This document shows positions 1 to 64,000 of a stretch of 64,000 nucleotides of DNA, in pieces. This DNA is from Pseudogemmobacter lacusdianii (GTDB taxonomy: Bacteria; Pseudomonadota; Alphaproteobacteria; Rhodobacterales; Rhodobacteraceae): assembly GCF_030848395.1 (NCBI RefSeq), contig NZ_JAVDBT010000005.1:186001-250000 (forward strand). The letters run 5' to 3'. The position numbers and the translations under genes are program-made. The notes under the pieces were generated by a model that saw nothing but the letters and a program-made list of their open reading frames with translations, ran no database searches and was not told the origin of the DNA. The number at the start of each line of letters is the position of its first letter. Position 1 is the stretch's first letter.

Positions 1-2077
1 CTTTCAGGATCTCTTTGCCGATGCGCAGATCGACGGTGTAATCCGAAAGCGCCACCCAGAGCCGCAAGATATCGGCGCCGTATTCGTCGATCACCTCTTG
101 CGGTGCGACGGTGTTGCCGACCGATTTGGACATTTTCATGCCCTTCTCGTCCAGCGTGAAGCCGTGGGTCAGCACGCCTTTATAGGGCGCGCGGCCCTTG
201 GTGCCGCAGGCTTGCAAAAGCGAGGAATGGAACCAGCCGCGGTGCTGGTCGGTGCCCTCAAGGTAAAGATCGGCGATGCCGTCGGGCGTGCCATCTTCAC
301 GGTCGCGCAGCACGAAAGCATGGGTCGAGCCGGAGTCAAACCAGACATCCAGCACATCCATCACTTGCACATATGCTGCAGGATCGACGATGCCATCCAG
401 CATCCGCTCTTTGAATCCTTGCACATACCAAACATCAGCGCCTTCCGCCTCGAAGGCGGCGGCGATGCGGGCGTTGACGTCCTCATTGCGCAAAAGGAAG
501 TCGGCGTCGGTCGGCTTGGCGCCCTTTTTGACATAACAGGTCAGCGGCACGCCCCAAGCGCGTTGGCGGCTGAGCACCCAATCAGGGCGCGCTTCGATCA
601 TCGAATGCAGACGGTTCTTGCCGGTCTCGGGCGTGAAGGCGACGAGCTCGCGGATCGAGGTCAGCGCGCGCTCCCGGATCGTATCGCCATAGCTGCTTTG
701 GCCGTCCTCGATCTTGGCATCGATCGCGGCAAACCATTGCGGCGTGTTGCGGAAGATCACCGGCGCTTTCGAGCGCCAGCTGTGCGGGTAGGAGTGTTTC
801 ACCTTGCCCTTGGCCAAAAGCGCGCCAGCATAGGCCAACTGCTTGATGTTGGAGACGTTCGCCGGACCTTCTTTGCCGTTTTGGTCAAAGACGGCTTGGC
901 CACCGAAGATCGGCAGATCGGCGCGGTAAGCGCTGTCTTCCATGACGTTATAGGTCATCGGCAGCTTGAACTTCAGGCCCAGCACATAGTCGTCTTCGCC
1001 ATGGCTGGGGGCGGTGTGGACAAAGCCCGTGCCCGCATCATCGGTGACATGCTCGCCCGGCAGCATAGGGACATCGTAGTCCCATTCGCCATTGCCGCCT
1101 TCGGCCCCGCGATAGGGGTGGGCAAGGATCGCGCCTTCGAATTCAGACGTCGCCACATCGCGCAGACGGGTCCAGCCTTCGATCTTGGCCGAGGTCTTGA
1201 CGCCTTCGGCCAAAGCATCGGCAAGCACCAAAAGCTCACCCGCCACAGCGGTCGATTTTTCCTCGACCGTATCAACGCGGTAGAGGCCGTAAGCAATGCC
1301 GGTTCCGTAAGCCACGGCGCGGTTTTGCGGGATGGTCCAAGGCGTGGTGGTCCAGATCACCACTTTCGCATCGGCCAGGCCTTCAGCCCCCGAAACAACC
1401 GGGAAACGCACCCAGATCGTGTGGCTGGTGTGGTCTTTGTATTCCACTTCAGCCTCGGCCAGCGCGGTTTTCTCGACCGGAGACCACATCACGGGTTTCG
1501 AGCCTTGATACAGCGTGCCGTTCATCAAGAGCTTCATGAACTCTTGTGCGATGACCGATTCCGCATGGTAGTCCATCGTCAAATAGGGCTTTTCCCATTT
1601 GCCGGTGACGCCGAGACGTTTGAATTCCTCGCGCTGGATATCAACCCAGCCTTCGGCGAATTTGCGGCATTCTTGACGGAAGGCGACAGTGTCCACCTCG
1701 TCCTTATTCAGCCCCTTGGCGCGGTATTGCTCTTCGATCTTCCACTCGATCGGCAGGCCGTGGCAGTCCCAGCCCGGCACATAGCGGCTGTCTTTGCCCA
1801 GCATTTGCTGGCTGCGCACAATGAAATCCTTGAGGATTTTGTTCAGCGCATGGCCGATGTGCAGATGGCCATTGGCATAGGGAGGGCCGTCATGCAGCAC
1901 GAAAGAGGGGCGGCCGGCTTTCTCGCGCAGCCGGTCATAGATGCCGATCTTGGCCCAACGGTCGAGCCATTCCGGCTCACGCTGCGGCAGGCCTGCGCGC
2001 ATCGGGAAATCGGTCTCGGGGAGAAAGACGGTGTCGCGGTAATCAGGAGCGGTGGTGTCGGGCGTATCGGCGCACAT
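1..2077 (-). CDS. ileS: isoleucine--tRNA ligase (C-terminal part outside the window)
   Basis: Class I aminoacyl-tRNA synthetase that charges tRNA-Ile in the cytoplasm. About 692 N-terminal residues are present. The HIGH-type motif HLHIGHA lies near residues 71-77 and KMSKS near residues 648-652, with the large editing domain between them. The start ATG at 2075-2077 gives the usual short polar N-terminus before the conserved core. Bacterial IleRS is usually 930-1000 residues, so roughly the last 300 residues (anticodon-binding region) lie beyond base 1. The gene is divergent from the DUF2237 gene. The identification is firm; the 3' end is simply cut by the window. Confidence 0.96.
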
Positions 2078-2307
2078 GGAGGCGGTTCCTGCAAAGGATG
2101 GCGGTAAAGAGGTCGGACGGAATTTGCCCCGACGGCCAAATCAGGCCGCCGGGCCGATAATTCGCAAGGGGAACCGGCCTGGACGCATGGCGCGCTTATA
2201 TGCGCTTGGCCGCGCGCGGTCCAGAGGAGTGGCGCTTTGAGATGCAGGGGGGCGGCTTGGCTTGCGCGCCATGGACAGGGGCGGGCATTCGCGCCACAAT
2301 TGGCCAT

Positions 2308-2676
2308 ATGAAAGAGCCTTCGATCAATGTTCTGGGCGGCCCGCTTGAGGCATGCTCGACCGTACCCCTGACCGGGTTTTTCCGTGATGGCTGTTGCAAC
2401 ACCGGCCCGCAAGATCGCGGGTTGCATACGGTTTGCGCGGTGATGACGGCGGAATTTCTGGCTTTGTCCAAGTATCTGGGCAACGATCTGTCGACCCCGC
2501 GCCCCGAATACGGCTTTGCGGGGTTAAAGCCCGGTGATCGCTGGTGCCTTTGCGCGGCGCGGTTCTTGCAGGCGCATGATGAGGGGGCGGCACCGCAAGT
2601 GAACCTCGCCGCCACCCATATCAACACGCTCCACGTCGTTCCGCTTGAGGTTTTGCAGGCCAATGCTGCCCCCTGA
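2308..2676 (+). CDS. DUF2237 family protein
   Basis: A 122-residue soluble protein whose body (GGPLEACSTVPLTGFFRDGC, followed by a CNTGPQDRG stretch and a C-terminal segment with a WCLCA motif) matches the DUF2237 family as I recall it. Function is unknown. The frame is open upstream to 2200, but the ATG at 2308 is where family-like sequence starts. Five cysteines are present (C18, C29, C30, C43, C97), including the CC pair at 29-30. The stop lies inside the start of the next gene, so it is probably co-transcribed and translationally coupled with the truncated haemoglobin. Confidence 0.85.
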   Translation: MKEPSINVLGGPLEACSTVPLTGFFRDGCCNTGPQDRGLHTVCAVMTAEFLALSKYLGNDLSTPRPEYGFAGLKPGDRWCLCAARFLQAHDEGAAPQVNLAATHINTLHVVPLEVLQANAAP

Positions 2677-3097
2677 TCCGGCCCTTCAGTCGCCGCAAAG
2701 CCCGCTGGCCCGCTTTGCCGTGACCGAGGATCAGATTCGCGCCGTGGTGACGGCGTTTTACGATGCGGTGCGCCGCCATCCGGGGCTGGGTCCGGTCTTT
2801 GCCGCCCATGTCACCGATTGGCCCGCGCATGAGGCGCGGATCGTGGCCTTTTGGGCCAATGCGATCCTCTATGAGCGCGGCTATGAGGGCAATCCTTTGG
2901 CCGTCCACCGCCGCGCCGGCAATGTGCGACCGGGGATGTTTGAGCCTTGGCTTGCCCTTTTCGACGCCACTTTGCGGCGCGAATTGGCGCCCGAGACGGC
3001 GGAGGCTTGGTCGGTGCTCGCCCATCGCATCGGCGCAGGCCTGCGCTATGGGCTGGTCGAGGCCACGCCCAAAGGTCAGCCGCCTATCTTGCGTTAA
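2663..3097 (+). CDS. group III truncated haemoglobin
   Basis: A 144-residue globin of the 2-over-2 type. The sequence FAVTEDQIRAVVTAFYDAVR, the downstream GPVFAAHV segment and the NPLAVHRRAG segment with the presumed proximal histidine fit group III truncated haemoglobins. Such proteins bind O2, NO or CO; their physiological role is mostly unresolved. The start at 2663 overlaps the DUF2237 stop by 14 bases; an in-frame ATG at 2645 would add six residues. A bidirectional terminator-like hairpin follows directly. Confidence 0.85.
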   Translation: MLPPDPALQSPQSPLARFAVTEDQIRAVVTAFYDAVRRHPGLGPVFAAHVTDWPAHEARIVAFWANAILYERGYEGNPLAVHRRAGNVRPGMFEPWLALFDATLRRELAPETAEAWSVLAHRIGAGLRYGLVEATPKGQPPILR

Positions 3098-3101
3098 AGC
3101 A

Positions 3102-3132
3102 AAAGGCCCGCAAGCTTTCGCTGCGGGCCTTT
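3102..3132. terminator. bidirectional intrinsic terminator between the haemoglobin gene and trpB
   Basis: Ten-base inverted repeat, aaaggcccgc (3102-3111) pairing with gcgggccttt (3123-3132). It has A/T-rich flanks on both sides and sits between two convergent genes. Confidence 0.75.
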
Positions 3133-3157
3133 ATTATTTCACTGCGCTTTGAAAGGC

Positions 3158-4390
<1,233 letters not shown>

Positions 4391-4482
4391 GTCACCCAAC
4401 TCCCTGCCAAGGCCTTTGATCTATCGCCCTTGGCGGCAAAGGGAAAGGGGGCGCTGCCCCCTCGGCGCTGCGCGCCTCACCC

Positions 4483-4543
4483 CCGGAGTATTTGGATCAG
4501 GTGAGAGTATTTTCATCTTGAGATAAATACTCCCGCCGGAGGC
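4483..4543. repeat. extragenic palindromic repeat, variant A, copy 1
   Basis: Between trpB and trpF. Core tttcatcttga-N-ataaatactcc followed by cgccggaggc, with a partial mirror copy (cggagtattt) on the left. A separate ggggg-cgctg-ccccc hairpin lies just upstream (about 4447-4461). It is the same element as at 10161, 16379 and 40030. Confidence 0.75.
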
Positions 4544-4582
4544 ATGCCGCCGCAAGGCGGCTCTCGCCGGTTGCCAGAGGCG

Positions 4583-5251
4583 TCACCGCAGGATCGGCAC
4601 GCCGCCTTTTTCCATATGGGCGGCCTTGGTGAAGGCGGCAATTTTTGCGGCGTCTTTCTGGCCGGGCGCGGATTCGACGCCCGAGGCAACGTCGATTTGC
4701 CGCGCATTGGTGAGGCGGATCGCCTCGGCCACGTTGGCAGGCGTCAGGCCGCCTGCCAGCATCCAGGGCTTCAACCAGCGGCGTTGCGCGACCAACCGCC
4801 AGTCGAAGGCAAGGCCATTGCCGCCGGGCAGCACCGCGTCTTTGGGCGCCTTGGCATCGACCAAAATCTGATCGGCCACCAGTGAATAGTCGAAAACCGC
4901 CGCAAGGTCGCCTTCATCCGCCACGCCCACGGCCTTCATCACCGGCAGGCCGTAGCGGGCTTTGACCTCGGCCACGCGGTCGGGGCTTTCCTTGCCATGG
5001 AGTTGCAGCATGTCGAGCGGCATCGCCTCGACAATGGCGTCCAATGTTGCGTCATCGGCATCGACGACGAGGCCGATTTTGCACAGGCCCTCAGGCGCGG
5101 CATGGGTGAGAAGGCGCGCCTCCTCCAGCGTCACGAAACGCGGCGATTTTGGGAAGAAATTCAGCCCAATATAGGCGGCTTTGGCTGCAACAACAGCGGC
5201 GAGATCGGCATCGGTGCGGATGCCGCAGACCTTCACGCGAATTTCGGCCAT
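4583..5251 (-). CDS. trpF: phosphoribosylanthranilate isomerase
   Basis: Catalyses the Amadori rearrangement of N-(5-phosphoribosyl)anthranilate to CdRP in tryptophan synthesis. It is a 222-residue single-domain beta/alpha barrel. VKVCGIRTDAD at residues 6-16 holds the catalytic cysteine, and the LQLHGKESPD and LAGGLTPANVAEAI segments form the substrate and phosphate sites. The start codon overlaps the stop of the upstream lapA-like gene by one base (TGATG), which indicates translational coupling. The identification is secure. Confidence 0.97.
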   Translation of the reverse strand: MAEIRVKVCGIRTDADLAAVVAAKAAYIGLNFFPKSPRFVTLEEARLLTHAAPEGLCKIGLVVDADDATLDAIVEAMPLDMLQLHGKESPDRVAEVKARYGLPVMKAVGVADEGDLAAVFDYSLVADQILVDAKAPKDAVLPGGNGLAFDWRLVAQRRWLKPWMLAGGLTPANVAEAIRLTNARQIDVASGVESAPGQKDAAKIAAFTKAAHMEKGGVPILR

Positions 5252-5607
5252 CAGCTGCGGCCGTCTTCGAGGATTGCCAGCACCTCATCACGGGGGGCGT
5301 CTTTGCCGTCGCGCAGCACGGCCAATTCACGTTCCAGTCGCGAGACTTGACGGGCCGTCCCCCGGGCGGTGGCGCGGATCCGCATCTCGCGGAACCATTC
5401 CCAGACAAAGCCAATGAAGACGCCAAGCGCCACAGCGCCCAAGATCACCACGAAGAGCGGGATGTCCCAAGTGAGGTTGAGGCCCAGAAGGCCGCCCAAA
5501 TCCTCGGGCAGAAGCCGCAAGGAGACGGCGCCGCGATTGGCCAAGGCCAGCACCAAAAGCACCAGCCCCGTGGCCGCGATAAACAGGATCCTTAGATAGC
5601 GCAGCAT
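5251..5607 (-). CDS. LapA-domain (DUF1049) inner-membrane protein
   Basis: A 118-residue protein with two hydrophobic segments (about residues 4-22 and 49-70) and a charged C-terminal tail, the layout of LapA/DUF1049 proteins. In enterobacteria LapA helps control lipopolysaccharide synthesis; whether this homologue does so is unknown. The ATG at 5605-5607 was chosen over the upstream in-frame ATG at 5664 because the first transmembrane segment starts directly after it. It lies between ihfB and trpF and overlaps trpF by one base. Confidence 0.8.
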   Translation of the reverse strand: MLRYLRILFIAATGLVLLVLALANRGAVSLRLLPEDLGGLLGLNLTWDIPLFVVILGAVALGVFIGFVWEWFREMRIRATARGTARQVSRLERELAVLRDGKDAPRDEVLAILEDGRS

Positions 5608-5710
5608 CGCCCCACCCCGCAAAATGAACAGAGCCTTTATCGGACGTCGCGCCAGGCTCTGCAAGCCTAGCGCGGGTCACGAAACCATGCGGCGCCGAAA
5701 GGGGGCGCGT

Positions 5711-5992
5711 TTAGCGGCCGTTCAGCCGGTCGCGCAGAAGCTTGCCGGTTTTGAAGAACGGCACCTTCTTGTCATCGACTTGCACCGATTCCCCGGTGCG
5801 CGGGTTGCGCCCTTGCCGGGCATCGCGGGCTTTTACCGAGAAGGCGCCAAAGCCACGCAACTCGACCCGATCGCCTTTGGCGAGCGCCTCGATGATTTCT
5901 TCAAAGACCGTATTCACGATCCGCTCAACATGTCTTTGGGTCAGGTGCGGGTTTTCATCCGCAATCTTTTGGATCAGTTCAGACCGGATCAT
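5711..5992 (-). CDS. ihfB: integration host factor subunit beta
   Basis: Nucleoid-associated DNA-bending protein that forms a heterodimer with IhfA. It is 93 residues, the usual size. It begins [10 protein letters not shown] and carries the DNABII signature around residues 47-66 ([20 protein letters not shown]). The ATG at 5990-5992 matches the family N-terminus; the nine-codon extension upstream does not. It sits downstream of rpsA as in many proteobacteria, but has its own near-consensus promoter and follows the rpsA terminator. Confidence 0.96.
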
Positions 5993-6052
5993 CCATGGTC
6001 CCCCTTGTGGCCGGTCCATCTGGCAGCGGCCGCCACGTTGTTTTCTAAAGTG

Positions 6053-6082
6053 ATTATAAGTTCAACTTTCGCCGTCTGACAA
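6053..6082 (-). promoter_or_regulatory. predicted sigma-70 promoter of ihfB
   Basis: Read on the minus strand: -35 TTGTCA (6077-6082, 5 of 6 consensus bases), an 18-base spacer, and -10 TATAAT (6053-6058, 6 of 6). The start codon is about 60 bases downstream. This is one of the best consensus matches in the window. Confidence 0.7.
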
Positions 6083-6142
6083 ATGAAAACGGGTACTTGC
6101 GTTAGGCACTTGCGAATAGTCAAACATAATTGACGAAAAAAG

Positions 6143-6169
6143 AAAGGCCCCGCGTGGAGCGGGGCCTTT
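6143..6169 (-). terminator. intrinsic terminator of rpsA
   Basis: Perfect 11-base stem (aaaggccccgc at 6143-6153, gcggggccttt at 6159-6169) with a five-base loop. On the minus strand it is followed by a CTTTTTTC run. It lies directly downstream of the rpsA stop. Confidence 0.88.
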
Positions 6170-6198
6170 TAATTTTTAAGGGAAATGCAACCCTAGGA

Positions 6199-7878
6199 TC
6201 AGTTGCCGCCCTTGAGCGCTGCGCCAAGGATATCACCCAGCGAGGCGCCCGAATCGGACGAACCGTATTGCTCGACGGCTTCTTTCTCTTCAGCGATTTC
6301 ACGCGCTTTGATCGAGAGGCCCAGCTTGCGGGTTTTCGGGTCGATGTTGGTGACGCGAACGTCAACCTTGTCGCCAACCTGGAAGCGCTCGGGGCGTTGG
6401 TCGCCACGCTCACGGCTCAGGTCCGAACGGCGGATGAACGACTTCTGGCCGTTGTAATCCACCTCGATGCCGCCTTCTTCAACAGCCGAGATTTCGACAG
6501 TGATGATGGAGCCGCGTTTCACGCCGTCAACTGCATCGGTGAAGGTGTCTTCACCCAAGGCTTTGATCGAGAGCGAGATGCGCTCTTTCTCAACGTCAAC
6601 TTCGGTGACCGAAGCGCGGACAACGTCGCCCTTGCGGTAGTTCTGGATGGCTTCTTCGCCGCGCTGATCCCACGACAGGTCGGAGAGGTGAACCATGCCG
6701 TCGATGTCGCCGTCGAGGCCAACGAACAGACCGAATTCGGTGATGTTCTTGACTTCGCCTTCGATGGTCGCACCCACCGGGTACTTCTCGACAAAGACTT
6801 CCCACGGATTGCGCATGGTCTGCTTGAGACCCAGCGAAACGCGGCGCTTGGCGCTGTCGATTTCCAGAACCATGACGTCAACTTCCTGGCTCGTCGAAAC
6901 GATTTTGCCGGGGTGGACGTTCTTCTTGGTCCAGGACATCTCGGAGACGTGGACGAGGCCTTCAACACCGGCTTCCAGCTCAACAAAGGCGCCGTAATCG
7001 GTGATGTTGGTGACGCGGCCTTTGTGGACCGAGGAGATCGGGTAGGCTTTTTCAACAGCGTCCCACGGATCCGACTGCAGCTGTTTCATGCCGAGCGAGA
7101 TACGGTGGGTTTCTTTGTTGATCTTGATGACCTGGACCTTGATGGTCTCGCCGATCGACAGGATCTCGGACGGGTGGTTGACCCGGCGCCAAGCCATGTC
7201 GGTGACGTGCAGCAGGCCGTCAACGCCGCCGAGGTCAACGAAGGCACCGTATTCGGTGATGTTCTTGACCACACCGTCGACCACTTGGCCTTCGGTCAGG
7301 TTGCCGATGACTTCGGCGCGCTGTTCGGCACGCGATTCTTCCAAGATCGCACGACGCGAGACAACGATGTTGCCGCGACGACGGTCCATTTTCAGGATCT
7401 GGAAGGGCTGCTTCATACCCATGAGCGGGCCAGCGTCGCGCACGGGGCGGACGTCGACTTGGCTGCCGGGCAAGAAGGCCACTGCGCCGCCGAGATCCAC
7501 AGTGAAGCCGCCTTTGACGCGACCGAAGATCGCGCCATCGACGCGCTGCTCGGCTGCATAGGCTTTTTCCAGACGATCCCAGGCTTCCTCGCGGCGGGCC
7601 TTTTCACGGCTGATCTGGGCTTCACCGCGAGCGTTCTCAACGCGGTCCAGATAGACTTCCACGGTGTCGCCCACGTTGATCGAGGGGGCTTCGCCGGGAT
7701 TTGCGAATTCTTTAAGGTCGATGCGGCCTTCCATCTTGTAGCCGACATCGATGATGGCTTGGCCCGCTTCGATCGCGATGACCTTACCTTTGACAACCGT
7801 GCCCTCTTCGGGGGTGTCAATCTCAAAGCTCTCTTTCAAGAGGGCTTCGAATTCGTCCATAGCATTAGCTGCGCACAT
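6199..7878 (-). CDS. rpsA: 30S ribosomal protein S1
   Basis: Large RNA-binding ribosomal protein needed for initiation on structured mRNAs. It is 559 residues with six S1/OB-fold repeats (roughly residues 20-90, 105-170, 190-260, 275-345, 362-432 and 449-515). The repeats show recurrent ITEYGAFVDLGGVDGLLHV-type and ISLGLKQ-type signatures. The ATG at 7878 is supported by AAGGAAA about ten bases upstream. The gene order aroA-cmk-rpsA-ihfB is widely conserved. The protein ends shortly after the sixth repeat with an alanine- and glycine-rich tail. Confidence 0.97.
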   Translation of the reverse strand: MCAANAMDEFEALLKESFEIDTPEEGTVVKGKVIAIEAGQAIIDVGYKMEGRIDLKEFANPGEAPSINVGDTVEVYLDRVENARGEAQISREKARREEAWDRLEKAYAAEQRVDGAIFGRVKGGFTVDLGGAVAFLPGSQVDVRPVRDAGPLMGMKQPFQILKMDRRRGNIVVSRRAILEESRAEQRAEVIGNLTEGQVVDGVVKNITEYGAFVDLGGVDGLLHVTDMAWRRVNHPSEILSIGETIKVQVIKINKETHRISLGMKQLQSDPWDAVEKAYPISSVHKGRVTNITDYGAFVELEAGVEGLVHVSEMSWTKKNVHPGKIVSTSQEVDVMVLEIDSAKRRVSLGLKQTMRNPWEVFVEKYPVGATIEGEVKNITEFGLFVGLDGDIDGMVHLSDLSWDQRGEEAIQNYRKGDVVRASVTEVDVEKERISLSIKALGEDTFTDAVDGVKRGSIITVEISAVEEGGIEVDYNGQKSFIRRSDLSRERGDQRPERFQVGDKVDVRVTNIDPKTRKLGLSIKAREIAEEKEAVEQYGSSDSGASLGDILGAALKGGN

Positions 7879-8089
7879 GCGAGTTTGTTTCCTTTACGAG
7901 TGTATACTGGCCATGCGGTTGGCTCCGCCGGTCTTTGGAATGCGTCAGGCCCCAAGCGTTAAGCCGGGGCCCTTCGTGGTCGCGTCCTTAGTCTGATAGG
8001 GGCAATTAAGCAAGGCTTGCCTGCGCAAAACCCCAGTTTTCTTTGGGTTTCGGCAGGTTTTGGCGCGCCGAGGCGGGGGAGGGGGCGCG

Positions 8090-8716
8090 TCAGGCTTTGG
8101 CGCTGCGCTCTGTTGCGGCTTTGAGCTCGGCCAAGACCGCATCGCAGGCCGCCGTCACCGCCTCATCGATTCCCATCTTGGTGGTGTCGATCAAGAGCGC
8201 ATCCTCGGCAGGGCGCAACGGGGCCTCGGCGCGGTTCATGTCGCGGGCGTCACGTTCTTTGACCTCGGCCAAGACCTGCGCAAGGCTCGGGGCATCGGCG
8301 GAGGTATTGACTTCAAGCCAGCGGCGATGGGCGCGCACCTCGGCGCTGGCGGTGACGAAAAGCTTCACCTCGGCCTCGGGGCAAATGACCGTGCCGATGT
8401 CGCGGCCATCCAAGACCGCGCCGCCGGATTGGCGGGCGAATTTGCGCTGAAATTCCACCAAAGCGGCGCGGACTTCGGGGATGACAGCCACGCGGCTGGC
8501 GGCTTGGCCAGCTTCAAGCGTGCGCAGATCGCCGCGCTCTAGATCCTGCGCGCACAGGCCCTGCGCGGCGGCGATTGGGTCGCCCCCCAGCACGCCGACC
8601 GCCCGGTAAAGCAGCCCGGTGTCAAGCCGGGCAAAGCCGAAGCGATCGGCCACAGCCCGGCTGATCGTGCCTTTGCCCGCCGCTGCCGGCCCGTCGATGG
8701 CGACCGTGAAGATCAT
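8090..8716 (-). CDS. cmk: (d)CMP kinase
   Basis: Phosphorylates CMP and dCMP with ATP. It is 208 residues. The P-loop GPAAAGKG is at residues 9-16 and the [12 protein letters not shown] motif is typical of bacterial cytidylate kinase. The ATG at 8714-8716 was chosen because [11 protein letters not shown] is the canonical N-terminus; the open frame upstream to 8755 overlaps the aroA 3' end. It lies 13 bases after aroA and is probably co-transcribed with it. Confidence 0.96.
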
Positions 8717-8729
8717 GCGCTGCCCCGTC

Positions 8730-10076
8730 TCAGCCGCGCCGGATCGAGGCGCCAAGCCCGTTCATCAGCCCCTCAAAGATCGGGAAAGAGGTCACGATGG
8801 GCGAGCCGTCATCGACCGAGATTTCCTTCTTCGACGCCATGCCGGCGATCAGGAAGGACATTGCAATGCGGTGGTCGAGATGGGTCGCGCAAGTCGCGCC
8901 GCCCGGCATGCCGCCAGCACCCATGCCATGCACGATCAGCACATCTTCTTCTTCCTCGATGGTGACGCCGCAAGCCTCAAGCCCGCGCGCCATCGCATCG
9001 ATGCGGTCCGATTCCTTGACGCGCAGCTCTTTGACGCCGCGCATCACGGTTTTACCGGTCGCAAAGGCGGCAACGACCGAGAGGATCGGATATTCGTCGA
9101 TCATCGAAGGCGCGCGCTCTTCCGGGACTTCGATGCCCTTCATATCGGGCGAGAAGCGCACGCGCAGATCGGCAACCGGCTCGCCGCCCTCGGTCCGCGG
9201 GTTTTCAAACTCGATGAGCGCGCCCATCTCGACCAAAGTGAGGTAGAGCCCGTTGCGGGTGAGGTTCTGGCTGACGCCCGGCACGCGGATGTCCGAGCCT
9301 TCGACGATCAGTGCCGCACAGGTCGGGAAAGCAGCCGAGGACGGGTCGCGCGGCACAGCGACCGTTTGCGGGCGCAGCTCAGGCCGGCCGAGAAGGGTGA
9401 TGACATGGCCCTCATGGGTCTGTTCGACGTTGAGTTCCGCGCCAAAGCCCAAAAGCATCCGCTCGGAATGGTCGCGGGTCGGCTCGCGCTCGATCACCAC
9501 GGTCTCGCCGGGGGCGTTAAGGCCCGCCAAGAGGATCGCCGATTTCACTTGGGCCGAGGCGACGGGCAAAGCATAGCGCACCGGCACCGGATTGGCCGCA
9601 CCGACCACGGTCATCGGCAAACGGCCCCCTTTGCGGCCATAAGCTTGCGTGCCGAAAAGCGACAAAGGATCGGTCACCCGGCCCATCGGGCGTTTGCGCA
9701 AGGAAGCATCGCCGGTGAAAGTGGCCGAGATTGGCGTGGTGGCCACCGTGCCCATGATGAGCCGCACGCCGGTGCCCGAATTGCCGCAATCGATCACATC
9801 GGCGGGCTCGGAGAAGCCGCCGACGCCGACGCCATGGACCGACCAAGCGCCCTCGCCGTGGCGGGTGACGGTGGCGCCAAAGGCCTGCATCGCCTTTGCG
9901 GTGTCGATCACGTCTTGGCCTTCCAAAAGCCCGGTGATCTTCGTCTCACCCACCGCCATCGCGCCGAAGATCAGCGCGCGGTGCGAGATGGATTTATCCC
10001 CCGGCACCGCGGCAACACCGCTGAGCGGCCCCGACTTGGCCGAAATCATCGGTTGGGCTTCACCATGGCCGGACAT
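8730..10076 (-). CDS. aroA: 3-phosphoshikimate 1-carboxyvinyltransferase (class II EPSP synthase)
   Basis: Makes EPSP from shikimate-3-phosphate and PEP in the shikimate pathway. It is 448 residues. The motifs [42 protein letters not shown] and DEYPIL place it with the class II, CP4-like enzymes rather than the E. coli type. The ATG at 10076 has GGGAG six bases upstream. At the position of CP4 Ala100, within the FGNAATG-type loop, this protein has Gly101 (CGNSGTG), as in glyphosate-sensitive enzymes. It heads the aroA-cmk pair. Confidence 0.97.
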
Positions 10077-10160
10077 GCGCATCTCCCTCAAGGCATCGGC
10101 CCGCTGATAGCGCAAGCGGTTCTATGCGTCCAGCACTGGCGCTTGTGGTTGATGTGGGAC

Positions 10161-10238
10161 GCTCCGCGGGGAGTATTTAAGATCAAGATGAAAGCCGCAA
10201 AGCTTCATCATCTTGATAAAAATACTCCCGCCGGAGGC
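10161..10238. repeat. extragenic palindromic repeat, variant A, copy 2
   Basis: The most complete copy: gctccgcggggagtattt and atcaagatgaaa on the left, mirrored by tcatcttgataaaaatactcc and cgccggaggc on the right. It lies between aroA and trmB and can fold into one long, imperfect hairpin. Confidence 0.8.
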
Positions 10239-10243
10239 AGACG

Positions 10244-10939
10244 TTACAGCTTGCGGAAGGTCAGGTAATGCGGATCGCGGCCCTCGCGCAGCGCCTTTTG
10301 CTCGTAGCGGGTCGAGAACCAATCTTCCCAAGCCGCGCCAAGCCCGGCTTGTTTGACCAGCTCAAACCCGGCGGGCGGCACTTCTTCCAAGGTTTGGCGG
10401 ACGTAATCGGGGATATCGGTCGCCACGCGGAACTCGGCACCGGGTTTCATCAGCCGGGCCAGCGGCTGCAGGTGGTCCTGCGTCACGAAGCGGCGGCGAT
10501 GATGGCGGGCTTTCGGCCAAGGGTCGGGGTAGTTGAGGAAGGCCTTGTCGAGGCAGGCCGGGGGCAGCACCTCAAAAAGCTCGCGCACGTCGCGGGGGTA
10601 GAGCGAGAGGTTGCCGACTGCGGCTTGGCGGATCTTGCCCAAGAGCATGGCCACGCCGTTCATGAACGGCTCGGCCCCGATGATATGCACGTCCGGATAG
10701 CGCGCGGCCATATGCACCAGATGCTCGCCACCGCCAAAGCCGATTTCCAGCCAGAGGGGCTTGCCCCCGGCAAAATCGAGGCTGATCTCGCGGCGCTCGG
10801 GGTTTTCCTCGGTGAAGACGCCTTTCAGCGTCAGCGGGCCCAGATCTTCGGCCAGATATTCCTTCTGGCTGGCACGCATGGTTTTGCCATGACTGCGGCC
10901 ATAGAAGTTGCGGCGGGGGGGGTTGAGGTTGTGCGACAT
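10244..10939 (-). CDS. trmB: tRNA (guanosine(46)-N7)-methyltransferase
   Basis: SAM-dependent enzyme that forms m7G46 in tRNA variable loops. It is 231 residues. The SAM-binding segment LEIGFGGGEHLVHMAARYP and the family motif NYPDPWPKARHHRRRF are clear. The N-terminus RRNFYGRSHGK and the ending HYLTFRKL are also typical. It ends six bases from the neighbouring extragenic repeat. It is downstream of leuA on the same strand but separated from it by a terminator hairpin inside the trmB upstream region. Confidence 0.95.
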   Translation of the reverse strand: MSHNLNPPRRNFYGRSHGKTMRASQKEYLAEDLGPLTLKGVFTEENPERREISLDFAGGKPLWLEIGFGGGEHLVHMAARYPDVHIIGAEPFMNGVAMLLGKIRQAAVGNLSLYPRDVRELFEVLPPACLDKAFLNYPDPWPKARHHRRRFVTQDHLQPLARLMKPGAEFRVATDIPDYVRQTLEEVPPAGFELVKQAGLGAAWEDWFSTRYEQKALREGRDPHYLTFRKL

Positions 10940-11008
10940 GCGCGGCTCCTAGCGCCGGGGCGGGGGGCTGGTCAAGCTTTGGCCGCTTTGTCGTGGCGGC
11001 CTATGAAA

Positions 11009-11041
11009 GAAAACGGCGCGCCAAGGGCACGCCGTTTTCTT
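11009..11041 (-). terminator. intrinsic terminator of leuA
   Basis: Stem gaaaacggcg/cgccgttttc (plus one G-U and one further pair) flanking a ccaaggg-type loop. The minus strand continues TTTC. It lies between the leuA stop and the trmB start. Confidence 0.8.
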
Positions 11042-11058
11042 TATCAGAGCTGAAGCTC

Positions 11059-12630
11059 TTAGCCGTGATAGGTGACGGTCTTGGTGTCCTCACCCGGCGC
11101 GGTTTTCTGCCGCCGCACGATCAACCGGTTCAGCGCGTTGATATAGGCCTTGGTCGAGGCGACGATCGTATCGGTATCGGCCGAAGAGCCGGTGACGATG
11201 CGGCCGTCTTCCTCAAGCCGCACCGAGACGGTGGCTTGGGCATCGGTGCCTTCGGTCACGGCATGGACCTGATAGACCTGCAGCCGGGCCGAATGCGGGA
11301 AGAGCTGTTTGACACACATGAAGGCCGCGTCGACCGGGCCGTCGCCGGTGCAATCGATCTGGTGATCGACGCCGTCAATGGTGAGGGTCATCTCGGCCTC
11401 ATTCGGGCCTTCGGTGCCGCAGATCACCCGCAGTTTCTTCAGCTGCAGGAATTCATGCGCATCATTGGTCTGCTCATCCGAGACCAAAGCGACCAGATCC
11501 TCGTCATAGACCTCTTTCTTGCGGTCGGCCAAAGCCTTGAACCGAACGAAGACATCGTTCAGCTGGTTATCGGCCAGCTCAACGCCCAGCTCTTTGAGCT
11601 TGGCGCGCAGAGCGGCGCGGCCCGAGTGCTTGCCCATGGCGATGTTCTTGACCGTGAGGCCGATATGCTCGGGCTTCATGATCTCAAACGTTTCCACGTT
11701 CTTCAGCACGCCATCTTGGTGGATGCCCGATTCGTGGACGAAAGCGTTCTTGCCGACGATCGCTTTGTTGGGCTGCACCACGAAGCCCGAGACGGTCGAG
11801 ACGCGGCGCGAGAGGTGCATGATCTTGGTGGTGTCGATGCCGGTGCGGAAGGGCAGGATGTCATTGCGCACCCGCAGGGCCATGACCACCTCTTCCAGCG
11901 CGGTATTGCCCGCGCGCTCGCCCAAGCCATTGATCGTGCATTCGATCTGGCGTGCGCCTGCTTCGACAGCGGCGAGGGAGTTCGCCGTCGCCATGCCAAG
12001 GTCATTGTGGCAATGGGTGGCGAAGATGATCTCGTCGGCGCCCGGCACCCGCTCGAGGAGCATGCGGATGATCTTGGCCGATTCCATCGGATAGGTGTAG
12101 CCGACGGTGTCGGGGATGTTGATCGTGGTGGCGCCAGCCTTGATCGCAATCTCGACCACGCGGCAGAGGTAATCCGGCTCGGTCCGGGTCGCATCCATCG
12201 GCGACCATTGGATATTGTCGCACAGGTTGCGGGCGTGGCTTACGGTGTCATGGATGCGCTCGGCCATCTGGTCCATGTCCAGATTGGGGATCGCCCGGTG
12301 CAAGGGCGAGGTGCCGATGAAGGTGTGGATCCGCGGCGATTTGGCGTGTTTCACCGCCTCCCAAGCGCGGTCGATGTCGCGGAGATTGGCGCGGGCCAGA
12401 CCGCAAATCGTGGAGTTCTTCGCGCGTTTGGCGATCTCGGATACGGCGGCGAAATCGCCGTCCGAGGCGATCGGGAAGCCCGCTTCGATCACATCGACGC
12501 CCATCTCATCCAGAAGGCCGGCAATCTCCAGCTTCTCTTCATGGGTCATGGTGGCGCCGGGCGATTGTTCGCCATCACGCAAAGTGGTGTCGAAAATCAA
12601 AACGCGGGGTTGCGAAGCGGTATCGGTCAT
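11059..12630 (-). CDS. leuA: 2-isopropylmalate synthase
   Basis: First committed step of leucine synthesis: acetyl-CoA plus 2-oxoisovalerate gives 2-isopropylmalate. It is 523 residues. The HMGL-like catalytic barrel has DTTLRDGEQSPGA at residues 14-26 and the metal-site motif THCHNDLG. It is followed by the LeuA dimer regulatory domain from about residue 375, the site of leucine feedback inhibition. The ATG at 12628-12630 is preceded by AAAAGGA. A leucine-rich leader frame with alternative RNA stems lies 115 bases upstream, so leucine attenuation is likely. Confidence 0.97.
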   Translation of the reverse strand: MTDTASQPRVLIFDTTLRDGEQSPGATMTHEEKLEIAGLLDEMGVDVIEAGFPIASDGDFAAVSEIAKRAKNSTICGLARANLRDIDRAWEAVKHAKSPRIHTFIGTSPLHRAIPNLDMDQMAERIHDTVSHARNLCDNIQWSPMDATRTEPDYLCRVVEIAIKAGATTINIPDTVGYTYPMESAKIIRMLLERVPGADEIIFATHCHNDLGMATANSLAAVEAGARQIECTINGLGERAGNTALEEVVMALRVRNDILPFRTGIDTTKIMHLSRRVSTVSGFVVQPNKAIVGKNAFVHESGIHQDGVLKNVETFEIMKPEHIGLTVKNIAMGKHSGRAALRAKLKELGVELADNQLNDVFVRFKALADRKKEVYDEDLVALVSDEQTNDAHEFLQLKKLRVICGTEGPNEAEMTLTIDGVDHQIDCTGDGPVDAAFMCVKQLFPHSARLQVYQVHAVTEGTDAQATVSVRLEEDGRIVTGSSADTDTIVASTKAYINALNRLIVRRQKTAPGEDTKTVTYHG

Positions 12631-12703
12631 TTGAGAAATCCTTTTATCTTAGCCAGTTGCGGTGCCAACCTGCCGGGTCACTTGACCCTTGCTTTGTGGC
12701 TGT

Positions 12704-12751
12704 GGGCGCTGATCACCTCCGAGCGGTCGCGCCCAAGGGCACGCTCAGAGG
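12704..12751 (-). promoter_or_regulatory. putative leucine attenuator stems upstream of leuA
   Basis: Minus-strand RNA can form stem A: CCTC/GAGG and GAGCG/CGCTC (12716-12751), enclosing GUGCCC-UU-GGGCGC and the leader stop codon. The GGGCGC half (12729-12734) can instead pair perfectly with GCGCCC (12704-12709), so the two folds exclude each other. A further GGGTCA-AG-TGACCC hairpin lies nearer leuA (12677-12690). No clear U-run follows, so control could be translational or Rho-linked. The fold is inferred by eye. Confidence 0.5.
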
Positions 12752-12831
12752 CGGCTAAGAAGAAGCAGGCCAAGGGCAAGCGACGGGCGCAGGCCCGGCG
12801 TCTGGTGGCGAATGTGCAAATCCTTGGTCAT
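12745..12831 (-). CDS. putative leucine-rich leader peptide of leuA
   Basis: A 28-codon frame starting ATG at 12829-12831 and ending TGA. The last 11 residues are LALGLLLLSRL, with seven Leu among them, four consecutive; the whole peptide has nine Leu. Leucine codons just before the stop, overlapping alternative RNA stems and followed 115 bases later by leuA, are the hallmark of a transcription- or translation-attenuation leader. The start has no good Shine-Dalgarno; the predicted promoter would place the transcript 5' end at or next to the ATG. Confidence 0.72.
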   Translation of the reverse strand: MTKDLHIRHQTPGLRPSLALGLLLLSRL

Positions 12832-12838
12832 GCCCCGG

Positions 12839-12866
12839 ACTATATTCAGCTTTGGCGCGATGAAAA
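12839..12866 (-). promoter_or_regulatory. predicted promoter of the leuA leader transcript
   Basis: Minus strand: -35 TTTTCA (12861-12866, 4 of 6), a 16-base spacer, and -10 TATAGT (12839-12844, 5 of 6). The expected start of transcription falls at 12831-12832, that is at the leader ATG, which would make the leader peptide leaderless. Confidence 0.45.
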
Positions 12867-12956
12867 GAGGGGATCGTCGCAAATGCGCAGCTTTTTCAGC
12901 GAGGCTTTCTGGGCGCGCGCCTCACGCTGGCGCCTGTTCTTTTGAGAAAGGGCGGA

Positions 12957-13030
12957 GCCTCCGGCGGGGATATTTAAGGTTCTGAATGAGGAGCAAGGCC
13001 TTCGCCCTCTTTCAGAATGAACATATCCTC
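12957..13030. repeat. extragenic palindromic repeat, variant B, copy 1
   Basis: gcctccggcggggatatttaa then ggttctgaatgagg on the left; cctctttcagaat and atatcctc on the right. It has the same outer frame as variant A, but the inner arm is TTCTGAA instead of AAGATGAAA. It lies between the leuA upstream region and the MORN gene end. Confidence 0.7.
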
Positions 13031-13039
13031 TAAAGGGGC

Positions 13040-13056
13040 GGGGGCAGAATGCCCCC
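13040..13056. terminator. G/C hairpin attached to the extragenic repeat
   Basis: gggggc-agaat-gccccc hairpin immediately after repeat variant B. An almost identical hairpin follows the repeat copy at 16379. It probably helps end the MORN-gene transcript, though no T-run is visible here. Confidence 0.45.
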
Positions 13057-13083
13057 GGGCCTGCGTTATCCGCCGCGCCGAGG

Positions 13084-14586
13084 TTAAGGCGTTGCGGGCG
13101 CCTCAGTCGCAGGGGCTTCGGGGGCAGGGGTTGCCGCAGGGGCGGCACCTTCGGCGGGGGTCGCGCCGTCCGCTGGGGCTTCGGGCGTGCCTTCCGGGGC
13201 GGCGGTCAGGATACCGTCTTGCCAGATGCCTTCTGCCACTTGACCGCTTTTGTAGGTCAGTTTGCCTTGGCCCGAGCGGCGGCCCTTTTCGAAGTTGCCC
13301 TCATAAATATCGCCTTCGGGATAGGTGGCTTTGCCGATGCCGTGGATCTCGCCCTCGGCCCAAGCACCGATATAGCCAAAGCCACCTGGCATGGTGATCT
13401 CGCCTTGGCCCGCGCGCAGATTGGCTTTGAAATCGCCCTTATAGACAGTGCCATCGGGATAGGTGGCTGTGCCCACACCCTCACGCGCGCCGGCCTTCCA
13501 ATCGCCCTCATAGCGATAGCCGTCGGGATAGCTCATCACGCCTTGGCCCTGCGGCTGGGCATCCACAAAGTCGCCCTCATAGATCAGGCCACTTGCATAG
13601 GTGGCGCGGCCCTTGCCTTGGATAACGCCTTTTTCCCAAGCGCCGGTATAGGTCGAGCCATCGGGATAGGTGATCGCGCCTTGCCCCTGCGCGAGGTCCC
13701 CCGCCATTGCGCCGACATAAACCGAGCCATCGGGATAGGTCACCGAGCCGGTGCCCTCCATCCGCCCCTCAACCCATGAGCCTTCGTAACGAAAGCCATC
13801 CTTGGCGGTGAAAATCCCTTGGCCGTGGCGGCGATCTTCCTTGAATCCACCTTTATAGACATCGCCCGAAGCATAGGTGACTTGGCCTTGGCCCTGCCGC
13901 TGACCATTGGCAAAGGGGCCGTCATAGACATCGCCATTGGGCTGGGTGAGCTTGCCAGTGCCATTGATCTGCCCCGCCGCCCAATCGCCGGTATAGGTAA
14001 GGCCATTGGGCATGATCAACGTGCCCTTGCCCGCGCGTTCCCCTTTGACCAGCCCGCCCTCATAGACGGTGCCATCGGCATAGGTGATCTTGCCTTGGCC
14101 CTCTTTCACTCCGGCCAGCCAATCGCCCTCATAGCGATAGCCACCCGGATTCTCGATCACGCCTTGGCCGTGGTGCTGGCCGTTTTCAAAGCCGCCGGTA
14201 TAGACCGCATCATTGGCGTAACGCGCCACGCCTTGCCCGGTCATCTTGCCGTGCAGCCAATCGCCCTCATAGGTGCCACCATCGGCAAAGGCGATCTTGC
14301 CCTTGCCATGCGGTTGCCCCTTTTCAAACTGCCCCGTGTAGACCGAGCCATTAGGGTATTTCGCGCTGCCTTGGCCCTTGATCTCGCCGGCCACCCATTC
14401 GCCGGTATATTCATAGCCGCTGGGCAGGGTGTAAGTGCCCGTCCCATCCTGCCGACCGTTCTTGAAGGTGCCGACATAAATCGAGCCATCGTCATAGCTT
14501 TTGCTCACCACCTCGCCCTCGGATTGGGCAAAGGCGGGGGCAGCGCTGAGGGCGGCTGCAATGATGATCGCGGAAAGCTGACGCAT
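13084..14586 (-). CDS. exported MORN-repeat protein
   Basis: A 500-residue protein with a Sec signal peptide (MRQLSAIIIAAALSAAPAFA). It is followed by 18 consecutive 23-residue MORN repeats of the form YxGxWxxGxxxGxGxxxYPDGxx, a degenerate 19th, and a low-complexity Pro/Ala/Glu tail. MORN repeats form elongated beta-hairpin sheets and in other proteins bind lipid or protein partners; no enzymatic domain is visible. The ATG at 14586 has GGAG six bases upstream. The gene is encoded as an almost perfect 69-base periodic array. It is divergent from nadE. Function is unknown. Confidence 0.9.
   Translation of the reverse strand: MRQLSAIIIAAALSAAPAFAQSEGEVVSKSYDDGSIYVGTFKNGRQDGTGTYTLPSGYEYTGEWVAGEIKGQGSAKYPNGSVYTGQFEKGQPHGKGKIAFADGGTYEGDWLHGKMTGQGVARYANDAVYTGGFENGQHHGQGVIENPGGYRYEGDWLAGVKEGQGKITYADGTVYEGGLVKGERAGKGTLIMPNGLTYTGDWAAGQINGTGKLTQPNGDVYDGPFANGQRQGQGQVTYASGDVYKGGFKEDRRHGQGIFTAKDGFRYEGSWVEGRMEGTGSVTYPDGSVYVGAMAGDLAQGQGAITYPDGSTYTGAWEKGVIQGKGRATYASGLIYEGDFVDAQPQGQGVMSYPDGYRYEGDWKAGAREGVGTATYPDGTVYKGDFKANLRAGQGEITMPGGFGYIGAWAEGEIHGIGKATYPEGDIYEGNFEKGRRSGQGKLTYKSGQVAEGIWQDGILTAAPEGTPEAPADGATPAEGAAPAATPAPEAPATEAPATP
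13113..14483 (-). repeat. 69-bp in-frame tandem repeat array coding the MORN units
   Basis: About 18 units of 69 bases, each encoding one MORN repeat. The tatagg-tg and ccatcggg-type positions recur at constant phase. The array is coding, not CRISPR. It is a likely site of copy-number change by recombination. Confidence 0.8.
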
Positions 14587-14689
14587 CGTGGTCTCCATCG
14601 GTGCGAATCCGGTCGCAGGGTATGCCGTTGGCCTTGGCGGTGGCAAGCGGGGCGGCTAGAAGCGCAAGGAGAGTTTGGGAGACCCTGTG

Positions 14690-16354
14690 ATGACCGATCG
14701 CTTCCGTCTGTTTCTGGTGCAGGCCAATCCGGCGCTGGGCGACATTGCCGGCAACCTTGCCAAAGCCCGTGATTATTGGGCGAAAGGCAAGGCGGCGGGC
14801 GCCGATATGGTGGCGCTGACCGAGATGTTCGTCACCGGCTACCAGACCCAAGACTTGATCCTGAAGCCGGCTTTCCAGCGTGAGGCAATCGCCGGGATCG
14901 AGGCGCTTGCGCAAGAATGCGCCGATGGCCCGGCGCTGGGGATCGGCGGCCCGGCTCTGGTCGGCGGCAAGCTTTTCAACGCTTGGTATGTGCTGCAAGC
15001 GGGCCGCGCCACGGCGACGGTGCTGAAGCATCACCTGCCCAATGACTCGCTTTTTGATGAAAAGCGGCTCTTTGCCTCGGCCGATGTGGCGGGGCCCTAT
15101 GTGGTCAATGGCGTGCGCATCGGCTCGCCGATTTGCGAGGATGCTTGGCATCCTGATGTGACTGAGACTTTGGAAGAAACCGGGGCCGAGATCCTGCTGG
15201 TGCCCAATGGCTCGCCCTATCATCGCGGCAAGCCGAACCTGCGCCTGAACTTGATGGTCGAGCGCGTGGTCGAGACCGGGCTGCCCTTGGTCTATCTCAA
15301 TATGGTCGGCGGGCAGGATGATCAGGTCTTTGATGGCTCGTCCATGGTGCTGAACCCCGGCGGCCAACTCGCCGTGCAGATGCCGCAATTTGATGAGGCG
15401 GTGGAACTGGTGACCTTCCACCGCACGGCTGAGGGCTGGCGCGCCGATCACGGCACCAAGGCCGCGCTGCCGCCGATTGGCGAGGCGGATTACCGCGCTT
15501 GTGTCATTGGTCTGGCCGATTACATGCGCAAAACCGGGTTCAAAAAGGCGGTTCTGGGGCTTTCTGGCGGCATCGACAGTGCCATCGTCGCCGCCATCGC
15601 CGCCGATGCGATCGGGCCGGAGAATGTGCGTTGCGTGATGCTGCCCTCAGAATTTACCTCGGCGCATTCGCTGGAAGACGCCAGCGCCGCCGCCCGCGCC
15701 TTGGGCTGCAAGCTTGACACTTTGCCGATCGCAGGCCCGCAAGCGGCGGTGACGGCGGCCTTGGCGCCTTTGTTTGAGGGCCTCGAAGAGGGCGTCACCG
15801 AGGAGAACCTGCAAAGCCGCATCCGCGGGCTTCTCTTGATGGCCCTGTCGAACAAATTTGGCGAGATGCTGCTGACCACCGGCAATAAATCCGAGATGGC
15901 GGTCGGCTATTGCACGATCTATGGCGATATGAACGGCGGCTATAACCCCGTGAAAGACATGTATAAAACCCGCATGTTCCTCACGGCGAAATGGCGCAAT
16001 GAGACGCATCGGCCTTGGATGCTTGGCCCCGCCGGTGAGGTGATCCCGGCGCGCATCATCTCAAAGCCGCCCTCGGCTGAGTTGCGCGCCAATCAGACCG
16101 ACCAAGACAGCCTGCCGCCCTATGAAGAGCTGGATGCGATCCTCGAAGGGCTCGTGGAAAAGGATCTCTCGGTGGCCGAGCTGGTGGCGCAGGGCTTCGC
16201 TCTCGCCACCGTCAAACGGGTGGAGCATCTGCTGTATCTCGCGGAATACAAACGCTTCCAATCGGCCCCCGGCGTAAGGTTGACGCAAAAAGCTTTCTGG
16301 CTCGACCGTCGTTATCCGATTGCCAACCGTTGGCGCGATCGCTCGGCCGGGTAA
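14690..16354 (+). CDS. nadE: glutamine-dependent NAD+ synthetase
   Basis: Final step of NAD synthesis: amidates nicotinate adenine dinucleotide using ammonia released from glutamine. It is 554 residues. The N-terminal nitrilase-type amidase domain has its catalytic Glu in ALTEMFVTGY near residue 45 and Cys in SPICEDAWH near residue 150. The C-terminal synthetase has the PP-loop LSGGIDSAIV near residue 290 and the TTGNKSEMAVGYCT motif. The ATG at 14690 follows GGGAG by eight bases; a TTG 15 bases upstream is also in frame. An intrinsic terminator follows. Confidence 0.97.
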   Translation: MTDRFRLFLVQANPALGDIAGNLAKARDYWAKGKAAGADMVALTEMFVTGYQTQDLILKPAFQREAIAGIEALAQECADGPALGIGGPALVGGKLFNAWYVLQAGRATATVLKHHLPNDSLFDEKRLFASADVAGPYVVNGVRIGSPICEDAWHPDVTETLEETGAEILLVPNGSPYHRGKPNLRLNLMVERVVETGLPLVYLNMVGGQDDQVFDGSSMVLNPGGQLAVQMPQFDEAVELVTFHRTAEGWRADHGTKAALPPIGEADYRACVIGLADYMRKTGFKKAVLGLSGGIDSAIVAAIAADAIGPENVRCVMLPSEFTSAHSLEDASAAARALGCKLDTLPIAGPQAAVTAALAPLFEGLEEGVTEENLQSRIRGLLLMALSNKFGEMLLTTGNKSEMAVGYCTIYGDMNGGYNPVKDMYKTRMFLTAKWRNETHRPWMLGPAGEVIPARIISKPPSAELRANQTDQDSLPPYEELDAILEGLVEKDLSVAELVAQGFALATVKRVEHLLYLAEYKRFQSAPGVRLTQKAFWLDRRYPIANRWRDRSAG

Positions 16355-16378
16355 AGCGGAGCGGCCTTGCGGCCGCTT

Positions 16379-16447
16379 GCCTCCGGCGGGAGTATTTCGG
16401 TCAAGATGAAAAGCTCAAGATTGATTTCATCTTGAGTTAAATACTCT
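16379..16447. repeat. extragenic palindromic repeat, variant A, copy 3
   Basis: gcctccggcgggagtattt and tcaagatgaaa on the left; tttcatcttgagttaaatactctc on the right, an almost complete mirror image. It directly follows nadE and precedes its hairpin terminator. Confidence 0.8.
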
Positions 16448-16454
16448 CAGGGGG

Positions 16455-16480
16455 GCCGGGGGCAGAATGCCCCCGGCTTT
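16455..16480 (+). terminator. intrinsic terminator of nadE
   Basis: Perfect nine-base stem gccgggggc (16455-16463) and gcccccggc (16469-16477) with an agaat loop, followed by TTTT. It is coupled to the extragenic repeat immediately upstream. Confidence 0.8.
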
Positions 16481-16608
16481 TAGCGGGGACGGTTGTCCTC
16501 TGCAAAGCCGCACGATCACTGCGCGAAAGCATGGAATAGGCGGAACCGGTTGTCGGTCTTAGGTGTTTTGTTAACAACGCATTCAAAACTGCAGGTCGGA
16601 GAGAACAT

Positions 16609-17205
16609 ATGTCAGCCGTTAAACTCGCCATCGTTTATTATTCCACCTATGGCACCAACCACGCTATGGCCGAGATTGCGGCAGAAGCCGCCCGCGCTGC
16701 GGGCGCCGAAGTGCGCCTGTTGCGCGTGGCCGAGACCGCACCCGAAGCGGTCGTGAACAGCCAAGACGGCTGGAAAGCCGCTGCCGCCAAGCAAAAAGAC
16801 ATCCCCGTTGCGACGCCCGAGGATCTGGTCTGGGCCGATGCCTATCTCTTCTCGACCCCGACCCGCTACGGCCAAGCCTCAAGCCAAGTGCGTGCCTTCA
16901 TCGACACGCTTGGCCCGGTCTGGAACCAAGGCCATCTGGCCAATAAAGCCGCCAGCGCCATGACCAGTGCCGGCAACCTGCATGGTGGGCAAGAGGCCAC
17001 CATCTTGGGCCTTTACACCTCCTTCATGCATTGGGGCGCGGTGATCGCCGCTCCGGGCTATACCGATGCCTCGATCTTTGCAGCGGGCGGCAACCCCTAT
17101 GGCTATAGCCACACCCAAGGCGCTGAGTTTGATGATAAGGCCAAAGCGGCCATCGGCCACCAAGCCAAACGCCTCGTCGAAGTCGCTGCCAAGCTGCGCG
17201 GCTAA
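16609..17205 (+). CDS. WrbA-family NAD(P)H:quinone oxidoreductase
   Basis: A 198-residue flavodoxin-fold protein. The FMN phosphate-binding segment [12 protein letters not shown] is at residues 10-21. The segments [12 protein letters not shown] and [12 protein letters not shown] and the ending [13 protein letters not shown] are WrbA-like. WrbA proteins are tetrameric FMN enzymes that reduce quinones by two electrons, protecting against redox cycling. The ATG is preceded by GGAGAGAACAT, a good Shine-Dalgarno. It is a single-gene unit bounded by repeats and terminators on both sides. Confidence 0.9.
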
Positions 17206-17209
17206 TGAC

Positions 17210-17258
17210 TTTCGGTTCTGAAAAGTCTACCCCCTCTTTCAGAACCGAAAATATCCCC
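17210..17258. repeat. extragenic palindromic repeat, variant B, copy 2
   Basis: Perfect 12-base inverted repeat tttcggttctga (17210-17221) and tcagaaccgaaa (17239-17250), followed by atatcccc. It immediately follows the WrbA-like gene and shares the TTCTGAA arm and ATATCC border with the copy at 12957. Confidence 0.7.
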
Positions 17259-17342
17259 CGCGCGGAGCGCAATCCCCGAGCCGGTTGCGCGGTACGCGCA
17301 GAGGCGAGATCTAAACTTGCGGCGCAGCCGCTCCGATAGATC

Positions 17343-17368
17343 AAGGGCGGTCCAAAAGGGCCGCCTTT
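17343..17368. terminator. hairpin between the convergent WrbA-like and MBL-fold genes
   Basis: Eleven-base stem aagggcggtcc (17343-17353) with gggccgccttt (17358-17368, two G-U pairs), AAAA loop. Moderate T content follows on both strands. Confidence 0.6.
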
Positions 17369-17373
17369 GTCGT

Positions 17374-18303
17374 TTAGCCCTCAATCAGGTGCTGGTAGCT
17401 TTGCGGCACGAAGCGGAAGCCCTCGCCCTTGGCCTCGACATAGCCCACGCCGGGGAAGGGCATGTGGTAGCCGATGAAGGGGATGCGCTCGGCGGCGAGC
17501 ATGCCGAAAACCGCTTTGCGGGTCGCCGCGCCCATCGCCTTATCGGCGTCAAAGCGCACCTCCCAATCGGGGCGCTGTAGGGAAAACACGAAGTGATTGC
17601 AGCAATCGGCGGTCAGCATCAATTGCTGGCCTGCGCTCTCGATGCGGTAGGCCATATGGCCGGGGGTATGACCGGCGGTCAAAACCGCTGAAATGCCCGG
17701 GGCTGCCGTGCCGCCATCGTCAAGGAAGGTCATCTTCTCGGCCAAGGGGCGGACGTTTTTATCAAAGCCCTCATTGCCCGCCGCAGACCAATGGTTGTGC
17801 TCGATCGCGCCCGTCACATAGCGCGCATTGGCATAAGCAGGGGTCACCCCATCCGCCGCCATTAGCCCGCCGATATGGTCGCCGTGCATATGGGTCAGCA
17901 CCACCAGATCGACCTGATCGAGGCTGATCCCGGTCGCTTGCAGCGCCGCCCCGGTGCTCTCGGCGCTGAGGCCGGTGTCAAAAAGCACCAGCTCTGCCCC
18001 GGTGTTTACCAAAACCGGCGTAAAGAAATTCTGTGTCTTTTCAGCGGGAAGAAAGTTCTCGGCCGCCAAAGCCGCAAACTCCTCGGCCGAGGCGTTGAGG
18101 CCAAAAGTCTCTTGTGGCTTGTCGGTGGTTCTGGTGCCTGCCAAAAGCGTGGTCACCTCGAAGTCACCCAGCGCGAAGCGGTGGAAAAGCGGCATGGATC
18201 GGCCTTGTGGATCGGCTTTGGCATGGGCCGGAGCGGCCATGATCGGGGCGAGGGGAAGGGTGGCGGTGGCCAGTAAGGCCTGACGGCGCGAGAAAGCGGT
18301 CAT
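17374..18303 (-). CDS. Tat-exported metallo-beta-lactamase-fold hydrolase
   Basis: A 309-residue protein. The N-terminus carries a twin-arginine signal (SRRQALLATATLPLAP, ending near AHA), so the folded enzyme is probably exported to the periplasm. The metal-binding motif HMHGDH is at residues 138-143 and a GHTPGHM motif near residue 213, as in the AHL-lactonase/glyoxalase II-like branch. The substrate is unknown; annotation as a lactonase or quorum-quenching enzyme would go beyond the sequence. It is convergent with the WrbA-like gene. Confidence 0.88.
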   Translation of the reverse strand: MTAFSRRQALLATATLPLAPIMAAPAHAKADPQGRSMPLFHRFALGDFEVTTLLAGTRTTDKPQETFGLNASAEEFAALAAENFLPAEKTQNFFTPVLVNTGAELVLFDTGLSAESTGAALQATGISLDQVDLVVLTHMHGDHIGGLMAADGVTPAYANARYVTGAIEHNHWSAAGNEGFDKNVRPLAEKMTFLDDGGTAAPGISAVLTAGHTPGHMAYRIESAGQQLMLTADCCNHFVFSLQRPDWEVRFDADKAMGAATRKAVFGMLAAERIPFIGYHMPFPGVGYVEAKGEGFRFVPQSYQHLIEG

Positions 18304-18394
18304 GCGGATCCTCCTGCGAAAGATCCAAAGTCTAGACCGGTTTGGCAGAATTTGACTTCACAGCCGCGTCAACCCGGCATTGTGCCGCCGACCT

Positions 18395-18820
18395 TTATTC
18401 CCACCAAGGGTCGATGGCGGCGATTTCGGCATCCGACCAGCCGAAGTGATGCGCCATCTCATGCACCAAAACATGGGTGACCAGCTCACCAATGGTCACA
18501 TCGCCGCGCTCGCACCATTCGTCCAAGATCGGGCGGCGGAAAAGCCAGATCAGATCGGGCTGCATCACCTGATCGGCAGTGGATTTCTCGGTCAGTGGAA
18601 TGCCTTCGTAAAGCCCTGTCAGCTCAAACGGGTCATTCAGGTCCATCGCCTCAATCACCTCATCCGAGGCGAAATCTTCAATCCGTAGAACGACTTGGCT
18701 GGCCGGACCGCGCCAAGGCTCGGGCAGATTGGCGACGGCCTCATGCGCAAGCTCTTCGATCAGCGCCAGCGATGGGGCGAGGGTTTGCGGATGAGCGTTC
18801 TGGGGCAAAGCATCTGTCAT
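18395..18820 (-). CDS. small zincin-like metallopeptidase
   Basis: A 141-residue protein with the zinc-binding motif HEMAHHFGWSD (HExxH at residues 120-124, third ligand probably Asp130). This is the signature of the short MMP/zincin-like family (PF06262-type). The biological substrate of the family is not established. The ATG at 18818-18820 was chosen because the sequence upstream looks non-coding. It lies downstream of pth on the same strand with about 75 bases between. Confidence 0.82.
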   Translation of the reverse strand: MTDALPQNAHPQTLAPSLALIEELAHEAVANLPEPWRGPASQVVLRIEDFASDEVIEAMDLNDPFELTGLYEGIPLTEKSTADQVMQPDLIWLFRRPILDEWCERGDVTIGELVTHVLVHEMAHHFGWSDAEIAAIDPWWE

Positions 18821-18896
18821 AGGTGTAAAACTAGGGGGCTTCGGCGAGATGGGCAACCAAGCGCTAAGGCAGTGGCCGGTTTTCGCAAGGATTGGC

Positions 18897-19613
18897 TTAG
18901 CGGAAACGGTCCATCAGCTTTTGCATTGGGCTGCGGGTATCCTCGGCCTCGGGCGCTTTCGCAGGCGCGGCGCTTTCCTTAGCGCTTGATGCGGCAGGCT
19001 TTTCCTTAGGTGCCTTTTCGGGTGCCGTACCGGTTGAGGGCCGGGGAGGGGCGGTGCGCAGCGCGACGGCATTCATGAATTTCGCACCGTCTCCGGCGGC
19101 CAAATAGGCCGCGCCGTCCGAGATGCCGCGCAGGATATCGTCGAGCCAATCCTGATCGGCCTTGTTGAAATCATGCAAAACGTAATGCGCCACGGCGTCT
19201 TTATGGCCGGGATGGCCAATGCCCATGCGTACCCGTGCATAAGCCTCGCCCATATGGCCGTGGATCGAGCGCAAGCCGTTGTGTCCGGCATGACCGCCGC
19301 CCTGTTTCAGGCGCAGCTTGCCGGGGAAAAGGTCCAGCTCATCATGGAAAACCGTAAGATCCTCGACGGTTAGCTTGTAGAAATCCGCCGCCGCACGGAC
19401 CGATTGGCCCGAGAGGTTCATGAAGGTCTCGGGCTTCAAAAGCACCACCTTTTCCGAGCCAAAGCGACCCTCGCTGACCAGCCCCTGATAGGCCTTGCGC
19501 CAAGGCGAAAACCCGTGGTCCGAGGCGATGCGGTCCAAAGCCATAAAGCCGATGTTGTGGCGATTGGCGGCATATTTCGCGCCCGGATTGCCCAGACCGA
19601 CCCAGAGTTTCAT
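18897..19613 (-). CDS. pth: peptidyl-tRNA hydrolase with C-terminal extension
   Basis: Releases peptides from prematurely dropped peptidyl-tRNA. It is 238 residues. The core has GLGNPGAKYAANRHNIGF with catalytic His19, the FMNLSGQSV segment, FHDELDLFPGKLRLK and GGGHAGHNGLRS. The start at 19613 is favoured because AGGAG is eight bases upstream; the ATG at 19619 would be too close. About 50 residues after the usual end (from about 188) form an Ala/Lys/Pro/Glu-rich tail that closes with a basic SPMQKLMDRFR segment. It follows rplY, the classical pairing. Confidence 0.96.
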   Translation of the reverse strand: MKLWVGLGNPGAKYAANRHNIGFMALDRIASDHGFSPWRKAYQGLVSEGRFGSEKVVLLKPETFMNLSGQSVRAAADFYKLTVEDLTVFHDELDLFPGKLRLKQGGGHAGHNGLRSIHGHMGEAYARVRMGIGHPGHKDAVAHYVLHDFNKADQDWLDDILRGISDGAAYLAAGDGAKFMNAVALRTAPPRPSTGTAPEKAPKEKPAASSAKESAAPAKAPEAEDTRSPMQKLMDRFR

Positions 19614-19743
19614 CTGCATTGCTCCTGATGGGTCCGCGCGGGACGAAAGCTTAGTTTCGGGTATAGCGGCCTTGGGCCGCGGCCTCAACCGATGCGGCTT
19701 ATGACCAGGGAAGCACCGCCTAACAGCTTGGTTCTACAAATGA

Positions 19744-19771
19744 AAAACGGGGAGCCGAAGCCCCCCGTTTT
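19744..19771 (-). terminator. intrinsic terminator of rplY
   Basis: Nine-base stem AAAACGGGG (19744-19752) and CCCCGTTTT (19763-19771); the minus strand ends in a T-rich CATTTG. It lies between the rplY stop and pth. Confidence 0.8.
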
Positions 19772-19796
19772 CCCAAAGCGGTCGAGAACCTGAAGA

Positions 19797-20402
19797 TCAG
19801 GCTTCGGCTTCTTCGTCGCCCGAAGCGGCCAGACCCGAGGGTGCTGCAATGTTCGCGACAGCGAAGTTGCGCGCCACGGTGGGACGTGCGCCTTTCGGCA
19901 GGGTGATGTCTTCGATGTGGATGACATCGCCGATTTGACGGCCTTCCAGATCCACGGTGATGTGGTCCGGGATGTCGCCAGCCACAACTTCCAGCTCAAC
20001 CTCGTGACGGATCACGGTCAGCGTGCCGCCGCGCTTCAGGCCAGGAGCCTTGTCCGCATTGATGAAATCAACGTGGATGAAGAGGTTGATGCGCGATTCG
20101 TCATGGATGCGCATGAAGTCGACGTGCGTCGGCAGGTCTTTCACGACATCGCGCTGGACGCCGCGGCAGATCACGTGCTGGTCCGCTTGGCCTTCAACTT
20201 TGAGGTTGAACAGCGTTTGCAGGAACCGGCCCTGACGGAGCCGCTTCAAAAGATAGTTGTAGTTCAAGTTGATAGCGGTCGGTTCTTTACCGTCGCCATA
20301 GATGATGCCGGGTACGTTGCCCTCACGACGAGCTTGACGAGCGGCCCCCTTGCCTGTCCCCGTCCGCACCACAGCCTGAAGATCCGGGATCTCACGAGCC
20401 AT
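19797..20402 (-). CDS. rplY: 50S ribosomal protein L25 (Ctc/TL5 form)
   Basis: 5S rRNA-binding protein of the large subunit. It is 201 residues: an N-terminal L25 domain (about 1-95) plus the C-terminal beta domain of the longer Ctc/TL5 form, and a short acidic alanine-rich tail. The ATG at 20400-20402 has AGGAGACTACCT directly upstream. The open frame extends upstream to 20513 without family similarity. It is paired with pth downstream. Confidence 0.95.
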
Positions 20403-20750
20403 AGGTAGTCTCCTAAATAATGAAGTCCGCCATCCTCCAAGGGTGCATGGCGCGACCGGGGGGCTATAGCGGGGATTGGCCTGCGGGGAAAGAGGGAATC
20501 CATCACGCCGCAAAAGCGGGCAGGTGCAAACGACGGGGCGTCAAAACCGGGTCTGTTTGACGTATGTATTGCGTATGGCTTTGGTATGGCTTTGCGCAGG
20601 ACGCCGCAAGAGGGGCCTTTCGCCGCGACAAAGCGGCTTTTGGGGTGGTGCCGAGGCAGCGCAACGACGGTCTCATTTTACGGAATGTCGCGGCAAGGAT
20701 GGACGCGCTTTGCGCCGAGCGGCTAGTCAGGGGGCAATTGGAGTGCCCTG
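20403..20750. other. non-coding interval between rplY and the MFS gene
   Basis: 348 bases holding the divergent upstream regions of both genes. Short open frames here have no recognisable product or ribosome-binding site. TTGACG at 20557-20562 could be a -35 element on the plus strand, but no matching -10 is seen. Confidence 0.4.
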
Positions 20751-21908
20751 ATGTCGATGATGCTATCCTTGCGGGCCGCGCGGCCTACGATTGCGGCCTT
20801 TTCGGTCATGGGCATTTTATGGGGCAGCTTTGCCGCCATCCTGCCGGATCTGAAAACCATGCTGGGCGTGGATGAGACGCGACTGGGCATGCTGATGCTG
20901 TTCACCCCGATTGCCGGTGTGGTGGCGATGCTTTTGGCGCCGCGGATCGGCACGGCCTTGGGGCGGGTGGCATTGCCGGTGGCGACGGTGCTGATGGCCT
21001 TGGCCTTTGCTCTGCCGGGTCAGGTGCAGATCCTGTGGCTCTTTCCATTGGCGATGCTGTGCTGTGGCGCGGCGACGGGCCTTACGGATGTGTTGATGAA
21101 CGCGCGCACCGCGCAGATTGAGCATGAGCGGGGCCTGCATCTGATGGGCCTTTCGCATGCGGCCTATTCCTTTGGCTATGCGGGCGGCGCGATTGCAACC
21201 GGGGTGATGCGCGGGGCCGAGTGGTCTCCGGCTATGGTGCTGGGCACGATGGCGGGTGTGGCCTTTGTCGTTGCAATCATGACGATCGAGCGCGATGGCC
21301 GGATCGCGGGTTTGCGCGCGCCGAAGGGCGGTGGCGGGCCGGGACTGGGGATGTTGCCGGTTTTGGGTGGCGGCATGGTGCTGGTGGCTTTCCTGACGGA
21401 AAATGCCGCCGAGAGCTGGTCGGCGCTGCATATCGAGCAAACCTTGGGCGGCAGCCCCGAGCAAGGCTCGATGGGGCCGGCGGCTTTGGCTTTGACGATG
21501 GGCTTTGCGCGGCTGGCGGGCAATGGTTTGGCCGAGCGTTTCGGGCCGTTCCGGCTGTTGAAAGGCGGCGCAGTGATCGCGTCAATTGGCGCGATGCTGG
21601 CCGCAACGGCGGTTTCGCCGCCGATGGCCTATGTTGGCTTTGTCGTCATGGGGATTGGGGCCTCGGTCATCGCGCCGACGGTGTTTTCGCTGGTCGGTCG
21701 GCTTGGCCCCGATGAGGCGCGGGGGCGGGCGGTGGCGCGGGCCACGCTCTTTGGCTATTTCGGCTATTTCTTCGGCCCGCCGATGCTGGGTGTGATCGCG
21801 GGCACCTTTGGGCTGCGCTATGCCTTTGTCTTTGCGGCGGTCGCGCTGATGCTGATCTTGGTGCTGGCGCCGATGATGGCGGCTGTGGCCAACCGCCAGT
21901 CTAAATAG
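20751..21908 (+). CDS. major facilitator superfamily transporter
   Basis: A 385-residue polytopic membrane protein with about 12 hydrophobic segments. The pattern (SVMGILWGSFAAILPDLK at the N-terminus, LTDVLMNARTAQIE mid-first-half, GFARLAGNGLAERFGPF in the second half) resembles the YbjJ/FucP-like MFS group. These have been annotated as sugar or drug transporters without firm substrates. The ATG is preceded by GGAGTGCCCTG. It stands alone, convergent with the aruI-like gene. Confidence 0.85.
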   Translation: MSMMLSLRAARPTIAAFSVMGILWGSFAAILPDLKTMLGVDETRLGMLMLFTPIAGVVAMLLAPRIGTALGRVALPVATVLMALAFALPGQVQILWLFPLAMLCCGAATGLTDVLMNARTAQIEHERGLHLMGLSHAAYSFGYAGGAIATGVMRGAEWSPAMVLGTMAGVAFVVAIMTIERDGRIAGLRAPKGGGGPGLGMLPVLGGGMVLVAFLTENAAESWSALHIEQTLGGSPEQGSMGPAALALTMGFARLAGNGLAERFGPFRLLKGGAVIASIGAMLAATAVSPPMAYVGFVVMGIGASVIAPTVFSLVGRLGPDEARGRAVARATLFGYFGYFFGPPMLGVIAGTFGLRYAFVFAAVALMLILVLAPMMAAVANRQSK

Positions 21909-21943
21909 GGTCATCGGCGGCTGTTGCCAGCCGCCAATCGGGT

Positions 21944-23524
21944 TCAGCGGTCGATCTTTACCGTGACTTCGATCAGCCTTGGCCCGTTCACCGGCTGGCG
22001 CAGGGCCTTCTTCAGCTCTTGTGGGTCTTGGGCAACCTGTTGGTAGGGCAGGCTGCATGCGGCGGCGAAGTGCTTCATGTCGAAGGGGCTGGGGTCGCAG
22101 CCGATGACCTTGGTTTGCGCCCCGATCATCGCCTCGGCGATCTCGCGGTAAGCGGCGTTGTTCCAGACGAGGAAGGTGATGGGCAGGGATTCGTCCACCG
22201 CCACCCGCAACTCGGCCGGGTCAAAGCCCAAGCCGCCATCGCCGATGAGGCAGGTGACATGGGCGCCGCTGGCGACGGCGGCCCCGATGGCGGCACCGGG
22301 GCCATAGCCAAGCGCGCCAAAGCCGGTGGCGGCGTTGAACCAGCCGCCGGGGCGGTCGTGGTCATAGCAAAGGTTCGCGGCATAGACCGGTTGGGTGCTG
22401 TCGCCGACGATCAGCGTGCCGGGAAGGGCGTCGCGGATCGCCTCGACCATTGTCAGCTGGCCCGGCATCTCGGGGTGGAGATCGCCAAGTTCCTTGCGGG
22501 CGGCGGCGCTGGCTGTGGCGGCGCGGGTCGCACCTTGGGCCTGCTTTTGCGTCAGAAGCGGCAGGAGGCTTGCCATGAAACCTGCTGCATCGGCTTGGAT
22601 CGGCAGCTGCGCTTTGTGGCGGGCGAGTTGCTGGGCGCAAAGATCGACGCGGATCATCGCGGAGAGATCCGGCAACTGGCCGTTCACATACATATCGTAA
22701 TCGGTCGGCCCAAGCTCGGTCCCGAGGGCGAGGATCGCATCGGATTGGGCGATCAGCGCGCGGGTGGCCGCAAGGCTGGGCGAGGCGGCGACGGTCAGGG
22801 CATGGCCATGCATGGCACCGCGCGCGTTGACGGTTTGGATCACCGGGGCGTCCAGCGCCTCGGCCAAGGCGCGCAGGGCGGCTTCGGCGCGGCGGGTGCC
22901 GCCACCGGCAAGGATCACCGGGTTCTGCGCGGCGTTGAGAAGGCGCGCGGCTTGCTGCAAGGCTTCAGGGGAGGCTTGCGGCGCTGCGGGCGGAGCCACG
23001 GGGGCGGGAAGGGCCGGGCAGGGCAGGCCCATCACATCGGTGGGGATCTCGATATGGGCGGGGCCGGGACGCGGGCCGAACATGGCGGCAAAGGCGCGGT
23101 CCAAGGCGGGGCCGAGATCGGCCGGGTCTTCGATCCGCTCCGAATGGCACAGGGGCCGCACCATCGCGGCCTGATCGGGGAGTTCGTGCAAAAGCCCAAG
23201 GCCTTTGCCAAGAGAGCTGCGCCGGTTGACGCCCGAGATTACCAGCATCGGGATGGAATCGGCTTTGGCTTGGCCCATCGCGGTCAGGGTGTTGAGGATC
23301 CCCGGCCCGGTGATCACGAAAGCCACGCCGGGTTTGCCGGTGACGCGGGCATAGCCATCGGCCATGAAGCCCGCGCCTTGCTCATGCCGGGGCGTGACAT
23401 GGCGGATCTGGCCCGATGCCAATCCGCGGTAAAGTTCAATCGTATGGACGCCGGGGATGCCAAAGACCACCTCGACGCCACGGGCTGCGAGACCCTCGAC
23501 CAGACGCTCGCCCAGAGTGCTCAT
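21944..23524 (-). CDS. aruI: thiamine-diphosphate enzyme, probable 5-guanidino-2-oxopentanoate decarboxylase
   Basis: A 526-residue ThDP-dependent enzyme of the acetolactate-synthase fold. The catalytic Glu is in PRHEQGAGFMADGYARV near residue 48, and the ThDP-Mg motif GDGGLGF ends about 27 residues later in WNN. The opening VEVVFGIPGVHTIELYRGL is typical of AruI-like proteins rather than biosynthetic IlvB. Pseudomonas AruI decarboxylates 2-ketoarginine made by AruH. The start overlaps the stop of the adjacent AruH-like aminotransferase by four bases, which supports the pathway. Biochemical specificity is inferred. Confidence 0.72.
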   Translation of the reverse strand: MSTLGERLVEGLAARGVEVVFGIPGVHTIELYRGLASGQIRHVTPRHEQGAGFMADGYARVTGKPGVAFVITGPGILNTLTAMGQAKADSIPMLVISGVNRRSSLGKGLGLLHELPDQAAMVRPLCHSERIEDPADLGPALDRAFAAMFGPRPGPAHIEIPTDVMGLPCPALPAPVAPPAAPQASPEALQQAARLLNAAQNPVILAGGGTRRAEAALRALAEALDAPVIQTVNARGAMHGHALTVAASPSLAATRALIAQSDAILALGTELGPTDYDMYVNGQLPDLSAMIRVDLCAQQLARHKAQLPIQADAAGFMASLLPLLTQKQAQGATRAATASAAARKELGDLHPEMPGQLTMVEAIRDALPGTLIVGDSTQPVYAANLCYDHDRPGGWFNAATGFGALGYGPGAAIGAAVASGAHVTCLIGDGGLGFDPAELRVAVDESLPITFLVWNNAAYREIAEAMIGAQTKVIGCDPSPFDMKHFAAACSLPYQQVAQDPQELKKALRQPVNGPRLIEVTVKIDR

Positions 23525-24708
23525 GCGGCTTTTCCTTGCAAAGTGGCGGCATGGGAAAGGATGCGTTCCGCCGCGCGGGTGATGAGCCCGTCTTCGACGG
23601 TGAGGGAGAGGCGGAGCCAGCCGCGCAGGCCTTCACCAAAGCTTTCGCCGGGCATGACGGCGACATCATGCTTGTCCAAAAGCGAGAGCGCGAAGTCGCG
23701 CCCCGATAGGCTGGTGGCGCGGATATCGACAAGGGCGAACATGCCAGCCTCGGGCTTATGGACGCGCAGACCTTGTTTGCCATCAAGCGCTTGCACCAGC
23801 ATCTCGGCGCGGGCGGCGAAGCGGGCGGCCATGCCGGGGGCGATGGGCGAGGGGGACGAGACGGCCAAAGCGGTCATGTCAGAGATGAAGGGCTGGCTGC
23901 CAAAGAGCATGGTTTCGGAAAGCGGCAGCAGGCGGGAGGTGAATTCCTCGGGCCCGATGACCCAGCCCGAGCGGAAGCCGGGGGCGGCATGGGATTTTGA
24001 GATTGAGCAGGCGACGATCACCCGCTCGGCCAGTTCGGGGAAATCCAAGGGCGAGGTGAAGGTCACGCCGGGGAAGACCAGTTCCTCATAGACCTCATCG
24101 GCGAGGATCCAGAGGTCGTGCTTTTGCGCGACCGCCCCCAAGGCGCGGATGTCTTCGGGTCGCAGGACGGCGCCCGTGGGGTTGTGCGGGCTGTTGAGGA
24201 AAAGGACGCGGGTGCGCGGGGTGATCTGCGCCTCAACATCCGCTGCCGCCATGCGAAAGCCGTTCTCGGGGCGCAGCGGCACCGGGACCATTTTGGCGCC
24301 GGTTTGCGCGATCAGGCCTTCATATGTGGCATACATCGGATCGCCGACGATGACCTCATCGCCCGCTTGCAGAAGGGTGCGCAGCGTGGCGTAGAGGCTG
24401 GTCTGGGTGCCGGGCAGGCAGATCACCTGATCGGCGGTGATGGTGCGGCCACGGCGCGCGCTGTAGCGGCGGGCAAGGGCGGTGACCAAGGCGGGCTCAC
24501 CCCGGCCATTGGAATAGCCGGTGCGGCCAGCAGACATGGCGCGGCCCGCTTCGGTAATCAACTCGGGCGGGGTCGGGGCATCGGGCTCACCAATGGTCAG
24601 CTCGATCACCGCGCGGCCTTCGGCCTTGGCCGCGCGCGCCAAGGTGTGGACCTCCCATTTCTCCGAGCCAAGTCCGGCGAGGCGGTCGGTCACATCTGCA
24701 AATCTCAT
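23521..24708 (-). CDS. aruH: PLP-dependent aminotransferase, probable arginine:pyruvate transaminase
   Basis: A 395-residue fold-type I aminotransferase (class I/II). The NSPHNPTGAVL stretch and the PLP lysine in SISKSHAAPGFRSGWV are clear. Several segments (DEVIVGDPMYATYEG, ENGFRMAAADVEAQITPRTR, LDKHDVAVMPGESFG) resemble Pseudomonas AruH as I recall it. AruH transfers the arginine amino group to pyruvate, giving 2-ketoarginine. It is followed by the AruI-like decarboxylase with an ATGA overlap. No AruR/AruS two-component pair is nearby; a TetR gene lies upstream on the same strand. Confidence 0.75.
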   Translation of the reverse strand: MRFADVTDRLAGLGSEKWEVHTLARAAKAEGRAVIELTIGEPDAPTPPELITEAGRAMSAGRTGYSNGRGEPALVTALARRYSARRGRTITADQVICLPGTQTSLYATLRTLLQAGDEVIVGDPMYATYEGLIAQTGAKMVPVPLRPENGFRMAAADVEAQITPRTRVLFLNSPHNPTGAVLRPEDIRALGAVAQKHDLWILADEVYEELVFPGVTFTSPLDFPELAERVIVACSISKSHAAPGFRSGWVIGPEEFTSRLLPLSETMLFGSQPFISDMTALAVSSPSPIAPGMAARFAARAEMLVQALDGKQGLRVHKPEAGMFALVDIRATSLSGRDFALSLLDKHDVAVMPGESFGEGLRGWLRLSLTVEDGLITRAAERILSHAATLQGKAA

Positions 24709-24854
24709 GCGTCAGATCCTTCGTGTCTTTTCGTCGCTGACGCCAATGCGGCGCGCGGTTGGCAGAGGGGCCAAGCCTTCAAGCGGCTTAGCGCTGCGAT
24801 TGCGGGCCACTGGGGCGGGGTAAAGCGGGGGAAACGGGGGGCGTTACGGCGCAA

Positions 24855-25520
24855 CTAACCAAGAGAGGCGAGGCTAAGTTCGGGAACAAAGCTCTGTTCG
24901 TTCAAGAGGTTGACGCCAAGGATGGCGCCAACGGAAGTCAGGCCGATGCGGACCAATTCACCAGAGGTGAAAAGATGCGGCAGCACACCGCCCTCAAGCC
25001 AAAGTCCGTCGATCACCGCATTGCAGGCAATCGCCTCGGCGCGGGTCTGGGCGGGGGTTATGTCGGGACGGGCGAGGTCGCGGATCAGACCTTCGAGCGT
25101 GTCGCGGTAGCGCAGATAGCCCGCCTCATGCGCAGCCTGCAGGCCGGGATCGGCGCGCACCATATGCAGATAGCCCGCCCAAAGCCCAACGGCGGCACCA
25201 TCGACCACCGGAGGACGCAGCGCGGCGGCGACGAAGACGGCAAGGCGGGCGGGGGCGGCAGCGCCAAGCTCGGCCAGCGCCTCAGAGCCCTTGTCGGTCA
25301 TGCCGTCCATCAACTGGCGATAGGCGGCGCGGCTCAACTCATCCTTGGAGCCGAAGTAATGCCGGATCAGGCCCGGCGTGACCCCGGCGCGGTCGGCGAT
25401 GGCGCGCACAGTGGCGGCGCGCGGCCCGCCCTCGGCCACCAAGCTTTGAGTGGCAGAGATCAGCGCCTCGCGGCGGCTGTCCTCGCTTTCTCGGCGATAG
25501 GGGCGGCGGTCTACCTTCAT
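24855..25520 (-). CDS. TetR/BetI-type transcriptional regulator
   Basis: A 221-residue protein. The N-terminal TetR helix-turn-helix (about residues 17-62, VRAIADRAGVTPGLIRHYFG) is typical, with a BetI-like C-terminal ligand domain. It is probably a repressor that senses a small molecule. It lies upstream of the aruH/aruI-like pair on the same strand with a 146-base gap, so it may control that pair; this is positional inference only. Confidence 0.88.
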   Translation of the reverse strand: MKVDRRPYRRESEDSRREALISATQSLVAEGGPRAATVRAIADRAGVTPGLIRHYFGSKDELSRAAYRQLMDGMTDKGSEALAELGAAAPARLAVFVAAALRPPVVDGAAVGLWAGYLHMVRADPGLQAAHEAGYLRYRDTLEGLIRDLARPDITPAQTRAEAIACNAVIDGLWLEGGVLPHLFTSGELVRIGLTSVGAILGVNLLNEQSFVPELSLASLG

Positions 25521-25804
25521 TGTGCAGTGGCCTTGTTATACACCTGCATAATCTGCCAGTGGCTTTCACAAAGCGCAAGCTTTCTATGGAGCGCATTGCG
25601 GAAGTGCGCTTGATCAAGCACCGGTTTGGCCAGGCCCGCGCGTGTCGCACAGAGCCGCGTGCCGGTGGCTGCGGTGAAGCCGCCGGCACGCGGAGATATT
25701 CTTATTGTAAAATGAATGTTTAGCGTGGGAAGGGCCGGGGATCGGCACCTTGACAGGCCATTTGGGGCGAGAGCGCCGTTGGCGTTTTGGCTGGGGTTTG
25801 ACGC

Positions 25805-26701
25805 TCAGGTGCCGGGGTGATCGGCGGTTGGGGCCACATCTTTGTGAATGATCACATCTGCTTGCGGGTAGGCGAGCAGGATGGCGCGGCGCAGGCCGGC
25901 CCCGATCTCATGCGCCTCACGCAAGGATTGTTCGCCATCAAGCTCGATGTGCAAGTGGACGAAAATGCGCCGGCCTGCCGTCCGGGTTTTGAGGTCGTGA
26001 AAGCCGTGGACGCCCGGCCAATTGCTGGCGATCTCGGCGATGGAGGCGATGATCTGTGGATCGGCGCGGCGGTCCATCAGCGCATCCCAAGCGCCGCGAC
26101 CGATGCCAACGGCACCATAGGCCATGACCAAAGCGGCGGCGAGCGCGACCCAGCCGTCGATAGATGTCACGCCCCATTTGGACGAGGCGTAAAGCGCCAG
26201 AACGGCACCGATGCCGGGCAAAAGGTCGCCAAGGTAGTGCAGCCGGTCGGCCGCAACCACTTTGCTGCCGGTGAGTTTGGCGACGCGACCTTGCCACCAG
26301 ACCAGCACCAAGGTGAGCGCCATTGAGATCAACATCACCGCGATGCCAAGGCCTTCGTCGGAGATATGGGTGGGTTCGGGGGTCATGAGCCGGTGGACGG
26401 CGGACCAGCCGATCAACCCGGCCGAGACCAAAATGAACAAAGATTGCGCCAAAGCCGCAAGATCTTCGGCGGAGGAATGGCCAAAGGCGTGGTCCTCATC
26501 GGCGGGCAGGGCAGCGTAGACAAGCGCCGTGGCCGCCGCGATGCTCATCATCAGATCAAGTGCGGAATCGGCCAGAGAAGCGGCGATCGACAAAGCGCCG
26601 GTGGCCGAGAGCGCCCAGAGCTTGAGTCCAACCAGAATGGCCGAAACCGCCACAGAAGCAAAGCCAGCCGTCCATGTCAGGCGCGTGTCGCGATCTGCCA
26701 T
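25805..26701 (-). CDS. cation diffusion facilitator metal exporter
   Basis: A 298-residue CDF protein. Six transmembrane segments are followed by a cytoplasmic metal-sensing domain. The metal-site motifs SLADSALDLMMS (transmembrane 2), DEDHAFGHSSAED (the loop that follows) and DRLHYLGDLLPG (transmembrane 5) are present. CDF proteins exchange Zn, Fe, Mn or Cd for protons across the inner membrane; the D/D-H/D quartet seen here would fit the FieF-like group, but metal choice is not decided by sequence. The ATG at 26701 follows GAGGGCAAA. It is a single gene. Confidence 0.9.
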   Translation of the reverse strand: MADRDTRLTWTAGFASVAVSAILVGLKLWALSATGALSIAASLADSALDLMMSIAAATALVYAALPADEDHAFGHSSAEDLAALAQSLFILVSAGLIGWSAVHRLMTPEPTHISDEGLGIAVMLISMALTLVLVWWQGRVAKLTGSKVVAADRLHYLGDLLPGIGAVLALYASSKWGVTSIDGWVALAAALVMAYGAVGIGRGAWDALMDRRADPQIIASIAEIASNWPGVHGFHDLKTRTAGRRIFVHLHIELDGEQSLREAHEIGAGLRRAILLAYPQADVIIHKDVAPTADHPGT

Positions 26702-26764
26702 TTTGCCCTCGTCGGTCGAAAAGTGAAGCGGCTTGCTAGCGATAGCCCGCAGGGGGCGCAAGGC

Positions 26765-27406
26765 TCACTCGATGATTTCGTCAGGGCTGACGCCCCAGAG
26801 CGCGGATTTCTGGATCCAGCCGCGCTCGCCCGAGGATTGGATGCGGCACCATTCAGGCTGGCATTGCAAGATGCGGCCGATCACGCCGAGTTCGGCTTGG
26901 GCGACAACATGGGCATTGGGGTTGGGCGAGTCGCGCAACTCGGCCATGTCGAGGGTGATGGTGACCGAGCGGGTGCCGGACAAAAGCGCGTAATGCACCC
27001 AGCCGCCCGCGCCGTCTTGGTCTTCGACGCGGCGCCAATTGTCGAACTCGGCCGTGATGCGCAGCGGCATGCCGGGGCGGGTGAAGACCCAATCGATGCG
27101 GTGGGTGAGGCCGGGACCGCGCCTTGCATTACCCTCATCGCCTTTGAGGCTGACAAAGCGCGGCAGCGGCAGGTTCGTCACGCAGCCAAAACCGGGCTGG
27201 CATTCCTTGCCCTTTTTGCTGGGCGTGGCAGCGGCGGCAGGGGCGGCCTCTGACGTTGCGTCAGGGTTGCCGTCGGCTGGCGCGGTGGGAAGCTCGGTTT
27301 CGGTTGCGTCTTGGGGGGCGTCTTGAGCGGTCGCAGGCTGGGCTGCGCCCAAGCTCCACAGGCTTGTGGCCAAGGCCGCAGCTGCGATTGACGTGGCGAT
27401 CCGCAT
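26765..27406 (-). CDS. exported SH3-like domain protein
   Basis: A 213-residue protein with a signal peptide (MRIATSIAAAALATSLWSLG, cleavage near ATA). It has an Ala/Pro/Glu-rich linker and a C-terminal region of two bacterial SH3-like units (NARRGPGLTHRIDWVF and WCRIQSSGERGWIQKSALWG). Such domains often bind peptidoglycan or envelope partners. Four cysteines in the mature part (CQPGFGC and CQPEWC) may form disulfides in the periplasm. The start is MRI at 27406; the frame runs on upstream through antisense of the next gene without coding character. Confidence 0.82.
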   Translation of the reverse strand: MRIATSIAAAALATSLWSLGAAQPATAQDAPQDATETELPTAPADGNPDATSEAAPAAAATPSKKGKECQPGFGCVTNLPLPRFVSLKGDEGNARRGPGLTHRIDWVFTRPGMPLRITAEFDNWRRVEDQDGAGGWVHYALLSGTRSVTITLDMAELRDSPNPNAHVVAQAELGVIGRILQCQPEWCRIQSSGERGWIQKSALWGVSPDEIIE

Positions 27407-27554
27407 GATCTTGCCTCTTCCAAGCGGACGGGGGACGGCGCGATTATCGCCGCTTGTCCGCCATTGCCCCAAGTCTCGGGGGCTTGTGAACCGCCCCGCT
27501 TCCCGCCACTGTGACCGATGAGTGATCGATTTGGAAGACCCCGGGGGAGAAACG

Positions 27555-28541
27555 ATGCCAGTCCAGCGCCTGAATGTTGTTGTCACGCGACGACTGCCCG
27601 ATGTTGTTGAGACGCGCCTGAAGGAGCTGTTCGACGTAGAATTGCGTGATCCGGATCTGCCGATGAGCCGTGAAGAGCTGGGCGCGGCGATGGCACGAGC
27701 GGATGTGCTGGTGCCGACAATCACCGATCAGATCGATGCGGGGCTGATCGCGCAGGCGGGGCCAAAGCTGAAGCTGATCGCCAATTACGGCGCGGGCGTG
27801 GATCATATTGACGTCGCCACGGCGCGGCAGCGGGGGATTTTGGTCTCGAACACGCCCGGTGTGGTGACGGAAGACACCGCCGATATGGTGATGGCTTTGA
27901 TCATGGCCGCGACCCGCCGCATCCCCGAGGGGCTGGCGGTGATGCAATCGGGCAAATGGGACGGTTGGTCGCCGACGGCCTTCCTTGGCAGCCGTTTGGC
28001 GGGCAAGCGTTTGGGCATTCTGGGCATGGGCCGGATTGGCATGGCGGTGGCGCGGCGCGCCCGCGCCTTTGGCTTGCAGGTGCATTACCACAACCGCCGT
28101 CGTCATCGCCCCGAGGTCGAGGCGGAGTTGGAGGCGAATTACTGGGAAAGCCTCGATCAGATGCTGGCGCGGATGGATATCGTCTCGATCAACTGCCCGC
28201 ATACGCCTTCAACCTTCCATCTCTTGAACGCGCGGCGGCTGAAGCTGATGAAACCCTCGGCGGTGGTGGTGAACACTTCGCGCGGGGAGGTGGTGGATGA
28301 GAATGCTTTGACGCGCGCTTTGCGGGCGGGAGAGCTGGCCGGGGCGGGCTTGGACGTTTACGAGAACGGCACCGAGATCAACCCGCGCCTGCGCGAAGTC
28401 CCCAATGTCGTCTTGTTGCCGCATATGGGCAGTGCCACGATTGAGGGACGGCTGGAGATGGGGGAGAAGGTCATCATCAATATCAAGACCTTCGCCGATG
28501 GCCACCGGCCGCCGGATCAGGTTGTGCCGGGGATGCTGTAA
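27555..28541 (+). CDS. D-2-hydroxyacid dehydrogenase (glyoxylate/hydroxypyruvate reductase type)
   Basis: A 328-residue NAD(P)H enzyme of the D-isomer-specific family. The Rossmann motif LGILGMGRIGMAVARRA lies mid-protein. The catalytic Arg is in NTSRGEVVDENAL, Glu in GAGLDVYENG and His in LPHMGSAT. NYGAGVDHIDV with the NTPGVVTEDTADM segment is typical of glycerate/glyoxylate reductases. The ATG at 27555 follows GGGGGAGAAACG. It is divergent from the SH3-like gene. Substrate assignment among glyoxylate, hydroxypyruvate and glycerate is open. Confidence 0.9.
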   Translation: MPVQRLNVVVTRRLPDVVETRLKELFDVELRDPDLPMSREELGAAMARADVLVPTITDQIDAGLIAQAGPKLKLIANYGAGVDHIDVATARQRGILVSNTPGVVTEDTADMVMALIMAATRRIPEGLAVMQSGKWDGWSPTAFLGSRLAGKRLGILGMGRIGMAVARRARAFGLQVHYHNRRRHRPEVEAELEANYWESLDQMLARMDIVSINCPHTPSTFHLLNARRLKLMKPSAVVVNTSRGEVVDENALTRALRAGELAGAGLDVYENGTEINPRLREVPNVVLLPHMGSATIEGRLEMGEKVIINIKTFADGHRPPDQVVPGML

Positions 28542-28561
28542 GCTTTTCGCGGGCGGCGGCT

Positions 28562-29332
28562 TTAGGGCGCGCCGCCTGCGCTGCGGGTTTGCGCAGCGGA
28601 TAGCGTAAAATCTCCGACCAAGGGCAGGTGATCGGAGGCGGTATCGGCATCGGCGCTGCGATGGGCGATGATGTTCAGCGGCTGAATGCCCTCGCTCACG
28701 GCCATGCGGTCCAGCGCAAAGACCGGCCAGCGGCTGTGATAGGTGGGGCCGCCGGAAAGGATGGTAAACTGGCGCGAGAGCCGGCCAAGCCCGACCTCTA
28801 AGGAGCGCTCGTTGAAATCGCCCGCAATCAAGGTGGGCAGCGGATCCTGGCCAAGATGCCGCAAGAGCGCGGTCAATTGCTGGCGGCGTGAGCCGCGCAA
28901 AAGCCCCAGATGCACGCCGACCACCCGCAGGTGCTGATCGCCGCGCTGCACCTCGGCCACCAGACAGCCGCGCGGCTCAAGCCCCGGCAGGTCATGCAGG
29001 GCCAATGCTTGCAGCTTGATATGCGGCGCGAGCAGCAGGGCATTGCCATGCCAACCCATCGCCACCCCTTTGGCAAAATGCACCGGCGCCATCCCGGTTG
29101 CGGCTTTGATCGCAACGGGATCCAGCACCGGGCGGCGGGGAGGCAGCCGCAGATCGGCCTCTTGCAGCAGCGCGATATCGGCCCCGACCTCAGCCAGAAC
29201 CCGCAAGACCCGATCCGGGTCGCGCCGGCGATCCGTGCCAACCGCTTTGCGGATGTTATAGCTGACAACGCGCAAAGGCTGGCTGCCGGGCGGGGCGGTC
29301 TGCAAGGATGGGCGCGCGGAAGCTGGGGTCAC
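28562..29332 (-). CDS. endonuclease/exonuclease/phosphatase family protein
   Basis: A 256-residue EEP-fold protein. Metal and catalytic motifs YNIRKA, LLQEAD, GDFNERS and the C-terminal SDHLPLV are present. Members cleave phosphodiester or phosphoester bonds in nucleic acids, inositol lipids or other substrates; nothing here fixes the substrate. No signal peptide is seen. It is convergent with the hydroxyacid dehydrogenase, 20 bases away. Confidence 0.88.
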   Translation of the reverse strand: MTPASARPSLQTAPPGSQPLRVVSYNIRKAVGTDRRRDPDRVLRVLAEVGADIALLQEADLRLPPRRPVLDPVAIKAATGMAPVHFAKGVAMGWHGNALLLAPHIKLQALALHDLPGLEPRGCLVAEVQRGDQHLRVVGVHLGLLRGSRRQQLTALLRHLGQDPLPTLIAGDFNERSLEVGLGRLSRQFTILSGGPTYHSRWPVFALDRMAVSEGIQPLNIIAHRSADADTASDHLPLVGDFTLSAAQTRSAGGAP

Positions 29333-29633
29333 TGTAGAAAAGAACTTTCACCAAAAGGCTTTACGAAGAAGCGCTGTTCGATCGGGCAGGGGCGGTGGGC
29401 CGGGCAGGCGTTTGATAAGCCCGCAAAGGCCGGTTGGTTCCGAAACGGGTCAGGCAAAGCGGCGGCGGCGGAGTTTTGCCGAACCTGCAGGCAAAATGAG
29501 CGGCGCTGGGCCGGTCGCTGCCATGGTTGCCTGTAAAGTGCATACACCTTGATAAAACTTTATCACATGCCGTTGAACAAGCCTTGTCTGCGGCTTACCA
29601 AATGCCATACGCGCAGTGCAAATTGGAACAAAT
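29333..29633. other. non-coding interval upstream of the TerC-family gene
   Basis: 301 bases between divergent genes. The half next to the EEP gene is G/C-rich; the other half is more A/T-rich and contains a near-palindromic operator-like site (29550-29565). I looked for the yybP-ykoY manganese riboswitch that often precedes TerC genes and did not recognise it. Confidence 0.4.
29550..29565. promoter_or_regulatory. operator-like inverted repeat upstream of the TerC-family gene
   Basis: TGATAAA-AC-TTTATCA, a perfect seven-base inverted repeat with a two-base centre, about 70 bases before the TerC start. It is not an exact FNR or RirA consensus. The cognate regulator is unknown. Confidence 0.45.
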
Positions 29634-30386
29634 ATGGAACTTTTCACTCCGGAATATTTCGGCGCTTTGGCGCAGGTGATCGGCATTGACCTTGTCCTGG
29701 CGGGGGATAATGCGATCGTCATCGGTCTCGCCGCTGCGGGCCTGCCCAAAGAGCAGCGCAACAAAGCCATTATGCTGGGCATCCTTGCCGCCACAGTGAT
29801 GCGGATTGGCTTTGCGCTGATCACGGTGCAATTGATGGCAATCATCGGCCTGCTCTTGGCCGGGGGCGTGCTGCTGCTGTGGGTCTGTTGGAAGATGTGG
29901 CGCGAGCTGCGCGAAGGCGGGCATGAGGATCACCACGAGGCCACTGAGGCTTTGGTGGATGAAGACCTTGATAAAGACGGCGATGTCGCCGGCGCACCGA
30001 AGAAGAAATCCTTTGCCCAAGCCGCTTTGCAGATCGTTGTGGCTGATATCACCATGTCGCTCGACAACGTTTTGGCGGTTGCGGGCGCGGGCCACGGCCA
30101 GCACCCCTCGGTCATCATCATCGGTCTGGGTCTGTCGATTGTGCTGATGGGCTTTGCCGCGACCTTCATCGCCAAGCTGCTGAACAAGCACCGCTGGATC
30201 GCCTATGTCGGCTTGCTCATCATCTTCTACGTCGCTTTGTCGATGATCTGGGACGGCGCGCAAGAGGTGATCTATGGCCGCGAGCCGGTGGCGGTTGAAA
30301 CCGTTGCTCCTGCGGGGGCCGTTGACGGCGCTGTTGTTGAAGGGGCGAGTGAAGGCGCAGCCCCTGCGGCAAGCACGACGCCCTAA
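29634..30386 (+). CDS. TerC-family integral membrane protein
   Basis: A 250-residue protein with about six to seven membrane segments and the duplicated acidic motif of the TerC family (DLVLAGDNAIVIG near residue 18 and DITMSLDNVLAV near 140). A charged His/Asp/Glu-rich cytoplasmic loop separates the halves, and an Ala/Pro/Val-rich tail ends the protein. YjbE/Alx/TerC proteins are linked to manganese export and metallation of exported enzymes; this role is inferred. The ATG at 29634 gives MELFTPEYF; an ATG 18 bases upstream is also in frame. Confidence 0.88.
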   Translation: MELFTPEYFGALAQVIGIDLVLAGDNAIVIGLAAAGLPKEQRNKAIMLGILAATVMRIGFALITVQLMAIIGLLLAGGVLLLWVCWKMWRELREGGHEDHHEATEALVDEDLDKDGDVAGAPKKKSFAQAALQIVVADITMSLDNVLAVAGAGHGQHPSVIIIGLGLSIVLMGFAATFIAKLLNKHRWIAYVGLLIIFYVALSMIWDGAQEVIYGREPVAVETVAPAGAVDGAVVEGASEGAAPAASTTP

Positions 30387-30428
30387 TGTGCGGCAAGGTC
30401 TTGCGGTCAAAGGCTTTGATCGGATGAA

Positions 30429-30465
30429 AAAGCGCCCGCCCTTTGTAAAAAGGGGTGGGCGTTTT
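30429..30465. terminator. bidirectional terminator between TerC and the FAD oxidoreductase gene
   Basis: Thirteen-pair stem: AAAG-CGCCCGCCC (30429-30441) with GGGTGGGCG-TTTT (30453-30465), including two G-U pairs, flanked by A and T runs. It is located between convergent genes. Confidence 0.82.
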
Positions 30466-30484
30466 CCTTTGTGCGGGGCGGCGG

Positions 30485-31726
30485 CTAGAAGCGTGTCGGC
30501 GAGACCGGGGCAAGGTCGATATGCGGTGCGCGCCCGGCGACAAGGTCGCAGACGATGCGGGCGGTGAGGGGGGCAAGTGTCATGCCCAGATGACCGTGGC
30601 CGTAAGCATGGATCACCTCGGGGCCTTGGCGTGAGGCGCCGATCACCGGCAGGCTGTCGGGCAGGCTGGGGCGGAAGCCCATCCAAGCGCGGTCCGGCTC
30701 GGGCGGCAGATCGGGGAAGATCTCGAGCGCGCCCTCGATCAGCTTGGCGATGCGGTGGGGCGAGGGTGGCGCGGTGAGGCCGCCGAGCTCGACCGTGCCC
30801 GCGACACGCAAGCGCCCATGCATCGGGCAAAGGTAAAAGCCGCGCGCGGTGGGGCAGGCGGGGCGGTTCAAGAGCGGCGCGGGCATGTCCCATTCGACAT
30901 GGTAGCCGCGCTCGGTCTCCAAGGGGATTTTGTCGCCCGCCATCGCGGCAAGGGCGCGGGAATGCGCCCCTGCGGCAAGGATGACTTTGCGGCTGTAAAG
31001 CTTGAAGCCCGGTCCCTCGAGGAGGATCGAATTGACCTGCCGGGTGATCCGATCGATGCGCGCCTCGCAGAAGGCCGCGCGGCGTTGCAGATGGGCGGCG
31101 AGCTGGGTCATCATCTCGCCGGGGTCATCCATGAAAACGGCATGGGGGAAGAGCGCGGCGCCGGGGAGCGGCGGCAAGGCGGGCTCAATCGCGGCCAGCT
31201 CGACGGTGTTGAGGATGTCGACCTCAACCCCTAAAGCGCGGCGGCGGGCCATGGCGCTTTCGGCGGCCTGATAGGCCTGCGGGGTTTGGTAAAGGTAAAG
31301 GCAGCCGCGCTCTTGCAAGATCGCCTCGGCCCCGATGCTTTGGGCGAGGTCGCGCCACATGGGCCCCGCGTCTTGCAGCAAGCTGGCGAGAGCATGGGCG
31401 TTTTGGGCCGCGGCTTTTGGCAAGGATTGGCGGGCGAAGCGCATCAGCCAAGGGGCGAGCGCGGTTAAAGATTGCGGGCGGATCGCCAGCGGGGAGTTCC
31501 GGTTGAAGAGCAACGAGGGCAGGGATTTCAGCACTTCGGGGGTGCCGACAGGTTCCACCGCGTAATCGGCGATGGTGCCGGCATTGCCGTAGCTGCAGCC
31601 CATGCCGGGGGCCTCGGGGTCGATCAGCACCACGTCACGCCCTTCGGCGCTGAGCCGGTCGGCGATGGTCATGCCGATCACCCCCGCGCCGATGATTGCG
31701 ATTTCGCAAGAGGGGATAGGCGGCAT
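30485..31726 (-). CDS. FAD-dependent amine/D-amino-acid oxidoreductase (DadA-like)
   Basis: A 413-residue DAO-fold flavoprotein. The dinucleotide-binding motif IIGAGVIGMTIADRL is at residues 10-24. It has a DadA-like N-terminus (GMGCSYGNAGTIA) and a C-terminal GHGHLGMTLAP flavin motif. DadA-type enzymes oxidise D-amino acids or secondary amines to the imine and feed electrons to the quinone pool. It is the last gene of a seven-gene same-strand block with Fe-ADH, ALDH, a GS-like ligase and TRAP genes, so an amine-derived intermediate is a plausible substrate. Confidence 0.85.
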   Translation of the reverse strand: MPPIPSCEIAIIGAGVIGMTIADRLSAEGRDVVLIDPEAPGMGCSYGNAGTIADYAVEPVGTPEVLKSLPSLLFNRNSPLAIRPQSLTALAPWLMRFARQSLPKAAAQNAHALASLLQDAGPMWRDLAQSIGAEAILQERGCLYLYQTPQAYQAAESAMARRRALGVEVDILNTVELAAIEPALPPLPGAALFPHAVFMDDPGEMMTQLAAHLQRRAAFCEARIDRITRQVNSILLEGPGFKLYSRKVILAAGAHSRALAAMAGDKIPLETERGYHVEWDMPAPLLNRPACPTARGFYLCPMHGRLRVAGTVELGGLTAPPSPHRIAKLIEGALEIFPDLPPEPDRAWMGFRPSLPDSLPVIGASRQGPEVIHAYGHGHLGMTLAPLTARIVCDLVAGRAPHIDLAPVSPTRF

Positions 31727-31795
31727 GGGCGGCGTCCAAGCTGAAGGCGGGGTGGCTTGGAGGGGCGGCGCCGCCCCTCCTTTGAGATCAAAAGG

Positions 31796-32956
31796 TTAGA
31801 GGCAAGCCTCAAACAAAGCACGGGTGTTGCGCTTGGTCATTTTGATGGGGTTGCCGCCGCAAGAGGGATCCTCCAGCGCCATCGCCGTCAGCATGTCGAG
31901 ATCGGGGTTTTTGACGCCGAGTTTCGTCAGGTTTTCCGGGATCGACAGTTCCTCGCGCAGGTCCATGATCCGGGCGCGGAAGCCCTTGAACCCGCCCTTG
32001 ATGCCGCAATAAGCAGCAGCGGCGGCGAGGCGGTCCTTGATGGCCTTGCGGTTGAAGTCCAAGACCATCGGCATCACCACGGCATTGGTGGTGCCGTGAT
32101 GGGTGCCGTAAACCGCGCCGATCGGGTGGCTGAGGCTGTGGATCGCGCCAAGACCCTTTTGGAAGGCGACAGCGCCCATCGCGGCGGCCGACATCATATG
32201 CGCGCGGGCCTGCAGATCGTCGGGCTTGGCATAGGCTTTGGGCAGGTTTTCAAAGACGAGCCGCATGCCCTCAAGCGCGATGCCTTGGCTCATCGGGTGG
32301 TAGAAGGGGCTGCAATAGGCCTCAAGGCAATGCGCAAGCGCGTCCATCCCGGTGCCGGCGGTGATGAATTTCGGCATGCCCACGGTCAGAGCCGGGTCAC
32401 AAAGCGTGACTTTCGGCATGAGGTTGGGGTGGAAGATGATCTTCTTCTTATGGGTCTCGGAGTTGGTCAGAACCCCGGCGCGACCCACCTCGGAGCCGGT
32501 GCCAGCGGTGGTCGGCACCGCGATGATCGGCGCGATCGCATCACCATCGGCGCGGGTGTACCAATCGTCCACGTCTTCGAGATCCCAGACCGAAAGCTTG
32601 GGCTTTTGACCCGCCATCAGCGCGATCATCTTGCCCAGATCCAAGGCCGAGCCACCGCCGAAACAGATCACCCCGTCATGGCCACCGGCTTTATAGACGG
32701 CAATGCCATCGGCCATGTTCTTCTCATTGGGGTTGGGGTCCACTTCCGAGAAGACCGCGCGGCCGAGACCGGCTTTGTCCAAAATATCCAAGGCTTGCGC
32801 GGTGATCGGCAAAGCGGCCAGCGCCTTATCGGTGACCAGCAGCGGCTTTTTCAAACCGACTGAGGCGGCATGATCCGCCAGTTCTTTGATCCGGCCGACG
32901 CCAAATTTGATGGCGGTCGGGTAGGACCAGTTGCGATTGGGTACATCGTGCGACAT
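31796..32956 (-). CDS. iron-containing (group III) alcohol dehydrogenase
   Basis: A 386-residue NAD(P)-dependent dehydrogenase. The cofactor loop GGGSALDLGK lies near residue 100, followed by VPTTAGTGSEV. The metal-site segments TAGTGMDALAHCLEAY, HSLSHPIGA and YGTHHGTTN supply the three His ligands, with an Asp upstream. It oxidises primary alcohols or reduces aldehydes. It starts one base after the stop of the upstream ALDH gene, so the two are almost certainly co-translated and act on the same substrate in series. Confidence 0.93.
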   Translation of the reverse strand: MSHDVPNRNWSYPTAIKFGVGRIKELADHAASVGLKKPLLVTDKALAALPITAQALDILDKAGLGRAVFSEVDPNPNEKNMADGIAVYKAGGHDGVICFGGGSALDLGKMIALMAGQKPKLSVWDLEDVDDWYTRADGDAIAPIIAVPTTAGTGSEVGRAGVLTNSETHKKKIIFHPNLMPKVTLCDPALTVGMPKFITAGTGMDALAHCLEAYCSPFYHPMSQGIALEGMRLVFENLPKAYAKPDDLQARAHMMSAAAMGAVAFQKGLGAIHSLSHPIGAVYGTHHGTTNAVVMPMVLDFNRKAIKDRLAAAAAYCGIKGGFKGFRARIMDLREELSIPENLTKLGVKNPDLDMLTAMALEDPSCGGNPIKMTKRNTRALFEACL

Positions 32957-32957
32957 T

Positions 32958-34340
32958 TCACACCTTCTTAAGATGGTAGGATTTCGGGCGGGTCACCGAA
33001 TAGAACCCGAGGTAGGAGAGGCTGCCGCCGCGGCCGGTGTCTTTGCAGCCGGTCCAGCAAAGTGCGGGGTCAAGGTAATCGGCGCGGTTCATCATGATCG
33101 TGCCGGTTTGGATCTGCGCGCCGATGGCGGCGGCGGTGTCGTAATCCTCGGTCCAGATCGAGGCGGTGAGGCCGTAGGCGCTGTCGTTCATCAGGCGCAG
33201 GGCCTCGGCGTCGTCTTTGACCTTCATGATGCCAACGACCGGGCCGAAGCTTTCCTCGGTCATCACCCGCATGGAGTGATCGACGTTCACCAAGATCTGC
33301 GGCGCAAGATAGGCACCGCCGTCATCTTCGGGGAAATTGGCGGGGTCGATCAGGGGCTTGGCGCCTTGGGCCACGGCCTCGGCGATCTGGTCGCGCACCA
33401 CTTTGGCAAAGCGCACATTGGCCATCGGGCCAAGGGTGGTGGTCTCATCCATCGGGTTGCCCAGCTTGAGGCTGTTCACCCAAGCCACGGACTTCTCCAC
33501 GAAAGCATCGTAGAGGCTTTCGTGGACATAGACCCGCTCGATCCCGCAGCAGCATTGGCCCGAGTTGAACATCGCGCCATCCATCAGCGTGTCAACGGCG
33601 GCATCCAGATTGGCGTCAGCCCGGACATAGCCGGGGTCTTTGCCGCCAAGTTCAAGGCCAAGCGGCGTGAAGGTGCCCGCAGCGGCGCGCTCGATGGCTT
33701 GGCCGCCACCGACAGAGCCGGTGAAGTTCACGAAGTCAAAGGCGCGGGCGGCGATGAGGGCCTCGGTCGTGGCATGGTCGAAGACCACGTTTTGGAACAC
33801 GTCTTCGGGGATGCCTGCGGCATGGAAGGCCTCGGCCAAGCGCTCACCGGCCAGAAGGGTTTGGCTGGCGTGTTTCAGCACGATCGTATTGCCCGCGATA
33901 AGGCCCGGCACGATGGTGTTGATCGCGGTCAGGAACGGGTAGTTCCAAGGCGCGATAACGAAGATCACGCCCAAAGCCTCGCGTGCGAGATAGCGGCGGA
34001 AGGCATTGGAATCCTCGATCATTTTCGGAGCGAGGGTCTCGGCCGCGATGTCGGACATATAATCGGTGCGGGCGTTGACGCCGCCCATCTCGCCTTGGCC
34101 AAAACGGATCGGGCGACCCATTTGACCGGCGAGTTCCTTGGCAAGCGTCTCTTTCATCGCGGTCAGCTTGGCGACCCCGGCTTTGACCAAAGCGATGCGC
34201 TCTTCCAAGGGGCGGGCGGCCCAAGCGGGTTGGGCTGCACGCGCGCGGGCGGCGGCGGCCTGCGCAGCGTCGCGCGACATCGGCTGCCGCTCGACATAGA
34301 CCGAGCCATCGGCGGGGGAAATCAGTTCAATCTTTTTCAT
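32958..34340 (-). CDS. aldehyde dehydrogenase
   Basis: A 460-residue NAD(P)-dependent ALDH superfamily enzyme. The PWNYPF motif, the catalytic Glu in LELGGKDPGYV and the nucleophile Cys in NSGQCCCGIER are visible. The last motif has three consecutive cysteines, the middle one at the catalytic position. The C-terminal ESFGPVVG motif is conserved. It is slightly shorter than the usual 480-500 residues. It lies between the GS-like ligase and the Fe-ADH and probably oxidises a (gamma-glutamyl-)amino aldehyde to the acid. Confidence 0.93.
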   Translation of the reverse strand: MKKIELISPADGSVYVERQPMSRDAAQAAAARARAAQPAWAARPLEERIALVKAGVAKLTAMKETLAKELAGQMGRPIRFGQGEMGGVNARTDYMSDIAAETLAPKMIEDSNAFRRYLAREALGVIFVIAPWNYPFLTAINTIVPGLIAGNTIVLKHASQTLLAGERLAEAFHAAGIPEDVFQNVVFDHATTEALIAARAFDFVNFTGSVGGGQAIERAAAGTFTPLGLELGGKDPGYVRADANLDAAVDTLMDGAMFNSGQCCCGIERVYVHESLYDAFVEKSVAWVNSLKLGNPMDETTTLGPMANVRFAKVVRDQIAEAVAQGAKPLIDPANFPEDDGGAYLAPQILVNVDHSMRVMTEESFGPVVGIMKVKDDAEALRLMNDSAYGLTASIWTEDYDTAAAIGAQIQTGTIMMNRADYLDPALCWTGCKDTGRGGSLSYLGFYSVTRPKSYHLKKV

Positions 34341-34446
34341 CTACGCGCCTCATGCGGCTTTGTTGGTGGGGCAAGCGCCCCTGTGGTGGAAAAGGGCAAG
34401 ACGGGCAGCGCGCCCGCCTTGCCGAAAAGAGTTGGCGCCCAAGCGG

Positions 34447-35814
34447 TCAGGCGCGTTCGAGCAGGCGTTGCAGCTCAAAATCGGTGACCACGCGGTCGGC
34501 TTCGGTGATCTCCCACTGGGCGGCGTGGTGGTAGTGTTCCACCACGTCATCGCCAAAGGCTTTGCGCAGCATTTTGCTGCCCAAAAGGGCGGCGGCGGCA
34601 TCGCGCAGGTTGTGCGGGATTTCGCGGGCGTTCTTGGCGGAATAGACATCGCCGGAGAATTCCGGTTCCAAATCAAGCTTTTGCTCGATGCCTTCGAGGC
34701 CTGCGGCCAGAAGGGCGGCGCAGGCAAGATAGGGGTTCACGTCCGAGCCGGGGATGCGGCATTCGACGCGGATGGCTTTGGAATGCAGCCCGCAGATGCG
34801 GAAACCCGCGGTGCGGTTGTCGGCGCTCCAGACCGCTTTGGTCGGCGCGAAAAGCCCGATGCAAAAGCGTTTGTAGCTGTTGACGTAAGGCGCAAGGAGC
34901 GCGGTAAGCTCGGTGGCATGGGCCAGCTGACCGGCCAAAAAGTGCTTCATCAGCGCCGACATGCCATGGGTGTCGTCATGGTCATAGAAGGCGGCTTTGC
35001 CATCCTTGGTCCAAAGGCTTTGGTGGACATGGGAGGACGAGCCCGCTTTGCGGTGATCGTATTTCGCCATGAAAGTCACCGACTTGCCCTGCGCATGGGC
35101 GATGTCCTTCACCGCTTGTTTGACAATGATATGGTTGTCGGCGGTGTCCAGCGCGTCTGAATATTTGTAGTTCACCTCATGCTGGCCCGCGTCAGCCTCG
35201 CCTTTGGTGTTTTCCACCGGGATGCCCGCGCCGTGAAGCCCGTTGCGAAGGGGACGCATCAGCCCCTCTTCCTTGGTGGTTTGGAAGATGTGGTAATCCT
35301 CATTATAGCCCGAGATCGGCTGGAGCGCGGCAAGACCGCCGTCGCGCAGGTTCTCATAGCTGTTGTCGAAGATGTAGAACTCAAGCTCGGTCGCCATCAT
35401 CGGCTCAAAGCCCATGGCACGGGCGCGCTCGACCTGCTTTTTGAGGATGGCGCGGGGCGAGACGGCAACGGGGGTGACGCCGTCATGCTCCATCAGATCG
35501 GCCAGCACGAGGGCAGTGCCGGGCAGCCAAGGCAGGACCCGCATCGTGGCAAGGTCCGGCTTCATCATGTAGTCGCCGTAACCCTTTTCCCAGCTTGAGG
35601 TTTTGTAGCCGGGGACGGTGTTCATCTCCATATCCACCGCCAGCAAGTAGTTGCAGCAATGGGTTTCCTTATAGCCACCATCAAGGAAGAAGGGGGCGTG
35701 GAAGCGCTTGCCCATCAGCCGGCCTTGCATGTCGATCGCGGCGACCAAAACGGTGTCGATCTCGCCCGAGGCGACCAGCGGTTTCAGGGTCTCAAGTGTC
35801 AAAGTTCCGGGCAT
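34447..35814 (-). CDS. glutamine-synthetase-like ligase (gamma-glutamyl-amine synthetase type)
   Basis: A 455-residue protein of the glutamine synthetase fold, of the divergent GlnA3/PuuA/IpuC kind rather than GlnA. The ATP/metal segments ATELEFYIF, GEADAGQHEVN, SSHVHQSLW, NRTAGFRICG and ECRIPGSDVNPYLA are present. Such enzymes ligate glutamate to amines (putrescine, isopropylamine, ethanolamine). The ATG at 35814 was preferred to the ATG at 35832. It lies directly downstream of TRAP transporter genes and upstream of ALDH, which fits an amine-catabolic gamma-glutamylation route. Confidence 0.88.
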   Translation of the reverse strand: MPGTLTLETLKPLVASGEIDTVLVAAIDMQGRLMGKRFHAPFFLDGGYKETHCCNYLLAVDMEMNTVPGYKTSSWEKGYGDYMMKPDLATMRVLPWLPGTALVLADLMEHDGVTPVAVSPRAILKKQVERARAMGFEPMMATELEFYIFDNSYENLRDGGLAALQPISGYNEDYHIFQTTKEEGLMRPLRNGLHGAGIPVENTKGEADAGQHEVNYKYSDALDTADNHIIVKQAVKDIAHAQGKSVTFMAKYDHRKAGSSSHVHQSLWTKDGKAAFYDHDDTHGMSALMKHFLAGQLAHATELTALLAPYVNSYKRFCIGLFAPTKAVWSADNRTAGFRICGLHSKAIRVECRIPGSDVNPYLACAALLAAGLEGIEQKLDLEPEFSGDVYSAKNAREIPHNLRDAAAALLGSKMLRKAFGDDVVEHYHHAAQWEITEADRVVTDFELQRLLERA

Positions 35815-36010
35815 CGATGCCTCATAAATCACTTAGTTTCGGATGGGCCCGAAGGGCGGGCCGGGTCAGGGCAGGGCGGTCTATGCCGCGGCCCCTCCGC
35901 CTCCGAACTCGGGCTTGCGCGGCCAGCAGTCGGGCTTTGCAAGGAAAATCATGGGCTTACTCCAGTGGGAGGAAGGCGTGAGGGGCTGGGGTCCCCTCAC
36001 GCAAGTTGGC

Positions 36011-37051
36011 TTAGCCGTAGCGGTAGGGACGCCCGGCTTTCGACATAACATCGTTATATTTCTTGATGATCTCGACCACCTTGGCCTTCACCTCGGATTC
36101 GGCGGCGATCTCATCCCAGAAGGTGGCAGCTGCCGCCTCGACCGTGGCCCATTCGGCATCCGGGATCGAGGTCAGTTCCAGCTTCGGACCGTTGACGCGG
36201 AGGTCCGCCTCCCCGCCCCAATACCACCACTGGCGGTAGTAATGGGATTGCTCGAAGCAGACCTTCATCAGCTCTTGCAGATGCGGCGGCACTTCGTTCC
36301 AGCGTTCTTGGTTGGCGAAGAAATGGCCAATCCAAGCGCCCGAGATGTTGTTGGTGAGGAAGTATTTGGTCACATCGGCCCAACCGACGGTGTAATCCTC
36401 GGTGATGCCGGACCATGCAATGCCGTCCAGCTCGCCGGTTTGCAGCGCGACTTGGATGTCTTCCCACGGCAGCTGCATCGGCACGACGCCGAATTGTGCC
36501 AAGAAGCGGCCTGCCGTCGGGAAGGTGAAGATGCGTTTGCCTTCAAGGTCTTTCAGGCTGGTGATCGGATCTTTGGTGGCGAAATGGCACGGATCCCATG
36601 CGCCAGCCGAGATGTGCTGCACGCCGACCTTGCCGTATTCTTCCTTCCAGATCGCATCGAGCCCGTATTGGTTGAACAAGACCGGCACATCGAGCGAGTA
36701 GCGCAGAGCCAGCGGGAAATAGCCGCCGAAAACGGTAACCTCGGTCGGCGATTGCATGGAATCGTCATCCGATTGCACGGCATCGATGGTGCCCGATTGC
36801 ATGGCGCGGAAAAGCTCGGATGTCGGCACAAGCTGGTCGGCGTAGTAAAGCTCGATCTCCATCTGGCCGTCGGCGATCTTGTTGAACGCATCGATCGCAG
36901 GCTTGGTCACATGCTCGCCCAAGGCGGCACCAGCATAGGTTTGCATCCGCCATTTGATCGGTGCGGTTTGCGCATGCACGGCGGGGGCGGCAAGGGCGGC
37001 GGCCCCGGCAAGCGCGCCGGAACTGAGGAACTTCCGTCTGGTCGTTGTCAT
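36011..37051 (-). CDS. TRAP transporter solute-binding protein (DctP family, Tat-exported)
   Basis: A 346-residue periplasmic receptor. The N-terminus TTRRKFLSSGALAGAA is a twin-arginine signal, cleaved near VHA. The body matches DctP/TakP-like receptors (MQSGTIDAVQSD, GAWDPCHF, ELDGIAWSGITEDYTVG). TRAP receptors bind carboxylates, amino acids or other small anions and deliver them to the QM permease. The ligand cannot be read from the sequence. It is the third gene of the dctQ-dctM-dctP set. Confidence 0.93.
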   Translation of the reverse strand: MTTTRRKFLSSGALAGAAALAAPAVHAQTAPIKWRMQTYAGAALGEHVTKPAIDAFNKIADGQMEIELYYADQLVPTSELFRAMQSGTIDAVQSDDDSMQSPTEVTVFGGYFPLALRYSLDVPVLFNQYGLDAIWKEEYGKVGVQHISAGAWDPCHFATKDPITSLKDLEGKRIFTFPTAGRFLAQFGVVPMQLPWEDIQVALQTGELDGIAWSGITEDYTVGWADVTKYFLTNNISGAWIGHFFANQERWNEVPPHLQELMKVCFEQSHYYRQWWYWGGEADLRVNGPKLELTSIPDAEWATVEAAAATFWDEIAAESEVKAKVVEIIKKYNDVMSKAGRPYRYG

Positions 37052-37102
37052 CGTAACCTCCGTATGTGTTGGGTGAGATGCGGATCTTTGCCCGCTTGAA
37101 GA

Positions 37103-38446
37103 TTAGGGTGCGCCGTAGACTTGATGAGGCAGCCAGAGCGCGATTTCGGGGAACAGCATCACCAGAACCAAGGTCAGCAACATCAGACCCACAATGGGGA
37201 CGATTGAGCGATAGATGTCGGCCAGGCTGACGTGATCGGGCGCCATGGCGCGCATCAAGAACAGGTTATACCCGAAGGGTGGGGTGATATAGGCGATCTG
37301 GCAAGTGATTGTGTAAAGCACGCCGTACCAGATCAGCGCATCGGCGGGGTGCATGCCAAGATCAAGCTTGGCAACCAGCGGAATGTAGAGCGGGGCCACG
37401 ATGACCAGCATGGCGGTGTCATCAAGGAACATCCCCATGATTAGGAAGGAAACCTGCATCAAGATAAGGATCGACCAAGGGGAAAGGCCCAGATCGGTCA
37501 AGAAGAGGTTCTCAATCGCCTTCACCGCGCCAAGCCCGTCAAAGACCGCGCCAAAGGCGAGGGCGGCAAGGATGATCCACATGAACATGCAACTGACGCC
37601 AAGGGTTTGCGTCATGCAGTTTTCAAACACTTGTTTGTTGAACCGCCCGCGCACCAAGGCCACCAGCGTCGCGATGCTGGCCCCGATGACCGAAGATTCC
37701 ACAAGGCTGGCCCAGCCGTAGAGGAAGGGCCCCATCATCGCAGCGAAGATGGCAAAGGGCAGGATACCGGCGCGGAGGAGTTTATATTTCTCGGCTTGCC
37801 CCGCAGCCCGCTCTTCCGGCGTCAGCGGCGGGCCCAGCGCAGGGTTCTTGGCGCAGCGAATGATGATGTAGACAAGGAAGACGCCCGCCATCAGAAGGCC
37901 CGGGAACACTCCGGCGAGCCACAACTGCCCCACCGGCTGGCGCGCGATCATCGCGTAAAGGACCAAGACGACCGAGGGCGGGATCAAGATGCCAAGGCTG
38001 GAGCCGCCTTGGATGATCCCGGTGATCATCCGCTTGTCATAGCCGCGCTTGAGCATCTCGGGCAAAGCAATGGTGGCACCGATCGCCAGGCCCGCGACGG
38101 AAAGCCCGTTCATCGCCGAGACCAGCACCATCAGGAAGATCGTGCCAATCGCCAGACCTCCGGGAATCGGGCCGAACCAGACATGGAACATGCGGTAAAG
38201 ATCATCCGCCATCCGGGTTTCCGACATGACGTAACCCATCCAGACGAACATCGGCAGGGTCAGCATCGGATACCAATTCATCAGCTTGATCGAGCTGGTG
38301 AAGGGGATGGCCGAGCCGCCAGTGCCCCAAAGGGCCAAAGCGGCGACAGCGGCGACAAAGCCGATCACGGCGAAGACGCGTTGGCCGGTGAGCAGCATGA
38401 TGAGCATGCCGCCGAACATCACAAGGGCGATATATTCGTTGGGCAT
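37103..38446 (-). CDS. TRAP transporter large permease (DctM)
   Basis: A 447-residue membrane protein with 11-12 hydrophobic segments, the sodium- or proton-coupled transport subunit. Typical stretches are VLVSAMNGLSVAGLAIGATI, QGGSSLGILIPPSVVLVLYA and LDDTAMLVIVAPLYIPLVAKL. Its start overlaps the stop of the small permease gene by one base, as usual for dctQ-dctM pairs. It works with the receptor encoded directly downstream. Confidence 0.95.
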   Translation of the reverse strand: MPNEYIALVMFGGMLIMLLTGQRVFAVIGFVAAVAALALWGTGGSAIPFTSSIKLMNWYPMLTLPMFVWMGYVMSETRMADDLYRMFHVWFGPIPGGLAIGTIFLMVLVSAMNGLSVAGLAIGATIALPEMLKRGYDKRMITGIIQGGSSLGILIPPSVVLVLYAMIARQPVGQLWLAGVFPGLLMAGVFLVYIIIRCAKNPALGPPLTPEERAAGQAEKYKLLRAGILPFAIFAAMMGPFLYGWASLVESSVIGASIATLVALVRGRFNKQVFENCMTQTLGVSCMFMWIILAALAFGAVFDGLGAVKAIENLFLTDLGLSPWSILILMQVSFLIMGMFLDDTAMLVIVAPLYIPLVAKLDLGMHPADALIWYGVLYTITCQIAYITPPFGYNLFLMRAMAPDHVSLADIYRSIVPIVGLMLLTLVLVMLFPEIALWLPHQVYGAP

Positions 38447-38952
38447 CAGATCTTTACTCCGCGAAGTGTCGCGATATCGCGGATGAGATAGGCGATGGAC
38501 TGCAAGAGCATCAGGAAGGTGCCAAAGCAGATGATGATCTTAATGGGCGCCATGTAGGGCCGCCAAACGGTGCGGGACCGCTCACCAATGTCCAAAGCGT
38601 AAAGCGTGCTGTCGAGCCCGCCGTAAAGGACGACGCCCAGAAAGAAGAGCATGGCAAAGACGGTGACGCAGTCGACGGCGGCTTGTTTCAGCACCGACCA
38701 ACGGCCGTAAAGCAGGTCCATCCGGACGTTGGCGCCAAGTTGCAGCGAATAAGCGCCGCCAAGGACGAAATAGCTCACCATGGTGAACTGGGCCATCTCT
38801 TGCGTCCAAAGCGGCGGGCGACCGAAGGCCTTGGCGATGATCGACCAGAGAAGCACGCCAGCAAGGACGAAGAGCAGATACATCGCCATCCGGCCGACGC
38901 GGTAATTCAAAGCCTCAACAAAGCGGACAAAACCGATCAAGGCCTTTGGCAT
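38446..38952 (-). CDS. TRAP transporter small permease (DctQ)
   Basis: A 168-residue protein with four hydrophobic segments, the usual DctQ layout (RVGRMAMYLLFVLAGVLLWS at the N-terminus, PPLWTQEMAQFTMVSYFVLG in the middle). The ATG at 38950-38952 has GGGGAGAGG seven bases before it, which rules out the longer upstream frame. It is the first gene of the seven-gene catabolic block and divergent from the RpiR regulator. Confidence 0.92.
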   Translation of the reverse strand: MPKALIGFVRFVEALNYRVGRMAMYLLFVLAGVLLWSIIAKAFGRPPLWTQEMAQFTMVSYFVLGGAYSLQLGANVRMDLLYGRWSVLKQAAVDCVTVFAMLFFLGVVLYGGLDSTLYALDIGERSRTVWRPYMAPIKIIICFGTFLMLLQSIAYLIRDIATLRGVKI

Positions 38953-39136
38953 CAAACCTCTCCCCGGCGGCGAGGGGCGGCAAAGCTGGGCACGACAAAC
39001 ACGAAGCACATCAACGAGTCTTCTCCCTTGTCATTTTTATCAGCGTCATCCGCCGCACCCGCCGCTGTCAAGAATTTTCCAAAACGATTTTCTCTGTTAC
39101 GTTTGTTTCTGCACTGGCGAGAGGAACAGCCCCGCA
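38953..39136. promoter_or_regulatory. shared upstream region of the TRAP operon and the RpiR regulator
   Basis: The 184-base divergent spacer contains two direct GATTTTC-like repeats (gaattttcc at 39072-39080 and gattttctc at 39086-39094) in an A/T-rich block. This is the natural place for RpiR binding. The sites are tentative. Confidence 0.3.
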
Positions 39137-40021
39137 ATGCCGCAACTGAAAGACCAAAAGCCCATTGAAGAGCGGATGCGCGCCGCGATGCCGGGGCTGA
39201 CGCGGGCCGAGCGGCAGGCCGCCGCGCATATCCTGTCGCATTTCCCGATGTCGGCGCTGGGCTCGATCACGGTCTTGGCGAAGGCGGCGGATGTCTCCTC
39301 GCCCACGGTGGTGCGATTGGTGCAAAAGCTGGGGTTTCGCGGCTATAGCGATTACCAAAAGGCGCTGCGGGCTGAGGTGTCGGACCTTTTGACCGCGCCG
39401 CTGACGCTGGACGAAGGTCGGACGGGTGCCAGCCATCCTTTGCAGGGGTTTGCGGCGCAAGTTGTGAACAATATCAACGCCACGCTGACGCAGATCCCGG
39501 CGGAAGAATTCCTCGCCGCCGCCGCTCTGCTGGCCGATACGCAAAGGCGGATCACCGTGATGGGCGGGCGGCTCACCCATGCGCATGGCGATTACCTTGC
39601 CACATTGCTGCGGGTGATCCGCGCCGATGTGACTTATCTCGCGGATGTGCTGACCGATTGGCAGCAAGCGCTTTTGGATCTGCGCGAGGGCGATGTGGTG
39701 GTGATCTTCGACATCCGCCGCTACGAATCAAATGCGGTGCATTTTGCCGAACTCGCGGCGGAGCAAGGCGCTGAGGTGATTTTGATCACCGACCGCTGGC
39801 TTTCGCCCGCCGCCGCTCATGCCCAACATGTGCTGGCCTGCGCGGTCGAGGTGCCTGCGGCCTGGGACAGCACGGCTTCGATCCTTGTGGTGGTCGAGGC
39901 GCTCCTGGCCCAAGTCCAAGGCCGGTTGGCAGATCAGGTGCAAGCAAGGCTCAACCGGCTTGAAGACCTTTTCGCCCGCACCAAAGTCTTCCGCGCGCCT
40001 AAGATGACCAGCAAGAACTGA
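39137..40021 (+). CDS. MurR/RpiR-family transcriptional regulator
   Basis: A 294-residue protein. The N-terminal RpiR-type helix-turn-helix (about residues 13-90, with SITVLAKAADVSSPTVVRLV) is followed by a SIS phosphosugar-binding domain (about 130-265). Members repress or activate catabolic genes in response to a phosphorylated or otherwise related ligand. It is divergent from the dctQ-M-P/GS/ALDH/ADH/FAD block and is the likely regulator of it. An extragenic repeat follows the stop. Confidence 0.92.
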   Translation: MPQLKDQKPIEERMRAAMPGLTRAERQAAAHILSHFPMSALGSITVLAKAADVSSPTVVRLVQKLGFRGYSDYQKALRAEVSDLLTAPLTLDEGRTGASHPLQGFAAQVVNNINATLTQIPAEEFLAAAALLADTQRRITVMGGRLTHAHGDYLATLLRVIRADVTYLADVLTDWQQALLDLREGDVVVIFDIRRYESNAVHFAELAAEQGAEVILITDRWLSPAAAHAQHVLACAVEVPAAWDSTASILVVVEALLAQVQGRLADQVQARLNRLEDLFARTKVFRAPKMTSKN

Positions 40022-40029
40022 TCTTCGTC

Positions 40030-40081
40030 TTTCATCTTGATGAAAATACTCCACGGGGGTCCGGGGGTGTGAAACCCCCGG
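40030..40081. repeat. extragenic palindromic repeat, variant A, copy 4, with hairpin
   Basis: Half-copy: tttcatcttgatgaaaatactcc (40030-40052), then a ccgggggt-N4-aacccccgg hairpin (40061-40081). It sits between the convergent RpiR and bestrophin genes and probably acts as a terminator. Confidence 0.7.
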
Positions 40082-40097
40082 CCGCCGGGCCAAAACC

Positions 40098-40979
40098 TCA
40101 GCTCAGGTAATGATTGACCGGCGCCAAAGCCTCAGGCGCGGTCTCGCCGAGATGCGGCGCGAGGGAAATCTCGGCAGCGCGACAGATCGCATCCAAAGCG
40201 ATGCCATTGGGGCTTGAGGCGAAGGGGTGGCTCAGCTCCTCGGTCACCTCGGCGAGACCAAGGAACATATAGGCCACCACAGCGACCAGAACCGGGGTCA
40301 TCCAGCCGGTGCTGGAGGTCAGCGCCAAGGGCAGGAGCAGGCAGTAAAGATATGAGGTGCGGTAGATCAGCAGCGAATAAACAAAGGGCAGCGGTGAATT
40401 GGCCACGCGCTCGCACCCGGCTTGCTGCAAGGCCATGCTGGCCAGTCGACCGGTGAGTGCCCGCGCGCCGAACCCATCGACTTGGCCACTCCGATGCGCC
40501 TCGGCCACCAGCGCATTCACCCGATCGAGTGCCGCACAAGGTGGATGCGGTGCACTTGCCACTGGCTCTTGCCCTTTCGCCTGCGGCGAGAGGCGGCGCA
40601 GGTTGATGCGATGCGCGTGGAGATAGACCAGCGCGCCCCGCAGGATCTGATGACGCAACGGGGGATCGGCGACAAAGACCTCGGTCTCGCGGGCAAGGCT
40701 GCGCAGATCAGCCAAAAGCCCGCCCCACAGCTTGCGCGCCTCCCACCAACGGTCATAGGCGGCGTTGTTGCGAAACCCAAGGAAGAGCGACAGGCCGATG
40801 CCAAAGACGGTGAAAGCCGTGCCGTCAAGGCGCGGCAGGATATGGGCATGGCGCTCTGGCGCGACCACGGCGGTGGCAATCGCGGTCAAAAGCAGCACCG
40901 GCAACGTGATCCGCGGCACGATCGAGCCGCGCAACGCGGTCAGAAGATCCCAGACGTCGGGCTTGTCGCGGACGATCAT
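40098..40979 (-). CDS. bestrophin-family anion channel protein
   Basis: A 293-residue membrane protein. The bestrophin motif FRNNAAYDRWWEARKLWGGL is at about residues 69-88, and EELSHPF occurs near the C-terminus. Bacterial bestrophins (UPF0187) form pentameric channels, some conducting anions or cations. The physiological role here is unknown. It is convergent with the RpiR gene and divergent from the aldose epimerase. Confidence 0.9.
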   Translation of the reverse strand: MIVRDKPDVWDLLTALRGSIVPRITLPVLLLTAIATAVVAPERHAHILPRLDGTAFTVFGIGLSLFLGFRNNAAYDRWWEARKLWGGLLADLRSLARETEVFVADPPLRHQILRGALVYLHAHRINLRRLSPQAKGQEPVASAPHPPCAALDRVNALVAEAHRSGQVDGFGARALTGRLASMALQQAGCERVANSPLPFVYSLLIYRTSYLYCLLLPLALTSSTGWMTPVLVAVVAYMFLGLAEVTEELSHPFASSPNGIALDAICRAAEISLAPHLGETAPEALAPVNHYLS

Positions 40980-41168
40980 AACGGCTCATTCCTTTTGGCA
41001 GCGCCGGCAAGACGTTCGCACCATTGCGCTCTGTGCTGTTCTTAGCAGAGCCGGTGCCGCGCAAAAGCCTGATCCGTGGCATCGCTTGCCGGAAATGCGT
41101 AATCTGATTGTCAGAATTGGCCGGTCAGGCTAGCCAAGTAGGGCGCGCAACAGCAGGGGCGGTCGGCG

Positions 41169-42188
41169 ATGGCGGTACAGCTTTGGGACGCGACGGCCAA
41201 GGCACATGTGATTGCCATCGATGACGGTGGCAACTGTCGGGCGCGCATCAGCGATTTTGGCGCGCGTCTGCTGGACCTTTGGCTGCCCGATGCGCAAGGC
41301 CGCTTGGCCGATGTGGTGCTGGGCCATGAAAAGGTGGCGCCTTACACCAAGGCCGCAGGGCTCTTCACCGGTGCCACCTGCGGCCGCTTTGCCAATCGGA
41401 TCGCAGGGGCGGGGTTTACCCTTGAGGGGCGGCGCTTTGAGCTCGAGCGCAACGATGGCGACAACCAACTGCACGGTGGCAGCGGCGGCTTTCATGGCAA
41501 GATCTGGCGCATCAATGAGGTAAGCCCTCGTGCAGTGCGCTTCGCGCTGCATGCGCCCGAGAGGGAGATGGGCTATCCCGGAGACCTTGCCGCCTCGGTC
41601 CGCTATGCCTTCACCGGCCCCGCGCAGTTTGAGATCACGATGGAAGCGCAGGTCGCGGGGCGGGCGACGGTGGTGAACATGGCGCATCACAGCTATTTCA
41701 ATCTGGCCGGGCAGGGCTCGGGGCCTATTGATGCGCAGCTTTTGCGGCTGGATGCGCCAAAGTATCTGCCGGTGGATGCGCAGAAAATCCCCATTGGCGC
41801 GCCTGCCGCGGTGGCGGGAACCGCGTTTGATTTCCGCTCTTTGCGGGCTTTGGGCGCGCTCGTGCCTCCGGGTGGATTTGACCATAACTTCTGCCTTGCC
41901 GCGCGCCCGCCCGACAGCCCGCAGATCGAGGCGCGCGATCCTGCCTCCGGCCGGGGGTTTCGGCTTTGGACCAATCAGCCGGGGGTGCAGCTTTATACCG
42001 GCGGGCATTTCCCGGAAGGCCTGCCCGGCAAAGGTGGCGCGCTTTATGGGCCAAGGGCGGGCTTCGCCTTGGAGACACAAGGTTGGCCAGACAGTCCCAA
42101 TCGACCGGATTTCCCATCGACCATGCTGAGGCCGGGGGAGAGCTACCTGCACCGGATGGTGTTCGATCTAAGCCCGCGCGCGGTCTGA
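41169..42188 (+). CDS. galM: aldose 1-epimerase
   Basis: Interconverts alpha and beta anomers of hexoses. It is 339 residues with a galactose mutarotase fold. CGRFANRI, NDGDNQLHGG, the HHSYFNLAG segment with a catalytic His, and GFDHNF with substrate Asp are visible; the catalytic Glu is in LETQGWPDSPN. The ATG is preceded by a weak ggcgatggcg context. It is a single gene, convergent with the AbrB-type membrane protein. Confidence 0.93.
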   Translation: MAVQLWDATAKAHVIAIDDGGNCRARISDFGARLLDLWLPDAQGRLADVVLGHEKVAPYTKAAGLFTGATCGRFANRIAGAGFTLEGRRFELERNDGDNQLHGGSGGFHGKIWRINEVSPRAVRFALHAPEREMGYPGDLAASVRYAFTGPAQFEITMEAQVAGRATVVNMAHHSYFNLAGQGSGPIDAQLLRLDAPKYLPVDAQKIPIGAPAAVAGTAFDFRSLRALGALVPPGGFDHNFCLAARPPDSPQIEARDPASGRGFRLWTNQPGVQLYTGGHFPEGLPGKGGALYGPRAGFALETQGWPDSPNRPDFPSTMLRPGESYLHRMVFDLSPRAV

Positions 42189-42190
42189 GC

Positions 42191-43231
42191 TTAGTCCTCG
42201 GGCCGGGACTTCCACAGTCGGAACAGCAAAGGCGCGCCCATGATCACCAGTAAGATGCGCGTCAGATGGTGGACGATGACAAAGCCCAGATCGGCCCCGG
42301 TGATCAGCGCCAGCATCGACATCTCGGCCTGACCGCCGGGGGTGAAGGCCAAGAAGCCCTCAACCGGCGGGCCAAGGCCGGTGAGCGTGACGATCTCGGT
42401 CATCGCAGCGGCGAGAATGGCAAGGATGATCACGAAGGCAGCCCCCCCCGCGACGGTGTCGCGCAGCTCGCGCAAGGTGACGCCGACGTAGCTGACGCCA
42501 ATTCCCATGCCGATCAGGAATTGCGCGGCCAAAAGCGCCTCACGCGGGGGGCGGAAATGCAAGAGGCCGGTCAGCGACAGGATCATCGCCACGATCAGCG
42601 GGCCAAGGATCGCGGCGCCAAAAAGCCCGATCCGCTCGCCGCCTTTCCAGCCGATCAGGGCGGCGGCGATCATGATGGCAAGCTCGGCCAGCGGGATTTC
42701 CCCGACCGGCTGGCCGATTGGATGGTTCAGCGCCACGCCGTAGATCTGCACCAGCACGATGGGGGCGACGATCATGATGACCAAAAGCCTTGTGGCATGG
42801 ACCAGCGAGAGCTGGCGCACATTGGCCCCGGCCTCTTGGCCGAAAAGCACCATATCGGCAGCGCCTCCGGGCATGGCGGCGTAAAAGGCGGTGACGCGGT
42901 CGAAGCGGCAGATTTTGCGGAAATAGGGCACGCCGATCAGCCCGATCAGCAGAATATAGATCGGGACCAGCGCCATTGAGGCCAGCATTTGCGGCACTTG
43001 GGCCACCAAGGCAGGCGTGACCGAGGCGCCAATTGCCACGCCAAGGATCGAGCGTGCCCCGACCGAGATCTGCCCCAGACCCGCCAGATTGGCCCCCAAA
43101 AGTGCCGCCACCAGCGAGGCCGCCATCGGGCCAAAAAGGAACGGCAGCGGCAGCGACAAAAGCTGAAACGCCATCACCCCCAAAGCTGCGATGGCAAGGG
43201 TCAGGATTTGGCGGGGCAGGTTCGTAAACAT
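42191..43231 (-). CDS. AbrB-duplication-type membrane protein
   Basis: A 346-residue polytopic protein with about ten hydrophobic segments in two similar halves (each carrying a FxPGGxAxM-like motif: FYAAMPGGAADMVLFG and FLAFTPGGQAEMSMLA). That is the hallmark of the AbrB duplication family (PF05145-type), often mislabelled as AbrB regulators or ammonia monooxygenase. The transport role is unproven. The ATG at 43231 was chosen before the first membrane segment. It lies downstream of tctA, separated by a terminator-like hairpin. Confidence 0.85.
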   Translation of the reverse strand: MFTNLPRQILTLAIAALGVMAFQLLSLPLPFLFGPMAASLVAALLGANLAGLGQISVGARSILGVAIGASVTPALVAQVPQMLASMALVPIYILLIGLIGVPYFRKICRFDRVTAFYAAMPGGAADMVLFGQEAGANVRQLSLVHATRLLVIMIVAPIVLVQIYGVALNHPIGQPVGEIPLAELAIMIAAALIGWKGGERIGLFGAAILGPLIVAMILSLTGLLHFRPPREALLAAQFLIGMGIGVSYVGVTLRELRDTVAGGAAFVIILAILAAAMTEIVTLTGLGPPVEGFLAFTPGGQAEMSMLALITGADLGFVIVHHLTRILLVIMGAPLLFRLWKSRPED

Positions 43232-43284
43232 CTCTATCAGTTTCTGGCAGCGCCGGGACGCCAAGGGGCAGGGAGAAAAGCGAA

Positions 43285-43308
43285 CCGGCCGCCGGGTGGG
43301 GCGGCCGG
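43285..43308 (-). terminator. hairpin between tctA and the AbrB-type gene
   Basis: Perfect nine-base stem CCGGCCGCC (43285-43293) and GGCGGCCGG (43300-43308). The minus strand continues TTCGCTTTTCTCCC. It may reduce read-through from tctA into the AbrB-type gene. Confidence 0.55.
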
Positions 43309-43316
43309 GGTAAAAC

Positions 43317-44819
43317 TTACGGCAGAGGCTCGATCTTGCGACTGCGCCGCCATTGCAGCGCGGCGGGCACCACCACGACCGCCAGTGCCACCGCCATCAG
43401 CGTGGCCGAAAGCGGTGTGCTGACCAGCGCAAGGATATCGCCCTGTTGGGCTTGCAAGGCGCGGCGCAATTGCTGCTCGGCCATCGGGCCAAGGATCAGG
43501 CCGATCAGCACCGGGGCGATGGGGAAGTCATAGACCCGCATGACATAGCCCAAGACGCCAACGCCAAACATCATTGCCAAATCGACCCAAGAGTTAGACA
43601 CGCCCCAGATGCCGACCAGCGAGAAGATCAGAATGCCCGCGTAAAGATAGGGGCGCGGCACGAAGAGGAGCCGCACCCAAAGCCCCGCCAGCGGCAGGTT
43701 CAGCACCAAAAGCATCAGGTTGCCGACATAGAGCGAGGCAATGAGGCCCCAAACCAGATCGCCCGAGTTGATGAAAAGCTGTGGTCCCGGTTGCAGCCCG
43801 TAGTTCTGGAAGGCGGCCAAAAGGATCGCCGCTGTGGCCGAAGTGGGCAGGCCCAGCGTCAGCAAAGGCACCAAAACCCCTGCTGCGGCGGCGTTATTGG
43901 CGGCCTCGGGGCCAGCGACGCCTTCGATCGCGCCATGGCCAAACTCTTCGGGATGTTTGGTCAGCTTGCGCTCAACCGTGTAGCTGAGGAAGGTCGGGAT
44001 CTCGGCCCCGCCCGCGGGCAAAGCGCCGATCGGGAAGCCAAAGCCCGCGCCGCGCAGCCACGGCTTCCAACTGCGTTTCCAGTCTTCCTTGGTCATCCAA
44101 ATCCCACCCGCCAGCGGGTTGAGGTTGGGGGTTTGCTTGCCGTAGCGGCTGGCGACATACAAAAGCTCACCAATGGCGAAAAGCGAGACGAGGACCACGG
44201 TCATCTCGACCCCGTCCATCAGATCGGGCACGCCAAAGGTGACGCGCTGCATACCGCCCGCCTTGTCGATGCCAATCACCCCGAGCGACAGCCCGATGAA
44301 AAGCGAGATGAAACCGCGCACTTTTGAGGTGCCCATGACCACCGAGACCGACAGGAAGGCCAAGAGCATCAGCGCGAAATAATCCGGCGGTCTGAAGTAG
44401 AAGGCGAGTTCGGCAATCGGCGGGGCAAGGAAGGTCAAAAGCACCGTGCCGATGGTGCCTGCCACGAAAGAGCCGATGGCGGCGGTGCAAAGTGCGGCCG
44501 CACCCCGGCCTTTGCGGGCCATCTTATTGCCCTCTAAGGCGGTCATCATCGAGCCGGACTCGCCGGGCGTGTTCAAAAGGATCGAGGTGGTCGAGCCGCC
44601 ATACATCGCGCCGTAAAAAATGCCAGCGAACATGATGAAAGCGGCGGTCGGCTCAATATAAACGGTGACGGGCAGCAAGAGCGCGATGGTGAGTGCGGGG
44701 CCAATCCCCGGCAGAACGCCAATCGCGGTGCCCATGAAGGTGCCGACAAAGCACCACAGCAGGTTTTGTGGCTGCAAGGCGATACCGAAGCCCTGCATCA
44801 GGCCCGAGAGTGACTCCAT
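43317..44819 (-). CDS. tripartite tricarboxylate transporter large permease (TctA)
   Basis: A 500-residue membrane protein with about 11-12 hydrophobic segments. The TctA signatures [54 protein letters not shown] and [20 protein letters not shown] are clear. The ATG at 44817-44819 has GGAG nine bases upstream and gives the normal length; the longer frame runs into tctB. It transports a carboxylic acid together with TctB and the TctC receptor. Confidence 0.95.
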
Positions 44820-44821
44820 CT

Positions 44822-45295
44822 CTACATCTCCGCGATAGGAAGCAGGCCGCCCAATTGGACGCCAAGCTTGCGAAAGAGCCACCAGCAGATCAGCGAGAAC
44901 ACCAAACCAATCGCGGCATTCAGAACATGGCTGCGCGATTTGAAAGCCGCTGCGACCAAAACGAAACATCCCACGCAGGTCACGACGAAGCCCAAAGGCT
45001 TCATCGTCAGCATCGGGAGGGCGCAGGCGGCCGCGGCAAGGCCGAGGGCGCGGTAGCTGACCGCATGCCCCTCGGCCACATCCTCGGCCTCCTGCTCTTC
45101 GAAGCGAACGCCCCGGTGGATCTGCCAGGCCAACATCAGGCCCAAGACGATCAGCACTCCGCCAACGATTGAGGGGAACATCCCCGGTCCAATCCCAGCG
45201 TATCGGTCAAACTGTGGTAATTCCGCAGCCTTCCACAGCACGATGGCGCCCCATCCTGCAAGGCCAGCCGCGATCCACCAAGGGCGTTCGGTCAT
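44822..45295 (-). CDS. tripartite tricarboxylate transporter small permease (TctB)
   Basis: A 157-residue protein with four hydrophobic segments and the TctB-like pattern [19 protein letters not shown] at the end of the first periplasmic loop. It stops two bases before the tctA start. Its upstream neighbour tctC is 27 bases away. Together they form a complete TTT transporter. Confidence 0.93.
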
Positions 45296-45322
45296 GCTTT
45301 ATCCTTCCGAAAGGGAAACCGC

Positions 45323-46273
45323 TTACTGGATCAGGCCAACCTCTTTCAGGACGGCTGCGGTAAGCTCTTTCTCTTGCTCAAGGAAAGCTGCGAAGTCGTC
45401 ACCCGCAAGGAAAGCATCTTCCCAGCCTTGCAGAGCAAGGGTGTCCTTCCAAGCTTGGCCTTCGTGCATCTTGGTGAAGCGGTCAATCCACATGGCCTTG
45501 CCCGCATCCGACATGCCGCCAGCGCCGACGATGCCGCGCCAGTTGCCGGTGACGACCGGGATGCCGGCCTCGGTCAGGCTGGGGGCATCAATGCCGTCGA
45601 CGCGCCCTTCTGAGGTCACCGCGATGATCTTGATCCGGCCCGCATCGGCCATCGGCTTGAACTCGGACACGCCCGAGACCGCCAGAACCACCGCGCCGCC
45701 GCCGACCGCCGTCACGCTCTCGGCACCGGAATCGTAGGGGATGTAGTTCAGCGCCGCCGGGTCGAGCCCGATGTTTTTGGCGATCAGCGCCATGGTGATA
45801 TGGTCGACACCGCCCGAAGAACCGCCCGAGATAGACACCGCGCCAATATCGGCCTTCATCGCTGCGACCAGATCATCGACCGATTGGATCGGGCTGTCCG
45901 GTGCGACGGCGATCACGCCGGTGTCATTGGTCAGCCGCACCAGCGGGGTCACATCATCCAGCGTCACGGTGGAGTTGTTGAGCAGGATGCCGCCCACCAT
46001 GATCACACCCATCGACATGATCGCATTGTCATTGCCGGTGTTGGCGCCGACGAATTCGGTCAGGCCAATGGTGCCGCCTGCGCCGCCTTTGTTGGTGTAA
46101 TTGGCGCCATCGGTGAAGATGCCGTCTTTCTGCATCGCTTCAAGCGGCAGGCGTGCGGTGGCGTCATAACCGCCGCCAGCACCGCCGGGGGCCATCACCA
46201 CGGCCGGTTCGGCAAAGGCGGCAAGGCCCGAAAGCGACAAGGCGGCTGCAGCCGTAAACATCGTTCTGATCAT
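45323..46273 (-). CDS. tripartite tricarboxylate transporter receptor (TctC/Bug family)
   Basis: A 316-residue periplasmic binding protein. Signal peptide MIRTMFTAAAALSLSGLAAFA. The Bug-family ligand loops are present as GGAGGGYDATAR and TNKGGAGGTIGLTEF. The Bug fold binds carboxylates through main-chain and water contacts, so the ligand is not obvious. The start at 46273 has GGAGG six bases upstream; an ATG three bases earlier is also in frame. Its position directly upstream of tctB-tctA fits a transporter operon. Confidence 0.92.
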   Translation of the reverse strand: MIRTMFTAAAALSLSGLAAFAEPAVVMAPGGAGGGYDATARLPLEAMQKDGIFTDGANYTNKGGAGGTIGLTEFVGANTGNDNAIMSMGVIMVGGILLNNSTVTLDDVTPLVRLTNDTGVIAVAPDSPIQSVDDLVAAMKADIGAVSISGGSSGGVDHITMALIAKNIGLDPAALNYIPYDSGAESVTAVGGGAVVLAVSGVSEFKPMADAGRIKIIAVTSEGRVDGIDAPSLTEAGIPVVTGNWRGIVGAGGMSDAGKAMWIDRFTKMHEGQAWKDTLALQGWEDAFLAGDDFAAFLEQEKELTAAVLKEVGLIQ

Positions 46274-46637
46274 CATCTTCCTCCCAAAAGATCCGGGGCG
46301 TTTTGCCCGCATTCTGCTGCGGTTTGGGTGAGGGAGGAAAACTGTGCTTCCGCCGTCGCGCCGCAGTTTCGTCTGCCTAGTGATACGCAATCCGCTTGGC
46401 CGATCAACTTATTTAGTGGCGGGATGGGTGGGCGAGTGCAGATTTTTACGATCTGAAATTTTGTTATTTATCAGATATTTAGAATATATCCTGCGCGCTC
46501 CGGTCGCATCTGCGCAGCCAGAGGGACGCGTTGCACAACGCGGAGGGAAGTGCCGCTCTGGCCCATTCAACCTATGGCCTGTGGCGGCGAGGAAGGTCCG
46601 CGCAGCGCCCCGCGGCGGGGGGCTGGCGGCAAGCGGT
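46274..46637. other. non-coding interval between DUF4387 and tctC with an A/T-rich island
   Basis: 364 bases. The part 46440-46500 is strikingly A/T-rich for this genome and contains the inverted repeat atctga (46451-46456) and tcagat (46471-46476). It is likely to hold a tctC promoter and a regulator site. No gene is recognised. Confidence 0.45.
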
Positions 46638-46940
46638 TCAGTCGATCTGCATCTCTTCAAGAAGGCTGGCCCAGCCCGCGCCATGCATGTCGCGATCAGC
46701 CCGCGTGCCTTGCACCTGTGGGCGCGGGAAGGAGAATTTCACCACGTTGAGATCGGCGATGTCGAAGCGCTTCACCAATTGGCGATCCACCCGGTAAAGC
46801 TTTGCCACCGCATCATCTTTCAGGCTGCCGCTGACCCGTTCGAACACCTCGGCGCTGCCGCAAAAGATATCGATCGTCACCCAAAATGGCCCCGCATTTT
46901 TCGAGCGCACTTTCTGTGCGATCTGTCCCAGTTCAGCCAT
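46638..46940 (-). CDS. DUF4387 family protein
   Basis: A 100-residue soluble protein that begins MAELGQIAQKVRSKNAGPFW and includes DIADLNVVKFSFPRPQVQG, the pattern I associate with DUF4387. Function is unknown. The start codon overlaps the end of the AtuA-like gene by eight bases, so the two are translated together; the same pairing is common in other genomes as far as I know. It probably forms a two-component enzyme or complex with the AtuA-like protein. Confidence 0.8.
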   Translation of the reverse strand: MAELGQIAQKVRSKNAGPFWVTIDIFCGSAEVFERVSGSLKDDAVAKLYRVDRQLVKRFDIADLNVVKFSFPRPQVQGTRADRDMHGAGWASLLEEMQID

Positions 46941-48291
46941 GACCCACCTCATGCAGCTCAAGCTTAAAGGCCGCCATCGGGTCATCCAACTCCATCACAT
47001 GGTTGAGGCAAAACTCATAAAGCGCGCCGCGCTGCATCTCGGCGGGCGAGAAGGGGAAGGCGAAGGTCGGCATCGGCTCATCCTCGGTGAGGGGATGGTG
47101 CAAGAGATAGGGGTTGAGGATCTTGGCCGCCTCGGCCGCCTGTTCCGGCGTGGGGCAGGTGAGGATGCCCAAAGCGCCAACCTCAACCGGCAGATCGTGC
47201 CGGTTCTCAAGGTCTCCCAAGGTGGCATTCATGCCGATAAGCCGCAGCTCAACCGCGAAATCGTCAGGCTTCAGCCCCATGCGGGCTTCGATCTTGGCGC
47301 GGACTTTGGTCTCAATATCCGCCGCCCAAACGCGGGCATTGGCGACGTAATGGCGGTCGCGGATCACCGCAAGGCCGACCGATTGATAGCCCACCACCCG
47401 CGCGCCTTCGAGCTTGACCGTATAAGGGCCGGGCACCCATTTGGAGCCCTCAACCCGCACCCGCCGCGCGTCCAAAGCGCGGTAGTCCGAGCCGGTGACA
47501 TCAAGATAACCGCCCGGTTCGTAAAGGATAAAAGGGTCGGAGTTTTCATAAAGCATATGGGCCGAGACGGTGTAGGCTGTCGCGGCTGCCGCCTCTGCCA
47601 TCGGCTCAATCGTGAAGCCACTGGCGTCAAAATCGATCTGGATCACGCCGGAATTGGGCTGGGTTGTCGCCAAAGCCCCGCATTCGCCAACCTTGGCGCC
47701 ATGCCAAGCCGCCCCCGCATTGTCGCCTCGCGTCAAAGGCAAAGCGGCGATGATCGCGGTATCGGTGGTGCGGCCCGCGATCACCACATCGGCCCCGGTG
47801 GCCAAGGCGGCGGCGATCTGCTCGGCCCCGGCAAGGGCGACGATATTGGTGCAATCCTCCAAGATTTGGTCCGAGATTTCCGGTGCCGCCGCCAGCGGGC
47901 GCACCCGGCCCTTGGCCAGGGCTGCCTTCACCGTCTCGGCCGTCTGGCCCGAGCGCAAAGTGGCGACCTTGATCTTCATGCCCTCTTCGGCGGCGATCTC
48001 TTTGGTGATGTCAAAAAGCCAATCTACCGCCGCATCCGCCCCGCAAGTGCCGGCGGTGCCGATGACCAAGGGCACGCCCGCCTCGGCCCGCGCCCGCATC
48101 AACTCGCGCCATTCCATCTTGGTCGAGGCGCGGGCGTATTTCGACACGCCGCGGCCAAGGTAGGAGGGGCCGGAATCGGTGGAGCCGCCATCGACCGCGA
48201 TGATATCGGGGCGGTTGGCGATGCCGCGTTCCAATGCGGCGCGGTCATAGCCAAGGCCCAAGGCCCCGGCGGGTATCAAAACGCGGGTCAT
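46933..48291 (-). CDS. AtuA-like protein (DUF1446 family)
   Basis: A 452-residue protein with the N-terminus TRVLIPAGALGLGYDR and the segments DGGSTDSGPSYLG, VIGTAGTCGADAAVDWLF and VVIAGRTTDTAI that mark the DUF1446/AtuA family. Pseudomonas AtuA belongs to acyclic terpene catabolism, but most members sit in unrelated catabolic clusters and lack assigned activity. It overlaps the upstream dehydrogenase by four bases (ATGA) and the downstream DUF4387 gene by eight. The start at 48291 removes a spurious arginine-rich extension. Confidence 0.85.
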   Translation of the reverse strand: MTRVLIPAGALGLGYDRAALERGIANRPDIIAVDGGSTDSGPSYLGRGVSKYARASTKMEWRELMRARAEAGVPLVIGTAGTCGADAAVDWLFDITKEIAAEEGMKIKVATLRSGQTAETVKAALAKGRVRPLAAAPEISDQILEDCTNIVALAGAEQIAAALATGADVVIAGRTTDTAIIAALPLTRGDNAGAAWHGAKVGECGALATTQPNSGVIQIDFDASGFTIEPMAEAAAATAYTVSAHMLYENSDPFILYEPGGYLDVTGSDYRALDARRVRVEGSKWVPGPYTVKLEGARVVGYQSVGLAVIRDRHYVANARVWAADIETKVRAKIEARMGLKPDDFAVELRLIGMNATLGDLENRHDLPVEVGALGILTCPTPEQAAEAAKILNPYLLHHPLTEDEPMPTFAFPFSPAEMQRGALYEFCLNHVMELDDPMAAFKLELHEVGHG

Positions 48292-49361
48292 GGCTTTTCC
48301 CCTTGTGCCAAGGCGGCGATGATTTGGTCGGTGAAGGCGATGGTGCCCAAAGGGCCGCCGAGATCGGCGGTGCGGCGGGCGGGATCGGCCAAGCAAGCCT
48401 CAACCGCATCTGTGATCGCAAAGGCCGCACGGGCCAGTTGCGGGGCATTGTGACGGCTTGCCATCCAGTCCAGCAGCATTGCGGTGGAAAGGATCAGCGA
48501 GGTCGGGTTGGCCTTGTTTTGCCCCGCGATATCGGGGGCCGAGCCGTGCTGGGCTTGCGCCACGCAAAGACTGTCGCCCCGGTTGAGCGAGCCGCCAAGC
48601 CCAAGGCTGCCCGACAGCTCGGCCGCCTCGTCCGAGAGGATATCGCCGAACATATTGGTGGTGACGATCACGTCAAAACTGTCGGGGCGGCGGATCAGAT
48701 GCGCGGCGGCGGCATCGACGATCATCTCTTCCAGCGTCACATCGGGGAAATCCTGCGCAACTTTGCGGACCTCCCGCAGGAAAAGCCCGTCGGACAGCTT
48801 CAGCACATTGGCCTTATGCACCGCCGTCAGCTTCTTGCGCCGCGCGCGCGCGAGCTCAAACCCCACCCTCGCGATCCGGTTTGAGGCTTTGGCCGTGACC
48901 TTGCGCACCGACAAAGCCATGTCCTCATCGGGCATAAACTCGCCCGATCCGGCGAACATATTGCGGTCGGAGTAAAAGCCTTCGGTGTTCTCGCGCACGA
49001 TAATCAGATCCATCGGTTTGCGCAGGATCGACAGGCCCTCCCGCGCCCGGTTGGGGCGGATATTGGCGTAAAGGTCCAGTTTGACACGCAATTCTGACGA
49101 GGGGTTGATGCCACCCTTGTCGCGGCTGGGGTAGTCAAGATGCGAGACCGGGCCAAGGATGACGCCATCGGCCTCACGCGCGCGGGCCATAACGGCGTCG
49201 GGCAGGGTGCTGCCTTGGCTCTGAAGCGCGCTAAAGCCGATATCGGCCTCTTCGATCTCCAGCCCAAGCCCGAAATCCGCCGTCACTTGCGCCAGCACGC
49301 GCAGGGTGGCTGCGGTGATCTCGGGGCCGATTCCATCGCCGGGCAGGGCCAGAATGCGCAT
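48288..49361 (-). CDS. isocitrate/isopropylmalate-dehydrogenase family enzyme
   Basis: A 357-residue beta-decarboxylating dehydrogenase. LALPGDGIGPEIT is at the N-terminus, the IVRENTEGFYSD segment mid-protein, the KANVLKLSDGLF segment with catalytic Lys, and NMFGDILSDEAAEL with metal Asp. NAD(P)-dependent oxidative decarboxylation of a 2-hydroxyacid such as isopropylmalate, tartrate or homoisocitrate is expected. It is unlikely to be LeuB: it sits in a TTT/DUF4387/AtuA-like operon. It is the first gene of that operon. Confidence 0.9.
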   Translation of the reverse strand: MRILALPGDGIGPEITAATLRVLAQVTADFGLGLEIEEADIGFSALQSQGSTLPDAVMARAREADGVILGPVSHLDYPSRDKGGINPSSELRVKLDLYANIRPNRAREGLSILRKPMDLIIVRENTEGFYSDRNMFAGSGEFMPDEDMALSVRKVTAKASNRIARVGFELARARRKKLTAVHKANVLKLSDGLFLREVRKVAQDFPDVTLEEMIVDAAAAHLIRRPDSFDVIVTTNMFGDILSDEAAELSGSLGLGGSLNRGDSLCVAQAQHGSAPDIAGQNKANPTSLILSTAMLLDWMASRHNAPQLARAAFAITDAVEACLADPARRTADLGGPLGTIAFTDQIIAALAQGEKP

Positions 49362-49390
49362 TTTGCAGGCTCCTTCGTCTGGCACTTTGG

Positions 49391-49445
49391 TGCTTTAAAA
49401 TGCCATAGCCTGCCGGAGTGGTTCTTTGCAATGCTAAAATACCAT
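49391..49445. promoter_or_regulatory. direct repeats in the divergent GntR/dehydrogenase promoter region
   Basis: Two related sites, TGCTTTAAAATGCCAT (49391-49406) and TGCTAAAATACCAT (49432-49445), spaced about four helical turns apart. They are the probable operators of the adjacent GntR regulator; this is inference from position and repetition. Confidence 0.5.
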
Positions 49446-49500
49446 CGCCTTGGCTTTTGCGCGGCTCTATGCGACGATGCCTTTCCCGAACGGAGCGATG

Positions 49501-50361
49501 ATGTCGCAGATTGCCAGCAGCCTAGCGCCCGAAATTGCCCGCCTGATCCGGCAGGGGCTTTTGACCGAGGCGGACCTCAGCGAACGCGCGCTTGCGGCGC
49601 GGTTCCATGTCTCGCGCTCGCCGGTGCGGGTGGCTTTGCGTGAGTTGCGTGAGGCGGGTTTGCTGGAAGGGGCCGCTCAGACCGCGCCTGAAGGCCCTGA
49701 TCTTTCAGCAGAAACCCCGCCCGCGCCCGAGGCGGATGAAGAGACCTATTTGGCAATTGCACGCGACCGGCTGGCGGGGGAGATCCCCGACCGGATCAGT
49801 GAAAATGAACTGATCCGCCGTTATGGCAGCACGCGCCCGCGCATGCAGGCACTGCTCCGCCGCATGGCCGAAGAGGGCTGGGCCGAGCGGCTTCCCGGTC
49901 ATGGCTGGCGGTTTTTGCCGGTGCTAACCTCGATGCAGACCTACCGGCAAAGCTACAGCTTCCGCCAAGCGATCGAGCCTGCCGCTTTGCGCGACCCCGG
50001 CTTTCAGCCCGATGTGCCTGAGCTGACGCGCCAGCTGGAAATCCAGCGCCGCTTGGTGGCGGGCGAGGTTCTGACCATCTCGGCCGTGCAATTGTTCCAT
50101 ATAAACAGCAACTTCCACGATGCGTTGATGGCCTGTAGCCGCAACAGCTTTTTCATCGACGCTTTGCGGCGGGTGAACCGGCTGCGGCGGCTGATCGAAT
50201 ATCGCCTGACGGTGGACCGCGAAAAGGCCCGCGCGCGCTGCGCCGAACATGTGCGGATCTTGGAACTGGTGCTTGCCGGCAGCCGCGAGGAGGCAGCCCT
50301 TTTGATGGAGCGGCACTTGGCGGCTTTGGGCCCGATCAAGGCCCCCGATCAAGCCTCATAA
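49501..50361 (+). CDS. GntR-family regulator with two winged-helix domains
   Basis: A 286-residue protein. A GntR helix-turn-helix at about residues 15-60 (DLSERALAARFHVSRSPVRV) is followed, after a short Pro/Glu linker, by a second winged-helix unit at about 80-140 (RISENELIRRYGSTRPRMQA), then an FCD-like all-helical ligand domain. Most FadR-type regulators have one such domain. The start at 49501 or 49498 follows GGAG. It is divergent from the dehydrogenase-AtuA-DUF4387-TTT block and presumably controls it. Confidence 0.88.
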   Translation: MSQIASSLAPEIARLIRQGLLTEADLSERALAARFHVSRSPVRVALRELREAGLLEGAAQTAPEGPDLSAETPPAPEADEETYLAIARDRLAGEIPDRISENELIRRYGSTRPRMQALLRRMAEEGWAERLPGHGWRFLPVLTSMQTYRQSYSFRQAIEPAALRDPGFQPDVPELTRQLEIQRRLVAGEVLTISAVQLFHINSNFHDALMACSRNSFFIDALRRVNRLRRLIEYRLTVDREKARARCAEHVRILELVLAGSREEAALLMERHLAALGPIKAPDQAS

Positions 50362-50569
50362 AATCTTCCCAAACCGCGACGGAATGGAACAGCGGCGGCG
50401 TTTAGGCTTGGCAGGCTGCGTTTGGCGCGCCGCCTTGGCACAACTCAAAACTGCGCGATCTGGCTTTTCCTCTGCCGACAAGTGCTTATCATGCGCAAGC
50501 CCACCGAATGCCCGATCTTAGAAGGCCGATGATAAAAGGCCGGATCGTTTAGGAAGGACCATAGATTTC

Positions 50570-51703
50570 ATGAGGATCCTCCCTCAGCTTCTTACCATCG
50601 CCGCATTGACCGTGGTGGCTGTGCCGCTTGCGGCGCGGTTCATGCCCGGCTCGCATGCGGCTTTGGCCAGCGTTGGCCTTCTCGCGCCGCTTTCGGCGAT
50701 GGGTTTGGTCCCGGAGAATGCCGAGGCGGGCGGCGGTCCGCGCGGGGGCGGGCGGGCGATCCCGGTGGTCGCGGCTCCGGCGGAAGAGCTGATGCTGCGT
50801 GATGTGGTCAGCGCCATCGGCTCGGCGCGCGGTGTGCAGGCAGTGGCTTTGGCCCCCGAGGTTTCGGGCCGGGTTTTGGCGTTGCGGGTGCAGGCGGGCG
50901 ACCGGGTGAAGGCCGGGGACCTCATGGCCGAGCTGGATGACGAAGCCGCCCGGCTGGCGTTGGAGCGGGCCGAGCTGGTCTTGGCCGATGCCCAAGCCAC
51001 GATGGCGCGGGTTGAGCGTTTGACGGGCAGTGGTGCGGCGTCAACCTTGCAGCGGCAAGAGGCGGAATTGGCCTTGCGCACGGCGGATCTGGCGGTGCAA
51101 TCGGCGCGGCGCGATCTGGCCGATCACCGTTTGGTCGCCCCCATCGACGGCGTGGTTGGGCTGATCGAGGTGCAGGCCGGCGATCTGATCTCTCCCACGA
51201 CCGAGGTGACGCGGATCGAAGATCGCTCATCGCTTACCATCGATTTTCGGGTGCCCGAGCGGGTGGCCGCCTTGATTGCATTGGATAATCCGGTCGAGGT
51301 GCATGCCGTCTCGGCCCCCAATCAGCCGATTGAGGGCGTGATTAGCGCCATCGACAACCGCGTGGATGAGGCCAGCCGCACCCTGCGCGTGCAGGCGCGG
51401 ATCGGCAATGAGACCGATGCTTTGCGGGCAGGCATGGCCTTCCGCGTGGCGCTGGAATTCACCGGCGCGATCTATCCGGCGGTTGATCCAATGGCGATCC
51501 AATGGGGCGCCGAGGGCGCCTATGTCTGGGTCTTGCGCGCGGGCAAAGCCCAGCAACTGCCGATCCGCATCTTGCAGCGCAACAGCGAAAACGTGCTGGT
51601 CGAGACGGCCTTGCAGCCCGGTGATCTGGTGGTGACCGAGGGCGTGCAGGCCCTGCGCCCCGGCGCCGAAGCCAGTGCCGTTGCCGCCAGCGAGGCCAGC
51701 TGA
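50570..51703 (+). CDS. RND efflux periplasmic adaptor (membrane fusion protein)
   Basis: A 377-residue HlyD/AcrA-type adaptor. It has an N-terminal membrane anchor or signal (about residues 4-45) and a lipoyl half-motif (VSGRVLALRVQAGDRVKAGD). A coiled coil lies around residues 120-165, followed by a second lipoyl half (APIDGVVGLIEVQAGDLIS) and a beta-barrel. It links an inner-membrane RND pump to an outer-membrane channel. The stop overlaps the RND start by one base (TGATG). No outer-membrane factor gene is adjacent. Confidence 0.93.
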   Translation: MRILPQLLTIAALTVVAVPLAARFMPGSHAALASVGLLAPLSAMGLVPENAEAGGGPRGGGRAIPVVAAPAEELMLRDVVSAIGSARGVQAVALAPEVSGRVLALRVQAGDRVKAGDLMAELDDEAARLALERAELVLADAQATMARVERLTGSGAASTLQRQEAELALRTADLAVQSARRDLADHRLVAPIDGVVGLIEVQAGDLISPTTEVTRIEDRSSLTIDFRVPERVAALIALDNPVEVHAVSAPNQPIEGVISAIDNRVDEASRTLRVQARIGNETDALRAGMAFRVALEFTGAIYPAVDPMAIQWGAEGAYVWVLRAGKAQQLPIRILQRNSENVLVETALQPGDLVVTEGVQALRPGAEASAVAASEAS

Positions 51704-54700
51704 TGGCTGGCCGCGACACCCCGGATATTAGCCAATCGCGCACCGCGCTTTTCATCCGCCGCCCGATCCTTGCCTTCGTGCTGAACGCGCTGATCATCAT
51801 TGCGGGCCTTGCCGGGCTGATGGGCGCCGATGTGCGCGAGCTGCCGGATGTGGACCGCCCCGTCGTTTCGGTCTCGACCAGCTATTCGGGTGCTGCGCCA
51901 GAAACCGTTGACCGTGAGGTCACGGCGGTGATCGAAGGCGCTGCCGGACGGGTGGCCGGGGTGAAGTCGATCTCTTCGTCGTCGCGCTTTGGCTCGTCAA
52001 GGGTCACGGTGGAATTCCGCGATGATGTGGATTTGGACGTGGCCGCCACTGATCTGCGCGATGCGGTGGCGCGGGTCACCAACAGCCTGCCTGATGAGGC
52101 CGATGCGCCGCGCGTGGTGAAGGCCGATGCTGATGGCGATGCGGTGATGCGGATTGCCGTCACCTCAAACCGGCGCAGTGCCGAGGATCTGACCAAGCTC
52201 GTTGAGGATCTGGCCGAGACCCGGCTTTTGTCCGCCCCCGGCGTGGCCGATATCCAGATCAACGGTGATCGCGGCCTCGTCTTCCGGGTCGATGTGGACA
52301 TGATGCAACTCGCGGCGCGGGGCCTGACCTTGGCCGACCTGCGCACGACCTTGGGCGATGTGGCCTTTGACCGGCCTGCCGGGGCTTTGTCCTCGGACCG
52401 CCAAAGCCTGATGGTGCGCACCACTGCCGCGATCAGCACGGCTGAAGAGATCGAGGCGTTGACCGTCGCGGGTGATGTGCGGATCGGCGATGTGGCGCAG
52501 GTCACCTTGGGGCCAGAGCCCGGGGCCTCGATGCTGCGCTCGAACGGTGAGACCGGCGTCGGCATTGGCATCCTGCGCCAAGCCAATGGCAATACATTGG
52601 AAATTTCCTCTGCGGTGCGGCAGGTCGTGGCGGATTTGCAGCCGATCTTGCCTGAAGATGTGCAGATGTTTGTCACCTCGGACAGCGCCGATTTCATCAA
52701 TGGCGCCATTCATGAGGTTGAGATCGCTTTGGGGATCTCGGTCCTGATCGTGACGGCGGTGATCTATCTTTTCCTGCGCGATGCGCGGGCGACCCTGATC
52801 CCGATTTTGGCGATCCCGGTGGCTTTGATTGGCACTTTGGCAGCTTTGTGGCTGGCCGGATTTTCGATCAATATTCTGACCTTGCTGGCTTTGGTGCTGG
52901 CCACCGGCATCGTGGTGGATGACGCAATCGTGGTCTTGGAAAACATCGTCAGGCGGCGGTCCGAGGGCATGGGCGCACGAGCGGCCGCCGTATTGGGCGC
53001 CGAGCAGGTGTTCTTCGCCGTCATCGCCTCTACCACGACTTTGGCAGCCGTTTTCCTACCCTTGTCCTTCCTGCCCGGCCAAACCGGCGGGCTGTTCCGT
53101 GAGTTTGGCTTCACCCTTGCGGTCTCGGTGGTGCTTTCCGCCGTCACGGCTTTGACGCTGACGCCTGTCCTCTGCGCGCGGCTTTTGCGCCCGCATGAAG
53201 AGCAGAAATCTGGCCGCATCGGCACAGCTCTGGCGGATTTTTACGCCAAAACTCTGAAGCTTGTCTTGAATGCGCCCTTGGTCTCGGGCTTCGTGGCGGT
53301 GCTCTTCGCACTGGTGGCGGTGGCCAGCTTCCCGCTTCTGCGCCAAGAGCTGACCCCGCCTGAAGACCGCGCTGCGGTCATGTTCTCGGTGCAGACGCCG
53401 CAAGGCTCTTCGCTGGAGTACACCAATCAAAAGATGCGCGAGATTGAGGCTTTGGTTGAACCTCTGCGCGCCTCGGGTGAGGTGACGAGCGTCTTTGCCA
53501 TTGCGGGCCAAGGTGGGTCGGACAACCGCGCCTTCATCATGGTGACTTTGGCCGATTGGGCGGACCGCAGCCGCAGCCAACAAGAGATTGCGGCGGAATT
53601 GCAGGCCGGGATGGCCGGGGTGATCGGGGTGCGGGCCTTTGCCATGCAGCCGAATTCCTTGGGCATTCGCGGTGCGGGGCAGGGGCTGAGCTTTGCGCTG
53701 GTGGGCGATGATTACGGCCGGCTTGCCGATGTTGCCAAAGAGCTGGTCGATCAGATGGAGCAAGACCCGCGCTTTGGGCAGGTCCGTCTCGGCTATGACA
53801 CGACCCAAGCCCAGCTTTTCGTCGAGATCGACCGGGTGTTGGCCGAGGATCTGGGCGTGAACATCTCGGGCATGGGCGAGGCTTTGCAGGCGGTGCTCGA
53901 TGGCCGCACCGTGGGCACGCTGTTCCTCGATGACGACAGCTACGACATTCGCCTCGTCTCAACCTCGGATCCGGTCAATGATCCGGGCGATTTGGAGCGG
54001 ATCTTCGTGCCCACGCGCGATGGCCAGATGGTGCCGATCTCCAGCTTCGTGACCCTGACCGAGCGCGCCGTGGCACCCGAGTTGCGGCGCGAGCAACAGA
54101 TGCGTTCGGTGCCGCTGAGCGCGGGGCTGACCAAGGATTTGGCCTTGGGCGATGCTTTTGCCGAGGTGCAGGCGATGGCCGCGCCCTTGCTGGGCAGCGA
54201 TATGCGGGTGGTGCCGATGGCGGAAGCCGCCACTTTGGGCGAGACCTCTTCGGGGATGCTGATCACCTTTGGCATCGCGCTGGCGGTGGTGTTCTTGGTG
54301 CTGGCGGCGCAGTTTGAAAGCTTCGTCTCGGCGGTGATCGTGATGGCCACCGTGCCCTTGGGGCTGGCCTGCGCGGTCTTTGCCATGCTGGCCACGGGCG
54401 GCAGTATGAACGTCTATTCGCAGATCGGGCTGGTGCTTTTGGTGGGGATCATGGCCAAGAACGGCATCTTGATCGTCGAATTCGCCGATCAGCTGCGCGA
54501 ACGCGGCCTCAGCGTGCGCGAGGCGATCACGCAATCGGCCTCGGTGCGGTTGCGCCCGGTGATGATGACGATGATCGCCACGGTTCTGGGCGGTCTTCCC
54601 TTGGTCTTGGCGCAAGGGGCCGGGGCCGAGGCACGCGAGGTGCTTGGCTGGATCATCGTTGGCGGTCTGGGGCTGGCGACGATCGCCACGCTTTACATCA

Positions 54701-54819
54701 CGCCTTTGGCTTACCTCTTGCTGGCAGGGCTTTCCAAGCCGCGCAGCCATGAGCAAAGCCTTTTGGCGGGCGAGATGCAGGCCGCGCAAAAAGCTTTGGA
54801 TCAAACGCCCGCCGAATAG
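51703..54819 (+). CDS. RND efflux transporter permease (HAE1 type)
   Basis: A 1038-residue inner-membrane proton antiporter with 12 membrane segments and two large periplasmic loops. The proton-relay motif GIVVDDAIVVLENIVRR lies in transmembrane segment 4, and LGIRGAGQGLSFALVGDD in a loop. The length and SRTALFIRRPILAFVLNALI at the N-terminus are typical of the HAE1/MdtB-AcrB branch exporting hydrophobic compounds. The substrate range is not readable. It is coupled to the adaptor gene upstream and convergent with the ABC ATPase downstream. Confidence 0.95.
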   Translation: MAGRDTPDISQSRTALFIRRPILAFVLNALIIIAGLAGLMGADVRELPDVDRPVVSVSTSYSGAAPETVDREVTAVIEGAAGRVAGVKSISSSSRFGSSRVTVEFRDDVDLDVAATDLRDAVARVTNSLPDEADAPRVVKADADGDAVMRIAVTSNRRSAEDLTKLVEDLAETRLLSAPGVADIQINGDRGLVFRVDVDMMQLAARGLTLADLRTTLGDVAFDRPAGALSSDRQSLMVRTTAAISTAEEIEALTVAGDVRIGDVAQVTLGPEPGASMLRSNGETGVGIGILRQANGNTLEISSAVRQVVADLQPILPEDVQMFVTSDSADFINGAIHEVEIALGISVLIVTAVIYLFLRDARATLIPILAIPVALIGTLAALWLAGFSINILTLLALVLATGIVVDDAIVVLENIVRRRSEGMGARAAAVLGAEQVFFAVIASTTTLAAVFLPLSFLPGQTGGLFREFGFTLAVSVVLSAVTALTLTPVLCARLLRPHEEQKSGRIGTALADFYAKTLKLVLNAPLVSGFVAVLFALVAVASFPLLRQELTPPEDRAAVMFSVQTPQGSSLEYTNQKMREIEALVEPLRASGEVTSVFAIAGQGGSDNRAFIMVTLADWADRSRSQQEIAAELQAGMAGVIGVRAFAMQPNSLGIRGAGQGLSFALVGDDYGRLADVAKELVDQMEQDPRFGQVRLGYDTTQAQLFVEIDRVLAEDLGVNISGMGEALQAVLDGRTVGTLFLDDDSYDIRLVSTSDPVNDPGDLERIFVPTRDGQMVPISSFVTLTERAVAPELRREQQMRSVPLSAGLTKDLALGDAFAEVQAMAAPLLGSDMRVVPMAEAATLGETSSGMLITFGIALAVVFLVLAAQFESFVSAVIVMATVPLGLACAVFAMLATGGSMNVYSQIGLVLLVGIMAKNGILIVEFADQLRERGLSVREAITQSASVRLRPVMMTMIATVLGGLPLVLAQGAGAEAREVLGWIIVGGLGLATIATLYITPLAYLLLAGLSKPRSHEQSLLAGEMQAAQKALDQTPAE

Positions 54820-54826
54820 GCGGGCG

Positions 54827-55609
54827 TCAGGCCAGCATGCGGTCGGCCGAGGCCTCAAAGAGACTGCGGGCGTAAGCCGTGGTCATCTTGGCCTCGGCCA
54901 GATCATCGCGCGACAGCTCTTCCACCGCGCGGCCATGCTGCATCACCAGCACCCGGTCGCACATATGGTCGATGACGGCGAGGTCATGCGAGACCATCAG
55001 GAAGGTCAGCCCCCGCTCTTCGCGCAAGCGGTTGAGAAGGTTCAAAACCTCCGCCTGCACCGAGGCATCTAAAGCCGAGGTCGGCTCGTCCAGCAGCAGG
55101 ATTTTCGGTTCCAGCATCAAAGCGCGGGCAATGGCGACACGCTGGCGCTGGCCGCCCGACAGCTGATGCGGATAGCGAAAGCGGAAGCTTGTCGGCAGGC
55201 CCACATCCTGCAAAGCCTGCATAACCTTTTGGTCCGAGCCTTTGATGCCGTGGATCGCCAAAGGCTCCGACAGGGTGCGGTCGATGGTATGGCGCGGGTG
55301 CAGGCTGGCATAGGGGTCTTGGAAGACCATCTGCACCTGTCGGCTGAAATCGGTGCCGCGCGGGTCTTCCAGCGCCTCGCCAGCGATGCGGATGGAGCCG
55401 CCGGTGACCGGGGCAAGGTCACAAATCGCGCGCAATATGGTGGATTTGCCCGAGCCGGATTCGCCCACCAGCCCATAGCTTTGCCGCGCCGCGACTTGCA
55501 GGCTGACGCCCTCCACCGCCCGCACCTCGCGGCCCTTTGAGCGGTAAGTGACGGTCAGATCTTTGATTTCGATCAGCGCTGTGCCTGAGGCTGTCGCGGT
55601 GGTCATCAT
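54827..55609 (-). CDS. oligopeptide-type ABC transporter ATP-binding protein (DppF-like)
   Basis: A 260-residue ATPase. Walker A GESGSGKST, signature LSGGQRQRV and Walker B ILLLDEPTSAL are visible. The order and length match the second ATPase of Dpp/Opp importers. The start at 55609 forms an ATGA overlap with the upstream ATPase stop; an ATG three bases later has better spacing to the GGAGG site. It is the last gene of the five-gene importer operon. Confidence 0.93.
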   Translation of the reverse strand: MMTTATASGTALIEIKDLTVTYRSKGREVRAVEGVSLQVAARQSYGLVGESGSGKSTILRAICDLAPVTGGSIRIAGEALEDPRGTDFSRQVQMVFQDPYASLHPRHTIDRTLSEPLAIHGIKGSDQKVMQALQDVGLPTSFRFRYPHQLSGGQRQRVAIARALMLEPKILLLDEPTSALDASVQAEVLNLLNRLREERGLTFLMVSHDLAVIDHMCDRVLVMQHGRAVEELSRDDLAEAKMTTAYARSLFEASADRMLA

Positions 55610-56445
55610 GCGCCCTCCTTCGCCCAATCGCCCGAGCGATCGAGCCCCGGCAATGGCCCCCGCGCGCCGCCGATCCTTGGCAGGCAATTCAAAAGCCCTT
55701 GGGTATAGGGATGCTGCGCCTGAGCGAGGTTTTTCGCCTCTAATTCCTCGACCACCTTGCCCTTATACATCACCAAAATCCGGTCGCAGAACCGCCCCAC
55801 CAGCCGCAGATCATGGCTGATGAAAATCAGCCCCATGCCACGGTCTCGCACCAAACCGTCAAGGATCGCCAGAACCTCGGCCTGCACGGTCACATCCAAG
55901 GCAGAGGTCGGCTCGTCTGCGATCAGAAGATCGGGCTCGGGGATCAGCATCATCGCGATCATCACCCGCTGGCCCATGCCGCCTGAAAGCTCATGCGGAT
56001 AGGCCGCCATCACCCGCTCAGGATCGCGGATCTGCACGGCCTCAAGCGCGGCAATCGCCTTGGCGCGCGCCTCCGTGCGGCCAATCCGGTCGCGGCGGCG
56101 CAGGCCCTCGGTCAGTTGCTCACCCACATTCATCACCGGGTTGAGACTGTATTTCGGATCCTGCATCACCATGCCGATCCGGTTGCCGCGCAGGGCCCGC
56201 ATCTCACGCTCAGACGCGGCCATGAGATCGACGCCATCAAAGCTCATCGCGTCGGCCTCAATCCGCCCCGGCGGGCGGATGAGCCGCAGGACGGAGCGCC
56301 CGGTCATCGTCTTGCCCGAACCGGATTCGCCGACGATCCCCAACCGCTCACGGCCCAAAGAGAAAGAGACCCCGCGCACCGCCTCAACCGGGCCGGTCTC
56401 GGTGGCGAAGGTCACGCGCAGGTTTTTGACCTCAAGCAAGCTCAT
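55606..56445 (-). CDS. oligopeptide-type ABC transporter ATP-binding protein (DppD-like)
   Basis: A 279-residue ATPase. Walker A GESGSGKTM, signature LSGGMGQRV and Walker B DLLIADEPTSAL are present, with the C-terminal oligopeptide ABC extension (HPYTQGLLNCLPRIGG). The true start is the ATG at 56443-56445, four bases into the permease stop; the frame stays open upstream to 56964 as antisense-like non-coding sequence inside the permease gene. It forms the nucleotide-binding heterodimer with the DppF-like partner. Confidence 0.93.
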   Translation of the reverse strand: MSLLEVKNLRVTFATETGPVEAVRGVSFSLGRERLGIVGESGSGKTMTGRSVLRLIRPPGRIEADAMSFDGVDLMAASEREMRALRGNRIGMVMQDPKYSLNPVMNVGEQLTEGLRRRDRIGRTEARAKAIAALEAVQIRDPERVMAAYPHELSGGMGQRVMIAMMLIPEPDLLIADEPTSALDVTVQAEVLAILDGLVRDRGMGLIFISHDLRLVGRFCDRILVMYKGKVVEELEAKNLAQAQHPYTQGLLNCLPRIGGARGPLPGLDRSGDWAKEGA

Positions 56446-57347
56446 TTCCCAGTGCTCCTTGGGTCCAAGACATCGCGCAAGCCGTCGCCCAAAAGGTTGA
56501 AGCCCAGCGAGACGATCAGGATGGCCAGCCCCGGCATGGTGGCGACCCACCATTGCTCGAACAGGAACTTGCGGCCCGAGGAGATCATCTGCCCCCATTC
56601 CGGCAAGGGCGGCTGCACGCCAAGGCCAAGAAAGCCCAAGCCCGCAGCGATCAGGATCACGCCCGCCATGTCCAAGGTGACGCGGATGATCACCGAAGGC
56701 AGGCACATCGGCACGATATGGCCCCAGATGATCCGCGGCGCGCCCGCCCCTTGCAGGCGCACAGCGGCGATGTAATCCGAGTTGCGCACGGTGAGAGTCT
56801 CGGCCCGGGCGATGCGGGCGTAAGGCGGCCAAGCGGTCAAGGCGATGGCGAGGACCGCATTCTCCACCCCCGGACCCATCACCGCGACCAAGGCCAGCGC
56901 AAGGATAAGGCGCGGGAAGGCCAAGAAAATATCGGTGATCCGCATCAAAAGCGCATCGATCCAACCGCCGAAATAGCCCGAGATTGTGCCGATCAAGAGC
57001 CCCAGAAGCGGGGCCGTCACTGCCACCAGAGCAATGATGTAGAGTGTGATGCGCGAGCCGAAGATGATCCGGCTAAGGATATCGCGGCCAAAGTCATCGG
57101 TGCCAAGCAGGTTGCCGGGCGTGCCGGGCGGCAGCAACCGCCGCGACAGATCCTGCGCCAAAGGGTCATGCGGCGCCAAAAGCGGCGCGAAAGCCGCCAT
57201 CAACAAGAGCAGCCCGACGATGACCAGCCCGGTCATCGCGAGCTTATTGCGGCGAATGCGCAGCCAAGCCAGATAGCCTTGCCCCAACCGCGCTTGGCGG
57301 CGGGAGGCGGGGTTCGGGTCGGTCAGCCAAAGACGAAGACTGCTCAT
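56442..57347 (-). CDS. oligopeptide-type ABC transporter permease (DppC-like)
   Basis: A 301-residue membrane protein with about six segments. The coupling motif sits in ARIARAETLTVRNSDYIAAV, and the N-terminal PLLAPHDPLAQDLSRRLLPP with GTDDFGRDILSRII is characteristic of DppC/OppC. Both ends overlap neighbours by four bases (ATGA), so the whole set is tightly coupled. Confidence 0.94.
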   Translation of the reverse strand: MSSLRLWLTDPNPASRRQARLGQGYLAWLRIRRNKLAMTGLVIVGLLLLMAAFAPLLAPHDPLAQDLSRRLLPPGTPGNLLGTDDFGRDILSRIIFGSRITLYIIALVAVTAPLLGLLIGTISGYFGGWIDALLMRITDIFLAFPRLILALALVAVMGPGVENAVLAIALTAWPPYARIARAETLTVRNSDYIAAVRLQGAGAPRIIWGHIVPMCLPSVIIRVTLDMAGVILIAAGLGFLGLGVQPPLPEWGQMISSGRKFLFEQWWVATMPGLAILIVSLGFNLLGDGLRDVLDPRSTGK

Positions 57348-58411
57348 GCTTGCGCCCTCGGATCGACCAGCCGGTAAAGGATGTCAGAGAGCATGTTCAG
57401 CGTCACGAAAGCCACGCCCACCACCACGGTGCCCCCCAAAACGGCAGGCATATCGGCGGCGAACAAAGCATCGGTGATATAGCTGCCAAGCCCCGGCCAA
57501 GCGAAAATCGTCTCGGTCAGCACCGAGCCTTCAAGAAGATAGGCATAGCTCAAGGCAATGACGGTGATCAAAGGCACCAGCACATTGCGCATCGCATGGA
57601 CCCAAACCACCCGCCATTCCGGCATGCCCTTCACCCGCGCCGTGGTGATATATTCTTGGCTCAGCTCATTCATCATGAAGCTGCGGGTCATCCGGCTGAT
57701 ATAGGCCATCGAGACATAGCCAAGCAAAGCCGCTGGCAGCACGATATGGCTGATGGCATTGGCGAACATATCCCAAGCGCCGTTCAGCGCGGAATCCACC
57801 AAGATCATCCCGGTGTATTGCTCCATCTGGAACTGCATCATCATCTGATAACTGGCATCGAGCCGCCCCGGCCCGCCAACCCAATCAAGCTTGCCGTAAA
57901 AGACCAAAAGCCCAATCAGACCGAGCCAGAAGACCGGCATCGAATAGCCCAAAAGCCCAACCACCCGAACCACTTGGTCCGAGATGCTGCCCGGCCTTGT
58001 CGCCGCCAAAACCCCGGCAGGCACCCCGGTGATCACGCCAAAAAGCGTGCCAAGTGTGGCCAGTTCCAGCGTTGCAGGGAAGCGCTCGGCGACTTCCGAC
58101 AGCACCGGCTCACGCGTGCGGATCGAAGTGCCAAGATCACCTTGCACCGCGTCCCAAAGATAGATCGCGAATTGCTTCCACATCGGCTCATCCAGCCCGT
58201 AAGCCAGCCGTGCGGCTTCATATTGGGCGGTGGTGGCGCGCTCGCCCAAGATCGACAGCAATGGGTCGATCGGCACGATGCGGGCGATGATGAAGGTGAC
58301 GAAGAGCAGGCCCAAAAGCGTCAGCGCTAGGGTCAGAAGGCCGCTGCCAACCCCCCAAAAAAGTGGGCGCAGACGGGACGGGCGGCGGGGCACAGGGGCG
58401 ATATCTACCAT
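57344..58411 (-). CDS. oligopeptide-type ABC transporter permease (DppB-like)
   Basis: A 355-residue membrane protein with six to seven segments. It has the DppB/OppB coupling motif LSQEYITTARVKGMPEWRVV and RMTRSFMMNE. It pairs with the DppC-like permease. It starts 42 bases after the binding-protein stop, across a strong hairpin that may lower expression relative to the receptor. Confidence 0.93.
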   Translation of the reverse strand: MVDIAPVPRRPSRLRPLFWGVGSGLLTLALTLLGLLFVTFIIARIVPIDPLLSILGERATTAQYEAARLAYGLDEPMWKQFAIYLWDAVQGDLGTSIRTREPVLSEVAERFPATLELATLGTLFGVITGVPAGVLAATRPGSISDQVVRVVGLLGYSMPVFWLGLIGLLVFYGKLDWVGGPGRLDASYQMMMQFQMEQYTGMILVDSALNGAWDMFANAISHIVLPAALLGYVSMAYISRMTRSFMMNELSQEYITTARVKGMPEWRVVWVHAMRNVLVPLITVIALSYAYLLEGSVLTETIFAWPGLGSYITDALFAADMPAVLGGTVVVGVAFVTLNMLSDILYRLVDPRAQA

Positions 58412-58418
58412 GATAAAC

Positions 58419-58447
58419 GGCCCGCGCGAGCGACACCCGCGCGGGCC
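58419..58447 (-). terminator. strong intra-operon hairpin between the receptor and permease genes
   Basis: Perfect ten-base stem GGCCCGCGCG (58419-58428) and CGCGCGGGCC (58438-58447). It is followed on the minus strand by GTTTATC just before the DppB-like start. It probably acts as a partial terminator or mRNA stabiliser, giving excess binding protein. Confidence 0.6.
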
Positions 58448-58453
58448 TTAACC

Positions 58454-60052
58454 TTACTTCGTGACCAGCCAGTAAGAGGCGCTGTCGACCGCGCCACCGG
58501 TGTGGAAGCCCTGCACATTGGCGCGCGCGCCGGTCTGTTGCAGCTGGCCGAACATCAAGATGAAGGCGGAATCGTCGCGGTGCCGCTCTTGGATCGAGCG
58601 ATACATCTCAACCCGTTTAGCCTCATCCATCTCGGCCACAGCGGCCTCGGTCTCGGCCGACATTGCACCCGGATCCCAAGCGGTCCGCCAAGCGAGATAG
58701 CCCGTGAGCTTGGCCTCATCCGAGTTGTCCGGGTTGATCGCAAAGGTCGAGGCATTGGTATGCGGATCGGGGTAATCCGGGCCCCAAGTTTGCAAGGTCA
58801 GCTCATGCTGGCGGGCGCGGTATTTGTCCAACACGGTCGCGCCATCGCCGACATCCAAGCTCAGCTCAATCCCGGCTTGGGCAAAGGTGTTTTGCACCGA
58901 TTGCGCGATATCCATCCGCTCTTGGTTGTTGCGCACGGTGAGGCTGATCTTCAAGGGCAGCTCAACCCCGGATTCCGCCAACAGCGCCTTGGCCTTTTCG
59001 ATATCAAGGCTATAGGGCGTGTCTTCGATCGCGCCCAAGAAGCCCTTGGGCAAGAAGGCCTGATGCACCGCCCATTGGCCTTTCAGGATGGTGTCGGCCA
59101 TGCCTTGATAATCGACTGCCCAACGCATCGCATCCAGCACCGCCGGATTGGCCAAAGCCTCGTTCTTTTGGTTGGCGGCAAGGTAGTAGATCTGCCCGCC
59201 ATTGTCGTTCGAGATCGCCACATCGGCATTGCCTTCAAGCCCGGCCACATCGGTGGGGGTCAAAGCGCGGGCAATGTCGATATCGCCTTTTTCCAGCAAA
59301 AGCCGCTCGGTCGCGCCTTCGGGGATATGCTGCATGAAGACATTCTTCAGCTTGGCATCACCGCGCCAATGGCCCTCACGCGCCTCAAGGATATAGCCCT
59401 CACCCGCCTTGAAGCTTTTCAGCACATAGGCCCCGGTCCCGGCCGAGTTCGACTTCAGCCAGTTGTTGCCCATATCGCCGTCAACCTCATTGGCCATGAC
59501 GGTTTTCATATCGACGATATTGCCCACCGCAGCGGTGAGGCAGTTGTAAAAGAAGCTCGGCGCATAGACCTTGTCGGTCTTGATGGTGACGGTGTCACCC
59601 TCAAAGGTGATCATCTCCTCCACGTTTTCCGGCGTGAAGCCGAATTGCGCCATGATGAAGGCCGGGGTCTTGTTGATCTTCACCACCCGGCGCAGCGAGA
59701 AGGCCGCATCCTCGGCCGTCACCGGATTGCCGCTGGCAAAAGTGACGCCGGATTTCATCTTGAAGCTATAGGTCATCCCGTCTTCGCTGACCGACCAGCT
59801 TTCGGCCAGACCGGGGACCATCTCGCCGGGTTTGGTGGGGTCCAGCTCGATCAAGCTGTCATAGACGTTGTTGACCAGATCAAGGCCCGAGAATTCAAAG
59901 GCCTCATGCGGGTCGATCGAGACGATGTCATCGATCGCATCGGCCAGAACCAGCGTATCGGCCGGTGTCTCGGCAAAGAGGGCTGCGGGGGCCGCTCCGG
60001 CCAGAAGGGCCGCAAGAGCAACGGCGCGGCAAGAAGCATGCTTCAAAGACAT
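58454..60052 (-). CDS. ABC transporter substrate-binding protein, peptide/nickel family 5
   Basis: A 532-residue periplasmic receptor. Signal peptide MSLKHASCRAVALAALLAG ending near LFA. Family features include VPGLAESWSVSEDGMTYSF and VTFASGNPVTAEDAAFSLRR. Ligands in this family range from peptides to opines, sugars and nickel. The ATG at 60052 has GGGAG six bases upstream; a frame starting at 60076 includes the Shine-Dalgarno region and is rejected. It is the first gene of the importer operon. Confidence 0.93.
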   Translation of the reverse strand: MSLKHASCRAVALAALLAGAAPAALFAETPADTLVLADAIDDIVSIDPHEAFEFSGLDLVNNVYDSLIELDPTKPGEMVPGLAESWSVSEDGMTYSFKMKSGVTFASGNPVTAEDAAFSLRRVVKINKTPAFIMAQFGFTPENVEEMITFEGDTVTIKTDKVYAPSFFYNCLTAAVGNIVDMKTVMANEVDGDMGNNWLKSNSAGTGAYVLKSFKAGEGYILEAREGHWRGDAKLKNVFMQHIPEGATERLLLEKGDIDIARALTPTDVAGLEGNADVAISNDNGGQIYYLAANQKNEALANPAVLDAMRWAVDYQGMADTILKGQWAVHQAFLPKGFLGAIEDTPYSLDIEKAKALLAESGVELPLKISLTVRNNQERMDIAQSVQNTFAQAGIELSLDVGDGATVLDKYRARQHELTLQTWGPDYPDPHTNASTFAINPDNSDEAKLTGYLAWRTAWDPGAMSAETEAAVAEMDEAKRVEMYRSIQERHRDDSAFILMFGQLQQTGARANVQGFHTGGAVDSASYWLVTK

Positions 60053-60231
60053 CCTAAACTCCCTGTGTTTTATCATTGGGGATACGGGAATGGTCGCGGC
60101 CCGTTCCTAAGCTGATTGGAGGAATGTGCTTTGCAGCTGTCAACGTCATTCGCAAAGCGCGGCACGGCACGGCATCGGCTTTGGCGGAATGGCGCTGCCC
60201 GAGCGGGGCCGGACAGCGCAAGGGCAGGGGA

Positions 60232-61005
60232 TTAGGCGGATTTGCGCGGGCGGCGGCTTTCCAGCCAACGGAAGCCCAGCGCGATAATCCCAGCCAGTGC
60301 CAGATAGATCGCCGCCACCAAGAACAACGGCTCATAGGTGATGAGCGTGTCTTGGCGCACCCGGCTGGCCACGGCATAGACCTCAAGCACGGTGATGGTG
60401 GCGACCAAGGGCGTGGCCTTCAGCTGCAAGATCGTCTCGCCGCCCAAAGTGGGCAGCACACCTTGCAGCGCCAAAGGCAGCGAGATGCGGCGGAAGATGG
60501 TGAAACGTGGCATGCCCATGGCGCGCGCAGCCTCCAACTGGCCGCGTGGCACCGAGCGGAAGGCACCCCGCATCACCTCGCCCTCGTAACCGGCATAAGA
60601 GAGCGACAGGGCCAGCAAAGCATAGGGCCAAGCTTGGCGCAGGATCGGCCATAACTCGCTTTCGCGGATCCAAGGAATGCTGGGGAAAAGCGAGCCAAGC
60701 CCGTAGTAGAGGAGCCAAACTTGCAAAAGCAGCGGCGTGCCACGGATCACCGTGCAGAAGACCCGCGCCGGCACCGCCAAGAACCACGGCCCCGAAGCTT
60801 GGGCGAGGCCCAAAGGCACCGCCAAGGTAAAGCCAATGGCGACCGAAAGCACCAAAAGCCAGATCGTGCGCCACACGCCCTGCACGATCATCGGCAGGTA
60901 TTTCGGCAGCCATTCCCAATTGCCGGCCACGATCACCCAGACCACCAAAGCGGCAGCAATGGCGAGCATGACAAGGCGGTGGGGTTGCATCAGGGCCTGC
61001 ATCAT
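60232..61005 (-). CDS. polar amino acid ABC transporter permease (HisM-like)
   Basis: A 257-residue membrane protein with five segments. The HisM/GlnP-type coupling motif GQLEAARAMGMPRFTIFRRI and EVMRGAFRSVP are present. It overlaps the upstream permease gene by four bases. It forms the transmembrane heterodimer with the HisQ-like partner for uptake of an amino acid or related compound. Confidence 0.93.
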   Translation of the reverse strand: MMQALMQPHRLVMLAIAAALVVWVIVAGNWEWLPKYLPMIVQGVWRTIWLLVLSVAIGFTLAVPLGLAQASGPWFLAVPARVFCTVIRGTPLLLQVWLLYYGLGSLFPSIPWIRESELWPILRQAWPYALLALSLSYAGYEGEVMRGAFRSVPRGQLEAARAMGMPRFTIFRRISLPLALQGVLPTLGGETILQLKATPLVATITVLEVYAVASRVRQDTLITYEPLFLVAAIYLALAGIIALGFRWLESRRPRKSA

Positions 61006-61727
61006 GTGCCCCCCGTCATGCGCGGTGGATCACCCCGGCGCGCCCAACGCTCCAACCGGGCAAAGCCCCAAGTCGAAAGCATAGAGATCGCAAGGTAAAT
61101 CGCCCCGGCGGCAAGGAAGAAGGTGAAGAAGGCCTTGGTGGTGCCCGCCGCTTGCCGCGTGGCAAGGGTCAGTTCCGAGAAGCCGACAATCGCCAGCAAA
61201 GCCGTGTCTTTGGTGGCAATCAGCCACAGGTTCGACAGCCCCGGCAAAGCCAGCCCCAGCATGGTCGGGATGGTGATGCGCCGCGCGATCTTGGCCGCCG
61301 GCATCCCCATCGCCCGCGCCGCCTCGATCTGGCCGGGCGGCACCGCAAGGATGGCGCCGCGCAAAACCTCGGTCGCATAGGCGCCTTGGACAACGCCCAA
61401 GACCAAGACCCCCGCCACCACGCCCGAGATCTGCACGCGATCATAGCCCAGACCCAGCATGATCTGGTTCACAATATCGGTCAGGCCGAAATAAAGCAGC
61501 AATATCAAGATCAACTCGGGCAGGGCGCGCACCACGGTGGTGTAGACGCCAAGGCAATCGCGCAGCACCGGCCCGCCATAGATCTTGCCGTAAGCGCCGC
61601 CCAAACCAATGATGAGGCCAAGGCCAAAGGCCCCAACCGCGATCTGCATCGAGGCCCAAAGGCCCGCGAGCAGCGTGCCCCCCCATCCGGGGGGGCTAAG
61701 AGCCAGCAGGCCAAGGGTGTTTTCCAT
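61002..61727 (-). CDS. polar amino acid ABC transporter permease (HisQ-like)
   Basis: A 241-residue membrane protein with five segments. EVLRGAILAVPPGQIEAARA and the downstream IARRITIPTMLGLALPGLSN match the HisQ/ArtQ group. It starts 19 bases after the receptor stop and overlaps the HisM-like gene by four bases. Confidence 0.93.
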   Translation of the reverse strand: MENTLGLLALSPPGWGGTLLAGLWASMQIAVGAFGLGLIIGLGGAYGKIYGGPVLRDCLGVYTTVVRALPELILILLLYFGLTDIVNQIMLGLGYDRVQISGVVAGVLVLGVVQGAYATEVLRGAILAVPPGQIEAARAMGMPAAKIARRITIPTMLGLALPGLSNLWLIATKDTALLAIVGFSELTLATRQAAGTTKAFFTFFLAAGAIYLAISMLSTWGFARLERWARRGDPPRMTGGT

Positions 61728-61746
61728 CGGTCAATCAGCCCGAAGA

Positions 61747-62523
61747 TCACTCGCCATAGATCGAAGAGGCGAAGTAATTCGCGGTGATCTTGTCATATTC
61801 GCCGCTGGCGATGACATCCTCGATCGCCTTGTTGAACTTGGCCTGCATCTCGGCATCGCCTTTGCGCAGACCAACGCCAACGCCCAGACCCAGCACATCG
61901 GTGTCATTGGCAACCGCACCCATCAGCTCGCAGCAAGCGGTGCCCTCGGCCGAAGCAAGGAAAGCGTCGAGCGCGATCGAATCGGCTTGGATCGCATCAA
62001 TGCGGCCCGCGACCAAATCTTGGTTCGCCTCATCTTGGGTTTGGTAAACCTTGATCTCGGAAGCGGTCGCTCCGAAATGTTTTTCGGCATAGGTTTGGTG
62101 CACGGTCGAGACCTGCACACCAAGGATCTTGCCGGTCAGACCCGCCGCATCCGCAGTGATGCCTGCGCCTTTTGCGGCCACGATCACCGTCGGGGTGTCA
62201 TAGTATTTGTTCGAGAAATCAATGACCTTCAGCCGGTCCGCATTGATCGACATCGAGTTCATGATCGCATCGATCTGCCCCGCTTCCAGCGCCGGGATCA
62301 GGCCATCCCAAGACACCGGCGCGATCTCACATTCAAATGCGGCCGCTTTGCACAGGGCCCACATCAGATCAATTTCCCAGCCGGTCCAATTGCCCGAGGC
62401 ATCGACGCTGGCGAAGGGCGGATAGGGTTCGGGCGCCATGCCGACGCGGACCTTCTCGGCCATTGCCGAACCCGCAGTGACGCTCAAAGCCAAAGCCACC
62501 GCGGCGATTTTCATCTTTTTCAT
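61747..62523 (-). CDS. polar amino acid ABC transporter substrate-binding protein
   Basis: A 258-residue periplasmic receptor of SBP family 3. Signal peptide MKKMKIAAVALALSVTAGSA. The ligand motifs MAPEPYPPFASVD and GWEIDLMWALCK are typical, with IDAIMNSMSINADRLKVIDF at the core. Basic-amino-acid receptors share this form, but specificity is not decided. It starts 35 bases after the ATPase stop and leads the two permease genes. Confidence 0.93.
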   Translation of the reverse strand: MKKMKIAAVALALSVTAGSAMAEKVRVGMAPEPYPPFASVDASGNWTGWEIDLMWALCKAAAFECEIAPVSWDGLIPALEAGQIDAIMNSMSINADRLKVIDFSNKYYDTPTVIVAAKGAGITADAAGLTGKILGVQVSTVHQTYAEKHFGATASEIKVYQTQDEANQDLVAGRIDAIQADSIALDAFLASAEGTACCELMGAVANDTDVLGLGVGVGLRKGDAEMQAKFNKAIEDVIASGEYDKITANYFASSIYGE

Positions 62524-62557
62524 CTTATTTCTCCCTGTTTGGTTGTTTGCAGTCTTC

Positions 62558-63370
62558 TTACGAGACCGATTTTAGAAATTGCTTCAGCCGGGCCGATTTC
62601 GGGTCGCCAAACAGCTGCTCTGGCGGGCCCTCTTCCTCGATCAAGCCGTTATAAAGATAGACAACATGGTCCGAGACCTCGCGGGCGAATTTCATCTCAT
62701 GCGTCACCAAAAGCATGGTGCGCCCTTCATCGGCCAGCGATCGGATGACGGCGAGAACCTCGCCGACCAGTTCGGGGTCCAAGGCTGAGGTCGGCTCATC
62801 AAACAGCATCGCGCGCGGCTCCAGACACAGCGCGCGGGCAATGGCAACGCGCTGCTGCTGGCCCCCAGAGAGGAAGGCAGGATAGGCGTCTTCCTTGGCC
62901 GCCAAGCCCACGCGGTCCAGCAATTTGCGCGCCCGATCAATGGCTTGTTCTTTGGCTGTGCCCAGCACATGCACCGGCACTTCGATCAGGTTTTCCAAGA
63001 CCGTCTTATGGGTCCAAAGGTTAAACTGCTGAAACACCATGCCCAGACTGCGGCGCAACCGTTCGATTTGGCGCCGATCTGCCGGCGTGCCATCGGCGCG
63101 GCAGCGCACCTCCTCGCCACCAATCAAGATCCGGCCCGAGCTTGGCGTCTCAAGAAAGTTCACGCAGCGCAGCAGGGTGGATTTGCCCGAGCCCGAGCCG
63201 CCGATCAGCGTCACCACATCGCCCTCACGCGCCGAGATCGACACGCCTTTCAGCACCTCATGCTGACCAAAGCTTTTGTGCAGCGCCTCAACCTTAATTG
63301 CCTCGGCCGCCGCGAAGGGCTGGGCCGAGCCGTGGGGCAGGGTCGCAGAAATACTGGCGTCAGAGCCCAT
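62558..63370 (-). CDS. polar amino acid ABC transporter ATP-binding protein
   Basis: A 270-residue ATPase of the HisP/GlnQ group. Walker [10 protein letters not shown], signature LSGGQQQRV and Walker [12 protein letters not shown] are present. It begins [14 protein letters not shown]; the frame is open further upstream to 63550, but that part is cysteine-rich and has no ABC similarity. No clear Shine-Dalgarno precedes the chosen ATG. It is the first gene of this importer operon and divergent from the ROK regulator. Confidence 0.92.
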
Positions 63371-63676
63371 CGGTAATACTTTCGGTCGTCCAATTCCGCT
63401 CAGACGAACAGAAGGATTTGTGCAATGCAAGCAAAGACTGGTGCGGCAGCTGCGGTTTGCAGTGCCAAGATCGCAGCCGGGGCAACGCCTTAGGCGCATC
63501 ACGCCATCGCTGTGCAACCTGAAGGTGAGGTGCTGGTCCCCTTTCATCATGCGCTATAATAAAGCCTTGCGCCCTTTCGAAGTGCCCGAGAGCTGTGCCA
63601 CTTGATCCCAGCCTGTTCCCGCGAAATAATCGTGCCGCTGCATCCTTGCGGCCAGATCCATTGAGAGGGCCAAAAG
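63371..63676. other. divergent upstream region of the amino-acid importer and the ROK regulator
   Basis: 306 bases without a recognised gene. TATAAT at 63555-63560 is a perfect -10 hexamer for plus-strand transcription toward the ROK gene, but the -35 region is poor. No clear palindromic operator was found by eye. Confidence 0.4.
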
Positions 63677-64000
63677 ATGAGCGGAAAAGGCAGCAATTCA
63701 GCTAAGTTGCGCCAGTATAACGAGCGTTTCGTCCTGCAAGCCCTGCGCCAATTGCGCGAAGGCTCAAAATCCGATCTGGCCCGAATGGCGCATCTGACGC
63801 CGGCTGCGGTGGCGGGCATTGTCGATGGGCTGGAGAAGGCCGGTTTCGTTAAGCAAGTGGGAAAAAGGCTAGGCCTGCGCGGCTCGCCTTCGGTGCTTTA
63901 CCGCCCCAATGCCAACCGGCTCTACAGCATCGGCCTTAAGATCGGTCGCCGCGCGCTTCAGGCGGTCTTGCTGGATTTCGCCGGAGAAGTCTGCGCCAGT
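63677..64000 (+). CDS. ROK-family transcriptional regulator (N-terminal part only)
   Basis: The first 108 codons of a gene cut by the window end. An N-terminal winged helix (about residues 15-60, GSKSDLARMAHLTPAAVAGI) is followed by the start of the ROK sugar-kinase-like domain (SIGLKIGRRALQAVLLDFAG). ROK regulators usually respond to sugars or sugar phosphates. The ATG at 63677 follows GAGAGGGCC. It is divergent from the amino-acid-type ABC importer and may regulate it or downstream genes outside the window. Confidence 0.85.
   Translation, partial: MSGKGSNSAKLRQYNERFVLQALRQLREGSKSDLARMAHLTPAAVAGIVDGLEKAGFVKQVGKRLGLRGSPSVLYRPNANRLYSIGLKIGRRALQAVLLDFAGEVCAS

Follow-up and report, generated by a model that had tools for sequence, protein, structure and literature searches.

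A conserved leuA control RNA with a leucine-rich leader peptide in Alphaproteobacteria: a probable translational attenuator

Introduction

Does the short leucine-rich reading frame that precedes leuA in Pseudogemmobacter lacusdianii belong to a regulatory RNA, and at which level of gene expression would such an RNA act? A preliminary description of the locus had proposed ribosome-mediated attenuation, with a leader frame ending in a run of leucine codons, a stop codon placed within a stem and two mutually exclusive folds. The question was followed in the window, which is the whole stretch of 64,000 nucleotides of contig NZ_JAVDBT010000005.1 that was analysed, and in related genomes. Comparative evidence indicates that the element is a widely conserved leuA control RNA. 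Its sequence, its conservation, the co-variation of its pairings and its position at leuA are directly supported, and the reading preferred here, with a probability of about 0.7, is that of a leucine-sensing translational attenuator of leuA.

The leuA locus and its leader frame

The 2-isopropylmalate synthase of the window is an enzyme of the bacterial type (NF002087, 849.6 bits; TIGR00973, 668.5 bits; each above its cut-off in the profile search). Upstream of its gene the announced 28-codon frame is indeed present on the minus strand, from the ATG at 12831-12829 to the TGA at 12747-12745; it encodes the peptide MTKDLHIRHQTPGLRPSLALGLLLLSRL with the C-terminus LALGLLLLSRL. The distance of 115 bases that had been given between the leader and leuA has to be corrected to 114 nt, from the TGA to the leuA ATG at 12630. 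The features of the locus are the following.

11059..12630, minus strand: leuA, 2-isopropylmalate synthase, 523 aa (profile matches)
12639..12643, minus strand: AAGGA, Shine-Dalgarno sequence of leuA (sequence reading)
12647..12654, minus strand: 3' arm of helix P3, GGCUAAGA, just upstream of the leuA Shine-Dalgarno sequence (pairing and fold)
12704..12709, minus strand: 3' arm of helix P2, GCGCCC, forming a pseudoknot with P1 or an alternative to the P1 interior (local helix search)
12716..12725, minus strand: 3' arm of helix P1, CGCUCGGAGG (alignment pairing)
12729..12734, minus strand: 5' arm of P2, GGGCGC, within the P1 loop (local helix search)
12731..12740, minus strand: inner hairpin GCCC/GGGC, which excludes P2 (alignment and MFE fold)
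12742..12751, minus strand: 5' arm of P1, CCUCUGAGCG, with the stop codon inside (alignment pairing, given below)
12745..12831, minus strand: leader peptide frame, 28 codons and TGA (sequence; kept in relatives)
12753..12760, minus strand: 5' arm of P3, UCUUAGCC, the last leucine codons and the serine codon onward (pairs with 12647-12654)
12757..12768, minus strand: run of four leucine codons, codons -7 to -4 before the stop (conservation)
12839..12844, minus strand: TATAGT, likely -10 box, 7 nt to the leader ATG (promoter scan)
12861..12866, minus strand: TTTTCA, likely -35 box of the leader promoter (TTTTCA-16-TATAGT, 9/12 matches)

Further upstream of the leader, on the minus strand at 13084-14646, lies a protein gene whose translation contains MORN-like repeats as judged by eye.

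Conservation and distribution

Loss of the leucine-rich frame in relatives had been named in the preliminary description as the observation that would speak against it; the frame is conserved and its pairing co-varies. The leader is present at all 13 leuA orthologues of the genus, the window's own included. Among 70 named loci (L031-L100), nearly all from Rhodobacterales according to their titles, L098 ends before leuA, and 64 of the 69 readable ones have a leucine-rich frame that lies within 300 nt of leuA, as the criterion demanded, and ends at such a stem. The element stands further upstream of leuA in L044, L055 and L079; L068 was missed by the filter, its frame and stem being visible by eye and its genome giving a match to covariance model R1 (below), and the R1 search of the L094 genome gave no match. 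Two duplicates (L031 and L067) were dropped, and the statistics set comprises 75 distinct sequences, 13 from the genus and 62 others. The distance from the stop codon to leuA is 155-250 nt in L075, L085, L097 and L099, longer than at most loci.

Codons -7 to -4 encode leucine in 65, 71, 70 and 75 of the 75 loci, respectively, mostly as CTT, CTC, CTG and CTA, and their third positions vary synonymously. Leader peptides of the family mostly finish with LLLLSRL-stop, and those from elsewhere with L-R/L-L-x-x-P-stop.

Model R1, built on the 75 sequences alone, matches 287 of 295 family genomes, each of which stands for one genus; most have a single match, and matches were counted whatever their place relative to leuA. 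The same model gave 42 matches in 289 genomes of the class, 38 of them outside the family. Where the place of leuA is known, 31 of 32 matches outside the family lie 50-123 nt upstream of it on the same strand, G091 being the exception; the other six R1 genomes comprise four with a LeuA-like frame downstream of the match (G586, G111, G570, G188), and G590 and G052. Many of these class loci were also used to train model R2, which matches 79 of 240 genomes: 73 matches are situated at most 500 nt upstream of leuA, four are in genomes without a listed leuA and two lie elsewhere (E about 0.03). In three of these four genomes (G037, G111, G188) a LeuA-like frame, cut by the contig end, follows the match; the fourth is G024, treated below. 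The leuA list used for this place test, from which eight rows under the TIGR00973 cut-off had been dropped, holds 115 class genomes, of which 73 are R2-positive and the others have no match at this sensitivity. A search of the phylum set found matches in 57 of 299 genomes, 54 of them in the class. The three outside the class, all with E of 0.03-0.05, were treated as chance matches.

Bradyrhizobium (L103), Thalassospira (L105) and Xanthobacter (L110) are named carriers beyond Rhodobacterales. In two alphaproteobacterial genomes, G024 (L216) and G548 (L220), the leader element is followed by a LeuA of yeast type (TIGR00970 above cut-off). As regards loci L101-L180, the first leader finder (four leucine codons in nine codons, plus an ATG) recovered only 22 of 80, and R1 had sense-strand matches in 52 at E <=0.5, that of L176 lacking a stop where one would be expected, and none in 28.

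Codon -5 was compared in 51 loci, which include two of the window's family (L178 and L179, both of the leucine type) and 49 from outside it. This codon is CGA in 28 and leucine in 23, and nothing else (e.g. L115, L149, L158). In 48 of the same loci codon -4 reads CTT, and CCC is likewise the final codon in 48, many leaders thereby reading L-R-L-x-x-P-stop. The CGA-type leaders have few leucine codons near their end. Because codon -5 is an arginine codon in 28 of the 49 loci outside the family, a plain leucine-run reading is incomplete there.

A search of plasmid DNA returned mostly short, chance-like matches, plus Phaeobacter L186. On that 18-kb plasmid of Phaeobacter inhibens, leuA and the leader element occupy 2978-4665, next to rlmJ. 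The leuA-like gene on a Streptomyces plasmid (L184) has no such leader as judged by eye.

Folds of the leader RNA

The stem described earlier around the stop codon was confirmed as a 10-bp helix (P1) that spans exactly 12716-12751. It is paired in 98% of cells across the 75 sequences, with 20 cells in which both sides are changed; for 59 sequences drawn from the whole class, the family among them, the figures are 96.9% and 30 cells, in an alignment (A3) that was fitted to the structure and so favours the P1 pairing. UAG or UAA takes the place of UGA in 6 of the 51 loci, and L169, L163 and L120 carry the matching base in the opposite P1 arm. Inside P1 the three core GCC/GGC pairs of the inner stem are formed in 95.1% of cells (75 sequences), and the stem core of the element is nearly invariant in the alignment.

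Equally present is the alternative pairing of GGGCGC (12734-12729) with GCGCCC (12709-12704), here called P2. Since the MAFFT alignment misplaces P2 in many rows, with pairing in 68.8% of cells, this helix was assessed by searching each locus separately and comparing the result with shuffled tails. Uninterrupted pairing of 5 bp or longer is found in all 75 loci and of 6 bp or longer in 71, compared with 76% and 41% of shuffled tails, and own partners pair better than mismatched ones (z = -6.9; 75 loci). All 13 loci that lack GGCGC retain a perfect P2 helix of 6-7 bp, L035 by means of a G-U pair, with variants such as GGGUGC/GCACCC, CCGGGC/GCCCGG and CGGCGGC/GCCGCCG. The claim that the two folds exclude each other holds for the inner GCCC/GGGC pairs and P2, and has to be given up for the ten outer pairs of P1, which can coexist with P2 as a pseudoknot. 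Comparative evidence points to a pseudoknot of two helices in the leuA leader. Predicted fold stability was not clearly better than that of shuffled sequences, either for the 210-nt leader (z = -1.5; 18 of 200 shuffles as good) or for the 71-nt core (z = -1.3; 19 of 200).

Pairing of the leucine codons with the ribosome-binding region

The long-range pairing P3 was absent from the preliminary description, as were the promoter-like site and the antisense KKKQAKGK stretch that are treated below. P3 joins the last leucine codons to the region just before leuA, where the partner stretch is GGCUAAGA; its 8 bp in the window adjoin the Shine-Dalgarno sequence, which only an extension of the helix reaches. 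Paired with its own partner, the leucine-codon arm reaches a mean of -12.3 kcal/mol over the 75 loci, vs -9.6 kcal/mol for mismatched partners (z = -10.9, inflated, like every z value given for P3, by the relatedness of the loci). Control stretches placed 18, 12 and 6 nt upstream gave z = -0.5, -2.2 and -2.1, and a stretch 6 nt downstream, which overlaps P3 and P1, gave z = -6.7 as well. Outside the family z is -8.2 in 49 loci, L178 and L179 having been dropped as members of the window's family and L176 because it lacks the expected stop, and the controls 18 and 36 nt upstream stand at -1.5 and -0.9. Some relatives pair poorly, at least 36 foreign partners scoring better than the own one in 16 of the 75 loci.

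At four loci of Rhodobacterales (L044, L055, L079 and L178) a gene that is cupin-like on reading the sequence by eye, at about 1010-1500 in the first three, is inserted between the leader and leuA, and there the P3 partner lies at the ribosome-binding site of that gene. The pairing is CCUUAGCC/GGCUAAGG in L044, CUUAGC/GCUAAG before the GTG start in L055 and CCUAAUC/GAUUAGG in L178, the last two found by eye. The leader of L044 pairs with -16.8 kcal/mol at the cupin-like gene vs -10.9 kcal/mol upstream of leuA, and that of L079 with -11.5 vs -8.0 kcal/mol; in L055 the script took a later ATG (-8.5 vs -8.0), and hence this locus was read by eye. Whichever gene comes first, be it leuA or a cupin-like gene, the leucine codons co-vary with its ribosome-binding region.

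Promoter and leader start

Two promoter-like sites were found in 12560-12920, where 0.1 would be expected, and a sequence resembling CTTTTCA also occurs in many relatives among the aligned leader loci. Ahead of the leader start codon, 59 of 74 loci show a TATA-like box at -16 to -5 and none of the 74 an SD-like 4-mer, the ATG having been chosen by its -10 box at loci with several in-frame ATGs; the single-ATG loci (n=42), taken as a control, gave 38 and 0. At the leuA start the corresponding counts are 2 and 34 of 75. Only 7 nt separate TATAGT from the leader ATG, so transcription probably begins at this codon or right beside it, and the leader would be read from a leaderless mRNA.

Proposed mechanism

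The leaderless start, the stalling, the direction of control and leucine as the signal are parts of the model that we infer. Transcription from the promoter would begin at the leader ATG or beside it, and the ribosome would then enter the leader directly. When leucyl-tRNA is plentiful, the ribosome is expected to pass the four leucine codons, stop at UGA and leave. P3 could then close, UCUUAGCC pairing with GGCUAAGA beside the Shine-Dalgarno sequence and around P1, which in turn can form the pseudoknot with P2; the closed P3 would hide the ribosome-binding region and keep leuA low. When leucyl-tRNA is scarce, the ribosome would wait on the leucine codons with the 5' arm of P3 beneath it, and leuA would become translatable.

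In a nested folding model without the pseudoknot, the probability of P3 in the window is about 0.56, and the Shine-Dalgarno sequence is unpaired with 0.45 in the free RNA vs 0.53-0.57 with a ribosome on the leader, so the energies modelled for this genome support the mechanism only mildly. The ribosome footprint removes P3 by construction, also when it is placed at the stop codon. A ribosome resting at the stop would therefore block P3 too, and the model needs quick release.

Alternative explanations

Transcriptional attenuation, in which the position of the ribosome would decide whether transcription ends, at an intrinsic or Rho-dependent terminator, or reads through, draws on the same leader with leucine codons and on the exclusive P1/P2 folds. 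When ribosome footprints are included in the folding, P1 gives way to P2 for stalls at codons -5 and -4. The leuA strand is free of terminator-like sites in the scan of 12560-12920, however, and the leucine codons co-vary with the ribosome-binding region of whichever gene comes first, for which reasons this explanation is held to be rather unlikely. Of the attenuation originally proposed, the leucine-codon leader with exclusive folds is strongly upheld by conservation and co-variation, and its terminator/antiterminator form is not. Rho-dependent termination may occur as a secondary effect. One terminator-like site was found on the plus strand of the scanned region, where 0.6 would be expected. 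An intrinsic terminator before leuA was rejected, none being found on the leuA strand and a T4+ run occurring anywhere from the stop to leuA in only 9 of 75 loci.

The element could also be the binding site of a protein or ligand, the leucine codons serving mainly as RNA. Its compactness, its capability to form a pseudoknot and its nearly invariant stem core would suit such a site, and codon-dependent regulation has been doubted in Streptomyces, as far as the available part of the text tells (PMC1262725). A pure RNA site would have no need of the synonymous third-position variation of the leucine codons or of a frame which, in the cases checked, still ends at the same place when UAG or UAA is used and keeps the pairing there. 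It is considered improbable.

Nascent-peptide arrest, where the C-terminal peptide and not uncharged tRNA-Leu would stall the ribosome, accords with the conserved peptide ends within and outside the family. The residues upstream vary widely, though, and the last codons are also constrained by the P1 pairing; arrest by the peptide is judged highly improbable.

That the leucine run is an artefact, merely the antisense of a lysine-rich gene on the plus strand, is practically dismissed: its DNA is the exact antisense of KKKQAKGK in a plus-strand frame open from 10993 to 12945, yet this frame continues antisense across leuA, and at 35 of 75 loci it is interrupted where it faces the leader, whose own frame is kept. 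The 650-codon open frame at 10993-12945, which covers leuA and the leader on the opposite strand, resembles a shadow frame of G+C-rich DNA.

Comparison with known systems

The best-known amino-acid leader-peptide switches control transcription termination; for the leuA element the evidence favours control of translation initiation, by an RNA that is found in nearly all genera of one large family and recurs in the class. The attenuator of the enterobacterial leu operon (Leu leader, Rfam RF00512) likewise has a leader peptide with leucine codons and alternative RNA folds, and differs from the window element in its terminator, for which the scan of 12560-12920 gave no counterpart on the leuA strand. 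The Rfam search of the window gave no match at the gathering threshold and, at a relaxed threshold, four sub-threshold matches, all unrelated. In translational attenuators of the erm type, stalling on a leader peptide frees a hidden Shine-Dalgarno sequence and the signal is an antibiotic, whereas here the signal would be uncharged tRNA-Leu and the leader codons themselves pair beside the Shine-Dalgarno sequence. Judged by the co-varying P3 pairing, the mark of a translational attenuator, i.e. a leader that pairs with the downstream ribosome-binding region, is present.

Within Alphaproteobacteria, a leaderless leader-peptide mRNA has been reported for trpL of Sinorhizobium meliloti in the available text of PMC10117765; the window element would probably share this leaderless start, and trpL is a Trp attenuator. 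The cysS leader uORFC-8-2 of Rhodobacterales, according to the accessible part of PMC8632094, shares with the window element the order and a leader peptide of cognate codons, and differs in its cysteine codons, its gene and its intrinsic terminator with a U run. The word leuA does not appear in the main text of two surveys of structured RNAs (PMC8632094, PMC11109978). No alphaproteobacterial case was found in the open-access literature that was searched; Lopatovskaya et al. 2010 (doi 10.1134/S0026893310010164), cited in the available part of PMC4833913, and Vitreschak et al. 2004, cited in that of PMC10117765, may hold one. For Corynebacterium glutamicum an RNA-seq study mentions, in its accessible text, a presumed leuA leader with four leucine codons (PMC4046766).

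The closest counterpart is the actinobacterial LEU element. As far as the available sections of Seliverstov et al. 2005 (PMC1262725) describe it, this element lies upstream of leuA and consists of a leader with a run of leucine codons, a pseudoknot, an alternative hairpin and a base stem in which the leucine codons pair with the leuA Shine-Dalgarno sequence. The same sections favour protein binding and cite Streptomyces mutants, in which changes of the leucine codons deviate from the prediction of classical attenuation. The layout can be followed by eye in Tsukamurella (L183), with MTYRGHLLLLPRHGGA-stop, P1 as CCACGGCGGG/CCCGCCGTGG, P2 as GGGCCGGC/GCCGGCCC and UCCUUC/GAAGGA as the base pairing. 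All these components, from leuA and its leucine-codon leader to the base stem and the alternative hairpin, are common to both elements, and by this likeness the window element may be called the alphaproteobacterial counterpart of the LEU element in layout. The two differ in phylum, in their stem sequences, in the stop codon, which in the window element lies inside P1, and in the type of LeuA, which is bacterial in the window (TIGR00973) and yeast-like in L183 (NF002991 above cut-off, TIGR00970 just under). Since R2 gave no match at E up to 10 to L183, the sole actinobacterial element compared, common descent is not claimed, and the likeness is one of layout: the element works like its counterpart.

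A broader reading, tentative and on the whole unlikely, would join these observations: Alphaproteobacteria and Actinobacteria would share a leaderless leucine leader in which the codons themselves supply the strand for closing a pseudoknot across the ribosome-binding region, used with two types of LeuA (mostly the bacterial one, and the yeast type in G024 and G548), and arrest at CGA or at Pro-stop, rather than leucine scarcity alone, could set the switch in the 28 of 49 loci outside the family where CGA stands between the two last leucine codons, mostly with a Pro-stop end. If the attenuator reading of the leuA element is true, hundreds of genomes are predicted to contain a gene for a short peptide together with a leaderless start of its mRNA, and these leaders would offer a compact test bed in non-pathogenic bacteria for the mechanism of the LEU element, a question left open in 2005.
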